From a virus, in the IMG/VR virus record IMGVR_UViG_3300007734_000646, positions 1-37,083 of that record: a stretch of 37,083 nt of DNA; one strand, written 5' to 3'. Of the stretch, positions 1 to 37,083 are shown one piece after another; position 1 is the stretch's first letter, and each line of letters opens with the position of its first letter. A model generated the notes under the pieces. The model had not been told where the DNA came from. It did no database searches and saw nothing but the letters and a program-made list of their open reading frames with translations. The position numbers and the translations under genes are program-made.

Positions 1-2
1 TG

Positions 3-2084
3 GGTGCGTTAGGCAGCGGGGTGGCTCTAGGGGCGTATCTGGATTCGGACAATCCTATCCGCGGCGCGGTGCTAGGGGCGGCTGGCGTAGCCGGATTTGG
101 GGCGATGTTTAAAGGTAAACCCAAAAAAGGCGGAGGAGCAACTAATCTTGAGTACGCCTTGTGGCTAATATCGACCGAGCTAGGCGGTGTATCACAGTCA
201 TTACTTCTGCGTGCTAGGGATTACGAACGCGCTGTACTAGAGCGGACAGATAAAGCAATGGATGCTATTACACCTTTTATTAAGGCGATTAGAAAATTAC
301 CAACTGCGACAGCAGATGCGTTAAACTTAGCGTTGCTAAAGAATAATCCAGGCGAAATTGCAGCAGCTATTAAAGGAAATCCTGTATTGGTCGCCGGATA
401 CAGGCAAGTGCAAAATGTTCTGGCAGCGTTTCGGGCGGAGCAAATCAGCATGGGGCGTTTTGCTGCTGGGGTTAACGAGTACTTTCCTCGAGTTGTTAAA
501 GATCTGGAAGGACTTAAGAAAGCTTTAAACTTGCCAATGCGTACGCATCTGGAAACGCTGTTGGTGAAAGCAGAAGCGGAGATGATCAAGACCCGAGGCC
601 GCGAGATGACAGATGTAGAGCGCTCGCTTGTTGTTAACAGGGCGCTGCAGACTTCCCCATCTAACTCAGCGCTGCCTGGGTTTGCTAAGGCGCGCGGGGT
701 GGATGTTACCGCAGATCTAGCGCAATTTTACATGACGCCGACAGAGTCATTGCTGCGATATATAGCTGGTGCAGTTGAGGATGCAGAAATAGCTAAGTTC
801 TTTGGTAAAGATCTTGCGTCAAAAACGCTATCAAATGGACAGATGGCTACGCACGTAGATAAGTCTATTGGTAACCTTATGGATAGTGAAATGCAAACGA
901 GTAAGATTTTGCCAGAGCAGCAGTTACGGGTTGAAAGTATACTTAAGTCGCGCTTTAAGCAAGGCGAAAGGCCTATGAGCGAATTTTTGCAGGATGTGCG
1001 GAACGTAAGTAACTTAGGGTTGCTAGGTAACTTTGCATCTGCCGCTACGCAGATTGGTGATGCAATGTTTACTGTGAAGCACCACGATTGGATGCCTACG
1101 CTTGGTGCGCTGCGAATGGAGTTAACAGGTTCTTCTCGGATTACACCAAAAGAGTTTGGGCTAGTTAATCAAATTGCAGAAGAGTTTGGTGGCGCAAGAC
1201 TTAGTGGCAAGGCTGTACAAACTGCGTTTAAGTACACGGGTTTTTCTGCTATTGATCAGTTTGCAAAGAGGTTGAACTTAAACGCAGGCTTGATTAAAAA
1301 CCAGCAACTGGCCCAGACTGCTAAAGGTCGGGCAGTACTTGCAGAGCGTTGGGGAGAGGCCTTTGGTGCCGAGTTTCCGCAGTTGCTGCAGGATCTTGCG
1401 GCTAAGCGGATGAGCGAACCGGTTAAGAGTTTACTCTTCAGCGAGTTGTCTAATGCCCAGCCAATTACAAAATTGGAAGTACCGCAAGCGTACCTTGACC
1501 ATCCGAATGGGCGGATCTTGTACCAGATGCACACGTATATGCTAAAGCAGATTGATATAGTTAGACGCGAGGGATATCAAGAGATTGCAAAAGGTAACTA
1601 TGTTAAGGGCGCGCGTAATCTAGTTGGGCTGGCAGTCACAATGTCTCTTGCAAATATTCCAGGGGATATTGTTAAAGATATGTTAGCTGGGCGGCCAGTA
1701 CAGCTTGATAAGATTGACTACGTAGAAAATCTGCTGCAGAACTTCGGCATCAATCACTACACAATGGGGAAGATTAACAGAGAAACGTTGGCTAAGGGGC
1801 TTAAAGAATTTGCTGTGGGAGCTGTTACGCCGCCGAGTTTAAGTATGCTTAGCGACCTAGACAAGCCAGAGCGGCTGATCAAGTACATCCCTGGCGTAGG
1901 CCGGCCACTGTACGATAGAGAGTTCGGCGGCAACGAGGCGCGGAAGTGGGCGGAGCTAGTCCAAGCTAAGCGCGCGGAGCGCGACCGCCTGGAGGCAGCG
2001 TCCCCTGCGTTAAAAGCCGAACGTCTACGCAAGGCTGAGGCTATCAAGCGCAAACGCAACGAGGCTATGCAAGCATTACCTTGA
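3..2084 (+). CDS. Large virion/injection-type protein, C-terminal part (5' cut by window edge)
   Basis: The frame is open from base 3. The first usable start in the window is a GTG at 21 (687 aa), so the true start probably lies upstream. A Gly/Ala-rich hydrophobic stretch (about residues 1-35) is followed by a long, mostly helical body and a Lys/Arg/Glu-rich tail. The segment NVSNLGLLGNFASAATQIGD near residue 330 resembles C-terminal parts of the very large multidomain ('polyvalent') proteins that short-tailed phages carry in the virion and eject with their DNA. That is recognition from memory, not a search result. The gene precedes a transglycosylase-like gene and the fibres, which suits an internal or ejection protein. 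No catalytic motif is visible. The CDS is secure; the function is inferred. Confidence 0.85.
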   Translation, partial: GALGSGVALGAYLDSDNPIRGAVLGAAGVAGFGAMFKGKPKKGGGATNLEYALWLISTELGGVSQSLLLRARDYERAVLERTDKAMDAITPFIKAIRKLPTATADALNLALLKNNPGEIAAAIKGNPVLVAGYRQVQNVLAAFRAEQISMGRFAAGVNEYFPRVVKDLEGLKKALNLPMRTHLETLLVKAEAEMIKTRGREMTDVERSLVVNRALQTSPSNSALPGFAKARGVDVTADLAQFYMTPTESLLRYIAGAVEDAEIAKFFGKDLASKTLSNGQMATHVDKSIGNLMDSEMQTSKILPEQQLRVESILKSRFKQGERPMSEFLQDVRNVSNLGLLGNFASAATQIGDAMFTVKHHDWMPTLGALRMELTGSSRITPKEFGLVNQIAEEFGGARLSGKAVQTAFKYTGFSAIDQFAKRLNLNAGLIKNQQLAQTAKGRAVLAERWGEAFGAEFPQLLQDLAAKRMSEPVKSLLFSELSNAQPITKLEVPQAYLDHPNGRILYQMHTYMLKQIDIVRREGYQEIAKGNYVKGARNLVGLAVTMSLANIPGDIVKDMLAGRPVQLDKIDYVENLLQNFGINHYTMGKINRETLAKGLKEFAVGAVTPPSLSMLSDLDKPERLIKYIPGVGRPLYDREFGGNEARKWAELVQAKRAERDRLEAASPALKAERLRKAEAIKRKRNEAMQALP

Positions 2085-2092
2085 AAATAAAT

Positions 2093-2121
2093 GGAACTAA
2101 AGTAACAGTCTCGGGTCTAAC
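2093..2121 (+). promoter_or_regulatory. ECF/RpoE-like promoter, copy F
   Basis: GGAACT at 2093-2098 and GTCTAAC at 2115-2121 are separated by exactly 16 bases, as in six other copies in the window. The element lies in the gap after the large virion gene and points into the gene starting at 2165. It could give the fibre and lysis genes their own late transcript. Promoter function is inferred from spacing, orientation and likeness to RpoE-type promoters. Confidence 0.65.
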
Positions 2122-2164
2122 AGATTGTATGCGGTGGTTTTAAGTAGCATTGAAAGGCACAGCC

Positions 2165-2935
2165 ATGGCTGAATGGATTGATAATTTACAGCAGATGCTG
2201 AGCAGCTGGGGTGCCATGTCGCCTGAGCAGCAGGCAGACACGCTGCAGAAAACTGAAGCACCTGTTCAACCGTTGCGGCAGAAACCCGGGCCAGGGTACG
2301 ATCCAGAAGAGCCTTTAAGCTTTGTGCCGAATGTCAGTTATTTAGATCCGCGTAAACCTAAAGCGCCTGAACGCAGCATTAATCGAGGTGGAGCAGCTTT
2401 TATTGCTAACGCTCAGCGGCAAGCGGAAAACTCTGGTGTGCTGTCGCTAGCGCTTAGTCAGTACTTCCCCGCTATAGCTATGACGGAGGGTTGGGGGCCT
2501 AATATGGGCGTGAAATTAGGGACTACCGATAACGCTTTGTACGCTTCTCAGCGGACTAAAGACGCTCTTGCAAAGATGAACTTGCGGGAAGGCAAGGACT
2601 TTATTGTAGTGGATGTGCGAGGTAAAGATGGCAAAATGTATCCGCACTATATGCCAAGCTTAGATATAAGCGCTGAGAATATGCCAAAGCTGGCCGCGGT
2701 TTATCTAGGCGAAGCTGCAAAAGTTCGAGCAGCCCGCGGCGATTTTAGTCCTGCAGGAGCGATTGAAAAGTACAACGGTTCTGGCACAGCGACGGAAATT
2801 ATAAATGGGCAAAAAGTTCCAGCGAATTCTAAAACTTACGTAAAGAAAGTTATGAAAGCGTTTGACTTGCGGGATCATCCAGCTAACGCAGAGTTTTACG
2901 AACACTACAACAGTATTTATAAGAGTCAAGACTGA
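2165..2935 (+). CDS. Putative lytic transglycosylase-like virion protein
   Basis: The product is 256 aa. ATG 2165 is chosen because GAAAGG stands seven bases upstream; a TTG at 2150 in the same frame has no such site. The N-terminal 95 residues are Pro/Gln-rich and probably disordered. The C-terminal half has a lysozyme-like layout: AMTEGWGPN with Glu108 as a possible catalytic acid, and later AIEKYNGSG (about 203-209) before a Tyr/Lys helix, like the AYNGG...YV.KV block of SLT-type transglycosylases. The role would be local digestion of peptidoglycan during DNA entry. Similarity is weak and motif-based, so a structural protein without activity is possible. Confidence 0.8.
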   Translation: MAEWIDNLQQMLSSWGAMSPEQQADTLQKTEAPVQPLRQKPGPGYDPEEPLSFVPNVSYLDPRKPKAPERSINRGGAAFIANAQRQAENSGVLSLALSQYFPAIAMTEGWGPNMGVKLGTTDNALYASQRTKDALAKMNLREGKDFIVVDVRGKDGKMYPHYMPSLDISAENMPKLAAVYLGEAAKVRAARGDFSPAGAIEKYNGSGTATEIINGQKVPANSKTYVKKVMKAFDLRDHPANAEFYEHYNSIYKSQD

Positions 2936-3261
2936 TGGTCGGCCGCGCAGACTTTCTTGACCTTGGCGACTGGAATGCGGTATGCTACCAGTGCGGGAGG
3001 AAGCGGAAAGCCAGTATGCTTATGCGGCATTGGCAAGGGTATTATGTCTGCCCGGAGCACTGGGAGACCCGGCAGCCGCAGGACTTTGTACGGAGTGTCC
3101 CGGATGTGCAAACGCCGCCTTGGGCGCAGCCGATGCCAGCGAATGTGTTTGGGCTGATGTGTACGCCAAATGGACAGAGTGCAGTGCCGGGGCAAATGGA
3201 ACCTGGGTGTATAGTGCCAGGGTGGTTGAGCACTGCGTATAACCCAGAGTCAGATATTTAA
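2935..3261 (+). CDS. Small phage zinc-ribbon-like protein
   Basis: The product is 108 aa. Its ATG shares one base with the preceding stop (TGATG), suggesting coupled translation. Cys17-x2-Cys20 and Cys39-x2-His42 form a probable four-ligand zinc site, followed by HWETRQPQDFVRSV and a Pro/Trp-rich segment. This C-x2-C / C-x2-H pattern with a W-E-x-R-x-PQDFVR signature recurs in many phage hypothetical proteins next to tail genes. I know of no assigned function. A structural adaptor or assembly factor would fit the context. Confidence 0.85.
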   Translation: MVGRADFLDLGDWNAVCYQCGRKRKASMLMRHWQGYYVCPEHWETRQPQDFVRSVPDVQTPPWAQPMPANVFGLMCTPNGQSAVPGQMEPGCIVPGWLSTAYNPESDI

Positions 3262-3269
3262 GGAATTTT

Positions 3270-3545
3270 ATGCCGTATCATGTACCGTTTATAGATAATG
3301 ACGTATCGTCTGGCAACCGCGTTATGGCGGACTGGTTGAATGGAGTTAACAATCATACCTATGGGCCAGTTAATAATCTAACGGGAGATGGGACTACAAC
3401 GGTCTTTGCAATTTCGGGAGCTGCAAGATCTGTCTATATTAACGGCGTTTATCAGAATATAAATACTTACACAACGACGACTGCTAGTATTACATTTAGT
3501 CAGGCTCCGCCGTACACATCCCTTATTGAAGTTGTTTGCAACTAG
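3270..3545 (+). CDS. Small tail-fibre-type structural protein
   Basis: The product is 91 aa, preceded by AAGGAATTTT. It is rich in Asn, Thr and Tyr with alternating beta-type sequence. The C-terminal part, SVYINGVYQNINTYTTTTAS followed by ITFSQAPP, matches the short beta module (YxNG..Q....Y......ITFS.APP) seen in phage fibre proteins and fibre-attached domains. It begins a three-gene fibre/spike cassette (3270-5338). A role as fibre base or linker is inferred from that module and its neighbours. Confidence 0.8.
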   Translation: MPYHVPFIDNDVSSGNRVMADWLNGVNNHTYGPVNNLTGDGTTTVFAISGAARSVYINGVYQNINTYTTTTASITFSQAPPYTSLIEVVCN

Positions 3546-3554
3546 GAACTTGTT

Positions 3555-4097
3555 ATGTTAAAAAACGCTAACTCGATTATCAACGCCAGCCAGATTGCAA
3601 CGCCCATCACCTTGCCTGGTGACGTTACCCTGTCCACTGGCAACCTAGTCATCGGCACAGCAGGCAAAGGCATTGACTTCTCTGCCACATCAGGCTCTGG
3701 CACAAGCGAGTTGTTTGCTGATTACGAAGAAGGTACTTGGACACCGAGTGTAGGTGGTACTGCTACATATACTGCGAGATCTGGGATATATACCAAAATC
3801 GGCAATCAAGTTACAGTGTCATGTGATATAACAATTAATTTAATTGGAACTGGTAGTGCATCTTCATTAAGTGGTTTGCCTTTTACTAGCAAGGCATCAC
3901 AATATCAATCAGGAAGTGTCTTTTACTTTACTGGACTTGCGGCTAGTCTTTTATATATAGGCGTGGCTACTGACCCTAATTCAACACTTGTTGCATTTTC
4001 TTATACTAATACAGCAGGAACAGCGGTTACTGGTTTTGCCCCCGGCTTATTTGGGAATAACGCTAGAATAGTTTTTTCTATTACCTATTTAACATAG
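3555..4097 (+). CDS. Tail fibre / receptor-binding module protein
   Basis: The product is 180 aa. An N-terminal linker (ITLPGDVTLSTGNLVIGTAG) leads into GIDFSAT and the sequence ELFADYEEGTWTPSVGG, then an SGIYTKIGNQV motif. The EEGTWTP...Y.KIG combination is a common C-terminal module of tail fibres in environmental phages and usually folds as a trimeric beta domain. It is followed at once by a beta-helix tailspike, so the two may be parts of one receptor-binding apparatus. Composition is more A+T-rich than the early genes, in line with horizontal shuffling of host-range modules. Confidence 0.85.
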   Translation: MLKNANSIINASQIATPITLPGDVTLSTGNLVIGTAGKGIDFSATSGSGTSELFADYEEGTWTPSVGGTATYTARSGIYTKIGNQVTVSCDITINLIGTGSASSLSGLPFTSKASQYQSGSVFYFTGLAASLLYIGVATDPNSTLVAFSYTNTAGTAVTGFAPGLFGNNARIVFSITYLT

Positions 4098-4105
4098 GAA
4101 TAAAA

Positions 4106-5338
4106 ATGTCTCTTACAAAAGTTTCCTACTCAATGATTGCTGGCGAAAATGCCAACGCGATAGATTTTGGGATTAGTACAACTGGAACCGCTGCTGAAAA
4201 TACAACCGCAATTCAATCTGCAATTAGTTCAATTTCTGCCGTTGGTGGTATTGTTAAAATTCCAAGTGGCAATTATTCAATTAATGCGGTAACAATCCCC
4301 GCAGGCGTTGCAATTCAAGGTGCTGGGTCTAGCGCAACTAGGTTTAACTATAGCGGCAGCGGCACAGCTTTTACGCTTGGCGGAACTGCTGGTGATTTGT
4401 ATTACAACTGCGGTATATCTAATCTTGGAATAGTAATGACAAATATTGCAGCAACTGGCGTTAAATGCCAGGGAACTGTATTTGCCAAAGTTGTTAATTT
4501 ATACATTGAAGGCCCAATTGTTTCGCCTAGAACAACCGCTGGCGTAATTATTGATGGTTCAAACGCCAGTTCTTTTTTTAATGATGTAAGAAACATTCAA
4601 TGTAACCACATCCATGTTGGCTATCAAGTTCTGTCTTCAGGCTCTGTTGTTGCAACACAAACAATGTTTTACAACTGCACAATGTTTGGTGATGTTGGAA
4701 CAGACACAACTTCAATAGGTATTTTAATAGCCACATTTAATGGTGACGGCGTTAATTGGATTGGTGGTAACTTAGAAAATTGCGGGTACGCTTTTTACTT
4801 CCAAACTGGTGCTGGCTCATCTTTGTTTTCAGGCGCTCGTTTAGAATCCAATACATACGACATTTACATTGAAACAACACCAAACCCACAAACTTTTGTT
4901 GGCTTAATCAATTTAGACTTTGCAAAAGTTGTTGATGGTAGCGGAACTGGTTATGACCAGCACACTTTTGTTGGGTGCTTACCCTCTGATCCAACTGATA
5001 AAGGAACGCCTAGAAACATTTTCCCAGGTATTAGCACATTTAAAGCAATAGCTGCAAATAAAACTCCTACGGTTGTTACAGGATACCCTGGACAAACTGC
5101 TGCATTGCAACAATGGAAAAATAGTTCGGGAACTGTACTTGCGGCTATTGAAGACGGCGCTTTAAGAATAAACAACAGCGCACAAACAGTTGGGGCAAAT
5201 GAGATTAGTATTGGGTCTAGCACTTCAGCAACCGTTGGCGCTGCTGGCGCTGCTTCTGCACTTCCAGCTAATCCAGTTGGGTATCTCATAATCAACGTAG
5301 CGGGAACAAACCGCAAGATTCCTTACTACACCGTGTAA
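4106..5338 (+). CDS. Tailspike, right-handed beta-helix (pectate-lyase-like)
   Basis: The product is 410 aa. Residues about 20-75 (AAENTTAIQSAISSI ... GGIVKIPSGNYSIN ... IPAGVAIQGAGSSAT) are the classic start of a pectate-lyase-3 type beta-helix: paired phosphodegradase-like repeats with a DxT/NTxAIQ opening and an 'x-IPxGVxIxGxG' turn. The helix runs to about residue 290. The C-terminal part has an Ala/Gly-rich segment and ends NVAGTNRKIPYYTV, a common capping tail. Such proteins bind and often cleave surface polysaccharide. Catalytic residues cannot be assigned from sequence alone. Confidence 0.88.
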   Translation: MSLTKVSYSMIAGENANAIDFGISTTGTAAENTTAIQSAISSISAVGGIVKIPSGNYSINAVTIPAGVAIQGAGSSATRFNYSGSGTAFTLGGTAGDLYYNCGISNLGIVMTNIAATGVKCQGTVFAKVVNLYIEGPIVSPRTTAGVIIDGSNASSFFNDVRNIQCNHIHVGYQVLSSGSVVATQTMFYNCTMFGDVGTDTTSIGILIATFNGDGVNWIGGNLENCGYAFYFQTGAGSSLFSGARLESNTYDIYIETTPNPQTFVGLINLDFAKVVDGSGTGYDQHTFVGCLPSDPTDKGTPRNIFPGISTFKAIAANKTPTVVTGYPGQTAALQQWKNSSGTVLAAIEDGALRINNSAQTVGANEISIGSSTSATVGAAGAASALPANPVGYLIINVAGTNRKIPYYTV

Positions 5339-5343
5339 CCGTA

Positions 5344-5372
5344 CCAGTTCGGACAACTGGATTTTTGGTTTT
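5344..5372 (+). terminator. Rho-independent terminator after tailspike
   Basis: A perfect 6-bp stem CCAGTT/AACTGG with loop CGGAC is followed by ATTTTTGGTTTT. It begins six bases after the tailspike stop codon and precedes the next gene, so it probably ends or attenuates the virion transcript before the lysis region. Confidence 0.7.
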
Positions 5373-5387
5373 GATTGGAGTATCAAA

Positions 5388-5639
5388 ATGGCATTAGAAA
5401 AAGTTATCTCTGTTGACCGTATTGAAGTTCTTGAAAACGGCTCTATGCAAGTTCGCACCAAGACCGCTATTCTTGAAGATGGCAAGCAGATCAGCGGCAC
5501 GTTCCACCGCCACGTTGTTGCCCCCGGTGATGATTACAGCGCAGAGAATGCCCGTGTGAAAGCTATCTGTGCTGCAACGCATACTGAGGCTGTGGTGACT
5601 GCGTACAAGGCTGCACAGGCTGCTACTGCCACACCATGA
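5388..5639 (+). CDS. Small conserved phage protein of unknown function
   Basis: The product is 83 aa, with TTGGAG upstream of the ATG. The first half is beta-rich (ISVDRIEVLENGSMQVRTKT), followed by a short HRHVVAPGDD segment and an Ala-rich helical C-terminus. Proteins with this 'iEvlenG.iqVRt.T...edG..isg..hR.vl.PGdD' pattern are common downstream of tail fibres in phages. No function is known to me. Its stop overlaps the next start (ATGA), so the two are likely translated together. Confidence 0.8.
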   Translation: MALEKVISVDRIEVLENGSMQVRTKTAILEDGKQISGTFHRHVVAPGDDYSAENARVKAICAATHTEAVVTAYKAAQAATATP

Positions 5640-5893
5640 TTCGTACTGCCTCTGGCCTAATCTTGCTCTATATGAAAGCATGTGGCTTCCAAGGCTGGAC
5701 TAGCTTCTGGAATGTCATCTACATGGCTCCAGGCTATGAACTGAACCAACCCCTGATCAGGCATGAGCGCAAGCACTTAGAGCAGATGCAGAGAGATGGC
5801 AAGCTGGTGTACCTGATCAAGTACAGCTATTGGCTTTTGCGCTATGGCTATAAAATGAATCCTTATGAAATTGAGGCGCGAGCCGCCGAATAA
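5636..5893 (+). CDS. Minimal HExxH zinc-metallopeptidase-like protein
   Basis: The product is 85 aa and its start overlaps the upstream stop (ATGA). It contains RHERKH (His43, Glu44, His47), the HExxH zinc-binding and catalytic signature. About 30 residues later NPYEIEARA offers Glu78 or Glu80 as a third zinc ligand, the HExxH...E arrangement of gluzincins. An N-terminal hydrophobic segment is present. Such miniature HExxH proteins are frequent near phage tail/lysis genes, but no substrate has been established that I know of. The fold and activity are inferred from the motif alone. Confidence 0.8.
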   Translation: MIRTASGLILLYMKACGFQGWTSFWNVIYMAPGYELNQPLIRHERKHLEQMQRDGKLVYLIKYSYWLLRYGYKMNPYEIEARAAE

Positions 5894-5908
5894 CCTTGAA
5901 AGATTACT

Positions 5909-6250
5909 ATGCTTACGACACCTGAAGCAATTGCTTTTGCTCCCCTTGGGCCAACGGTATCATTTCTTGCAGCTACGCCTACGCCACCCACGGCTGCGCA
6001 AGCTACGACTAATACAGGAGAAACTCCAACGGGCTCGTACCGTGTAGTTAACTCGGGTGCAGTCACGGTGTTCTTGGGAGTAGGGACGTCCAGCGCCTTG
6101 GCAATTACAGCGGCTAGTACGCTGGCGACTTCAATTCCCCTGCTGCCGGGGGCGGTGGAGATTCTTCGTTTTGCCCCAAATCTTTACTTTACCGGTCTGT
6201 CCGCTTCGAGTACGGCGACAGTCTATGTAACGCAAGGCGGCGGGATATGA
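5909..6250 (+). CDS. Virion-associated beta-rich protein, unknown
   Basis: The product is 113 aa, with TTGAAAG upstream. It is rich in Ala, Thr, Pro and Val. The pattern TGSYRVVNSGAVTVFLGVG ... LLPGAVEILRFAPNLYFTGL ... ATVYVTQGGGI is that of a small immunoglobulin-like or jelly-roll beta domain, often annotated as a phage structural protein. The stop overlaps the next start by four bases. A capsid or tail decoration role is only a guess from composition and position. Confidence 0.75.
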   Translation: MLTTPEAIAFAPLGPTVSFLAATPTPPTAAQATTNTGETPTGSYRVVNSGAVTVFLGVGTSSALAITAASTLATSIPLLPGAVEILRFAPNLYFTGLSASSTATVYVTQGGGI

Positions 6251-6501
6251 CAGACGATGATTTTAAACGTCTGGAAAGCAAGGTCGACAAGTTGACTGAT
6301 GCTGTTGGCAAGTTGATTTTGTTTGAGGAACGGCAGGCCAACCAGGGGCAGCGCATAGGCGCAGTTGAAACACAACTCAGCGTCCATGAGTCTATGCTGC
6401 ATCGCACTGACCGCAAAGTGGATCAATGGGTCAACAGAGGCATCGGCATATGGGCGGCGGCGGCGGTGGTGTTTAGTTTTGTTCAATTCTGGAAAAAATG
6501 A
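6247..6501 (+). CDS. Small coiled-coil/membrane protein (XhlA-like architecture)
   Basis: The product is 84 aa. Residues 1-60 are heptad-like and charged (FKRLESKVDKLTDAVGKLI ... VETQLSVHESMLHRTD), followed by one C-terminal membrane segment (about 66-81, GIGIWAAAAVVFSFVQFW) ending in Lys-Lys. This 'coiled coil plus one C-terminal TM' layout is that of hemolysin XhlA-type lysis accessories. It overlaps the next membrane gene by four bases and lies in a run leading to holin and endolysin, so a lysis accessory role is plausible. Sequence similarity to a named family is not established. Confidence 0.8.
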   Translation: MTDDDFKRLESKVDKLTDAVGKLILFEERQANQGQRIGAVETQLSVHESMLHRTDRKVDQWVNRGIGIWAAAAVVFSFVQFWKK

Positions 6502-6953
6502 TTGACGTCACCAAGGCCATTGGAGCAGTTGCAGCAAGCATCGCAGCAATTGGGGGTGGCTACACCCTTGCTGACAAGTTTGGTTGGTTTGACCGGGCCA
6601 TTCTGGAATGGTCACCAAAGCATTTTAAGATCACAGCAGCGGCAGGACAGCCAATCAATGTCACCGTTGCCCGAATCAAAAAGCGCGATGACTGCTCTGT
6701 TGAAAGTTTTACGCCAAGCATTAGGGATGCGGCAGGCATGGTGCATGAGGCAACGACCACCGCCAGTAAGTTCAGCGGCCCAGCAGGGCCAGAAATTGAT
6801 ACGTTTACCTACCAGTTGACGATGGTGCGAAAAGAGAAGATTGCACCCGGCACAGCCACACTGCTGGCGACGATCAAGTACAAATGCCCAGAGGGTGAGC
6901 GCGTTGTTCAATATCCCCGTCACGCAAATTTAAGTTTTGACCTTAAAGGCTAA
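6498..6953 (+). CDS. Membrane-anchored protein with exported beta domain, lysis region
   Basis: The product is 151 aa. An N-terminal hydrophobic segment (about 4-24, TKAIGAVAASIAAIGGGYTLA) is a likely signal anchor. The remainder is a beta-rich soluble domain with two Cys (DDCSVE and KYKCPEG) that could form a disulfide in the periplasm. It sits between the coiled-coil membrane protein and the holin. I do not recognise the family. Envelope function during lysis or exclusion is possible from topology and position only. Confidence 0.75.
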   Translation: MIDVTKAIGAVAASIAAIGGGYTLADKFGWFDRAILEWSPKHFKITAAAGQPINVTVARIKKRDDCSVESFTPSIRDAAGMVHEATTTASKFSGPAGPEIDTFTYQLTMVRKEKIAPGTATLLATIKYKCPEGERVVQYPRHANLSFDLKG

Positions 6954-6955
6954 TC

Positions 6956-7447
6956 ATGCTGACCCTACTCTCAACCCTGATTAGCTTCCTTGCTGGTGGT
7001 TTACCCAAGCTGCTTGGTTTCTTCCAAGATCGTGCTGACAAGAAGCATGAGATGGCAATGGCTCAACTCCAGACTGAACGCGAACTGGAACTCCGCAAAG
7101 CAGGCTTTGAGGCACAGCAACGGGTAGAAGAGATCAGGGTTGAAGGCCAGATGATAGAGGCAGAGGCATCAGAACGCACTGCTATCTATGCTCACGACAT
7201 TGCAATTGGTCAAGGTGCTAGTCAGTGGATGATCAACCTACGGTCAGGTGTAAGGCCATTGCTGACATACGGTTTCTTCCTACTGTTTGCTTTTGTTGAA
7301 ATCGGTGGCTTTGTCTATGCTTGGAATCACGGTATTGAATTTGATGTGTTGATTGAAAAACTTTGGGATACCGATACCCAATTGATCTTTGCTTCAATCA
7401 TTAGTTTCCACTTTGGTGGCAGGGCATTCAAGGGTGGCAAGGATTGA
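6956..7447 (+). CDS. Holin, 3-TM gene-transfer-agent/phage type
   Basis: The product is 163 aa. An N-terminal hydrophobic segment (LLSTLISFLAGGLPKLLGF) is followed by a long charged helix (about 28-75), then two closely spaced membrane segments (GVRPLLTYGFFLLFAFVEIG and QLIFASIISFHFGGRAF). The arrangement 'helix, RPLLTY-TM, D-T-TM-FxFGGR' matches the 3-TM holin family described for gene transfer agents and many phages. The gene is directly followed, with overlap, by the endolysin, as expected for a holin-endolysin pair. Confidence 0.85.
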   Translation: MLTLLSTLISFLAGGLPKLLGFFQDRADKKHEMAMAQLQTERELELRKAGFEAQQRVEEIRVEGQMIEAEASERTAIYAHDIAIGQGASQWMINLRSGVRPLLTYGFFLLFAFVEIGGFVYAWNHGIEFDVLIEKLWDTDTQLIFASIISFHFGGRAFKGGKD

Positions 7448-7917
7448 AAGTATCTCAGCGGTGCAAGGACATGATCAAGCACCATGAGGGTGTTAGATAC
7501 AAGCCTTACCGTTGCCCTGCGCGGCTCTGGACAATAGGAGTAGGTCATGTTCTTTACCCCAATCAAGGTCGTTTACCTTTGGATCAAAGAGACTCTTTCG
7601 CGTTGGAGCCAGAACACAATCGGACGTTTTCCAAAGAGGAAGTAGATGGAATCCTTAGTTCTGATCTCCAGCGATTTGAGACTGGCATCACCAAACTTTT
7701 TCCTATGGTGCTTACCCCAGGTCAAAATGATGCTCTTGTCAGTTTTGCTTTTAACCTTGGTCTGGGAGGCGTACAGCGTAGCACCCTCCGCCAGAAGGTT
7801 CTTAGGGGTGAAGCAGAAGCCGCTGATGAGTTCCTGAAGTTCACCAGGGGGGGTGGCAAAGTTCTGCCAGGATTAGTTAAACGTCGTCAAGACGAACGCT
7901 CACTGTTTTTATCCTGA
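7444..7917 (+). CDS. Endolysin, T4-type lysozyme (GH24)
   Basis: The product is 157 aa and cleaves the glycan strands of peptidoglycan at lysis. Glu15, Cys24 and Thr30 form the E-8x-(D/C)-5x-T catalytic arrangement of the family, within HEGVRYKPYRC-PARLWTIGVGH. A TTG start at 7444, overlapping the holin stop, is preferred because it restores the conserved N-terminus MKVSQRCKDMIKHHEG. The ATG at 7471 would remove it and has its Shine-Dalgarno too close. There is no signal or SAR segment, so export would depend on the holin. Its 3' end overlaps a gene on the opposite strand by 41 bases. Confidence 0.93.
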   Translation: MKVSQRCKDMIKHHEGVRYKPYRCPARLWTIGVGHVLYPNQGRLPLDQRDSFALEPEHNRTFSKEEVDGILSSDLQRFETGITKLFPMVLTPGQNDALVSFAFNLGLGGVQRSTLRQKVLRGEAEAADEFLKFTRGGGKVLPGLVKRRQDERSLFLS

Positions 7918-8056
7918 GCAGGTTCATGGCATCCCGCAGGTCACCCCTGAGTTGCTCAAGTGCCTCTTGCTGGGCCTGTAACCTCAAGTAAGCGTCCAGG
8001 GCAAACTTGTCCAGTGTCGTTCGCTCCCAGGCTGAAAAGTTAGGTAGATCGTTCAA
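7877..8056 (-). CDS. Small coiled-coil protein, last gene of leftward block
   Basis: The product is 59 aa with a TTG start at 8056. An AAGGA site six bases upstream supports this start. The sequence NDLPNFSAWERTTLDKFAL, then a Gln/Leu/Glu-rich amphipathic helix (LRLQAQQEALEQLRGDLRDA), predicts a coiled coil. It ends the leftward early block and runs tail-to-tail 41 bases into the endolysin gene. Function is unknown; similar short helical proteins occur in the same place in other phages. Confidence 0.7.
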   Translation of the reverse strand: MNDLPNFSAWERTTLDKFALDAYLRLQAQQEALEQLRGDLRDAMNLLRIKTVSVRLDDV

Positions 8057-8219
8057 TTTGATTCCTTATCCATGTTGGGCCGCCAAGCTGCAATAGCTTG
8101 ATACGCTGGCTCTGGGTTAATTTTAGGGTGTAAACAACGCTCAGCTTTTCAGCAGGCTTATTCTTTCGACGCTTAATTTCCTGTTCAATGCGATTGAACT
8201 CATCGTCTTCATTAATCAT
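8040..8219 (-). CDS. Small basic protein, possible DNA-binding
   Basis: The product is 59 aa, beginning MINEDDEFNRIEQEIKRR. An acidic N-terminus is followed by a Lys/Arg-rich helix and a second half LKLTQSQRIKLLQLGGPTWI that looks like the strand-helix layout of small ribbon-helix-helix-type proteins. The start overlaps the stop of the upstream gene by four bases, and the stop overlaps the next gene, so the three are probably co-translated. DNA binding is inferred only from charge and layout. Confidence 0.7.
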   Translation of the reverse strand: MINEDDEFNRIEQEIKRRKNKPAEKLSVVYTLKLTQSQRIKLLQLGGPTWIRNQIERST

Positions 8220-8641
8220 GTGTTGCGCTCCTTCAGTTTGGCTTCAATGGCTCGGACACATTCATCCATTGTTCTGCCGCTTATCTCCATGTCAAGTTCT
8301 GTGATCTCCTCATCCGTCAGACCATGCCACGGGCGCTGGGGTGGGGTGGTGTAGAGGGGCCAATGGCGGCCACCTTTGAACAGCCCCGTGAGCCGTGACC
8401 AAATACCCTCGTCCAAGCGCGCATGCAGTCGTTTTATTCCCTGCATTAGCTGATCCTGAACTTGCTCGTACTGTTGGGCCGCCTTGGCATACCCCTCGTC
8501 GCGGCCCTTGGCATGGGCCGTGGCGGCCACATCCCTGAAGGAGCGGTGCTTGGCGCGGGTTTTGGCCACCTGAGTGTCATCATCATTGTCATCGGGCAGC
8601 TTGGCTAGTGCCATCTTGCGCTTTGAATCGAATCCGGTCAT
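8216..8641 (-). CDS. Conserved phage protein of unknown function
   Basis: The product is 141 aa. The N-terminal third is charged (FDSKRKMALAKLPDDNDDD), the middle is helical (AKAAQQYEQVQDQLMQGIKR) and the C-terminal part contains PWHGLTDEEITEL, a short 'W-x-GLTDEEI' peptide found in many phage proteins in replication regions. Both ends overlap neighbouring genes by four bases. No enzymatic motif is visible. Confidence 0.78.
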   Translation of the reverse strand: MTGFDSKRKMALAKLPDDNDDDTQVAKTRAKHRSFRDVAATAHAKGRDEGYAKAAQQYEQVQDQLMQGIKRLHARLDEGIWSRLTGLFKGGRHWPLYTTPPQRPWHGLTDEEITELDMEISGRTMDECVRAIEAKLKERNT

Positions 8642-8943
8642 AGCATTCTCACTTTCGTTTTATTTCCGTGTTTAGTGTAACATTGAACTTGGCCGTTGGG
8701 TAGTAATTCCCAGGCCGCATTTTCTCCGCACATAGCCCGTGTGTCGGCTTCTAACTGCGCCCACTTCTCTGCAAGGCGATGGTGTGCCTGGGCTTGGGCA
8801 GCAGCGGCTTGAGCAGCGCGGACTTCCCCCGGCCAGTCTAGCAGGTAGCTAGTGCTTAGTACTCCTGCAATAACGATTGCAAGGAGGGTGTTGATGAAAC
8901 TGTGGTATAATCCACGCGGTTTATGAAATCGTAATTCGCGCAT
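8638..8943 (-). CDS. Small membrane-anchored protein with C-terminal Cys pair
   Basis: The product is 101 aa. Residues about 17-35 (INTLLAIVIAGVLSTSYLL) form one membrane segment, with a basic N-terminus in front (RELRFHKPRG), suggesting N-in topology. An Ala/Gln-rich helix follows, then a C-terminal region with MCGENAAWELLPNGQVQC, whose two Cys could form a disulfide outside the cytoplasm. Such one-TM proteins with a 'CGxNAxW...C' tail are seen in other phages. Its role is unknown. Confidence 0.78.
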   Translation of the reverse strand: MRELRFHKPRGLYHSFINTLLAIVIAGVLSTSYLLDWPGEVRAAQAAAAQAQAHHRLAEKWAQLEADTRAMCGENAAWELLPNGQVQCYTKHGNKTKVRML

Positions 8944-8955
8944 AGTAAATCCAAG

Positions 8956-10143
8956 TTAGGGAGAGGTTGCCTGTAGCATAATACCTGCTGCAGTGTTGAT
9001 GATGCGGAGCTGGCCGGAGTTGATTGCGCCGGAGAGAATGCCTTCGAAGTCGCGAAAGTCGGGAAAGTAGATATGGATCATCTTGTAAGCATCGTGGTAG
9101 GGGACAGAGCCTTTGCGACGGACGAAGTCGATGAAGCGCTCGGCTTGCATAGAGTCTTCGGTGCGACCGATGCGAGAGAAGACGCGGTGCATATCTTTCT
9201 CCAGGTCTTCTAGCATCTCGTTGGCGAGCTGGAGGTCTTCGGAGGTCAGAATTAGAGAGCTAGAGCGGGAGGCGGAAAGCACCATTGCGACCTTGTGCAT
9301 ATGGGTTTGCTTGCGGGCGGCGTAGCCTTCCAGCATCTGATCATCCATGCGGGAGGCAGCGTCCTTCCAGAACCTCTCGTACCAAGCGCGGCCCCACTCG
9401 CGAGCGCCGGAGGAGATAGTGTAAGGGCCGGTGAGCATGGCAATGCGTTCGAGGTCTTCGATAAGCTTAACACGCATCTCGGTATCGCCAGCGCCTCCTT
9501 GCTCGTCAACGTAGGCAACGTAGCGTTCTTTGGTGTCGCCGTAGACAAAGATGCAGCGGGAGGACAGTCCGCCGCCGATCATAGCTTGGGGCATATTGTC
9601 AGCAATCCAGTGCGGGGTAGTGCCAGCTTGCAGGTTGATCCAGGGCGCTTCGATGATATCGTTCCCTGACATTTTGGTTATCTTCTCGTAAGTTTTCTTG
9701 CCGTCCCAAAGCTCGATGAGTAGGTTTATCATCTCCTTGTCTTGAAGGTTGAGGAGCGAACCGAGTTCCGAGGCGACTAGGGTGAGCGGCGACATAGGAT
9801 GCCACTCGGCATTGTACTCGAAGGATTCGGAGGCGGACGCGAAGGCAGTGACGAGAGCCTGCCAGGTGATGGCGTTAGGGCCAAACTTGATGCCGGGAAC
9901 TTGGCGAAGCAGGTCAGTTGATATGTCGATGGTAGTAGACTTGGCAATGATGCCGGGCGGCCCTACGAAGATAATGTAGAAAGAAGGGTACCAGCAGAAT
10001 CGCTTCATGTCAATCCAGACCCTGCGGCGAAGGCAACCGGCGACTGTGCCTACGGCGCTCCAGAAGTGCATACGCTTCGGTGCCTCGGTGACGGATGCGT
10101 ACTGGAGATACTGAGGAATCCAGTCGGGGTAGTTGCGGGTCAT
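8956..10143 (-). CDS. DUF3987-type replication ATPase (helicase/primase-like)
   Basis: The product is 395 aa. ATG 10143 is preferred over the in-frame TTG at 10149 because it overlaps the polymerase stop (ATGA). The N-terminus follows the DUF3987 pattern: P-x-W-x-x-x-YLQYAS..TEAP..-FHFW-like (here MHFWSAVGTVAGCLRRRVW), then a P-loop VGPPGIIAKSTT (61-71), where Ala67 replaces the usual Gly before Lys68. A conserved ASELGSLL motif follows. These proteins replace DnaB-type helicase/primase in many phages. No other helicase or primase is visible in the window, so it probably partners the downstream-fused polymerase. Biochemical activity is inferred. Confidence 0.88.
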   Translation of the reverse strand: MTRNYPDWIPQYLQYASVTEAPKRMHFWSAVGTVAGCLRRRVWIDMKRFCWYPSFYIIFVGPPGIIAKSTTIDISTDLLRQVPGIKFGPNAITWQALVTAFASASESFEYNAEWHPMSPLTLVASELGSLLNLQDKEMINLLIELWDGKKTYEKITKMSGNDIIEAPWINLQAGTTPHWIADNMPQAMIGGGLSSRCIFVYGDTKERYVAYVDEQGGAGDTEMRVKLIEDLERIAMLTGPYTISSGAREWGRAWYERFWKDAASRMDDQMLEGYAARKQTHMHKVAMVLSASRSSSLILTSEDLQLANEMLEDLEKDMHRVFSRIGRTEDSMQAERFIDFVRRKGSVPYHDAYKMIHIYFPDFRDFEGILSGAINSGQLRIINTAAGIMLQATSP

Positions 10144-12602
10144 ACACAATCTCCCCAGGAAACAGCGGAAGTCTTGACGCCTGTGGGGATGATCAGCGGC
10201 GGGTCGTAGGGGATCTCTATGCGGGAGTGTTTCTCCATGAGGGGCAGGATTGTAGCGGAACGGTGAGTAGGGAACTGGCCAGCAAGGGAGTCATGGACTT
10301 GGAGAAGCACCTGGACTTCCGGGACATTTTCAGAGAAAGAAGTCCAGATCCGATTGATCAGGATGCCGACAGTAGACTGGGGAACCCAGGCAAGGGCTTC
10401 GGGGAGGAGCGCCTCGAGTCTGTCGAAAATGTACCAGCGATAGCCCCAGCGATTCTCGACAAAGCGATGGCGATTAATCTGGTCAAAGGTGCGAGTATGC
10501 CACTCCCGAATGCCGGGGTGCGCGGAGAACCAGTACTTCTGTGCAACGTCAATCTCGTGGATCGTGCGGCCAGTGTGACCTGCAACAGTCTTTGCACCCC
10601 CGCCGTAGTTGGTAGCGTGGCAAAACACCTTGGCGAATTCCCTAGCGTGCTTGAGCGGAGCGCGGTGGTCGCGGTAGTTCGGGTGGGACTCCACCAGCTC
10701 GTCAAGGGGAGGCGGGGACTTCTTAGCTAAGATGTACGCGTTGAGCAAGTGCATATCGACACCCTGGAGCATGGCGGCTATCCAGTCCGGTTCGGCGGCC
10801 TCGCGTACGACTACTTGAAGATCCGCCCTATCCAGATCCATGTCGAAGAAAGTGAAGCCTGGATCTGGGCCGTACATACTGCGGATGTTCGGGAGAGTGA
10901 AGTCCATAGAGCCTCGAGCTGCGGCCTTGCCGGACGATTTACTCTTTTCAGAAGGGATTGTCTGGAGATTTCCGCCAGATCCGAAGGGGTTCTTGGACGA
11001 AGAAAGTCGATAAGAATACGGCGCAGATTTTCCACCGGCATCTCCTGCTATGTTGAAGGAACAACGCATCCTGCCGTCGTCGTCTAGGGGCATCATGACA
11101 AAGTCGCCGAGGAACTTGTTGAGGGTACGAATGTCTGCGATGGCGTTGCAGAGAGGCTTGACGAGAGGCTCCTTAGCCGCGATCTTGCTGAGGGCTTCGT
11201 CATCACAGGTCGGGTTCATCGTGGTCTTGCCGGCTAGGATGACGCGCTTGTAGATGACGGGTTGCTTGAGGTCATCGTAGAAGAGCGTCTGCATCTGCTT
11301 GGGGGAGGCAGGATTGATTGAGTGACCTAAGACGTTGTGGAGAAAGGCTTCGCGGTGGGAGAGCTCTTCCTGGATATCAAGGGCCATCTGGTTTTTGACT
11401 TCGTGGCGGATGCGGACACCGCGGAGCATGGCGCGCAGGACGGGGTAGAAAAGCTTTTGCTGGTGTACGTCAACCTCAGCAAGGTGCATGGACTCAGCGA
11501 CTTGCTGGAGGACTTCACCGGACTCTCGCGTGTATACGCAGTCTTGGAGGTTGTAAGTCCAGCGTTGCTCCTCCGGGACGTCCGAGGCAATCTTCCCTTC
11601 GTCTTTCCAGTAGACGTACCAGTCCGCGTACATGGAGGCGATGAAGGCCAGGCCCTTGGGCAGCGCGCAGAAGACGCTGTGCTGAGTTATCATTGTGTCC
11701 TGGCCGCCGTTCGGGATAAAGTGCCAATGGCGGTAGACATACTGCGCGTCGTAGAGGCCGTTTTGCCAGCGTACTTTGACGTTTCGATGAGTAAGCAAGC
11801 GGTAGATTGCAAAGACAATCTGAGACTCCTCATCGGCAGACCAGTAGCCCTCGGGCTTGCCGCGCGCCATCAGGGGGATGCACAGAGCGTCCTGGCGCGA
11901 CCAGCTGAGGCCGATGCAGTCTATATGCCCTCCGCGCGTCTCGATATCGAAGTCAATCCAGACCGTCTCGGCGAATGCGGTAGCGTCGGAGTGCAGGGCC
12001 TGGAGGCAAGTGAGTGCTTGCGGGAATGTCGGGCGGACGATAAAGTTCCAGGTTGGCTTGTTATCGTAGACGCGGGAAGTCATGTGACGCTTGAGGCGGC
12101 GGAGATCGGAAAGGACAACTGCCCGCTGGTTCCACTCGCGAATGACTGCGCCGGGGGTGAGGGTTGGGATGACCTTGATGCCGTCGGAGGTTGATAGGAG
12201 TGACCCGCGCCACTTGAGCACACCCCAGTGACCTGTGAGGGCCCAGAGTGCTAGGTTGCCCATGGCTAGGATAATGTTCGGCTGCACCATCTGGATTTCC
12301 GTAAGAAGCTCTGCATAGCCCTCGTGGATGTGGTAGGTGCAGTACTTGTCTTTGAGCAGCGAGTGATGGGCGGATATGTCTTTCTTTTTCAGGGCGATCC
12401 AGGTAGACAGCTGGCCTAGCGGGGGACGCTCCTTGCAGACGTAGGTGGTGTAGCACTCCGAACGCATCACGCCGACTTCGTGGAGCATCCGGTTAAGCTC
12501 CATGCCGGAGGCTCCGTCGAAGGGCTGGCGGTCACGCTCGGCAGGGAACTCCCCGACGATCATCACGCGAGTAGGGATAGGGCCTTCGCCTTTTACTCGC
12601 AT
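10140..12602 (-). CDS. polA: Uracil-DNA glycosylase-like domain fused to family A DNA polymerase
   Basis: The product is 820 aa. Residues 1-175 resemble family 4/5 uracil-DNA glycosylases: GEFPAERDRQPFDGASG (17-33), a K-x-RPP (57-61), and P-x-L-TPGAV (146-153) where family 4 has H-P-S. A DEDDy 3'-5' exonuclease follows: FDIET (Asp219, Glu221), WQNGLYDAQ (about 279-287), YNLQDCVYTRE (near 350). Then comes a family A polymerase: motif A FFDMDLDRADLQ, motif B REFAKVFCHATNYGG, motif C LLQVHDSLA. There is no 5'-nuclease domain. It is the replicative polymerase of the phage, coupled by overlaps to the ParB-methyltransferase upstream and the DUF3987 ATPase downstream. The substituted glycosylase motif makes uracil excision uncertain. 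Confidence 0.93.
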   Translation of the reverse strand: MRVKGEGPIPTRVMIVGEFPAERDRQPFDGASGMELNRMLHEVGVMRSECYTTYVCKERPPLGQLSTWIALKKKDISAHHSLLKDKYCTYHIHEGYAELLTEIQMVQPNIILAMGNLALWALTGHWGVLKWRGSLLSTSDGIKVIPTLTPGAVIREWNQRAVVLSDLRRLKRHMTSRVYDNKPTWNFIVRPTFPQALTCLQALHSDATAFAETVWIDFDIETRGGHIDCIGLSWSRQDALCIPLMARGKPEGYWSADEESQIVFAIYRLLTHRNVKVRWQNGLYDAQYVYRHWHFIPNGGQDTMITQHSVFCALPKGLAFIASMYADWYVYWKDEGKIASDVPEEQRWTYNLQDCVYTRESGEVLQQVAESMHLAEVDVHQQKLFYPVLRAMLRGVRIRHEVKNQMALDIQEELSHREAFLHNVLGHSINPASPKQMQTLFYDDLKQPVIYKRVILAGKTTMNPTCDDEALSKIAAKEPLVKPLCNAIADIRTLNKFLGDFVMMPLDDDGRMRCSFNIAGDAGGKSAPYSYRLSSSKNPFGSGGNLQTIPSEKSKSSGKAAARGSMDFTLPNIRSMYGPDPGFTFFDMDLDRADLQVVVREAAEPDWIAAMLQGVDMHLLNAYILAKKSPPPLDELVESHPNYRDHRAPLKHAREFAKVFCHATNYGGGAKTVAGHTGRTIHEIDVAQKYWFSAHPGIREWHTRTFDQINRHRFVENRWGYRWYIFDRLEALLPEALAWVPQSTVGILINRIWTSFSENVPEVQVLLQVHDSLAGQFPTHRSATILPLMEKHSRIEIPYDPPLIIPTGVKTSAVSWGDCV

Positions 12603-13939
12603 CAGAGTCCAATCGACAAGTCAAGTTCTAGCTGAGCGCGAAGATCCGCGATCCGCTTGCAAGCGATGCCGTAGCTGGACTGATCCATCTCGATGCCAGT
12701 TGCTCGGGCTTTCATTGCATGGGCAGCGGGGAAGACAGGCCCGCTGCCACAGAATGGGTCAAGGACAGCTTGGCCCGGGAGGATGGATCGGCGAAGCAAG
12801 TCTTCGAAGAGCGCCACAGGTTTCTGCGCGGCGTGGCCGAGGTTGCTGTCGGGTGGATAGTCAAGGACGTCCCCGAGCATCTTGAGGATCGGTCGCTTAC
12901 CCTTGACGGCGTAGAGAAGAATCTCGTACTTACGCTGCGGGCCTTGCTCGGGCCAGGGTGCGCGCATACCGGACTTCTTGTACCAGATAAGCGGAGTACG
13001 GAAGACGTTCCAGCCGGCCTCGACCATCAGGGATTTGAGCTGGGAGAACTTGTCGAAGTCGCAGAAACAGTAGAGATGCGCTTGCGGCTTGGCGATGCGG
13101 TAGCCCTTGAATGCCAGGGCGGTAGCGCAACGCATGAAAGTTTCGTAGTTGTCCTCGTAACCGTGAGCGCCGGCGGCTAGGCCACCTGAGTCTCCGAACT
13201 CATCTGCACCCATGCCGTAGGGCGGATCGGTAATGATGCAATCGAAACTGTCAGCGGGGCAGTCATCCATCCAGTTGATTGAGTCGGCGTGGACTGCTTG
13301 GTGCATATCGGCAGTGAAGGTCTTGCCGACCGACGCTCCGAGCTCCCGGTGCTTTATAGCTGTCTCTTCCTTGCGGAGGATCTTAAAAGCTTCATCGACG
13401 GTTTTCGCTGCTTTGATGGCGGGATTGTCCAGGTGACCTGCAACGATAAGTTCCCGGCGAGTGTTTTCTTGATGGATACCTTCGGAGCTCCCGCGAACCT
13501 CAAGCGAGATGTCAGCTGTAGTAGGCGGTGGTGCTCCCCGCTGGACTGCCTGAGCGGTACGAAGTGTGTTGAGGCGAGCATGGGCGGCTGCGCGCTCCTG
13601 CCATGTAAGGTTTTCACGATGGATGTTCTCGGAAAGTTCAGCTTCCTCTGCCGCCAGGGGGTCAAGGTCGCTGAGGAGAGTGTAAGGGATGCTGTTCGCA
13701 CGGACGCGCTCGCCATCGTGCATGATCTCCCCGCCTAGGGCGTATATGTCCTTGACTGCTCGGAGGCGACGCTCGCCGGCGACTAGGTAGTAATCGTCGC
13801 CGACTATCCGCAAGATGATAGGGTGGAGAAGCCCTTGGGCCTGCAGCACCTCGGAGAACTCGCGTAGCTTGCCTTCCTCAAATACCTTGCGTTGGCGATC
13901 TGCCGCGATCTTGATTGCGTCTACGTGGATGAGTTTCAT
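12602..13939 (-). CDS. ParB-like domain fused to DNA methyltransferase
   Basis: The product is 445 aa. ATG 13939 has AGGA six bases upstream. The 12 residues encoded further upstream derive from a poly-T terminator and are not expected to be coding. Residues 1-180 are a ParB/Srx-type domain (LVAGERRLRA 53-61; ENIHRENLTWQERA 104-117). The C-terminal half is an amino-methyltransferase with TDPPYGMG (motif IV, 237-244) before LDPFCGSG (motif I, 393-400), the order of beta-class N6-adenine or N4-cytosine enzymes, ending with GIEMDQSSYGIA. It may methylate phage DNA to evade restriction, with the ParB part guiding or cutting DNA. Target specificity cannot be read from sequence. Confidence 0.9.
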   Translation of the reverse strand: MKLIHVDAIKIAADRQRKVFEEGKLREFSEVLQAQGLLHPIILRIVGDDYYLVAGERRLRAVKDIYALGGEIMHDGERVRANSIPYTLLSDLDPLAAEEAELSENIHRENLTWQERAAAHARLNTLRTAQAVQRGAPPPTTADISLEVRGSSEGIHQENTRRELIVAGHLDNPAIKAAKTVDEAFKILRKEETAIKHRELGASVGKTFTADMHQAVHADSINWMDDCPADSFDCIITDPPYGMGADEFGDSGGLAAGAHGYEDNYETFMRCATALAFKGYRIAKPQAHLYCFCDFDKFSQLKSLMVEAGWNVFRTPLIWYKKSGMRAPWPEQGPQRKYEILLYAVKGKRPILKMLGDVLDYPPDSNLGHAAQKPVALFEDLLRRSILPGQAVLDPFCGSGPVFPAAHAMKARATGIEMDQSSYGIACKRIADLRAQLELDLSIGL

Positions 13940-13950
13940 GAAAGTCCTAA

Positions 13951-13985
13951 GAAAAAAGAAAAAGGGGACGAGCACCGAAGTACCC
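13951..13985 (-). terminator. Terminator with UUCG tetraloop, leftward
   Basis: Read leftward, GGGTAC/GTGCTC pair (with G-U) around a TTCG tetraloop, followed a few bases later by TTTTTTCTTTTTTC-type tracts. It lies after the SSB-like gene and ends just before the ribosome binding site of the ParB-methyltransferase gene. It could therefore reduce read-through into the replication genes. Confidence 0.65.
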
Positions 13986-14004
13986 GCCGCCCTAGCCTGG
14001 GAGA

Positions 14005-14490
14005 TCAGCTCGGCAAGATGGCGCCTACGCGTTCCTGGATGGACTCATTGTAGAGTTCATGCTGCACCTTGACCATGACGGTCTTACCTTGCAGCTGGCG
14101 CCAGGCCCAGGGAATGCCTGCGACGTTGGTTCCGGTGGCTTCCCGGTAGTCTTTCTGCCGCCGATTCTTGCCCTTGGAATTGTCCAGTGCGCCCTGTGCG
14201 GTCAGGTCGAGAAACGCCCGGTCGCTGAGGGTGACTTCGGGAGGAATACCGAGACCCTGGACGGACGGGGGAACCTGCACACGCAGCGGGATAATCATGG
14301 AGACCCAAGGCTTGCCAGCATTATCGCCCTTGCTGATTGTGCCAGAGCCGGTAGTGATCTCGCCGATGACTGCGAGGTACAAGCCGTTAGCATGGTCGGG
14401 GTTCTCCGTGGGAAGCGGGGGGCGCTTCTCGTTGACTTCGGTAACTTGCGCGTCGAGGAACACGCTGGGATCGAACTGACTTGTACTCAT
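14005..14490 (-). CDS. Putative single-stranded DNA-binding protein
   Basis: The product is 161 aa. ATG 14490 is chosen for the AGGAG eight bases upstream. The middle is beta-rich (KPWVSMIIPLRVQVPP ... EVTLSDRAFLDLT) and the C-terminal part LQGKTVMVKVQHELYNESIQ resembles the last strand region of phage OB-fold SSBs. Position two genes downstream of the Sak4-like annealing ATPase fits the frequent Sak4-SSB pairing. The typical acidic SSB tail is absent, so the call rests on context and partial pattern. A GGGGAC/GTCCCC hairpin stands in the gap upstream (about 14510-14535). Confidence 0.7.
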   Translation of the reverse strand: MSTSQFDPSVFLDAQVTEVNEKRPPLPTENPDHANGLYLAVIGEITTGSGTISKGDNAGKPWVSMIIPLRVQVPPSVQGLGIPPEVTLSDRAFLDLTAQGALDNSKGKNRRQKDYREATGTNVAGIPWAWRQLQGKTVMVKVQHELYNESIQERVGAILPS

Positions 14491-14550
14491 ATGAGTAACT
14501 CCTGTGTGGTTAACTGGGGACACTTGGCGCAGTCCCCTTCTCGCATCTGA

Positions 14551-14730
14551 CTAGAGATACATTGTTTCCTTGCCGATGATCTTGACTTGCGTACCATTGG
14601 CGAAGGAGGAGAGAGGGCCAGGCTGCTTCATCGCGCCGAGAATCCAGGCTACGACTTCCTTCTGCGACAGGCCGGGAGGTTGGGTGACTTTGACAGCTAG
14701 GGTGAGGGTGGTGAAAGAACGCTTAGTCAT
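14551..14730 (-). CDS. Small conserved phage protein, unknown
   Basis: The product is 59 aa. ATG 14730 has a near-perfect GGAGGT five bases upstream and overlaps the stop of the Sak4-like gene (TGATG). The sequence TTLTLAVKVTQPPGLSQKEV followed by AWILGAM and VKIIGKETMYL suggests a compact alpha/beta fold with a central helix. It lies between the Sak4-like ATPase and the SSB-like protein, so a recombination accessory role is possible. No motif supports more. Confidence 0.75.
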   Translation of the reverse strand: MTKRSFTTLTLAVKVTQPPGLSQKEVVAWILGAMKQPGPLSSFANGTQVKIIGKETMYL

Positions 14731-15608
14731 CACACACCTCCAGAGCGCTTGGCCCAGATATCCATTACCTGCGCGAAGTCGGGGGTGATCTTGCTGCGGT
14801 AGCCGAGCGAGCGCGTCTTGGTGTCCACTCCGTAAGCGGCAGTGTCCCACCAGAACTGCGCACCGTCGCGAGTAGTGTAGATGATATCGCTGAACAGCGT
14901 GGGGATCTCGGTCGCTAGGGCCTTGCCGATAGCCTTAATCATGACCTTGGTGGACTGGGTGATTGAGTCGGTCTCGCGGTCTACGTGAGCAGTCATGACA
15001 AACGGACACTCCATCCCCTGGGTGCAGAGGCGGAGGAAGTTCATCAGGTTGTTTTGGGCTACACCGTAGTCGCCGGGGCTGGCCATCGGGCGAGAGCCGA
15101 TCTGCATTTTCATGGCGGCGTTACTGGTTTCGGTGAGGGAGTCCATGACGAAGATCCTGCGGGAAGAGAACGCGTCGATAGGGCCGAGCTCCTTGCCTGT
15201 CCGGTCGTCTTTGAAGTTGCTGCAGGACTGGAGGATTTTCCAGAACGCATTGTTGTCTCCGCCGCGGTTGCCATCGACTGACTTGGCCAGGGCTTCGTAG
15301 GACAGCTTGCCTACGTTGTCGGCGGTAGCCATGAGGGACTTGAGGGAGATAGGCCGAGTCCCTTGCTGGTGCCAGTAGACACACGCCGGAGGTTCTTTGC
15401 CCTTGTCGCGAAAGTAGCCAAGGAGGGTCTCAAGTCCGTTCTCGGTGAACAGCACGGCGACTTCGAATCCGTTCTTGTCTGCCCAGTCGCAGAGCGTACC
15501 GATGGCGTAGGTTTTGCCCGTTCCGCCTAACCCCATGAGGCAGATTTTCGGGCCGACAAGTACCTGCTTGTCTTTAGTAACCAGGGATGCTGGTGTGATA
15601 GTGGTCAT
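14730..15608 (-). CDS. Sak4-like RecA-fold ATPase (single-strand annealing/recombination)
   Basis: The product is 292 aa. Walker A is GLGGTGKT (26-33) and Walker B is RRIFVMDSL (150-158). The RecA-like core continues with a sensor-type region PFVMTAHVDRE and a C-terminal strand region. The layout and length match the AAA_24/Sak4 group of phage recombinases, which act with an SSB in single-strand annealing. It lies in a cluster with a PD-(D/E)XK nuclease upstream and an SSB-like gene downstream, forming a plausible recombination module. Gene starts and stops overlap on both sides. Confidence 0.88.
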   Translation of the reverse strand: MTTITPASLVTKDKQVLVGPKICLMGLGGTGKTYAIGTLCDWADKNGFEVAVLFTENGLETLLGYFRDKGKEPPACVYWHQQGTRPISLKSLMATADNVGKLSYEALAKSVDGNRGGDNNAFWKILQSCSNFKDDRTGKELGPIDAFSSRRIFVMDSLTETSNAAMKMQIGSRPMASPGDYGVAQNNLMNFLRLCTQGMECPFVMTAHVDRETDSITQSTKVMIKAIGKALATEIPTLFSDIIYTTRDGAQFWWDTAAYGVDTKTRSLGYRSKITPDFAQVMDIWAKRSGGV

Positions 15609-15934
15609 AAGAGACTTTCGAAGTAAGCTAAATGTACGTCCAACTCGCGCTTGATGCAGTCGTAAGACAGCTCGTCGAGATTGTAAATGAGTTCGCCAGT
15701 GAGCAGAGAACCTGGGACATTCCAGGGATCGCGATGCTTGCGGCAGGAGACCTCGGCGACCCGGAAGTTACGCGGGTTGCCCTTGGCGTCTTGGAGGATT
15801 GTTCGTGCCCAGATCTCCCCGCAGGTGGCGCAGAAGTACGCGCGAGAAGGCCAACCCCAGCTGTCCGCTGCTTGGGAAGCATAGCGGAACGTGCCGAGGT
15901 AGGTCTCCTCTGCGATTATGTACCCAGCAGGCAC
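15605..15934 (-). CDS. Small zinc-finger-like protein in recombination cluster
   Basis: The product is 109 aa. Cys35-x2-Cys38 and Cys64-x2-His67 make a likely zinc site within a beta-rich first half (YFCATCGEIWART ... VSCRKHRDPWNVPG). The C-terminal half is acidic and helical (LIYNLDELSYDCIKRELDVH). Both ends overlap neighbours by one to four bases, between the nuclease and the Sak4-like ATPase. It may bind nucleic acid or bridge the two proteins. No family is recognised. Confidence 0.8.
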   Translation of the reverse strand: MPAGYIIAEETYLGTFRYASQAADSWGWPSRAYFCATCGEIWARTILQDAKGNPRNFRVAEVSCRKHRDPWNVPGSLLTGELIYNLDELSYDCIKRELDVHLAYFESLL

Positions 15935-16851
15935 TAGTCTACCTGTACTGTTTCAGTCCGAGCGACTGGATCCCAGCGTCGGCGCTGGAACTGTTGCTCA
16001 AGCAGCGGAGTAGGGTCGCGCATTTGGCAGACGGACTTGAATGGGCAGCCGCCGTACTCCGCGCAAGCGTGATCAAGGTTCCAGTCCCAGTACCCGGACT
16101 CCCATGCCTGGATCATTCGCTTGGCGTCTCGGATGAGCTGCTCGTACCAGCGGTCGATGAGCCACTGGGGGCGGTAGGTGATGGCTTGGAGGGTGTCGTA
16201 CTTGGTTTTAAGTATTGATACTCCTCGCACAAGGAATCCATCAAGCTTAATGCCAGCTCGGGCGGCGCCCCAGACATAACCAGTGAATTGGCTACGTAGA
16301 TCCCATTGACGAGGCCAGCTTGCTCCAAGCTGCGATGTAGTTTTGTCATCTTCTCCAAGGTGCATCCCTTCGTATTCGCACATCATATCCATGCGGCCTG
16401 AATACAGCATTGGATCTCCGGTTACTGGGTGAGCCAGATCGAGTGGCTCGAGGAAGGAGAACTCTATTCCGCGCTTACCGCCGGGCAAGGTCATAGGGAT
16501 CGCCTTGTCCTCCCCGAGACGGTACTGGGAGAAGTAGTACTCCAGCGCCCCGGCAGTACGCTCGGCAGACTTCGCGGAATCTGGGGGACACTCGAAGTCT
16601 CCGTAGGCGGTCAGCAGGGCCTTGAGACCCAGGGCAAGGGAGTCTTCCGGCGACCTCCCGTCGATGTAGTAAGCTACCCGAGCCTTCTCAATCCCGGTTG
16701 CGTAGGCAGCTCCGGCGTGGAGATGGACAGACTGGTCACGGAGTTTCCAGTGCTGCATGAACTCGAGGTAGGCTTTCTGAGGGCAAGACTTAAACGCCGC
16801 CATAGTGGTGGAGTCAAGGACTGCCGGAAAGGGTGGGCGCTGGCGGGTCAT
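15934..16851 (-). CDS. PD-(D/E)XK exonuclease, Cas4/RecB-like with probable Fe-S cluster
   Basis: The product is 305 aa. An N-terminal SYSx-like segment STTMAAFKSCPQKAYLEF holds Cys23. The catalytic core has GRMD (Asp155) and GEDDKT (Asp168-x-Lys170), the PD-(D/E)XK pair. The C-terminus has Cys263, Cys269 and Cys275 (HACAEYGGCPFKSVC), so that one N-terminal plus three C-terminal Cys can hold a 4Fe-4S cluster as in Cas4 and AddB. It probably resects DNA ends for the adjacent Sak4-like annealing protein. Confidence 0.88.
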   Translation of the reverse strand: MTRQRPPFPAVLDSTTMAAFKSCPQKAYLEFMQHWKLRDQSVHLHAGAAYATGIEKARVAYYIDGRSPEDSLALGLKALLTAYGDFECPPDSAKSAERTAGALEYYFSQYRLGEDKAIPMTLPGGKRGIEFSFLEPLDLAHPVTGDPMLYSGRMDMMCEYEGMHLGEDDKTTSQLGASWPRQWDLRSQFTGYVWGAARAGIKLDGFLVRGVSILKTKYDTLQAITYRPQWLIDRWYEQLIRDAKRMIQAWESGYWDWNLDHACAEYGGCPFKSVCQMRDPTPLLEQQFQRRRWDPVARTETVQVD

Positions 16852-17138
16852 ATGGAGCTCTCCAGGCAGAGGAGCTTCTGCAGTTCCTCCTCGATTTCTA
16901 CCACGGTCTCTTCGGCTTCGACTCGCGCCTTTGCTTGCGCTGCTCGCATTACCTCTACGCGCGCTGGAATCCAGTTATCAGGAACCTCGAACTCCACTAT
17001 GTGTGAATGCTCGCAGACCTTCACCCATTGCGCGCTTTCTGGTACGTAAGTCATAAAACTGTAGTTGGACGGAACAGTCGCACTGTCTCCGTACTTACTA
17101 AAGTAGGCTACGATAAAGCCCTTGATTTCAACTTCCAT
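16848..17138 (-). CDS. Small conserved phage protein, unknown
   Basis: The product is 96 aa. Two consecutive ATGs exist; the second (17138) has AGGAG at the better distance of about six bases. The first half is beta-type (EVEIKGFIVAYFSKYGD), the middle holds EHSHIVEFEVPDNWIPARVE, and the C-terminus is an acidic helix ending near two Leu-Leu. The 'h.ieveVPdnf.p...e..r' pattern is seen in phage proteins near recombination genes. The stop overlaps the nuclease start by four bases. Confidence 0.8.
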   Translation of the reverse strand: MEVEIKGFIVAYFSKYGDSATVPSNYSFMTYVPESAQWVKVCEHSHIVEFEVPDNWIPARVEVMRAAQAKARVEAEETVVEIEEELQKLLCLESSI

Positions 17139-17186
17139 CATCTTCTCCTAGACTCGAGGGTGAAACTGCACCCACAACAGATTCGG

Positions 17187-17411
17187 TTACAGATCATCTA
17201 GCTCGTCGAGCATGGCGTCTTGGCTTGGCGCAGCGGATTTCTTGGACGGTACGCGCTTGGCAGCCGCAGCAGCGGAGGCAGCGCCGAGGCGACCTGCGCG
17301 GAGGAATATCACGCCCTCTTTCATCTCCTCAAGGGTGAGTGTGCCCTCGGCGGCACGAAGGCGCCAGGATGCGATCTTGGACTGAAGTTCTAGCGGGATA
17401 GGATTACTCAT
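17187..17411 (-). CDS. Small conserved phage protein with LTLEEMKEGV motif
   Basis: The product is 74 aa. The first half is helical, SKIASWRLRAAEGTLTLEEM then KEGVIFLRAGR. The second half is an Ala/Lys/Ser-rich linker that ends DAMLDELDDL. The 'R.ra.eGtLtlEEmkegi.~lRagR~~AA' pattern with an acidic tail recurs in many phages in the same gene neighbourhood. The acidic end could be a protein-protein tail. Function is unknown. The next gene upstream overlaps it by eight bases. Confidence 0.8.
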   Translation of the reverse strand: MSNPIPLELQSKIASWRLRAAEGTLTLEEMKEGVIFLRAGRLGAASAAAAAKRVPSKKSAAPSQDAMLDELDDL

Positions 17412-17682
17412 TTGCGCTCAGCAAGGTGCGTAGTGCCTTGACTGCCTCGGGGGAGCCGGCGACTGTGAACGCGCCCGGCTGGGTGTTGGTGAAAGGAGCG
17501 AGATCGAATTGCTCGGCGGTAAAGTACCCGCGAAGCAGGTCGATCAGGAAGCGAGAGTATCCGCCGTGAGGCACGCGGCCTTCCAGCTCGGAGTACAGAT
17601 GCGAAGTAAGCTGGGCGTAGAGAGGCAAGGGGAGTGCCACGTTAAGCTGTTGCGAAGGTATGATAGACTTGGTCTTAGTCAT
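17404..17682 (-). CDS. Ribbon-helix-helix-like phage protein
   Basis: The product is 92 aa. ATG 17682 is used: GGGAG stands six bases upstream, and longer in-frame versions would run through the whole upstream gene. The N-terminal strand QLNVALPLPLYAQL followed by SELEGRVPHGGYSRFLIDLL suggests a MetJ/Arc-type strand-helix-helix DNA-binding fold. A short C-terminal FTVAGSPEAVKALRTLL adds another helix. This 'LyS.leGRvP.ggYs.fl..ll' protein is common in phages. A repressor or transcription co-factor role is inferred, not shown. Confidence 0.75.
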   Translation of the reverse strand: MTKTKSIIPSQQLNVALPLPLYAQLTSHLYSELEGRVPHGGYSRFLIDLLRGYFTAEQFDLAPFTNTQPGAFTVAGSPEAVKALRTLLSANE

Positions 17683-17860
17683 CGTAGGCTCCCAGGAGAA
17701 GATCTCCGTCTTCATCGGCAGCAGCGAGTTCGAAGCTAGCGCGGACGTTAGCAAGGATAGCTTGCATTGCTGCCTCCTCGTCCTCTCCCTCCACGGTGAC
17801 GGAAGTCCAAGGGTCATCCCAGTCAAGGGATGCACGGGGTCTGACGAATATGCGAATCAT
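17675..17860 (-). CDS. Small acidic protein, unknown
   Basis: The product is 61 aa. It begins MIRIFVRPRASLDWDDPWTS, then an acidic linker (VEGEDEEAAMQAIL) and a helix, and ends DGDLLLGAYDD. The net charge is strongly negative. It overlaps the next gene's start by eight bases and the previous stop by four. DNA-mimic or inhibitor proteins of phages are often this small and acidic, but nothing here proves that. I do not recognise a family. Confidence 0.65.
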   Translation of the reverse strand: MIRIFVRPRASLDWDDPWTSVTVEGEDEEAAMQAILANVRASFELAAADEDGDLLLGAYDD

Positions 17861-18399
17861 AGTGGTTGGCCTAGCTGGGTGAGGAGGAGCGTGATGGTTG
17901 CGCGGGAGAGATCGCGGAGGATATCGGTCTTCGCGGGGAGGATGACGAGTTCCGTGAGGGAGCTGCCGGGGCGAGCGAAGAGCGTGTCGGCGGCGAGTTC
18001 AACGCGATCCAGGTGCCCTTCGCCGAAGACTGCGTAGACTGCAGCAGAAGGGGAGGCGACGCCGAGAGTGCGGAACTCGAGGGGGAGCGTGGTGAGGCGA
18101 GACTCGTGCCACGCTCGCTTGGAAGTTGGTGCTACGTCCTGGCCAGTCCACCAGCTACCGCAGAGGGTCTCGGTGGCTTCGACTGGCATGGGAGGATCTT
18201 CTCGGACGAGCCGGCGAGAACCCGGCTGACCACGATGCAAGTACTCGGTGAAGTTACCAAGCAGCGCCTGGGTGTCGGAGTGGATGAGAGCGATACCGCG
18301 GGAGCGATACCAGCTGGAAGGAGCCGCTGCGGAAGCTGGCGTGGCTGCGCGAATCGCAGCGATAGCTTCGCTGAATAGATCGTCTAGGGAAGTTTCCAT
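17857..18399 (-). CDS. Unknown protein, first gene of the long leftward replication operon
   Basis: The product is 180 aa, with GAGGCTCA seven bases upstream of ATG. An acidic, Ala-rich N-terminal helix (TSLDDLFSEAIAAIRAATPA) is followed by a mixed domain with SSWYRSRGIALIHSDTQALL and a C-terminal helix rich in Leu and Thr. It is the first gene after the promoter at 18446-18474 and so heads the roughly 10-kb leftward transcript. First genes of such early operons often act on the host or on regulation. No motif supports a specific role. Confidence 0.75.
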   Translation of the reverse strand: METSLDDLFSEAIAAIRAATPASAAAPSSWYRSRGIALIHSDTQALLGNFTEYLHRGQPGSRRLVREDPPMPVEATETLCGSWWTGQDVAPTSKRAWHESRLTTLPLEFRTLGVASPSAAVYAVFGEGHLDRVELAADTLFARPGSSLTELVILPAKTDILRDLSRATITLLLTQLGQPL

Positions 18400-18417
18400 G
18401 AGTGAGCCTCAGTTTGC

Positions 18418-18441
18418 GCGGATTATACAATCATAATCCGC
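18418..18441 (-). repeat. Perfect 9-bp inverted repeat at predicted transcript start
   Basis: Arms GCGGATTAT/ATAATCCGC with a six-base centre. The upper end lies four bases after the -10 box of promoter A, so the RNA should begin with this hairpin, or a protein bound here would cover the start site. A near copy with 21 of 24 bases identical sits after the capsid gene (31791-31814). Confidence 0.75.
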
Positions 18442-18445
18442 ATTG

Positions 18446-18474
18446 ATTAGACACGAACTTTTACCATTAGTTCC
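18446..18474 (-). promoter_or_regulatory. ECF/RpoE-like promoter, copy A
   Basis: Read leftward: GGAACT, 16 bases, GTCTAAT. It starts just after the stop codon of the 71-aa gene and points into the 18399-to-7877 replication operon. The extended -35 side reads CTGTGGAACT, as in copies C and D. Confidence 0.7.
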
Positions 18475-18478
18475 ACAG

Positions 18479-18694
18479 TTATGCGGATTCTTTTTCCAGC
18501 TCCGGACGTGGGCCTTCACCGCTGCGGAAGAGCCGCCAGGACTTGAGCAGCAACGCGCAAGCGGGATCGGCGGAGGCAGCTTGGGAGAGCGCGGCAGCGA
18601 TTCCCTGGCTGCGCTTCCAGACAGAATGGTCATCGCTGTATTGGTAGTTCCAGTCATGCCGAGAGCAGAGCTGGTGAAATTCTTGAATTGTCAT
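18479..18694 (-). CDS. Small conserved phage protein, unknown
   Basis: The product is 71 aa. The start follows AAGGCTCAACCT, part of a perfect 12-bp tandem duplication, so two copies of the ribosome binding site are present. The sequence IQEFHQLCSRHDWNYQYSDD, then SVWKRSQG and a helix of Ala/Leu, resembles small phage proteins with a 'YsDDhsVw..G' signature. An alternative 82-aa frame over the same bases looks like a shadow. The stop abuts promoter A. Confidence 0.75.
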   Translation of the reverse strand: MTIQEFHQLCSRHDWNYQYSDDHSVWKRSQGIAAALSQAASADPACALLLKSWRLFRSGEGPRPELEKESA

Positions 18695-18695
18695 A

Positions 18696-18785
18696 GGTTG
18701 AGCCTTGGGTTGAGCCTTGGAAAAAACACCGGGGAGGCGAGCTTTATAGTCCCGCCTCCCGATGCCCCCAGCAAGCGAGGCTCAA
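18696..18785 (-). promoter_or_regulatory. Leader with duplicated ribosome binding site and matching anti-sequence
   Basis: GGTTGAGCCTTG occurs twice in tandem (18696-18707 and 18708-18719), giving two AAGGCTCAA sites in front of ATG 18694. AGGCTCAA at 18778-18785 (+) is an inverted copy that, in leftward RNA, reads UUGAGCCU and can pair with either site over eight bases. The stem would enclose the terminator hairpin at 18731-18760 and hide the ribosome binding site. Confidence 0.5.
18719..18760 (-). terminator. Rho-independent terminator, leftward
   Basis: Read leftward, GGGAGGCG and CGCCTCCC pair (8 bp, 13-base loop), then CGGTG and a run of six T. It lies 115 bases downstream of the 208-aa gene and just before the 71-aa gene. 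Confidence 0.75.
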
Positions 18786-18874
18786 GTCATCTTGCCGAGT
18801 CGGAGGATGTGACCACCCTTCCTAGTGCCTATGGGCCACTGAAGGCCCACAAGGGTTTGCTAGACCAGCTGGGG

Positions 18875-19501
18875 TTAGAACAGAGCCAGCTCAGCGTCTG
18901 CGTCAACCTTGGCGACTTTGGCCAGCTTGGCATCTTCCATGCGCTTGATGATGACGCCAGTCTTGGTTCCGGCCACGCGGAAGGAATCGTACAAGGCACG
19001 GCGGGTGAGTGCCGAGTCTGCGTCGAGTTTCTTTTGCAGGTAGGCCTTGACCGTCGCAACGTCTTTGCCGGTGGCCTCGCAGATCGCCTGGACTACGACA
19101 GAAGCGCCGGAGACGCCGCCGCCGGAGGCAGCACGACCAGCACCCCACTTGTTGGACTGGACGAGCGCGTTCAGGTCGTCAATGGCCAGCACCATATCGT
19201 CTTCGCTTAGGGGCTTGTTTGCTGACGTAGCGAGTTCATCGCCGAACTTCTGCTCTGCCCCATGCCCGGCAAAGCGAGCGAGGAGTGCCAGAGGCAGCGG
19301 GATTGTCCGAGTCTCCCCGTTGCGGAAGTCCATGCGAATGCTGACAGCGCCAGCAGTGATCTGCATAACACCGTCTTCGATAACGATGCCGCTGTCGTCG
19401 ACCAGCGTTTCTTTGTTCACTTTACGCTTGCCGGCGAAGGAGACCTTGCGTCCGTCAGTCATTGTAACTTCACTGTACTCTGTCTTGCTTTCTGTAGCCA
19501 T
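18875..19501 (-). CDS. Conserved phage protein of unknown function (208 aa)
   Basis: The start has GGAGAG five bases upstream. The N-terminal part contains SFAGKRKVNKETLVDD and SIRMDFRNGETRTIPLPL, the centre ARFAGHGAEQKFGDEL and SEDDMVLAIDDLNALV, then a Gly-rich hinge (about 125-135) and a helical C-terminus SGASVVVQAICEATGKDVAT ending in an acidic tail. I recognise this 'KvsFaGKRk...DFrNGetr...HGaeQKlGDe' protein from other phages, where it is conserved and unassigned. It is abundant-looking by position (early, own promoter region), perhaps regulatory or nucleic-acid binding. Confidence 0.85.
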   Translation of the reverse strand: MATESKTEYSEVTMTDGRKVSFAGKRKVNKETLVDDSGIVIEDGVMQITAGAVSIRMDFRNGETRTIPLPLALLARFAGHGAEQKFGDELATSANKPLSEDDMVLAIDDLNALVQSNKWGAGRAASGGGVSGASVVVQAICEATGKDVATVKAYLQKKLDADSALTRRALYDSFRVAGTKTGVIIKRMEDAKLAKVAKVDADAELALF

Positions 19502-19605
19502 TTTCTCTCTCCGATTACAGCAGTCCTTTGAGCCGGCGACTGCGGATTCCGGTAGCAGGGAGCCCCTACTGGGGAAGGGAGACGCGCTCCCCTCCGCGGT
19601 AAGGG

Positions 19606-19836
19606 CTACTCAGGCAGGCAAGCTTCAACTGCGTCTCGAGCCGCCTCGATGATGTCGCGAGCTTCCTCGAGGCATTCCAGCAGCTCGTCAGCTTCCTGGA
19701 TTTTCTCCTCACTCCGGGAGTCTGGGCAGTCATCGACAAATTCTTGCTGGTCAGCGACCAAGGTTTCCATCTGCTTGTGCTGGAGATCAAGGATTGACAA
19801 GACCGCTTCCAGCTTGCGTTTCATATCTGCTTTCAT
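19606..19836 (-). CDS. Small acidic coiled-coil protein
   Basis: The product is 76 aa. ATG 19836 is chosen for AAAGGCTCA upstream; the longer frame from 19878 starts inside the predicted leader hairpin. The whole protein looks helical: KRKLEAVLSILDLQHKQMET, then EEKIQEADELLECLEEARDI, with heptads and many Glu. It is the first gene after promoter B. A GC-rich hairpin cluster (19561-19607) lies at its 3' end. Function is unknown; oligomerisation is likely from the heptads. Confidence 0.75.
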   Translation of the reverse strand: MKADMKRKLEAVLSILDLQHKQMETLVADQQEFVDDCPDSRSEEKIQEADELLECLEEARDIIEAARDAVEACLPE

Positions 19837-19855
19837 ATTGAGCCTTTCTGTAATC

Positions 19856-19876
19856 GCTGGCGCATCATGCGTCAAC
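19856..19876 (-). promoter_or_regulatory. Leader stem-loop behind promoter B
   Basis: Read leftward, GTTGACGC-ATGAT-GCGCCAGC pairs except for one A/C mismatch (one G-U pair). It begins four bases after the -10 box at 19881-19887. Confidence 0.55.
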
Positions 19877-19880
19877 ATAT

Positions 19881-19909
19881 GTTAGACACGGACTTCCGGG
19901 ATTAGTTCC
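19881..19909 (-). promoter_or_regulatory. ECF/RpoE-like promoter, copy B
   Basis: Read leftward: GGAACT, 16 bases, GTCTAAC, pointing into the 76-aa gene. Ten bases upstream of the -35 lies GTTGTATTTTCACCAC (19920-19935, + strand), a 16-base sequence that also occurs upstream of copy G. Confidence 0.7.
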
Positions 19910-19934
19910 CAAGAAATTTGTTGTATTTTCACCA

Positions 19935-20111
19935 CTAACCACGTTCCTGCTCACGCGGAAACTCCTTGCGCGCTGCTGCCCAGGCGTTGAGGTGAGCTGC
20001 CCGATCAGGAGGAATTCCTGACCAGAGCTTCCGGTACGCTGCGATGCGGGAGGAGTAAGCTGCCAGGACTTTCCTAGCCCAGGTTTGCTCTTGCTTGGGA
20101 GAGAGACTCAT
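19935..20111 (-). CDS. Small helical protein (58 aa)
   Basis: Starting at ATG 20111 the frame reads MSLSPKQEQTWARKVLAAYS ... WSGIPPDRAAHLNAWAAARK and ends with EFPREQERG. It is clearly protein-like, rich in Trp, Ala and Arg, and predicted as two or three helices. It overlaps the preceding small gene by 38 bases and has only a weak Shine-Dalgarno, so translation is probably coupled. I do not recognise the family. Confidence 0.6.
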   Translation of the reverse strand: MSLSPKQEQTWARKVLAAYSSRIAAYRKLWSGIPPDRAAHLNAWAAARKEFPREQERG

Positions 20112-20247
20112 AACCAGTAATATTTTTAGTTATCCAGCCATTGCACTCACTATCAGTGCCAATAAACATAGGTTTAACAGTACTGTAACTGTTAACAGGT
20201 CTAACAATGTAAGCGTTGCTAAACATACTCCAAATTACTTCAAACAT
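20074..20247 (-). CDS. Small unknown protein behind the pseudoknot leader
   Basis: The product is 57 aa. ATG 20247 has TTGGAAAG about five bases upstream. It begins MFEVIWSMFSNAYIVRPVNS and continues TVKPMFIGTDSECNGWITKN. Base composition is A+T-rich compared with neighbours. It is the first gene after promoter C, and its leader can form the pseudoknot described below. The coding call rests on the good start context and plausible sequence; no homologue is known to me. Confidence 0.55.
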   Translation of the reverse strand: MFEVIWSMFSNAYIVRPVNSYSTVKPMFIGTDSECNGWITKNITGYESLSQARANLG

Positions 20248-20263
20248 ATTTGCTTTCCAAGTC

Positions 20264-20296
20264 GATCTGCAAAGTCGGCGGCAGATCATTCGCCGA
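20264..20296 (-). ncRNA. Predicted H-type RNA pseudoknot in 5' leader
   Basis: In leftward RNA the order is TCGGCG (20296-20291), AAT, GATCTGC (20287-20281), CGCCGA (20280-20275), CTTT, GCAGATC (20270-20264). Stem 1 (6 bp) and stem 2 (7 bp) are both perfect and interlock as a-b-a'-b', with loops of 3, 0 and 4 bases, which are sterically suitable. It begins about five bases after the -10 box of promoter C and ends three bases before the ribosome binding site region of the 57-aa gene. A cis-regulatory role is inferred. Confidence 0.6.
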
Positions 20297-20301
20297 TATA
20301 C

Positions 20302-20330
20302 ATTAGACCGGAACTGTCCGCCGAAGTTCC
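20302..20330 (-). promoter_or_regulatory. ECF/RpoE-like promoter, copy C
   Basis: Read leftward: GGAACT, 16 bases, GTCTAAT. It begins four bases after the stop codon of the 117-aa gene. The spacer starts TCGGCGGAC and then AGTTCC, so GGAACT/AGTTCC also forms a perfect 6-bp dyad. Confidence 0.7.
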
Positions 20331-20334
20331 ACAG

Positions 20335-20688
20335 TTATTGCGACAGGATTATCCGCCCGGACTGCCCCTGCAGAACCTCCCCGGCGAAGCTTACCATAAT
20401 ATCCCTATCACACATCGCCAGCTCTGCCTCCGTCCAGCCTTGCTCCTTACAGTACGCAGTGCTGACTTGGTTGAACGTCTGACTAAGCACTCGCAGAGCA
20501 TCCATAGCCTCTCCGTCCTGCCGTGCCTGCGCTTTCCTCGCCAAGGTCGCTGTGGCCTCCGAGCACATCCCTGCTCCATACACTAGCGCGACCATTCGCC
20601 TCCCGTGCGTCTTCGCTGGGCCGCGAAGCGCCTTGGGCAGATCCTCCAGCCCTTCATGCTCGCTATCCGTTCCGTTAAGCTTACTCAT
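20335..20688 (-). CDS. Unknown early protein (117 aa)
   Basis: ATG 20688 is preferred over TTG 20691; AAGGAG lies seven to ten bases upstream, inside the end of the HTH gene. The sequence is mainly helical: LPKALRGPAKTHGRRMVALV, then AGMCSEATATLARKAQARQD and TFNQVSTAYCKEQGWTEAEL. It shares a transcript with the HTH regulator upstream, with the two frames overlapping. Its stop codon is followed at once by promoter C. No domain is recognised. Confidence 0.75.
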   Translation of the reverse strand: MSKLNGTDSEHEGLEDLPKALRGPAKTHGRRMVALVYGAGMCSEATATLARKAQARQDGEAMDALRVLSQTFNQVSTAYCKEQGWTEAELAMCDRDIMVSFAGEVLQGQSGRIILSQ

Positions 20689-21070
20689 CAAGTGGACTCC
20701 TTAGCAGTTCATACCGCGCTTGCGCTTCCGGGGACAACGCTGGTTTCGGCGGCGAAGCGCCTTCCCCGACCTTCGCAAGCATCCTTGCCAGACTCTCCTC
20801 TGCCCGTCGATCAAGATCCGGACGACTCTGCTCCCCTACTCCCAGCGTATTATTAAGCATCGCGTCAAACCTTGCTTCCTCTTGCCCCGCTGAACTCCCT
20901 TTCTTCCCATAAGCTGCACGTTTCTTCAGCACCCGCCAGACTGTCGCTTCACTCACCCCCAGCTGGGTCGCGATGTGCGCTGCACTCCACTTCGGCTCTC
21001 CCCATTCATCCAGCTGCTCCCTCATCCGATAAACTTCCCCGACCGCAGTCGGCGTTAGTACTCTTCCCAT
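20681..21070 (-). CDS. Helix-turn-helix DNA-binding protein
   Basis: The product is 129 aa. ATG 21070 has AAGGAG eight bases upstream. After an N-terminal helix (TAVGEVYRMREQL) comes WSAAHIATQLGVSEATVWRV, a resolvase/Hin-type helix-turn-helix with the recognition helix SEATVWRVL. A Gly/Lys linker and a Pro-rich helical C-terminus follow. It is the only clear HTH regulator in the leftward block and is driven by promoter D, so it is the best candidate for binding the palindromic sites in the window. It lacks the regions 2-4 layout of a sigma factor. Confidence 0.82.
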   Translation of the reverse strand: MGRVLTPTAVGEVYRMREQLDEWGEPKWSAAHIATQLGVSEATVWRVLKKRAAYGKKGSSAGQEEARFDAMLNNTLGVGEQSRPDLDRRAEESLARMLAKVGEGASPPKPALSPEAQARYELLRSPLDE

Positions 21071-21094
21071 AATCTCTACTCCTTTGTCCATTCA

Positions 21095-21119
21095 GGCAAG
21101 GCAGCCAGTCCACCTTACC
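21095..21119 (-). promoter_or_regulatory. Leader stem-loop behind promoter D
   Basis: Read leftward, GGTAAGG and CCTTGCC pair over seven positions (one G-U) around an 11-base loop, starting three bases after the -10 box and ending shortly before the ribosome binding site of the HTH gene. Confidence 0.55.
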
Positions 21120-21122
21120 TCC

Positions 21123-21151
21123 ATTAGACCACGGACTGATAATAAAGTTCC
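21123..21151 (-). promoter_or_regulatory. ECF/RpoE-like promoter, copy D
   Basis: Read leftward: GGAACT, 16 bases, GTCTAAT, preceded by TACTGTG as in copies A and C. It points into the HTH regulator gene. Confidence 0.7.
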
Positions 21152-21484
21152 ACAGTAATTCTAGCTCAATCTATCCCTGTCTGTCTGTCTCAATCAATCA
21201 CCCTCCTCCACGCTCCACCTGCCTAGCTTCTCTCTCGCATAGGCGGTTAAATCCCCGAGGCTGTTGTGTAAAAGCCACTGTGGTATTTTAGAGACATAAA
21301 AAAAAATTGTATACAATATATCCTTAATACGCTCGAACTATCCCCTGTACGATTTAGGGGCCTATGATAGAGAGCAGCTAGGCAGATGGAGCTAGGTGGA
21401 GGCAGACAGACAGAGGAAGAAACCCGCGCGGATTATGTCTCCATAACCCAAGCGAGTTTTCCCAGCCCCTTTTTTGGGGAAACT
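21152..21484. other. Non-coding region with long imperfect inverted repeat and palindrome
   Basis: No convincing gene lies here. Bases 21213-21253 and 21351-21391 are imperfect inverted copies over 41 bases (about seven differences; core CTGCCTAGCT and CATAGGC), with CTGTCTGTCTG further out on both sides. The symmetry centre (about 21302) falls in a run of A, next to the perfect palindrome ATTGTATACAAT (21306-21317). CCCCTTTTTTGGGG at about 21467-21480 is another dyad. A replication origin or major operator region is plausible. Confidence 0.6.
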
Positions 21485-21628
21485 TTACAGCTCCCAAACC
21501 AAGGCTATCGTCAGAGTACAGCAACCATAAACCAGCAACCCCAGCCACAGCCACATTCCTTCTGGCACGAGCTGGCCCAAGGCCATAGTCACACAAGCTG
21601 ATCCAATAACACCTAAGATTAAATTCAT
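21485..21628 (-). CDS. Very small two-TM membrane protein
   Basis: The product is 47 aa. ATG 21628 has GAGGCTCA upstream at good distance. Two hydrophobic segments, LILGVIGSACVTMALGQLV and MWLWLGLLVYGCCTLTIALV, are joined by a short PEG turn, so both ends should face the same side. No family is recognised. Small early membrane proteins of phages often alter host envelope or exclude other phages, but this is only a possibility. Confidence 0.65.
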   Translation of the reverse strand: MNLILGVIGSACVTMALGQLVPEGMWLWLGLLVYGCCTLTIALVWEL

Positions 21629-21648
21629 TCTGAGCCTCGTTTCGTGTT

Positions 21649-21687
21649 CGGGAAAATACCCGGTAAGGTCACCTGTCACGTGACCTT
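21649..21687 (-). terminator. Two hairpins after the 127-aa gene
   Basis: AAGGTCAC/GTGACCTT (21665-21672 and 21680-21687, 7-base loop) is perfect, followed in the leftward direction by CGGG/CCCG around TATTTT (21649-21662). They begin about 14 bases after the stop codon of the 127-aa gene. There is no U-run after the first stem, so they may stabilise or process RNA rather than terminate it. Confidence 0.45.
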
Positions 21688-21701
21688 GGCTGGTACTTGC
21701 G

Positions 21702-22085
21702 TTACGCCAGTTCTGCGAGCATCCGTCTCTGGATCTCCGCTTCTGCCTCGGTATATGTTAACCCCATCTTGGCTGCGATTGCCAGAATAGTAGGATTCTG
21801 GGTTGGCTTGCGCTCAGCTGCCTTCAGGTTCCAGTCCGTGCTACCTGATGTATAATGGTTGACCAACTCGAGCACGGCCTCGCGGCGCATGGCCTCGGTG
21901 ACTGTGAAATTATTTTCAGCGCACTTCTGTATTGCTGCATTGTCGCCGATTCTTGCTGCGAAACCATGCAGCATAGCATGGGTAGCATTGGTTGGAGTAA
22001 CATCAGCCATGGCCAAGGTAACTGGTGCAAGACCCTCGAACGTGAAAGTAACGGCTTGCGCCGCGGTATTAATAACTTTTTTCAT
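21702..22085 (-). CDS. Conserved phage protein of unknown function, first leftward gene
   Basis: The product is 127 aa. ATG 22085 has AGAGG six bases upstream; upstream in-frame starts lie inside the predicted terminator hairpin. The sequence VTFTFEGLAPVTLAMADVTP, then AMLHGFAARIGDNAAIQK and VLELVNHYTSGSTDWNLK, matches a conserved early phage protein family I recognise ('f.fdGl.pvt...~...~HGl.qrigDaAA...') without known function. The C-terminus is helical. It is the first gene transcribed leftward from the divergent region, so probably the earliest expressed. Confidence 0.83.
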   Translation of the reverse strand: MKKVINTAAQAVTFTFEGLAPVTLAMADVTPTNATHAMLHGFAARIGDNAAIQKCAENNFTVTEAMRREAVLELVNHYTSGSTDWNLKAAERKPTQNPTILAIAAKMGLTYTEAEAEIQRRMLAELA

Positions 22086-22101
22086 AATACGCCTCTTTTC
22101 C

Positions 22102-22126
22102 AAAAAACCCCGATATCGTGTATCGG
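22102..22126 (-). terminator. Leader terminator/attenuator before the 127-aa gene
   Basis: Read leftward, CCGATA-CACGA-TATCGG (perfect 6-bp stem) is followed by GG and six T. It starts five bases after the -10 box of promoter G and ends only 16 bases before the start codon, so it could stop transcription within the first few dozen bases. Confidence 0.6.
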
Positions 22127-22131
22127 TATGT

Positions 22132-22160
22132 ATCAGACAGCTCATTCCCCAATTGGTTCC
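22132..22160 (-). promoter_or_regulatory. ECF/RpoE-like promoter, copy G
   Basis: Read leftward: GGAACC, 16 bases, GTCTGAT, pointing into the 127-aa gene. The -10 box TCTGA is the form typical of AlgU/RpoE promoters. GTTGTATTTTCACCAC (22182-22197) lies 21 bases upstream, as near copy B. This copy and the + strand copy E are divergent. Confidence 0.65.
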
Positions 22161-22527
22161 AATTATTTTCAGGTATTTTACGTTGTATTTTCACCACAGC
22201 TCCACCATGCAACAGCCACGCGTATGATTGTACACTGTATACAATGGTGCAGCGCAACAATCCTGCCAGCCCATCATCGGACAGTGGTATGAAAACACCA
22301 GCCTCTTCCCCGTTGCTTCCGCGCCACAGTTGCGCCGGCGCCACAGTCCATTGACCGATTTGCCTGCGATTGACCGGGTGGGGGGCAAAAAAAAGATTCG
22401 CGCGCAAAACACAAATGCACCTTGGAATAGTTTAGGTGCTGTGAAAGATCGCGCGAAATATCCTTTCATAATCCACGCGAAGAGGCCCCTCCTTTTTTTC
22501 TAAAATTTTTTTACTTTCCAGCCCGGC
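22161..22527. other. Divergent intergenic control region
   Basis: No convincing gene. It lies between leftward promoter G and rightward promoter E. It holds an interrupted dyad ATTGTA/TACAAT (about 22223-22241), similar to the palindrome at 21306, a G-tract with a run of A (about 22378-22392), GCGTGGATTATG on the minus strand (22467-22478), and a T-rich stretch (22487-22516) just upstream of the -35 of copy E that could act as an UP-element. A 112-aa minus-strand frame (22069-22407) crosses promoter G and is not accepted. Confidence 0.5.
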
Positions 22528-22556
22528 GGAACTTCGCGGAGAGTTAGCGGTCTAAC
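22528..22556 (+). promoter_or_regulatory. ECF/RpoE-like promoter, copy E
   Basis: GGAACT at 22528-22533, 16 bases, GTCTAAC at 22550-22556, pointing into the packaging and head genes. It is one of two rightward copies and the only apparent promoter for the 14-kb head and neck block. Confidence 0.7.
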
Positions 22557-22615
22557 AGGGGTGAGGGATAGATGTTAGTGGTGATTGCCGCCGACCCCCG
22601 CGAAGGAGAGATAGG

Positions 22616-23101
22616 ATGAGTGAGCTAAGGGAAACTGCCCCGACGATGGGGAACGTGGCGAAGGTAGGGTACTCGCATAAGGATATGATTGATTATATCA
22701 TAGCGAATCCCGGGATTACTCAGAACCACCTGGCGTCGCGGTATGGGTACTCGGTGGGGTGGGTGAGTAACGTGATGGCCTCGGACGCTTGGCAGAGTGC
22801 CATGGCCGCCCGCCGCGCGGAGATTTGTGACCCCGTGCTAGTGGCGACAGTGGAAGAGCGGTTTCGCGGAATCACGCTGTTGTCGCTGGAGCGGTTAAAG
22901 CAGAAGCTTGAGGCCCCGGCGGTTTCGGATAACGTGGTGTTGAAGGCGGTGGAGCTAGGGGCGAAGGCGATGGGAGTTGGAGGCAATGCGCCGCCGGCCC
23001 CGCCCGGCCAGGATCACCTAGCCCAGCTTGCGAATAGGTTGATTGAACTGCAATCCCGCGTCCGCGTGACGCATAGTCAAGGAGAAGTGATAAATGTCTA
23101 G
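22616..23101 (+). CDS. Putative small terminase subunit (HTH protein)
   Basis: The product is 161 aa, with AAGGAGAGATAGG upstream. Residues about 30-60 (ITQNHLASRYGYSVGWVSNV followed by ASDAWQSAM) form a helix-turn-helix. A helical segment TVEERFRGITLLSLERLKQK and a Pro/Gly-rich C-terminal region follow. The order 'HTH, ..W....A.RR.E..., helical oligomerisation part' is typical of phage small terminase proteins that recognise the packaging site. Its place at the head of the packaging operon, four genes before the nuclease and large terminase, supports this. Confidence 0.8.
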   Translation: MSELRETAPTMGNVAKVGYSHKDMIDYIIANPGITQNHLASRYGYSVGWVSNVMASDAWQSAMAARRAEICDPVLVATVEERFRGITLLSLERLKQKLEAPAVSDNVVLKAVELGAKAMGVGGNAPPAPPGQDHLAQLANRLIELQSRVRVTHSQGEVINV

Positions 23102-23315
23102 TCCTAAGCGCACGTTCGGCGGTAAGCCGGCGGTTTGTAAAGTCGGTAAGACTCTGTCCTGCCACACGGTCAGCTGGCCTATGGGCAGTGACGAAGGCGG
23201 AAAGTTTGTGGATCGCAACCTGGTGCCACTGAAGACGGCGGCCCAGCAGAACCAGTTCGCCCCCACGGATGCTGTGCCGATGCGGATGCACTTTACCCTT
23301 GCGGGTGGGTGTTAA
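23094..23315 (+). CDS. Small phage protein, unknown
   Basis: The product is 73 aa, with AAGGAG upstream of the ATG, which overlaps the small terminase gene by eight bases. It reads SSPKRTFGGKPAVCKVGKTL then SCHTVSWPMGSDEGGKF and ends with three Met in MRMHFTLAGGC. Three Cys are present but not in a zinc pattern. The context is a run of small basic proteins between terminase subunits. No function can be given. Confidence 0.7.
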   Translation: MSSPKRTFGGKPAVCKVGKTLSCHTVSWPMGSDEGGKFVDRNLVPLKTAAQQNQFAPTDAVPMRMHFTLAGGC

Positions 23316-23321
23316 GCCGCC

Positions 23322-23486
23322 ATGCCACTCGCCAAAGGCTCTTCGAAGAAGACAATCTCTGCGAACATTCGCACGGAGATAAAGTCGGGGCGGCCTCAAA
23401 AGCAGGCCGTAGCAATAGCCCTGCGTACCGCCGGGTTGCCGAAGCGTGGCCAGCGTACCGCAACGCACATGAAGTCTAAGAAATGA
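23322..23486 (+). CDS. DUF6496-like small basic protein
   Basis: The product is 54 aa, beginning MPLAKGSSKKTISANIRTEI and continuing KSGRPQKQAVAIALRTAG, ending in a Lys/Arg-rich tail. The 'G.s...is.Ni..Em..Gkp.kQAvAIAl..Ag' pattern is that of the very common phage protein family annotated DUF6496 (name from memory). It is basic and helical, with unknown function. Its stop overlaps the next start (ATGA), tying it to the following gene. Confidence 0.78.
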   Translation: MPLAKGSSKKTISANIRTEIKSGRPQKQAVAIALRTAGLPKRGQRTATHMKSKK

Positions 23487-23776
23487 AATCTCCCGCCTGG
23501 CAAACCAAGGCTGGCAAGAACCCGAAGGGCGGGCTCAATGCCGCCGGCAGAGCATCGTACCACGCCGAGACTGGCGGGACGCTCAAGGCGCCTGTCAAGT
23601 CCGGCGACAACCCACGCCGCGCTTCCTTTCTTGCTCGCATGGGCAGCATGCCAGGCCCCGAACGCAAGGACGGCAAGCCGACCCGCCTGCTTCTATCCCT
23701 CCAGGCCTGGGGCGCTTCCAGCAAGGCCGACGCTAAAGCCAAAGCCGCAGCCATCTCCGCGAGGAACAAGAAATGA
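23483..23776 (+). CDS. DUF6321-like small basic protein
   Basis: The product is 97 aa. It has the pattern AWQTKAGKNPKGGLNAAGRA followed by SYHAETGGTLKAPV and RRASFLARMGSMPG, with an Ala/Lys-rich C-terminus. This matches a conserved phage family annotated DUF6321 (name from memory), found near packaging genes and of unknown role. The usual Cys of the family's 'fCARM' motif is Leu here (FLARM). Charge suggests nucleic-acid binding. Confidence 0.8.
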   Translation: MKSPAWQTKAGKNPKGGLNAAGRASYHAETGGTLKAPVKSGDNPRRASFLARMGSMPGPERKDGKPTRLLLSLQAWGASSKADAKAKAAAISARNKK

Positions 23777-23973
23777 ACCTGCCCCCGGCTGTTGGCTGTT
23801 TGGCTGTTTGTCCCCGGCTGTTCGGCCTTCCCCAGAAAGGCTGTTTCCTTGCCGGCGGAAGTGCCTTCTCCCCGGTTGTTTGGTATTTCTCTGTTAAGCC
23901 GGCTGTTTTCTTCGCGTTGGCTTGCTTTCTCCGGCGGAAGTGTTCCCGGCTGTTCCGCACTGTGTGCGGTTAA
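23773..23973 (+). CDS. Doubtful 66-aa frame within repeat tract
   Basis: The frame starts with an ATGA overlap on the upstream gene and has GAGGA seven bases before it, which favours translation. Its product, starting MNLPPAVGCLAVCPRLFGLP and rich in Phe, Cys and Gly, is encoded by a GGCTGTT-rich repeat, and the other two forward frames are also open for long stretches. It may be a genuine small membrane-active peptide or a by-product of the repeat. Confidence 0.25.
   Translation: MNLPPAVGCLAVCPRLFGLPQKGCFLAGGSAFSPVVWYFSVKPAVFFALACFLRRKCSRLFRTVCG
23786..23969. repeat. GGCTGTT-rich degenerate repeat tract with terminal hairpin
   Basis: GGCTGTT occurs seven times plus one GGTTGTT variant within about 170 bases, with CCGGCGGAAGTG twice. 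The tract ends in a perfect hairpin CCGCAC-TGT-GTGCGG (23955-23969). It lies between the small terminase-like cluster and the GIY-YIG and large terminase genes. A packaging signal or the scar of an insertion are possible; neither is shown. Confidence 0.6.
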
Positions 23974-23985
23974 TCGCTAATAAAT

Positions 23986-24426
23986 ATGTTGCATCTTATT
24001 CCAGAGTTAGTTGGACTGTCGGGCAAAGTCACTTCTACGGAGCGTCTTTGCTGGACTTACGTGCTGGAAAATACACTGGGAGATGTATATATCGGTATGA
24101 GCTTTAATCCTGCTTTACGCTTGATTCAGCATCGTAAAGGCCAATGTGCGTCATCGCGGACTGGTTGTGATTCCTGGCAACGTATTGCAATGTATGGATT
24201 TGTTACAGCTGAAATGGCGCATCGTTTTGAGCTCTTTTTGCAGGCACTTACAGTGCTAGAGTTATACGAGTACCTAGCGCACAATCCAACTAGTAATACT
24301 CAAGTCGCTAATGACGCAGCGTCTTTCGTGTTCAAGCATGAATTATCTATCCCCTCCACTCGCCATAGCGTTCGCGCTTGCGCATCGGACGCCCATGTTG
24401 GGGTGGTAGGGGATTTCACCTTATGA
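23986..24426 (+). CDS. GIY-YIG family endonuclease
   Basis: The product is 146 aa. Residues 22-48 (CWTYVLENTLGDVYIGMSFN, then PALRLIQH) hold the GIY-YIG signature as TYV...VYIG with Arg45 after it, and Glu82 (HRFELFLQ) is the expected metal-binding residue. The gene stands alone, without a clear Shine-Dalgarno, directly after the repeat tract and before the virion genes. Small GIY-YIG enzymes near terminase genes are often free-standing homing endonucleases. A role in DNA processing at packaging is another option. Confidence 0.8.
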   Translation: MLHLIPELVGLSGKVTSTERLCWTYVLENTLGDVYIGMSFNPALRLIQHRKGQCASSRTGCDSWQRIAMYGFVTAEMAHRFELFLQALTVLELYEYLAHNPTSNTQVANDAASFVFKHELSIPSTRHSVRACASDAHVGVVGDFTL

Positions 24427-24737
24427 GTTACCGGAGCATCTTTAATGCGAAAATCTCCAGCACTAACTTCTACGCGGTCTTCGACTTCGCCCAGTACCTT
24501 GCCGTCGGTGAAACCATCTCAAGCGCGAGCGTTACAGCAACTGTCTATTCTGGGACGGACGCGTCCCCCAGCTCGATTATTAGCGGCGGCGCGACGAGCA
24601 GCGGCGCCCAAGTAACACAGACTATAACAGGCGGAGTGGTTGGCGTAACCTACATTCTTACTTGTGTTATCACAACCAGCGCTAGCAAGACCTTTGTGCT
24701 TGACGGATACTTAACTGTAAAGGCTACCGGAACGTGA
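24423..24737 (+). CDS. Small Ig-like virion protein (fibre-tail adaptor-like)
   Basis: The product is 104 aa. ATG 24423 overlaps the nuclease stop (ATGA); a longer frame from 24378 would lie inside that gene. The sequence is all-beta: SVTATVYSGTDASPSSIISG, then TGGVVGVTYILTCVITTSAS and a final strand. The 'tVysGtDaspssiisG...tgGvaGv.Y.l....tts' pattern is common in short-tailed phages next to the terminase and portal, sometimes annotated as a fibre-tail adaptor or head-closure-type protein. The exact role is inferred. Confidence 0.75.
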   Translation: MSYRSIFNAKISSTNFYAVFDFAQYLAVGETISSASVTATVYSGTDASPSSIISGGATSSGAQVTQTITGGVVGVTYILTCVITTSASKTFVLDGYLTVKATGT

Positions 24738-26206
24738 GCAAAGTACAGCTTAGTGCAGACTTAATTGAATCCTTTGGCGGGACGTTTATCTCGCCAAAGT
24801 ATGATCAGTTATGCCCTACGCCTTTCTTTCATCGGGAAGCGTGGAAGCTGTATACGTCTGACGCAACTTCTGCAATGGTTATCGCTCCGCGAGATCACGC
24901 AAAGTCCAGCGCGCTTTCCATGGTTTATATTCTAGCGGAAGTTCTTTTTCGTTCCAGCGATTACGTGATCCTAGTCGGTTCTACAGAAGACGGCGCAGCA
25001 GAACAACTTGGCAACATCACAGAAGAACTGTCCGAAAACGAAGACTTAATTCGCGAGTTTGGAATTAAGAAGTTTCACCGTACAGCTACTACTGACGTCA
25101 TTGTAGAAATGTCTGACGGGCACAAGTTTCGCATTTTAGCTCGCGGCGCTGAGCAACGTATCCGCGGCCGCTTGTGGAAAGGTAAACGTCCTAATCTTCT
25201 TGTCTGCGATGACATGGAAGACGACGAGCAGGTAGAAAACGCGGATCGCCGCCGTAAGTTTCGTATTTGGTTTTTTCGTGCCGCCAAGCAAGCTTTGAGT
25301 AAATCCGGCAAGATCCGTGTACACGGTACAATCTTGCACGACGATTCTCTACTTTCTCGCTTGCGGAAAAACCGCACTTGGCAGCATTTATTTTACTCTG
25401 CTCACGCAAGCTTTGATGATTTCTCCGGAATGCTTTGGCCCGAGCGCTGGACTGAAGCGCACCTTCGTGCGCGTCGGCAAGAATTTATTGAGGACGGTGA
25501 TTCTGCGGGTTACTCGCAAGAGTTCTTAAACAACCCCCTTGATCACTCAGACGCATTTCTTAAGCAAGCCGATTTCAAGCATATGTCAAATGATGACTAT
25601 GAAACGGATAAGATTGTTTGTGTGGCTGCCGATTTTGCAGTATCTCGCGCGGACAAAGCTAACCGTACTGCTTTTGTAATCGGCGGAAAGGATGTTAATA
25701 ACATCTTGCACTTCATTGATGTTCGGAAGGGCCGCTGGGATCCAACCGAATGGATTGAGGAGATGTTTGATATTCAGCGACAGTACAACCCTGAAGTCTT
25801 CTGGGTTGAGGATGGCGTGATCTGGAAGTCTGTCAAGTCCATGATTTATCGCGAAATGCAAGTGCGGGATCTACGCATTAACTTTGAAGCTATCCTGCCC
25901 GTTAAAGATAAAGGAACGCGTGGCCGCTCTTACCAGCGTCGTATGCGAGCTGGCCAGTGTCGCTTTAACAAGCGTGCAGAATGGTACGCGGACTTTGAGC
26001 AGGAAAACTTACGCTTTACCGGCACTGCCCAAGCTACCCTTGACGATCAATTCGACGCAGCAGCTTTACTTAGCCGCGGCTTCGACGATCTTACTCACGT
26101 AGAACCTGAGGATTTCTTTACCGAAGACGAGTGGGAAATGGAAAAAGGTTTTTGGAACCGGCCGCGCGCGGGTGCTGACGGCCGTTCTGCGGTAACAGGA
26201 TATTAA
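24734..26206 (+). CDS. terL: Terminase large subunit
   Basis: The product is 490 aa from a GTG start that overlaps the previous stop. It is the packaging motor and nuclease. The ATPase has Walker A-like APRDHAKSS (51-59), where Asp replaces the more usual Gly, and Walker B NLLVCDDMED (154-163). The RNase H-like nuclease has Asp300 (VCVAADFAVS), Glu359/Asp360 (WVEDGV) and a third acidic site DDQFDAA (437-443). Length and order are normal for the family. It is followed without gap by the portal gene. Confidence 0.93.
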   Translation: MSKVQLSADLIESFGGTFISPKYDQLCPTPFFHREAWKLYTSDATSAMVIAPRDHAKSSALSMVYILAEVLFRSSDYVILVGSTEDGAAEQLGNITEELSENEDLIREFGIKKFHRTATTDVIVEMSDGHKFRILARGAEQRIRGRLWKGKRPNLLVCDDMEDDEQVENADRRRKFRIWFFRAAKQALSKSGKIRVHGTILHDDSLLSRLRKNRTWQHLFYSAHASFDDFSGMLWPERWTEAHLRARRQEFIEDGDSAGYSQEFLNNPLDHSDAFLKQADFKHMSNDDYETDKIVCVAADFAVSRADKANRTAFVIGGKDVNNILHFIDVRKGRWDPTEWIEEMFDIQRQYNPEVFWVEDGVIWKSVKSMIYREMQVRDLRINFEAILPVKDKGTRGRSYQRRMRAGQCRFNKRAEWYADFEQENLRFTGTAQATLDDQFDAAALLSRGFDDLTHVEPEDFFTEDEWEMEKGFWNRPRAGADGRSAVTGY

Positions 26207-28279
26207 ATGCTTAATCTTGACAAGCCTATTACTCTAAATGCCAAGGCAATAGGCTCGCCTAACCTTTGTGATTTGTTTGACCCCAACGATCTGCGGAGAA
26301 TTGGGGAAGAATGCCACGCAGGTTACACGCGAGACGAGTATTCTCGGTCTATCTGGATGAAGCGTAACGAATCCGGAATGGACTTAGCGTTGCAGATCCA
26401 GAAAGACAAGACTTTTCCGTGGCCTGGTTGCAGTAACGTAGCGTTTCCGCTGGTAACTATTGCCGCAATGCAGTTTCACGCCCGCGCTTACCCTGCAATT
26501 GTTAACGGAACTGACATTGTCAAGTGCACAGTTTTTGGCGATGACCCGCAAGGGGAGCAAACTGCTCATGCTGACCGTGTTTCTACGCACATGAGCTGGC
26601 AATTGCTGTACCAAGATAAGACTTGGGAAGAGCAAGAAGACAAAGCAATCTTAAACCTCAGTATTATCGGTACGAATTTTAAGAAATCTTACTATTCTGC
26701 TTCACTCGGCCACAACGTCAGTGAACTTGTGCTTGCTAAAGACTTGGTGCTAGATTACTGGAGCAAGTCCGTCGAGGATTCTCCCCGCAAGACCCACAAG
26801 CTCCCAATGTTTCGTAACGAAGTTTACGAAAAAGTCATGCGTGGCGTTTTCTGCGATGTGCTTGAGCAGCCTTGGTATATGCACGCTCCGTCGCCGACAA
26901 TTTCTACACTGCAGCGAGTTAATCAGGACAACCGCCAGGGATTAATTCCCCCGCCGCCCGATGAAACTACAGCTTTACTGTTCCTCGAGCAGCATTGTAA
27001 CATGGACTTAGACGGAGATGGTTACGCCGAGCCCTACATTATTACTTTTGAGTCGACTTCCAAATACGTAGTCCGTATTGTAACTCGCTTCGACCGAGAA
27101 AGCGACATTGAACGCGTTGCTAGCGGGCCGCATAAAGGCAAGATTATCCGCATTAACGCAATGGAGTATTTTACCAAAAAGACCTTTATTCCAAGTCCAG
27201 ATGGCGGCATCTACGATATTGGATTCGGTGTTTTCCTTGGGCCACTTAACGAAGCCGTTAACTCTCTGGTAAATATGCTGCTTGATGCGGGGACTATGCA
27301 GACTACCGGCGGTGGTTTCTTGGGCCGTGGTGCTAAGATTCGCGGGGGCGTCTACACAATTGCTCCGTTTGAGTGGAAACGCGTAGACTCTACTGGGGAT
27401 GACTTGCGTAAGTCTATCTACCCGCTTCCAATTAACGCCCCTTCTGACGTACTGTTCCAGCTGCTTAGCTTGCTGATTAACTATACCTCTCGGGTCAGCG
27501 GAACTACCGATATCACCGTAGGTGAAAACCCAGGCCAGAACACCCCGGCTCAGACTACACAGACCATGGTAGAGATGGGCCAGAAAATTTACACAGCAAT
27601 CTTTAAACGTATATGGCGTTCATCTAAGGAAGAATTTTCCAAGCTATTTAAGCTCAACGGAATGTTCTTGCCGCTTGACGTACCTCAGCCCGGTGGGGCT
27701 ACTCGTGCTGACTACCAAGGCAGTACGGATAAAATATCTCCGGTTGCAGATCCAAACGTAACCAGCGATTCTATGCGCTTGCAGATGGCTGGTGCGCTGA
27801 AGCAAGCTGCTATGACGACTCCCGGCTACAATCGCGACGCCGTGGAAGTACGTTACCTCAAGGCTTTGCGCATCGATGGAATTCCTGCGGTATTTCCGGG
27901 CACTCAGGGCCAGCCTCCGGCAAAAGACCCCAAGCTCCAGATCGAGGAAACCAAGATCCAGGGCCGTCTGCAAGAGCAGCAACTTGCTTTGCAAGCCCAG
28001 ATGCAACAATTTGCGATTACGCTGGAAGAAGAAAAGCGTATGAACAATGCGAAGATAATAGAACTTATGGCAAAAGCCCAAAACGAAGCTGCCAACGCGC
28101 AGACCGAACAAGCTTACGCTCAAGTCGCTATTATCAACGCGGAGATTGCGCGCGTCCGCGCAGAGAACGAGCACATCAACACCAGAATCGAGCACCTGCT
28201 TTCCGCGGCTAAAATACAATCAGCCCATCATATTGGAATCCAAGGACTTGCAACTGCCCAAGAGAAAGCTAAGAAATGA
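26207..28279 (+). CDS. Portal protein, P22-like
   Basis: The product is 690 aa and starts directly after the terminase stop. It forms the dodecameric vertex through which DNA passes. An N-terminal wing region (WMKRNESGMDLALQIQKDKT), a central core with DGDGYAEPYIIT and FGVFLGPLNEAVNSLVNMLL, and a long C-terminal helix with heptads (about 575-690, rich in Gln, Glu and Ala) correspond to the wing, stem and barrel of P22-type portals. The DLDGDGYAE pattern and size support the P22 group over the shorter siphovirus portals. Confidence 0.9.
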   Translation: MLNLDKPITLNAKAIGSPNLCDLFDPNDLRRIGEECHAGYTRDEYSRSIWMKRNESGMDLALQIQKDKTFPWPGCSNVAFPLVTIAAMQFHARAYPAIVNGTDIVKCTVFGDDPQGEQTAHADRVSTHMSWQLLYQDKTWEEQEDKAILNLSIIGTNFKKSYYSASLGHNVSELVLAKDLVLDYWSKSVEDSPRKTHKLPMFRNEVYEKVMRGVFCDVLEQPWYMHAPSPTISTLQRVNQDNRQGLIPPPPDETTALLFLEQHCNMDLDGDGYAEPYIITFESTSKYVVRIVTRFDRESDIERVASGPHKGKIIRINAMEYFTKKTFIPSPDGGIYDIGFGVFLGPLNEAVNSLVNMLLDAGTMQTTGGGFLGRGAKIRGGVYTIAPFEWKRVDSTGDDLRKSIYPLPINAPSDVLFQLLSLLINYTSRVSGTTDITVGENPGQNTPAQTTQTMVEMGQKIYTAIFKRIWRSSKEEFSKLFKLNGMFLPLDVPQPGGATRADYQGSTDKISPVADPNVTSDSMRLQMAGALKQAAMTTPGYNRDAVEVRYLKALRIDGIPAVFPGTQGQPPAKDPKLQIEETKIQGRLQEQQLALQAQMQQFAITLEEEKRMNNAKIIELMAKAQNEAANAQTEQAYAQVAIINAEIARVRAENEHINTRIEHLLSAAKIQSAHHIGIQGLATAQEKAKK

Positions 28280-28572
28280 CACGAGCTATAACTGAACACG
28301 AGTTCGAAGAATGGAAGTCACATCCAGTAACACTGGCAGTGATGGAAATCCTTGCCAAGAAACGCGATGAAATGCGGCATGCTTGGGAAGGCGGATCCTT
28401 CACCGATTACGACGAGCGCGCAATGGCTCTGACTAACGTGGGGAATATTGGTACTTGCAAAGGCTATGCTTTTGTTCAAGACCTAGATTATGAGCAATAC
28501 ATAGGAGAGTTAGATGACAGAGGTGATAAACACATCGGGCCTGGAACCACGCGGAGTGGCGGTACTGATTAA
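28276..28572 (+). CDS. Small conserved protein after portal
   Basis: The product is 98 aa. It overlaps the portal stop by four bases and the next gene by 59 bases. The sequence EHEFEEWKSHPVTLAVMEIL, KKRDEMRHAWEGGSF, then GNIGTCKGYAFVQDL is a familiar short phage protein of head operons ('fe.Wk.hpvTk.~~~.l...r.~l...w..G.ft....~~t...na.a.G...~~..l'), without known role. The unusually long overlap with the GroES-like gene suggests the last 20 residues are dispensable or that the two are tightly coupled. Confidence 0.82.
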   Translation: MTRAITEHEFEEWKSHPVTLAVMEILAKKRDEMRHAWEGGSFTDYDERAMALTNVGNIGTCKGYAFVQDLDYEQYIGELDDRGDKHIGPGTTRSGGTD

Positions 28573-28849
28573 ACTTTACGAACCTGAACGCAGAGGAGCT
28601 CAGATAGTGTTACCAGAGTCTGTTCAAGGACGCTTAAGCATGGTGGATAACCGTGCTGTAGTTGTTGCTGTTGGGCCTAGCGCCTGGCATGATGAACCGA
28701 CTCCGCGAGCAGTTATCGGCGATCGCGTACTGGTGACAAAGTTTGCAGGTTTCATGGCAAAAGGGCCGGCAGATGGAATCATCTACCGTTTGGTAAACGA
28801 CCGAGATATATTCTGTGCTATCACGCACGAGGAGACTGAGCATGGCTGA
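28514..28849 (+). CDS. GroES-like co-chaperonin (Cpn10)
   Basis: The product is 111 aa, with AGGAGA five bases upstream. It follows the Cpn10 layout: an N-terminal strand GVAVLIKLYEPERRGAQIVL, a mobile-loop-like QIVLPESVQGRLS, then VVVAVGPSAW, IGDRVLVTKFAG and a C-terminal IYRLVNDRDIFCAIT. Phage co-chaperonins such as T4 gp31 replace host GroES to fold the capsid protein. Its place between portal and scaffold, with the capsid gene nearby, fits this. A host-interaction role remains to be shown. Confidence 0.85.
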   Translation: MTEVINTSGLEPRGVAVLIKLYEPERRGAQIVLPESVQGRLSMVDNRAVVVAVGPSAWHDEPTPRAVIGDRVLVTKFAGFMAKGPADGIIYRLVNDRDIFCAITHEETEHG

Positions 28850-29696
28850 TGAAAATATTGCAAGCGTAGAAAGCGTTGCACCAGCTGAGGTGCAGCAAGC
28901 TGCGGAGAAAATGGGCTGGATTCCTCCGTCCCGCTTCCGCGGCGACCCTGAGCGTTTTGTCGATGCTGACGTTTACATCGAGCGTGGCGAAGCTGTGCTG
29001 CCAATCGTCAAAGAGCAAAACAAACGGCTACACGCAGAACTTGAAAACCTGCGAGGAGAATCCCGGAAAACCGCGGCTGCGTTAAAGGCAGCTCAAGATT
29101 CCATTTCCCAGATTGAAGAGCGGCATACGGTAGACACGCAGAAAGCTGTGGAAGCAGCGCGTCGCCAGGTAAAGTTGCAATTGTCTGCGGCTTCCGAAGC
29201 AGGTGACCATGATGGAGTAGCAGAATTAACTGATCGGCTTACGCAGCTGAACACGACTCCTACGCCAGCTGTCAAGCAAGCGCCTCCGGAAGCCCCTCAG
29301 GTATTTCAACCGCCGCCCGATCTTGCCGAGTGGAATGCTGAGAACCCTTGGTTCGGCACAAACAAGCGTAAAACTGCACTGGCCTTAGGCATCGCCCAGG
29401 AACTACGGGATGCAGGCGAGTCCGGAGTTGGTCGAGCTTTCTTTGACAAAGTTGCAGCGGAAGTTGCAAAAGAACTCGGCGGTGGCGAAACTCCGCGCGG
29501 TGACAAAGTTGAAGGTGCTCGAAACGGCTCTGACAACGAAGTACGCAGCAGCGGTCGTAAAGGTTACGCTGCAATGCCAGCAGACGCGCGTGCCGCTTGC
29601 GATGCGGACTCTCGCCGTTTTGTAGGCAGCGACAAGAAGTACAAGAGTCAACAAGAGTGGCGTAATCGGTACGCTGAGATATATTTCGGAGAATAA
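28842..29696 (+). CDS. Probable scaffolding protein
   Basis: The product is 284 aa. ATG 28842 has GGAGA upstream and overlaps the GroES-like gene by eight bases. It is highly charged and helical: a conserved WIPPSRFRGDPERFVDAD start, a coiled coil (about 55-130, NKRLHAELENLRGESRKTAA), a Pro-rich linker and a basic C-terminal part ending in WRNRYAEIYFGE. This composition, with position just before the head proteins, is typical of internal scaffold proteins of short-tailed phages. No protease is visible, so scaffold exit rather than digestion is expected. Confidence 0.83.
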   Translation: MADENIASVESVAPAEVQQAAEKMGWIPPSRFRGDPERFVDADVYIERGEAVLPIVKEQNKRLHAELENLRGESRKTAAALKAAQDSISQIEERHTVDTQKAVEAARRQVKLQLSAASEAGDHDGVAELTDRLTQLNTTPTPAVKQAPPEAPQVFQPPPDLAEWNAENPWFGTNKRKTALALGIAQELRDAGESGVGRAFFDKVAAEVAKELGGGETPRGDKVEGARNGSDNEVRSSGRKGYAAMPADARAACDADSRRFVGSDKKYKSQQEWRNRYAEIYFGE

Positions 29697-29698
29697 AA

Positions 29699-30214
29699 AT
29701 GGAATTGCTTAACCCTGCAAACACAAAAAACAGCGTCGCGCGTGAGCGTAAGCGCATTCCAATGTCAGTGCCAGTGCAACGCCTTGAAGTGGCGGAGCTG
29801 CCTGGCTACCATCTGCATTGGTTTCTAAGCACCCCGGAACGCCTTCAGCGGGCCCTGGATGGTGGGTACGAGTTTGTAAACGAGTACGAGATGAAACTCA
29901 ATAACGTAAGTCTCGGTGGCGAATCTAGCGTCAGCGGGAATACCGACATGGGCTCAAGAGTAAGTGTTGTCTCCGGGCAAGAGGTAGGAAAAGATGGTCA
30001 ACCAACTCGGCTGGTTTTAATGAAACTTAAGCAAGAGTGGTGGGACGAAGACCAGTTACTGGTTGAGGCTAAAAATTCGAAGATTCGTGATTCTCTTCTC
30101 GGCGGAATGATTGGGGCAGAGAATGATCGCCCAGGCGATTCCCAGCACCGCTACGTGGATAAGACGAAAACTCAGATTCCGGACTTTTTCAAACCCAAGC
30201 GCAGAAGCGCTTAA
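29699..30214 (+). CDS. Conserved head-operon protein, unknown
   Basis: The product is 171 aa, starting three bases after the scaffold stop. It contains RKRIPMSVPVQRLEVAELPG followed by YHLHWFLSTPERLQRALDGG and YEFVNEYEMKL, then SGNTDMGSRVSVVSGQ. The order 'RkRiPMsvP.~rLevpeipGyhlhWf.....~i..Al.aGYefv' is a familiar signature of proteins encoded between scaffold and capsid in phages with P22-like necks. I know of no assigned role. A capsid-assembly or decoration factor is the natural guess. Confidence 0.85.
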   Translation: MELLNPANTKNSVARERKRIPMSVPVQRLEVAELPGYHLHWFLSTPERLQRALDGGYEFVNEYEMKLNNVSLGGESSVSGNTDMGSRVSVVSGQEVGKDGQPTRLVLMKLKQEWWDEDQLLVEAKNSKIRDSLLGGMIGAENDRPGDSQHRYVDKTKTQIPDFFKPKRRSA

Positions 30215-30229
30215 CCTACGGAGATTCTC

Positions 30230-30838
30230 ATGGCAAATGCTAATCGTCCGAGTGGCTTTACACCAGTGCAGTACCTTAACGGTTCGGCTTGGAGTGGGCA
30301 AGCTCGGCTTTACTCTATCGCGGCGGCTTATGCTACCGCACTCTACATTGGCGACCCTGTAATTAGCAGTGGAACCGCTGATGCAAACGGCGTTCCAGGT
30401 GTTGTGCTTGGCGCTGCAACTGGCGCACTTCGCGGCGTGATTGTTGGCTTAGGGTCTTCTGAAGGCCTTCCAGCTAACATTATCAACCCAAATCAGTCCT
30501 TTCGTCCCGCCGCTGCGCAAACGGGTGTTTGGTACGCAATGGTTGTAGATGATCCAAATGTAATCTTCGCCATCCAGGAAGAGTCCAACGGTACTGCACT
30601 AGCTGCGACAGAAATCGGCCTGAATACTATTCCAGTCATCGGCACTGGTAATGGATTTATCTCCGGTTGGCAATTGCGTAGTGCTACTGGTGCAACTCCC
30701 GCGACTACCGCAACCCTTCAGCTTCGCTTGATGGGCTTGGTTCGCACTTCGGACAATGCGTTTGGCGCTTATGCCAAGCATCTTGTAAAGATCAACGTGC
30801 ACGAACTCGGCACAGGTACCGGCGCCGCTGGCGTCTAA
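30230..30838 (+). CDS. Probable head decoration / capsid-associated protein
   Basis: The product is 202 aa, with CGGAG before the ATG. It reads NRPSGFTPVQYLNGSAWSGQ, then a beta-rich body with GDPVISSGTADANGVPGVVL and VIVGLGSSEGLPANI, ending KINVHELGTGTGAAGV. Ala, Gly, Thr and Val dominate. Beta-rich proteins with 'RP.GF.Pv......g' starts immediately before the capsid gene are common in phages and often found in virions as decoration proteins. The call is inferred from composition and synteny. Confidence 0.8.
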   Translation: MANANRPSGFTPVQYLNGSAWSGQARLYSIAAAYATALYIGDPVISSGTADANGVPGVVLGAATGALRGVIVGLGSSEGLPANIINPNQSFRPAAAQTGVWYAMVVDDPNVIFAIQEESNGTALAATEIGLNTIPVIGTGNGFISGWQLRSATGATPATTATLQLRLMGLVRTSDNAFGAYAKHLVKINVHELGTGTGAAGV

Positions 30839-30850
30839 AGGAGATATATT

Positions 30851-31771
30851 ATGGCAGGCGGTGTAATTAACACAGGCAGTCACCCAAAGCTTTTGTGGCC
30901 GGGGGTGTATACTACGTGGGGTCAGGTTTATGACTCCCACGCCAAGGAATATACGGATTTGTACGATATTAAGATGTCAGACAAAGCGTATGAACAAGGC
31001 GTGCAGGTGACTCCATTCGGCTTGGCTCCGGTCAAGGCACAGGGCGCTCCAGTGACGTATGACGGCGAAGTTCAAGGTGTTGTCAATACCTATACGCACA
31101 TTGCGTATGCGCTTGGCTACATTGTGACCTTTGAAGAACTGCGTGACAACCAGTATAAAGAAGTAGCGACTCGGCGCGCGGAAGCTAACGCTTTCTCGAT
31201 GAACCAGACGACGGAGAATGTAGGAGCTTTCCCCTACAACAACGCTTTTGCAACGACTTACTTTACGACTGGCGATGGTGCGTCACTGGTTTCTACCAGC
31301 CACATCAACGCTACCGGCGGTACGTTCAGCAATGCGCTGAGCCCTGCGGCTGACTTGTCCGAAGCTGCGTTGGAAGACCTAACCATCCAGATCATGGGTG
31401 CGCAGAATGACACAGGCTTGCTGATCAACATCATGCCCGAGTCGCTGCATATTTCTCGCCAGGAATGGTACAATGCCAACCGCATCTTGCAGTCGGTGTT
31501 GCAATCCAACACAGCTAACAACAACATCAACGTGTTGAAAGCTACTAATGCCTTCCCCAAGGGCATCAAGATGAACCACTACTTCACCGCGCCTCACGCG
31601 TGGTTTATTCGGACTAACTGCCCGAATGGTATGACGTTCTTCTGGCGTGATGAGCCTATGTTCGATCAGGACAACGACTTCGATACCAAAAACGCAAAGG
31701 CCGCAAGCTATATGCGTATGAGCGTCGGATGCACTGATCCACGCGGCATCTACGGAAGCAATGGGCCGTAA
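30851..31771 (+). CDS. Major capsid protein, HK97-fold type
   Basis: The product is 306 aa, preceded by AAGGAGATATATT. An N-terminal helix-like segment KLLWPGVYTTWGQVYDSHAK, an E-loop-like region AQGAPVTYDGEVQGVVNTYT and later TRRAEANAFSMNQTTENVGA (spine-helix region) and INIMPESLHISRQEWYNAN suggest the HK97 fold. It resembles the Mu gpT-like major head subunits in its WGxxYxxH..EYxDLY start. It is followed by a terminator, as expected for the most highly expressed late gene. Confidence 0.88.
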   Translation: MAGGVINTGSHPKLLWPGVYTTWGQVYDSHAKEYTDLYDIKMSDKAYEQGVQVTPFGLAPVKAQGAPVTYDGEVQGVVNTYTHIAYALGYIVTFEELRDNQYKEVATRRAEANAFSMNQTTENVGAFPYNNAFATTYFTTGDGASLVSTSHINATGGTFSNALSPAADLSEAALEDLTIQIMGAQNDTGLLINIMPESLHISRQEWYNANRILQSVLQSNTANNNINVLKATNAFPKGIKMNHYFTAPHAWFIRTNCPNGMTFFWRDEPMFDQDNDFDTKNAKAASYMRMSVGCTDPRGIYGSNGP

Positions 31772-31788
31772 GGTTTTGTTGTAAGTTA

Positions 31789-31816
31789 GCGCGGATTATT
31801 TAATCGTAATCCGCGC
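31789..31816. repeat. Perfect 10-bp inverted repeat, near copy of the promoter A dyad
   Basis: Arms GCGCGGATTA and TAATCCGCGC with an eight-base centre, 18 bases after the capsid gene stop. The inner 24 bases match those at 18418-18441 in 21 positions, including part of the centre, so the two are related and not just chance dyads. Confidence 0.75.
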
Positions 31817-31823
31817 GAAATGG

Positions 31824-31847
31824 ACTGGCAGTTCCAGTAAGTTTTTT
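31824..31847 (+). terminator. Rho-independent terminator after capsid gene
   Basis: ACTGG-CAGTT-CCAGT stem-loop followed by AAG and six T. The stem is short (5 bp) but the T-run is good. It probably lowers transcription beyond the capsid gene. Confidence 0.6.
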
Positions 31848-31879
31848 GGTTGCAATGCAATCCCATTTAGGAGTTTTAA

Positions 31880-33058
31880 ATGCCTTTTACTAATTTCCCC
31901 CATGGTTTTTCTAACGGTATCAGTGTTCGCGGTATGCCAATTCTGCAGACGCAACCTGGCCAAGTATACTGGGTTGATAACTCAGTTCAGCTTAATCCCC
32001 AAGCTCGCGCTGGCAGCGATAGTAATCGGGGTACTTACCTTGATCCGTTTGCCACACTCAATTTTGCACTTACGCAGACAACGCCCGGTCGAGGCGATAT
32101 TATTGTTGTAAATGCAGGGCACTTTGAAAGCATTTCATCTGCTACGGTCTTGCTACTTACCTCGTCGGACGTAGCTATTCTTGGCATGGGCAGCGGCGCT
32201 TCGCGCCCGACTTTCATGTTCACTACCGCAGCAACGGCTAATATTCCCGTTACCGGCTCTGGCATCAGTATTCAAAATTGCTTGTTTCTTTGCAATTTTG
32301 CAGCTGTTGCTTCGGTGTTTACAGGCATCAGCGCAAGCGTTACCGCTTCAATTGCTTCGACTACAATGACTGTCACAGCCGTTGGCAGTGGTACGCTGTA
32401 TCCCGGCGCAGCTATTATGGGAACTGGTATTATTCCAGGTACTCGAATCCAGTCGCAAACCTCTGGTACAACTGGCGGTGTTGGCGTGTATGTAGTTAGT
32501 TTTGGCCAGACTTTTGCATCGGGAACTATTACAACTGGCCCACAGGACTTTTCGATTGACTCTTGTGAGTTCCGGGATATCAGTAGCGTTTTGAACTTTG
32601 TTACTATTGTAACTAGTTCATCAAGTGCCCAGGCAATGGCAGGGTTGTCATTTACTAACTGCGTTATTTCCAGTCTTGGAACTACGGCAGCTACAACCGC
32701 AATCAAGCTAACTACAGCTACGGATCGTGTAAAGATCGCAGACAACTTTGGTTGTTTTGCAATACTGAACGATACGGCCTGTATGCTTGCGGCTGGCGCA
32801 AATAACATGACAAATTTTGAGTTTGCGCGTAACCACCTGGAGCGTCCGAACACCAGCTCAACTGGTGGATCGTTTATTTCGACTTCGGGAACTGGCTGGA
32901 CAGGCCATGCGTACGATAACTATCTGTACCAGCTTGACGCAACTGCAGGTATTTGGATTGCGACTGGCACTGGCGGTTCGTTTGGTTTTACCAACAACTA
33001 CAGTCCTATCACGGGCGCTGTCGACAAATCCGGTCTGATTAATCCCGCTGCTGTTTAA
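31880..33058 (+). CDS. Beta-helix virion protein with inserted beta module
   Basis: The product is 392 aa, with AGGAG upstream. After [20 protein letters not shown] comes a pectin-lyase-like start ([40 protein letters not shown]), then a beta-helix interrupted near residues 155-220 by an Ala/Thr/Gly module ('[20 protein letters not shown] ... [16 protein letters not shown]') known from many fibre proteins. It lies between two terminators/hairpins after the capsid gene, an unusual position for a spike. A head fibre or surface decoration is possible. Confidence 0.82.
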
Positions 33059-33065
33059 CTTTACT

Positions 33066-33084
33066 CGGGGGCTAATCACCCCCG
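33066..33084 (+). terminator. GC-rich hairpin between virion genes
   Basis: CGGGGG-CTAATCA-CCCCCG is a perfect 6-bp stem eight bases after a stop codon. No T-run follows, and the Shine-Dalgarno AGGAG of the next gene stands four bases behind it, so it may act on RNA stability or processing. Confidence 0.5.
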
Positions 33085-33096
33085 TTAGGAGAATTT

Positions 33097-33633
33097 ATGT
33101 ATCCCATTACACAGCGACTTTCAGCGGCCGGGTACGCTTCCTGGGTTCCGATCAATCGGTTACAGACTAGTTTTAACTGTAACGTAAGTGCAATGCTTTC
33201 AAGCGGCGCCGTGCTTACTTATTCCATTGAGTACAGTCTTGACAACGCGCAAGACCCAATGAATCTTACGCAACAATTTACACTGTCGCGTACTACGACT
33301 GTGCTAACAATTACAAAAACTGCGCATGGCTTGAGTGTAGGTGACTGGGTTAAACTTTGGGGTAACGGCGGCGCTAATCTAGATGCTGAGTTTAACGTAG
33401 CAACTGTTGTTGACGCGGATAACGTAACAGTTGCAATTGCAGATTCCGGACTTACCGCTGGTAACGGCGTGGGCTGGATGCAGACTTTACGAGTCTTGCC
33501 ACTAACGTCTCCAACAGGAAATACTGTTGATGGATCTTACGGGCTGGATCACGTAGTAACTGCGGTGCGAATTAACGTCTCTTCTTGGACAAGCGGCACG
33601 GTCGACTTCCAGGTAGTGCAAGGTCGGGGGTAA
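33097..33633 (+). CDS. Beta-rich virion protein, unknown
   Basis: The product is 178 aa, with TTAGGAG upstream. It starts YPITQRLSAAGYASWVPINR and has a central module TTTVLTITKTAHGLSVGDWV followed by AEFNVATVVDADNVTVAI, which is a small beta domain common in phage structural proteins ('t..a HGl..Gd.V...g......g...V..v.d.~~fti'). The ends are also beta-rich. It precedes the neck proteins and could be a head-surface or head-closure component. The exact role is unknown. Confidence 0.82.
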   Translation: MYPITQRLSAAGYASWVPINRLQTSFNCNVSAMLSSGAVLTYSIEYSLDNAQDPMNLTQQFTLSRTTTVLTITKTAHGLSVGDWVKLWGNGGANLDAEFNVATVVDADNVTVAIADSGLTAGNGVGWMQTLRVLPLTSPTGNTVDGSYGLDHVVTAVRINVSSWTSGTVDFQVVQGRG

Positions 33634-33639
33634 GCTGTC

Positions 33640-34353
33640 ATGACTGCGCCTAATCCTAACACTCCAATTGCTATTATCAGCGATGCGTACTTTGATGCGG
33701 GATTAACGCAGGAAGGGCAGTCCCCCAACTCCGAGCAGATCGTAACCGGGATGCGGAAGCTTACAGATATTATAAATCTGTGGCAGACGCAAGGGCTGAA
33801 GCTCTGGCTGAACGTAGATACGACAGTCCCCCTGGTTGCAGGGCTAGGGACGTATACGTTTAGTCCTACCGGGATTGTAGTTATGCCCAAGCCGCCTCGG
33901 GCGATTGACGCTTACTACATGGACTCCAATGGTATTCGGCGGCCCTTGATTCCGTTAAGTTGGAACGACTACATTCGCCTGAGTCAGGTTAACACAACAG
34001 GCCAGATAAACTCTTACTTCGTTAACAAGAAGCAGGAAGAGCTAAGCGTATTCTTCTGGTTAATCCCCGACGCAGTAGCTGCAACAGGCACTGCACACTT
34101 GCTGCTGCAAACGCAAGTTACTAATTTCATCTCCGTAACGGAGACTATGAACTTCCCAATCGAGTGGCGAATTGCGCTGCGTTGGGGACTTGCAGACGAA
34201 CTGGCGACAGGCCAACCGCAGGCAATCATGGATCGTTGCCAGCAGCGAGCAATCAGCTACCGGACAATGTTGGAAGACTGGGACGTCGAAGACGCACCAA
34301 CTCGGTTTACTCCAGATTCCCGCGGACAGTACTCTATGGGGAAGTTTCGTTAA
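33640..34353 (+). CDS. P22 gp4-like tail accessory (head-tail adaptor) protein
   Basis: The product is 237 aa. The N-terminal ISDAYFDAGLTQEGQSPNSE with a following helix TGMRKLTDIINLWQTQGLKL and LPxG-Y-xF-like GLGTYTFSPTGI fits the P22 gp4 tail accessory family. Next come P-x-R-(A/I)xxA PPRAIDAYYMDSNGIRRPLI and a C-terminal PIEWRIALRWGLADELATGQ. P22 gp4 binds under the portal and starts tail assembly; the fibre and gp10 homologues follow, as in P22-like gene order. Confidence 0.88.
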   Translation: MTAPNPNTPIAIISDAYFDAGLTQEGQSPNSEQIVTGMRKLTDIINLWQTQGLKLWLNVDTTVPLVAGLGTYTFSPTGIVVMPKPPRAIDAYYMDSNGIRRPLIPLSWNDYIRLSQVNTTGQINSYFVNKKQEELSVFFWLIPDAVAATGTAHLLLQTQVTNFISVTETMNFPIEWRIALRWGLADELATGQPQAIMDRCQQRAISYRTMLEDWDVEDAPTRFTPDSRGQYSMGKFR

Positions 34354-35778
34354 ATGGCACAAGCTGAAACAGTTGCGATTCCTAAGCGTTTGCCGCTGGT
34401 ACTTGAAGCGGCGAACCGGGATCACACACCTTTTAAAGATGCGCGTCTTGTCAATGGTTACGTCGAAAAGAATGATAAGACTGACGAGTACTGGATTTTT
34501 AAGCGCCCGGGGTTGCTGCAAACAGGCGCAACAAAAGTTGGTAATGGCTATGGCGTGACAAACTGGAATGGAGATATATACTCAATCTTTGGCGCAACGC
34601 TGTATAAAAATGGAACTAACATTGGCACAGTTGACGCAACTGGAGGCGTGTATAGGTTTTCTGCTAGCCTGGGCAGTACTCCGCGGTTGCAGCTTGGCAA
34701 TGCAGTAGCTTCTTATAACTGGGATGACACCACCCTTACGCAAATGTCTGGGGTTAACTTTCCTGGTAACACGTATACGACTGCCGGAGCGGTTGCAGTT
34801 AAAGGATTTGCTTACCTAGATGGTACGACTTACGTGTTAGACACTACGTCTTATATTCACGGATGCGATTCTTTAAACGATCCAACTTTGTGGACAGACC
34901 TGTTAAACCTCATTGGCGCACAGATTGAACCTGACGCTGGAGTATTCCTGGCTAAGCAACTTGTCTACGTCCTGGCTCTTAAGGGTTGGTCAACCGAGGT
35001 TTTTTACGATGCTCAGAATACCAGTGCGTCTCCTCTTGGCCCGGTGCAGGGGGCAAAGATAAACTATGGTTGCGTCAGTGCAGACTCTGTTCAGGAGATC
35101 GACGGTACGTTGCTTTGGGTAGCTACCAATCGTTCTTCAGCCGCGCAGGTAATCCTGGTCGATAATCTTAAACCAACTATCGTATCTACAAAACCGATTG
35201 AGCGGTTACTTGGCCAGGCAGACTTTAGCAACGTAGCGTCCTTTGGCATTAAGTACGATGGACACAGATTTTACGGTATCACTCTGAAGAACGATAATAT
35301 CACTTTAGTGTATGACATGACTGATAAGATGTGGGCACAATGGACAGACGTAGATGGAAACTATTTTAAGATTGTTTCCTCAACATTTCTTTCAGGAACC
35401 GGTCGTGTACTGCAACATGAGACGAATGGGAAGTTATACCTGTTTGATTCTGATTACACTTCTGATGACGGTGAAGTCATCACAGTAGATTTGTTTACAC
35501 CTAACTTTGACGGTGGAATGCGCCGAAGAAAACAGATGACTATGATGGAGTTTATCGGAGATCAGACGGCTGGAAGTACTTTGCAGGTACGGGTGAATGA
35601 CGCTGACTATGAAGCAAGCAAGTGGTCTAGCTTCCGCCTTGTAGACATGGGAGTACGTAAGCCAATCCTGGCAAACTGCGGTACCTTCATGCGGCGGACT
35701 ACGCAGATTCGGCACCAGTCTAACACTCGAATGCGGTTGCAGGCGATTGAGCTGCAGCTGGATATCGGAACGCTCTGA
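34354..35778 (+). CDS. P22 gp10-like packaged DNA stabilisation protein
   Basis: The product is 474 aa and begins directly after the gp4-like gene. It starts with PKRLPLVLEAANRDHTPFKD then ARLVNGYVEKNDKTDEYWIF, and has beta-propeller-like repeats (YKNGTNIGTVDATGGVYRFS; 'W..D' turns) to the end, with SADSVQEIDGTLLWVATNRS in the middle. This follows the P22 gp10 pattern, the hub under gp4 that seals DNA in the head. No needle-protein (gp26) homologue is visible next to it, so tail closure may differ from P22. Confidence 0.88.
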   Translation: MAQAETVAIPKRLPLVLEAANRDHTPFKDARLVNGYVEKNDKTDEYWIFKRPGLLQTGATKVGNGYGVTNWNGDIYSIFGATLYKNGTNIGTVDATGGVYRFSASLGSTPRLQLGNAVASYNWDDTTLTQMSGVNFPGNTYTTAGAVAVKGFAYLDGTTYVLDTTSYIHGCDSLNDPTLWTDLLNLIGAQIEPDAGVFLAKQLVYVLALKGWSTEVFYDAQNTSASPLGPVQGAKINYGCVSADSVQEIDGTLLWVATNRSSAAQVILVDNLKPTIVSTKPIERLLGQADFSNVASFGIKYDGHRFYGITLKNDNITLVYDMTDKMWAQWTDVDGNYFKIVSSTFLSGTGRVLQHETNGKLYLFDSDYTSDDGEVITVDLFTPNFDGGMRRRKQMTMMEFIGDQTAGSTLQVRVNDADYEASKWSSFRLVDMGVRKPILANCGTFMRRTTQIRHQSNTRMRLQAIELQLDIGTL

Positions 35779-36374
35779 TGGCAACTAACGTATTTCAGCC
35801 GCCGCCGACTTGGGCTTTGCCTGTGATACTTGATGAAGTATCCGGCAAGGCTGCGTTTAATCCTATCTGGCTTCGTTGGTTTCTGGACTTGTCGCAGAAC
35901 CTGGGACAGGGCGGCGCGGGATCGGTATCGAGTGTGGCTGCTTTGACTCTCGGGACAGCGGGGACTAATCTAAGTTCGACGGTAGCTAATTCAACTACTA
36001 ATGTAGTTATTACTTTGAACGTCCCGACAGCATCGGCGGCTAATCGGGGCGCGTTGAGCTCGGGAGACTGGACTACATTCAACAGCAAGGGAAATGGTAC
36101 AGTAACGTCTGTCGGTGGCACAGGTACAGTTAACGGAATTACTTTAACTGGCACGGTGACAACTGCTGGTAATTTAACACTTGGCGGAGCGTTGAGTAAC
36201 GTAAGTTTAACTACTCAAGTAACCGGTATCCTACCTATTGCTAATGGCGGTACAGGTACTTCTACTGCTGGAGTTTCCGCCACAATCACAACTGCTAAAT
36301 TAACCGCACTTGGCGCAAATGGCAGTATGACTTTTACTAACGGTTTGCTTACCTCGCAGACCCCTGCAACTTAG
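35778..36374 (+). CDS. Tail fibre-like protein with N-terminal virion-binding segment
   Basis: The product is 198 aa; the ATG shares one base with the preceding stop. The N-terminus (FQPPPTWALPVILDEVSGKA, PIWLRWFLDLSQNLG) is a common attachment helix of short fibres. It is followed by Gly/Thr/Val/Ser-rich beta repeats with 'GTVTSVGGTGTVNGITLTG' and 'ILPIANGGTGTSTAG', the latter a frequent phage fibre motif. It ends without a receptor domain, so further proteins may be joined to it. It probably trimerises beneath the neck. Confidence 0.82.
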   Translation: MATNVFQPPPTWALPVILDEVSGKAAFNPIWLRWFLDLSQNLGQGGAGSVSSVAALTLGTAGTNLSSTVANSTTNVVITLNVPTASAANRGALSSGDWTTFNSKGNGTVTSVGGTGTVNGITLTGTVTTAGNLTLGGALSNVSLTTQVTGILPIANGGTGTSTAGVSATITTAKLTALGANGSMTFTNGLLTSQTPAT

Positions 36375-36382
36375 GACTGACT

Positions 36383-37083
36383 ATGGAATATGGTGGTTAC
36401 GATGCTGGAGGTTTTGGAGCTTACGGAGAAAACGCAGCTCCGGAAGGAAACCCTGCGCAAGGATTAAATCCAGGCCTTGATTTTGGCATATCCGCTGGCA
36501 ATCAACTAGGACTCAGCGCACCAACGCTTTCTGGAATGGGGATTAACCTAGGCACTGGCAGCCAAGCTGGTCTGCAAGCTCCGGGTTTTGCGGCAAATGT
36601 TGGAAATGCGGCTCTTGGAACCTACGGGCAAGATCCAGGTATGATGCCAGATTACGGCTTCAGCGGCAGAGCACTAGAGGGTATGGCAAGCCTAGGTAAA
36701 GCTAGCTACGGATTACAACAGACTGGATACGAGGGGCTGCAAGCTAACGCAAACAATCGCGGATACAGTATGAGTCCGGAAACGCAAACTGTTGGTCTTG
36801 AAGGAACGCAACCAGCGCCAAATTTTTTTGATACGGCTCCCGGAAAAGTAGTTCAAACAATTATGGGATTTGTTCCTGTTCTTGGCAATGTTTTTAACAG
36901 TGCCGTTAATTACAGTAAAACGCAAGATCCTGTTGCTGCTTTACTAGGGCTCGTTCCTGGACTTGGTGGTTTTCTTGCAAGTACTGCGTATAATGCTTCG
37001 CAGTCCCGCGACCCTTTAGGATTCCTGGGCGAGCGGGCGGTGGGGACTGGAGCTAGTGCTCTTGGAGGAAGGTTTGGGGGAGG
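36383..37083 (+). CDS. Gly-rich internal virion-type protein (3' cut by window edge)
   Basis: The frame starts at ATG 36383, ten bases after the fibre stop, and is open to the window end (233 complete codons). The N-terminal half is Gly/Ala/Asn/Gln-rich and repetitive (ISAGNQLGLSAPTLSGMGIN). The C-terminal half has hydrophobic stretches IMGFVPVLGNVFNSAVNYSK and AALLGLVPGLGGFLASTAYN, like the membrane-interacting segments of ejection proteins. It would precede the large virion gene at the window start on a circular map, but in a direct end-to-start join the frames differ by one base. Confidence 0.8.
   Translation, partial: MEYGGYDAGGFGAYGENAAPEGNPAQGLNPGLDFGISAGNQLGLSAPTLSGMGINLGTGSQAGLQAPGFAANVGNAALGTYGQDPGMMPDYGFSGRALEGMASLGKASYGLQQTGYEGLQANANNRGYSMSPETQTVGLEGTQPAPNFFDTAPGKVVQTIMGFVPVLGNVFNSAVNYSKTQDPVAALLGLVPGLGGFLASTAYNASQSRDPLGFLGERAVGTGASALGGRFGG

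Follow-up and report, generated by a model that had tools for sequence, protein, structure and literature searches.

On the minus strand, positions 20264-20296 of a 37,083-base IMG/VR virus contig (the window, analysed over its whole length) encode a compact H-type pseudoknot that is almost certainly a real structure, and this phage genome has at least three such pseudoknot leaders, each just upstream of a Shine-Dalgarno (SD) sequence. One of the three precedes a gene whose product is, by predicted fold, an SSB-like protein. We hold it to be an even bet that the leader knots are translational operators resembling that of phage T4 gene 32, in which case protein binding and repression would both be expected by analogy.

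Structure and conservation of the leader pseudoknot

Read 5' to 3' on the minus strand, the element is TCGGCG AAT GATCTGC CGCCGA CTTT GCAGATC; two perfect stems of 6 bp (S1, stem a) and 7 bp (S2, stem b) interlock in the order a-b-a'-b' around loops of three (AAT), zero and four (CTTT) nucleotides, exactly as a preliminary description of this DNA had it (Table 1). The SD lies outside the knot, in neither stem. An eighth pair extends S2, as U-A in close relatives and as U-G, which still pairs, in the window. A perfect 6+7-bp knot of the same geometry arose in 0 of 60 locally dinucleotide-shuffled windows, and 5+6-bp knots, of which the window contains four, averaged 0.45 in shuffles. The summed stacking energies (S1 -13.4, S2 -13.5 kcal/mol) and the single-hairpin predictions (S1 -8.9, S2 -7.8 kcal/mol) serve as a plausibility check only, because the pseudoknot penalty comes out of the difference between the two.

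Table 1. Features of the window that bear on the leader pseudoknots
Feature	Positions	Strand	Details
OB-fold single-stranded-DNA-binding-like protein, 161 aa	14005..14490	-	AF2, Foldseek
SSB-like leader knot	14516..14546	-	S2 GGGGAC 14537-14532/14521-14516; S1 GCG 14544-14542/14529-14527
p208 gene, conserved	18875..19501	-	function not assigned
p208 leader knot	19520..19552	-	S1 CCGG 19552-19549/19536-19533; S2 GCAGTC 19543-19538/19525-19520
57-aa ORF	20074..20247	-	behind leader
Segment without homology to L003-L005	20115..20263	-	starts exactly past knot 3' end
H-type pseudoknot	20264..20296	-	S1 TCGGCG 20296-20291/CGCCGA 20280-20275; S2 GATCTGC 20287-20281/GCAGATC 20270-20264
ECF/sigma-E-like promoter GGAACTTCGGCGGACAGTTCCGGTCTAA	20303..20330	-	motif, kept in relatives
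118-aa gene p118	20335..20691	-	upstream; adjacency to leader conserved in relatives

Relatives were found with the phage DNA polymerase as query (63 loci), and in five related contigs, L002-L005 and L216, promoter and knot are nearly unchanged. The more divergent copies are those of L197, which reads CGGCG a TGAGTGGC / CGCCG acctt GCCACTCA and has the same kind of promoter and a homologous gene upstream, and of L192/L230, which reads CGGCG atg AGGGGC / CGCCG acctt GCCCCT and lies between two genes without an ECF-like promoter. An alignment of the locus made without regard to structure has 97.3% of its cells paired and shows two-sided change at three S2 pairs, with a covariation score of 0.219 against 0.072 in shuffles (0/500); slid versions give at most 57%. 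A pattern scan of viral and bacterial genome collections, with S1 and the 5' arm ends fixed and the 3' arm of S2 left almost free, points the same way, the S2 arms pairing over 8, 8, 8 and 6 bp in four relatives compared to at most 4 contiguous pairs in 55 chance matches. Compensation in homologous leaders, a point on which the preliminary description had said its claim should stand or fall, is found in S2, and by comparison of the aligned leaders this stem can be shown to be kept by it, through changes that amount to about two events. S1 hardly varies, five of its six pairs being invariant and the sixth lost in L197 and L192.

Searches of Rfam at gathering and at relaxed thresholds up to E 10 returned chance matches only and no credible one, and the preQ1-I covariance model matched none of the knot leaders. 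Annotated phages, searched at the DNA level with 2 kb around the 20264 site, gave no match, and no later phage case of such a leader pseudoknot was found in the literature searched. Rfam lacks the class, and that literature does not describe it.

Genes behind the leader

What follows the leader is a 35-aa basic ORF in L003-L005, a 102-aa gene in L002 and a 77-aa gene in L216, and in the window it is the 57-aa ORF; counting also a 33-aa ORF, four genes other than that of the window are found at this place in relatives. When the window is compared with L003-L005, homology ends at the last 3' base of the knot and returns at 20114, and in place of 20263-20115 the relatives have about 700 bp with three ORFs (small basic, FINIGS-type and zinc-finger-like). 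Because the genes behind it differ and homology breaks at the knot's 3' base, the leader is a module that is not private to the 57-aa gene, and the proposal that it specifically regulates that gene is not supported. The 57-aa ORF, which lies within the replacement segment, is AT-rich and of no known family; no homologues of its protein were found, and its SD, GGAAAG, is weak.

Further leader pseudoknots

Strict knots upstream of SD-preceded starts are 11 (distinct) in the related phages compared to 1.0 in shuffles, and none was found at 2423 starts of unrelated viral contigs or at 1337 starts of bacterial contigs. Inspection of the genes behind the scanned knots brought out two conserved families, the SSB-like one and p208. 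The SSB-like gene excepted, the copies judged real all have the 3' end of the knot 12-19 nt ahead of the start codon; over all copies the distance is 12-35 nt.

The AlphaFold2 model of the SSB-like protein has an OB-type fold (pLDDT 91.7), for which Foldseek returned the ssDNA-binding protein PrgE as closest match (E 1.3e-4) and gene V protein more weakly; there are also matches to DUF669 phage proteins, and those to the PHROG single-strand-binding families are weak. In the window's own leader of this family S1 has only 3 bp. Among the leaders of non-redundant homologues, 30 of 48 reach a score that is reached by 1% of shuffles; in some distant SSB-like leaders no knot was detectable. A held-out set from contigs new to the analysis gave 13 passing leaders among 19, compared to 0.3% of shuffles. 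The sub-alignment that includes the window has 94.5% of cells paired and five pairs changed on both sides. By eye, the SSB-like leaders of the more distant named phages MW202489, PP438425 and MF497422 have no clear knot.

Leaders of p208 homologues follow the motif xCGG AA.. [S2] G CCGx .. AAAG [S2']. An alignment by sequence alone of 15 of them, picked for the visible motif, has 90.7% of its cells paired; 8 of 10 pairs show two-sided change, and the covariation score is 0.518 against 0.173, with none of 500 shuffles as high. When all 30 candidate leaders are taken, a laxer score, attained also by 7.7% of shuffles, is reached by 21; for at least four of the rest the wrong start codon had been chosen. 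A knot in L023, at first counted as a separate and unrelated case, belongs to the leader of the p208 gene there. A fold search with the p208 model gave nothing significant. Written as TCGG-CGAAT-[S2]-CG-CCGA-CTTT-[S2'], the 20264 knot resembles the p208 motif with a longer S1, and a common origin of the two is possible.

Strong pseudoknot-like leaders, each seen once, were also noted at L198 +1572, L239 +2995, L025 +4579, L060 +3951 and L199 +334, 16-18 nt before the starts of other small genes. Two knot-like patterns in the window were set aside. The one at 18448 (AATCA/TGATT plus an 8-bp stem) has a first arm that runs into the promoter -10 and would be missing from the transcript, in which only a plain hairpin at 18441-18418 is left; the one at 18227 is inside the p180 coding region and was taken as chance or coding. 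The hairpin at 18441-18418 (minus strand), with a conserved TTAT...ATAA core (GCGGATTATGATTGTATAATCCGC), lies directly past the promoter of the 180-aa gene and is recognisable in distant phages, in the p180 leaders of L010, L015, L016, L025, L035, L048 and L052.

The promoter class

The promoter upstream of the knot is of the type GGAACTT-N-GTCTAA, its elements GGAACTT and GTC(T/A)AA being some 15-16 nt apart. The motif GGAACTW-N14-16-GTCTAA occurs at six sites in the window and at none in 100 shuffles, and it recurs upstream of genes in the relatives. We take it to be akin to ECF/sigma-E promoters, a likeness drawn from general knowledge of their consensus. The promoter reported earlier at this place is real, of an ECF/sigma-E-like type and not of the sigma-70 type for which the tool scans. 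Sigma-54 and sigma-70 readings were rejected, the spacing being wrong and the -10 containing an invariant C. No sigma factor was noticed in the window. With a start 6-8 nt past the -10, the knot at 20296-20264 begins at or beside the predicted +1.

The six sites are at 2093-2120 and 22528-22555 on the plus strand and at 18474-18447, 19909-19882, 20330-20303 and 21151-21124 on the minus strand; they are kept in relatives, and most carry an internal GAACT...AGTTC/AGTCC dyad. A broad scan for the dyad GGAACT-N-AGTTC returned mainly unrelated sites. The HTH protein p136 (20681-21091, minus strand), encoded behind its own copy of the promoter, is a candidate regulator of the class. It would be uncommon for phages to use host promoters of the ECF type as a class.

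Proposed function

The 20264 element would be a folded RNA with which a phage transcript from the ECF/sigma-E-like promoter begins, and we infer that it acts at translation initiation, as a platform for the binding of a phage protein. The likeliest binder would be the SSB-like protein, or, for the leaders of the SSB-like gene and of p208, the product of the gene itself. Since the SD is not inside the knot, the free leader would be accessible to ribosomes; surplus protein may nucleate on the knot, spread over the adjacent SD or block it, and so repress translation, as in T4. Riboswitch, translational operator and exonuclease block had all been offered in the preliminary description, and the operator is the best guess among them because similar knots precede other genes, including an SSB-like one, as in T4.

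In T4, binding of gp32 nucleates at a pseudoknot in the leader of its own mRNA and extends from there across the ribosome-binding site (PMC3014915, PMC535899). The operators of T4, T2 and RB69 gene 32 share with the present leaders a compact H-type pseudoknot (about 28 nt in T4) 5' of the SD and a relaxed RNA sequence with a kept structure (PMC535899, PMC3014915), and in the SSB-like copies the gene behind is, by fold, of the SSB type. There are also clear differences: the 57-aa ORF behind the 20264 knot is not an SSB gene and its place is taken by others in relatives; the T4 knot region lies about 67 nt upstream, whereas here the knot ends 12-35 nt before the start; the linkers here are short, mixed or C/A-rich and lack the UUAA(A)/UUAAA repeats of the A+U-rich T4 linker; and several unrelated genes of one genome bear knots. 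The likeness is one of architecture, claims no homology of sequence or protein, and leaves binding here as a presumption. A small H-type knot close to the SD is also found in preQ1-I riboswitches, which differ in their loop and stem proportions and in having a conserved ligand-binding core, while in the present leaders the SD is outside the fold. The knot of E. coli rpsO (S15) overlaps the ribosome-binding region, unlike here, where the SD is just outside the knot. That leader pseudoknot serves autogenous translational control (PMC3014915). By analogy, the leader knots would work like a known kind of element and are candidate members of it.

For the 20264 copy there is a serious rival, since the knot begins at the predicted +1: a 5' UTR module that needs no protein and serves any gene behind it, either as a 5'-end cap against 5'-end-dependent decay or as an insulator keeping the SD region open. 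It is a real, if distinctly lesser, possibility. The free swapping of the gene behind the leader fits it well, as do the plain hairpins, such as that at 18441-18418, with which other transcripts from promoters of the same class begin. However, a plain hairpin would suffice for such a role, and yet pseudoknot geometry is conserved; moreover, the knots of L192/L230, L199, p208 and the SSB-like genes are intergenic without such a promoter just upstream, the p208 leader of L023 being the exception.

Each stem is predicted to fold on its own (at the hairpin energies given above), and the two might form mutually exclusive hairpins, that is, a switch and not a simultaneous pseudoknot. We consider this unlikely: the loops are within pseudoknot limits in every copy (L2 0-2 nt), the SD is in neither stem, and S1 of the SSB-like and p208 leaders is often a helix of only 3-5 bp around 8-12 nt, which is too weak by itself and yet compensated.

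Inverted repeats in DNA can likewise show compensatory change, and with an HTH protein, p136, encoded nearby, overlapping repeats for a DNA-binding repressor downstream of the promoter might be imagined. The copies have no half-site sequence in common, however, and all keep the same orientation to SD and start codon and a constant position ahead of the SD. Among the SSB-like leaders, seven knots are gained when one G-U pair is tolerated (20 to 27) and one when an A-C is (20 to 21), a difference in favour of the sense RNA strand; in the small fixed alignments the same comparison gives 5 against 4 and does not discriminate. The DNA reading is thus very improbable. A preQ1-like small-molecule riboswitch of the pseudoknot type, of which a compact knot before the SD recalls the generally known translational layout, is scarcely credible, given that there is no Rfam match up to E 10 beyond chance, no invariant aptamer core among the copies, and no recognisably metabolic gene among the mutually unrelated ones behind them.

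Returning to the operator reading, we speculate, as a doubtful extension of it, that the knots form a regulon, in which a single phage protein, most probably that of the SSB-like gene, would read sequence-divergent knots before several replication and accessory genes and so tie their translation to free ssDNA, and the promoter and knot at 20330-20264 would be an exchangeable socket for acquired genes.

Implications

The arrangement was known before mainly from phage T4 gene 32; what is new is a phage group outside the T4 type in which leader pseudoknots with strong covariation precede genes of at least three families, the SSB-like one included. Should these knots be operators, dozens of natural variants would be at hand for testing whether SSB-type proteins recognise the shape of an RNA over its sequence, and pseudoknots would serve the phage as a common regulatory code, not as a single case.
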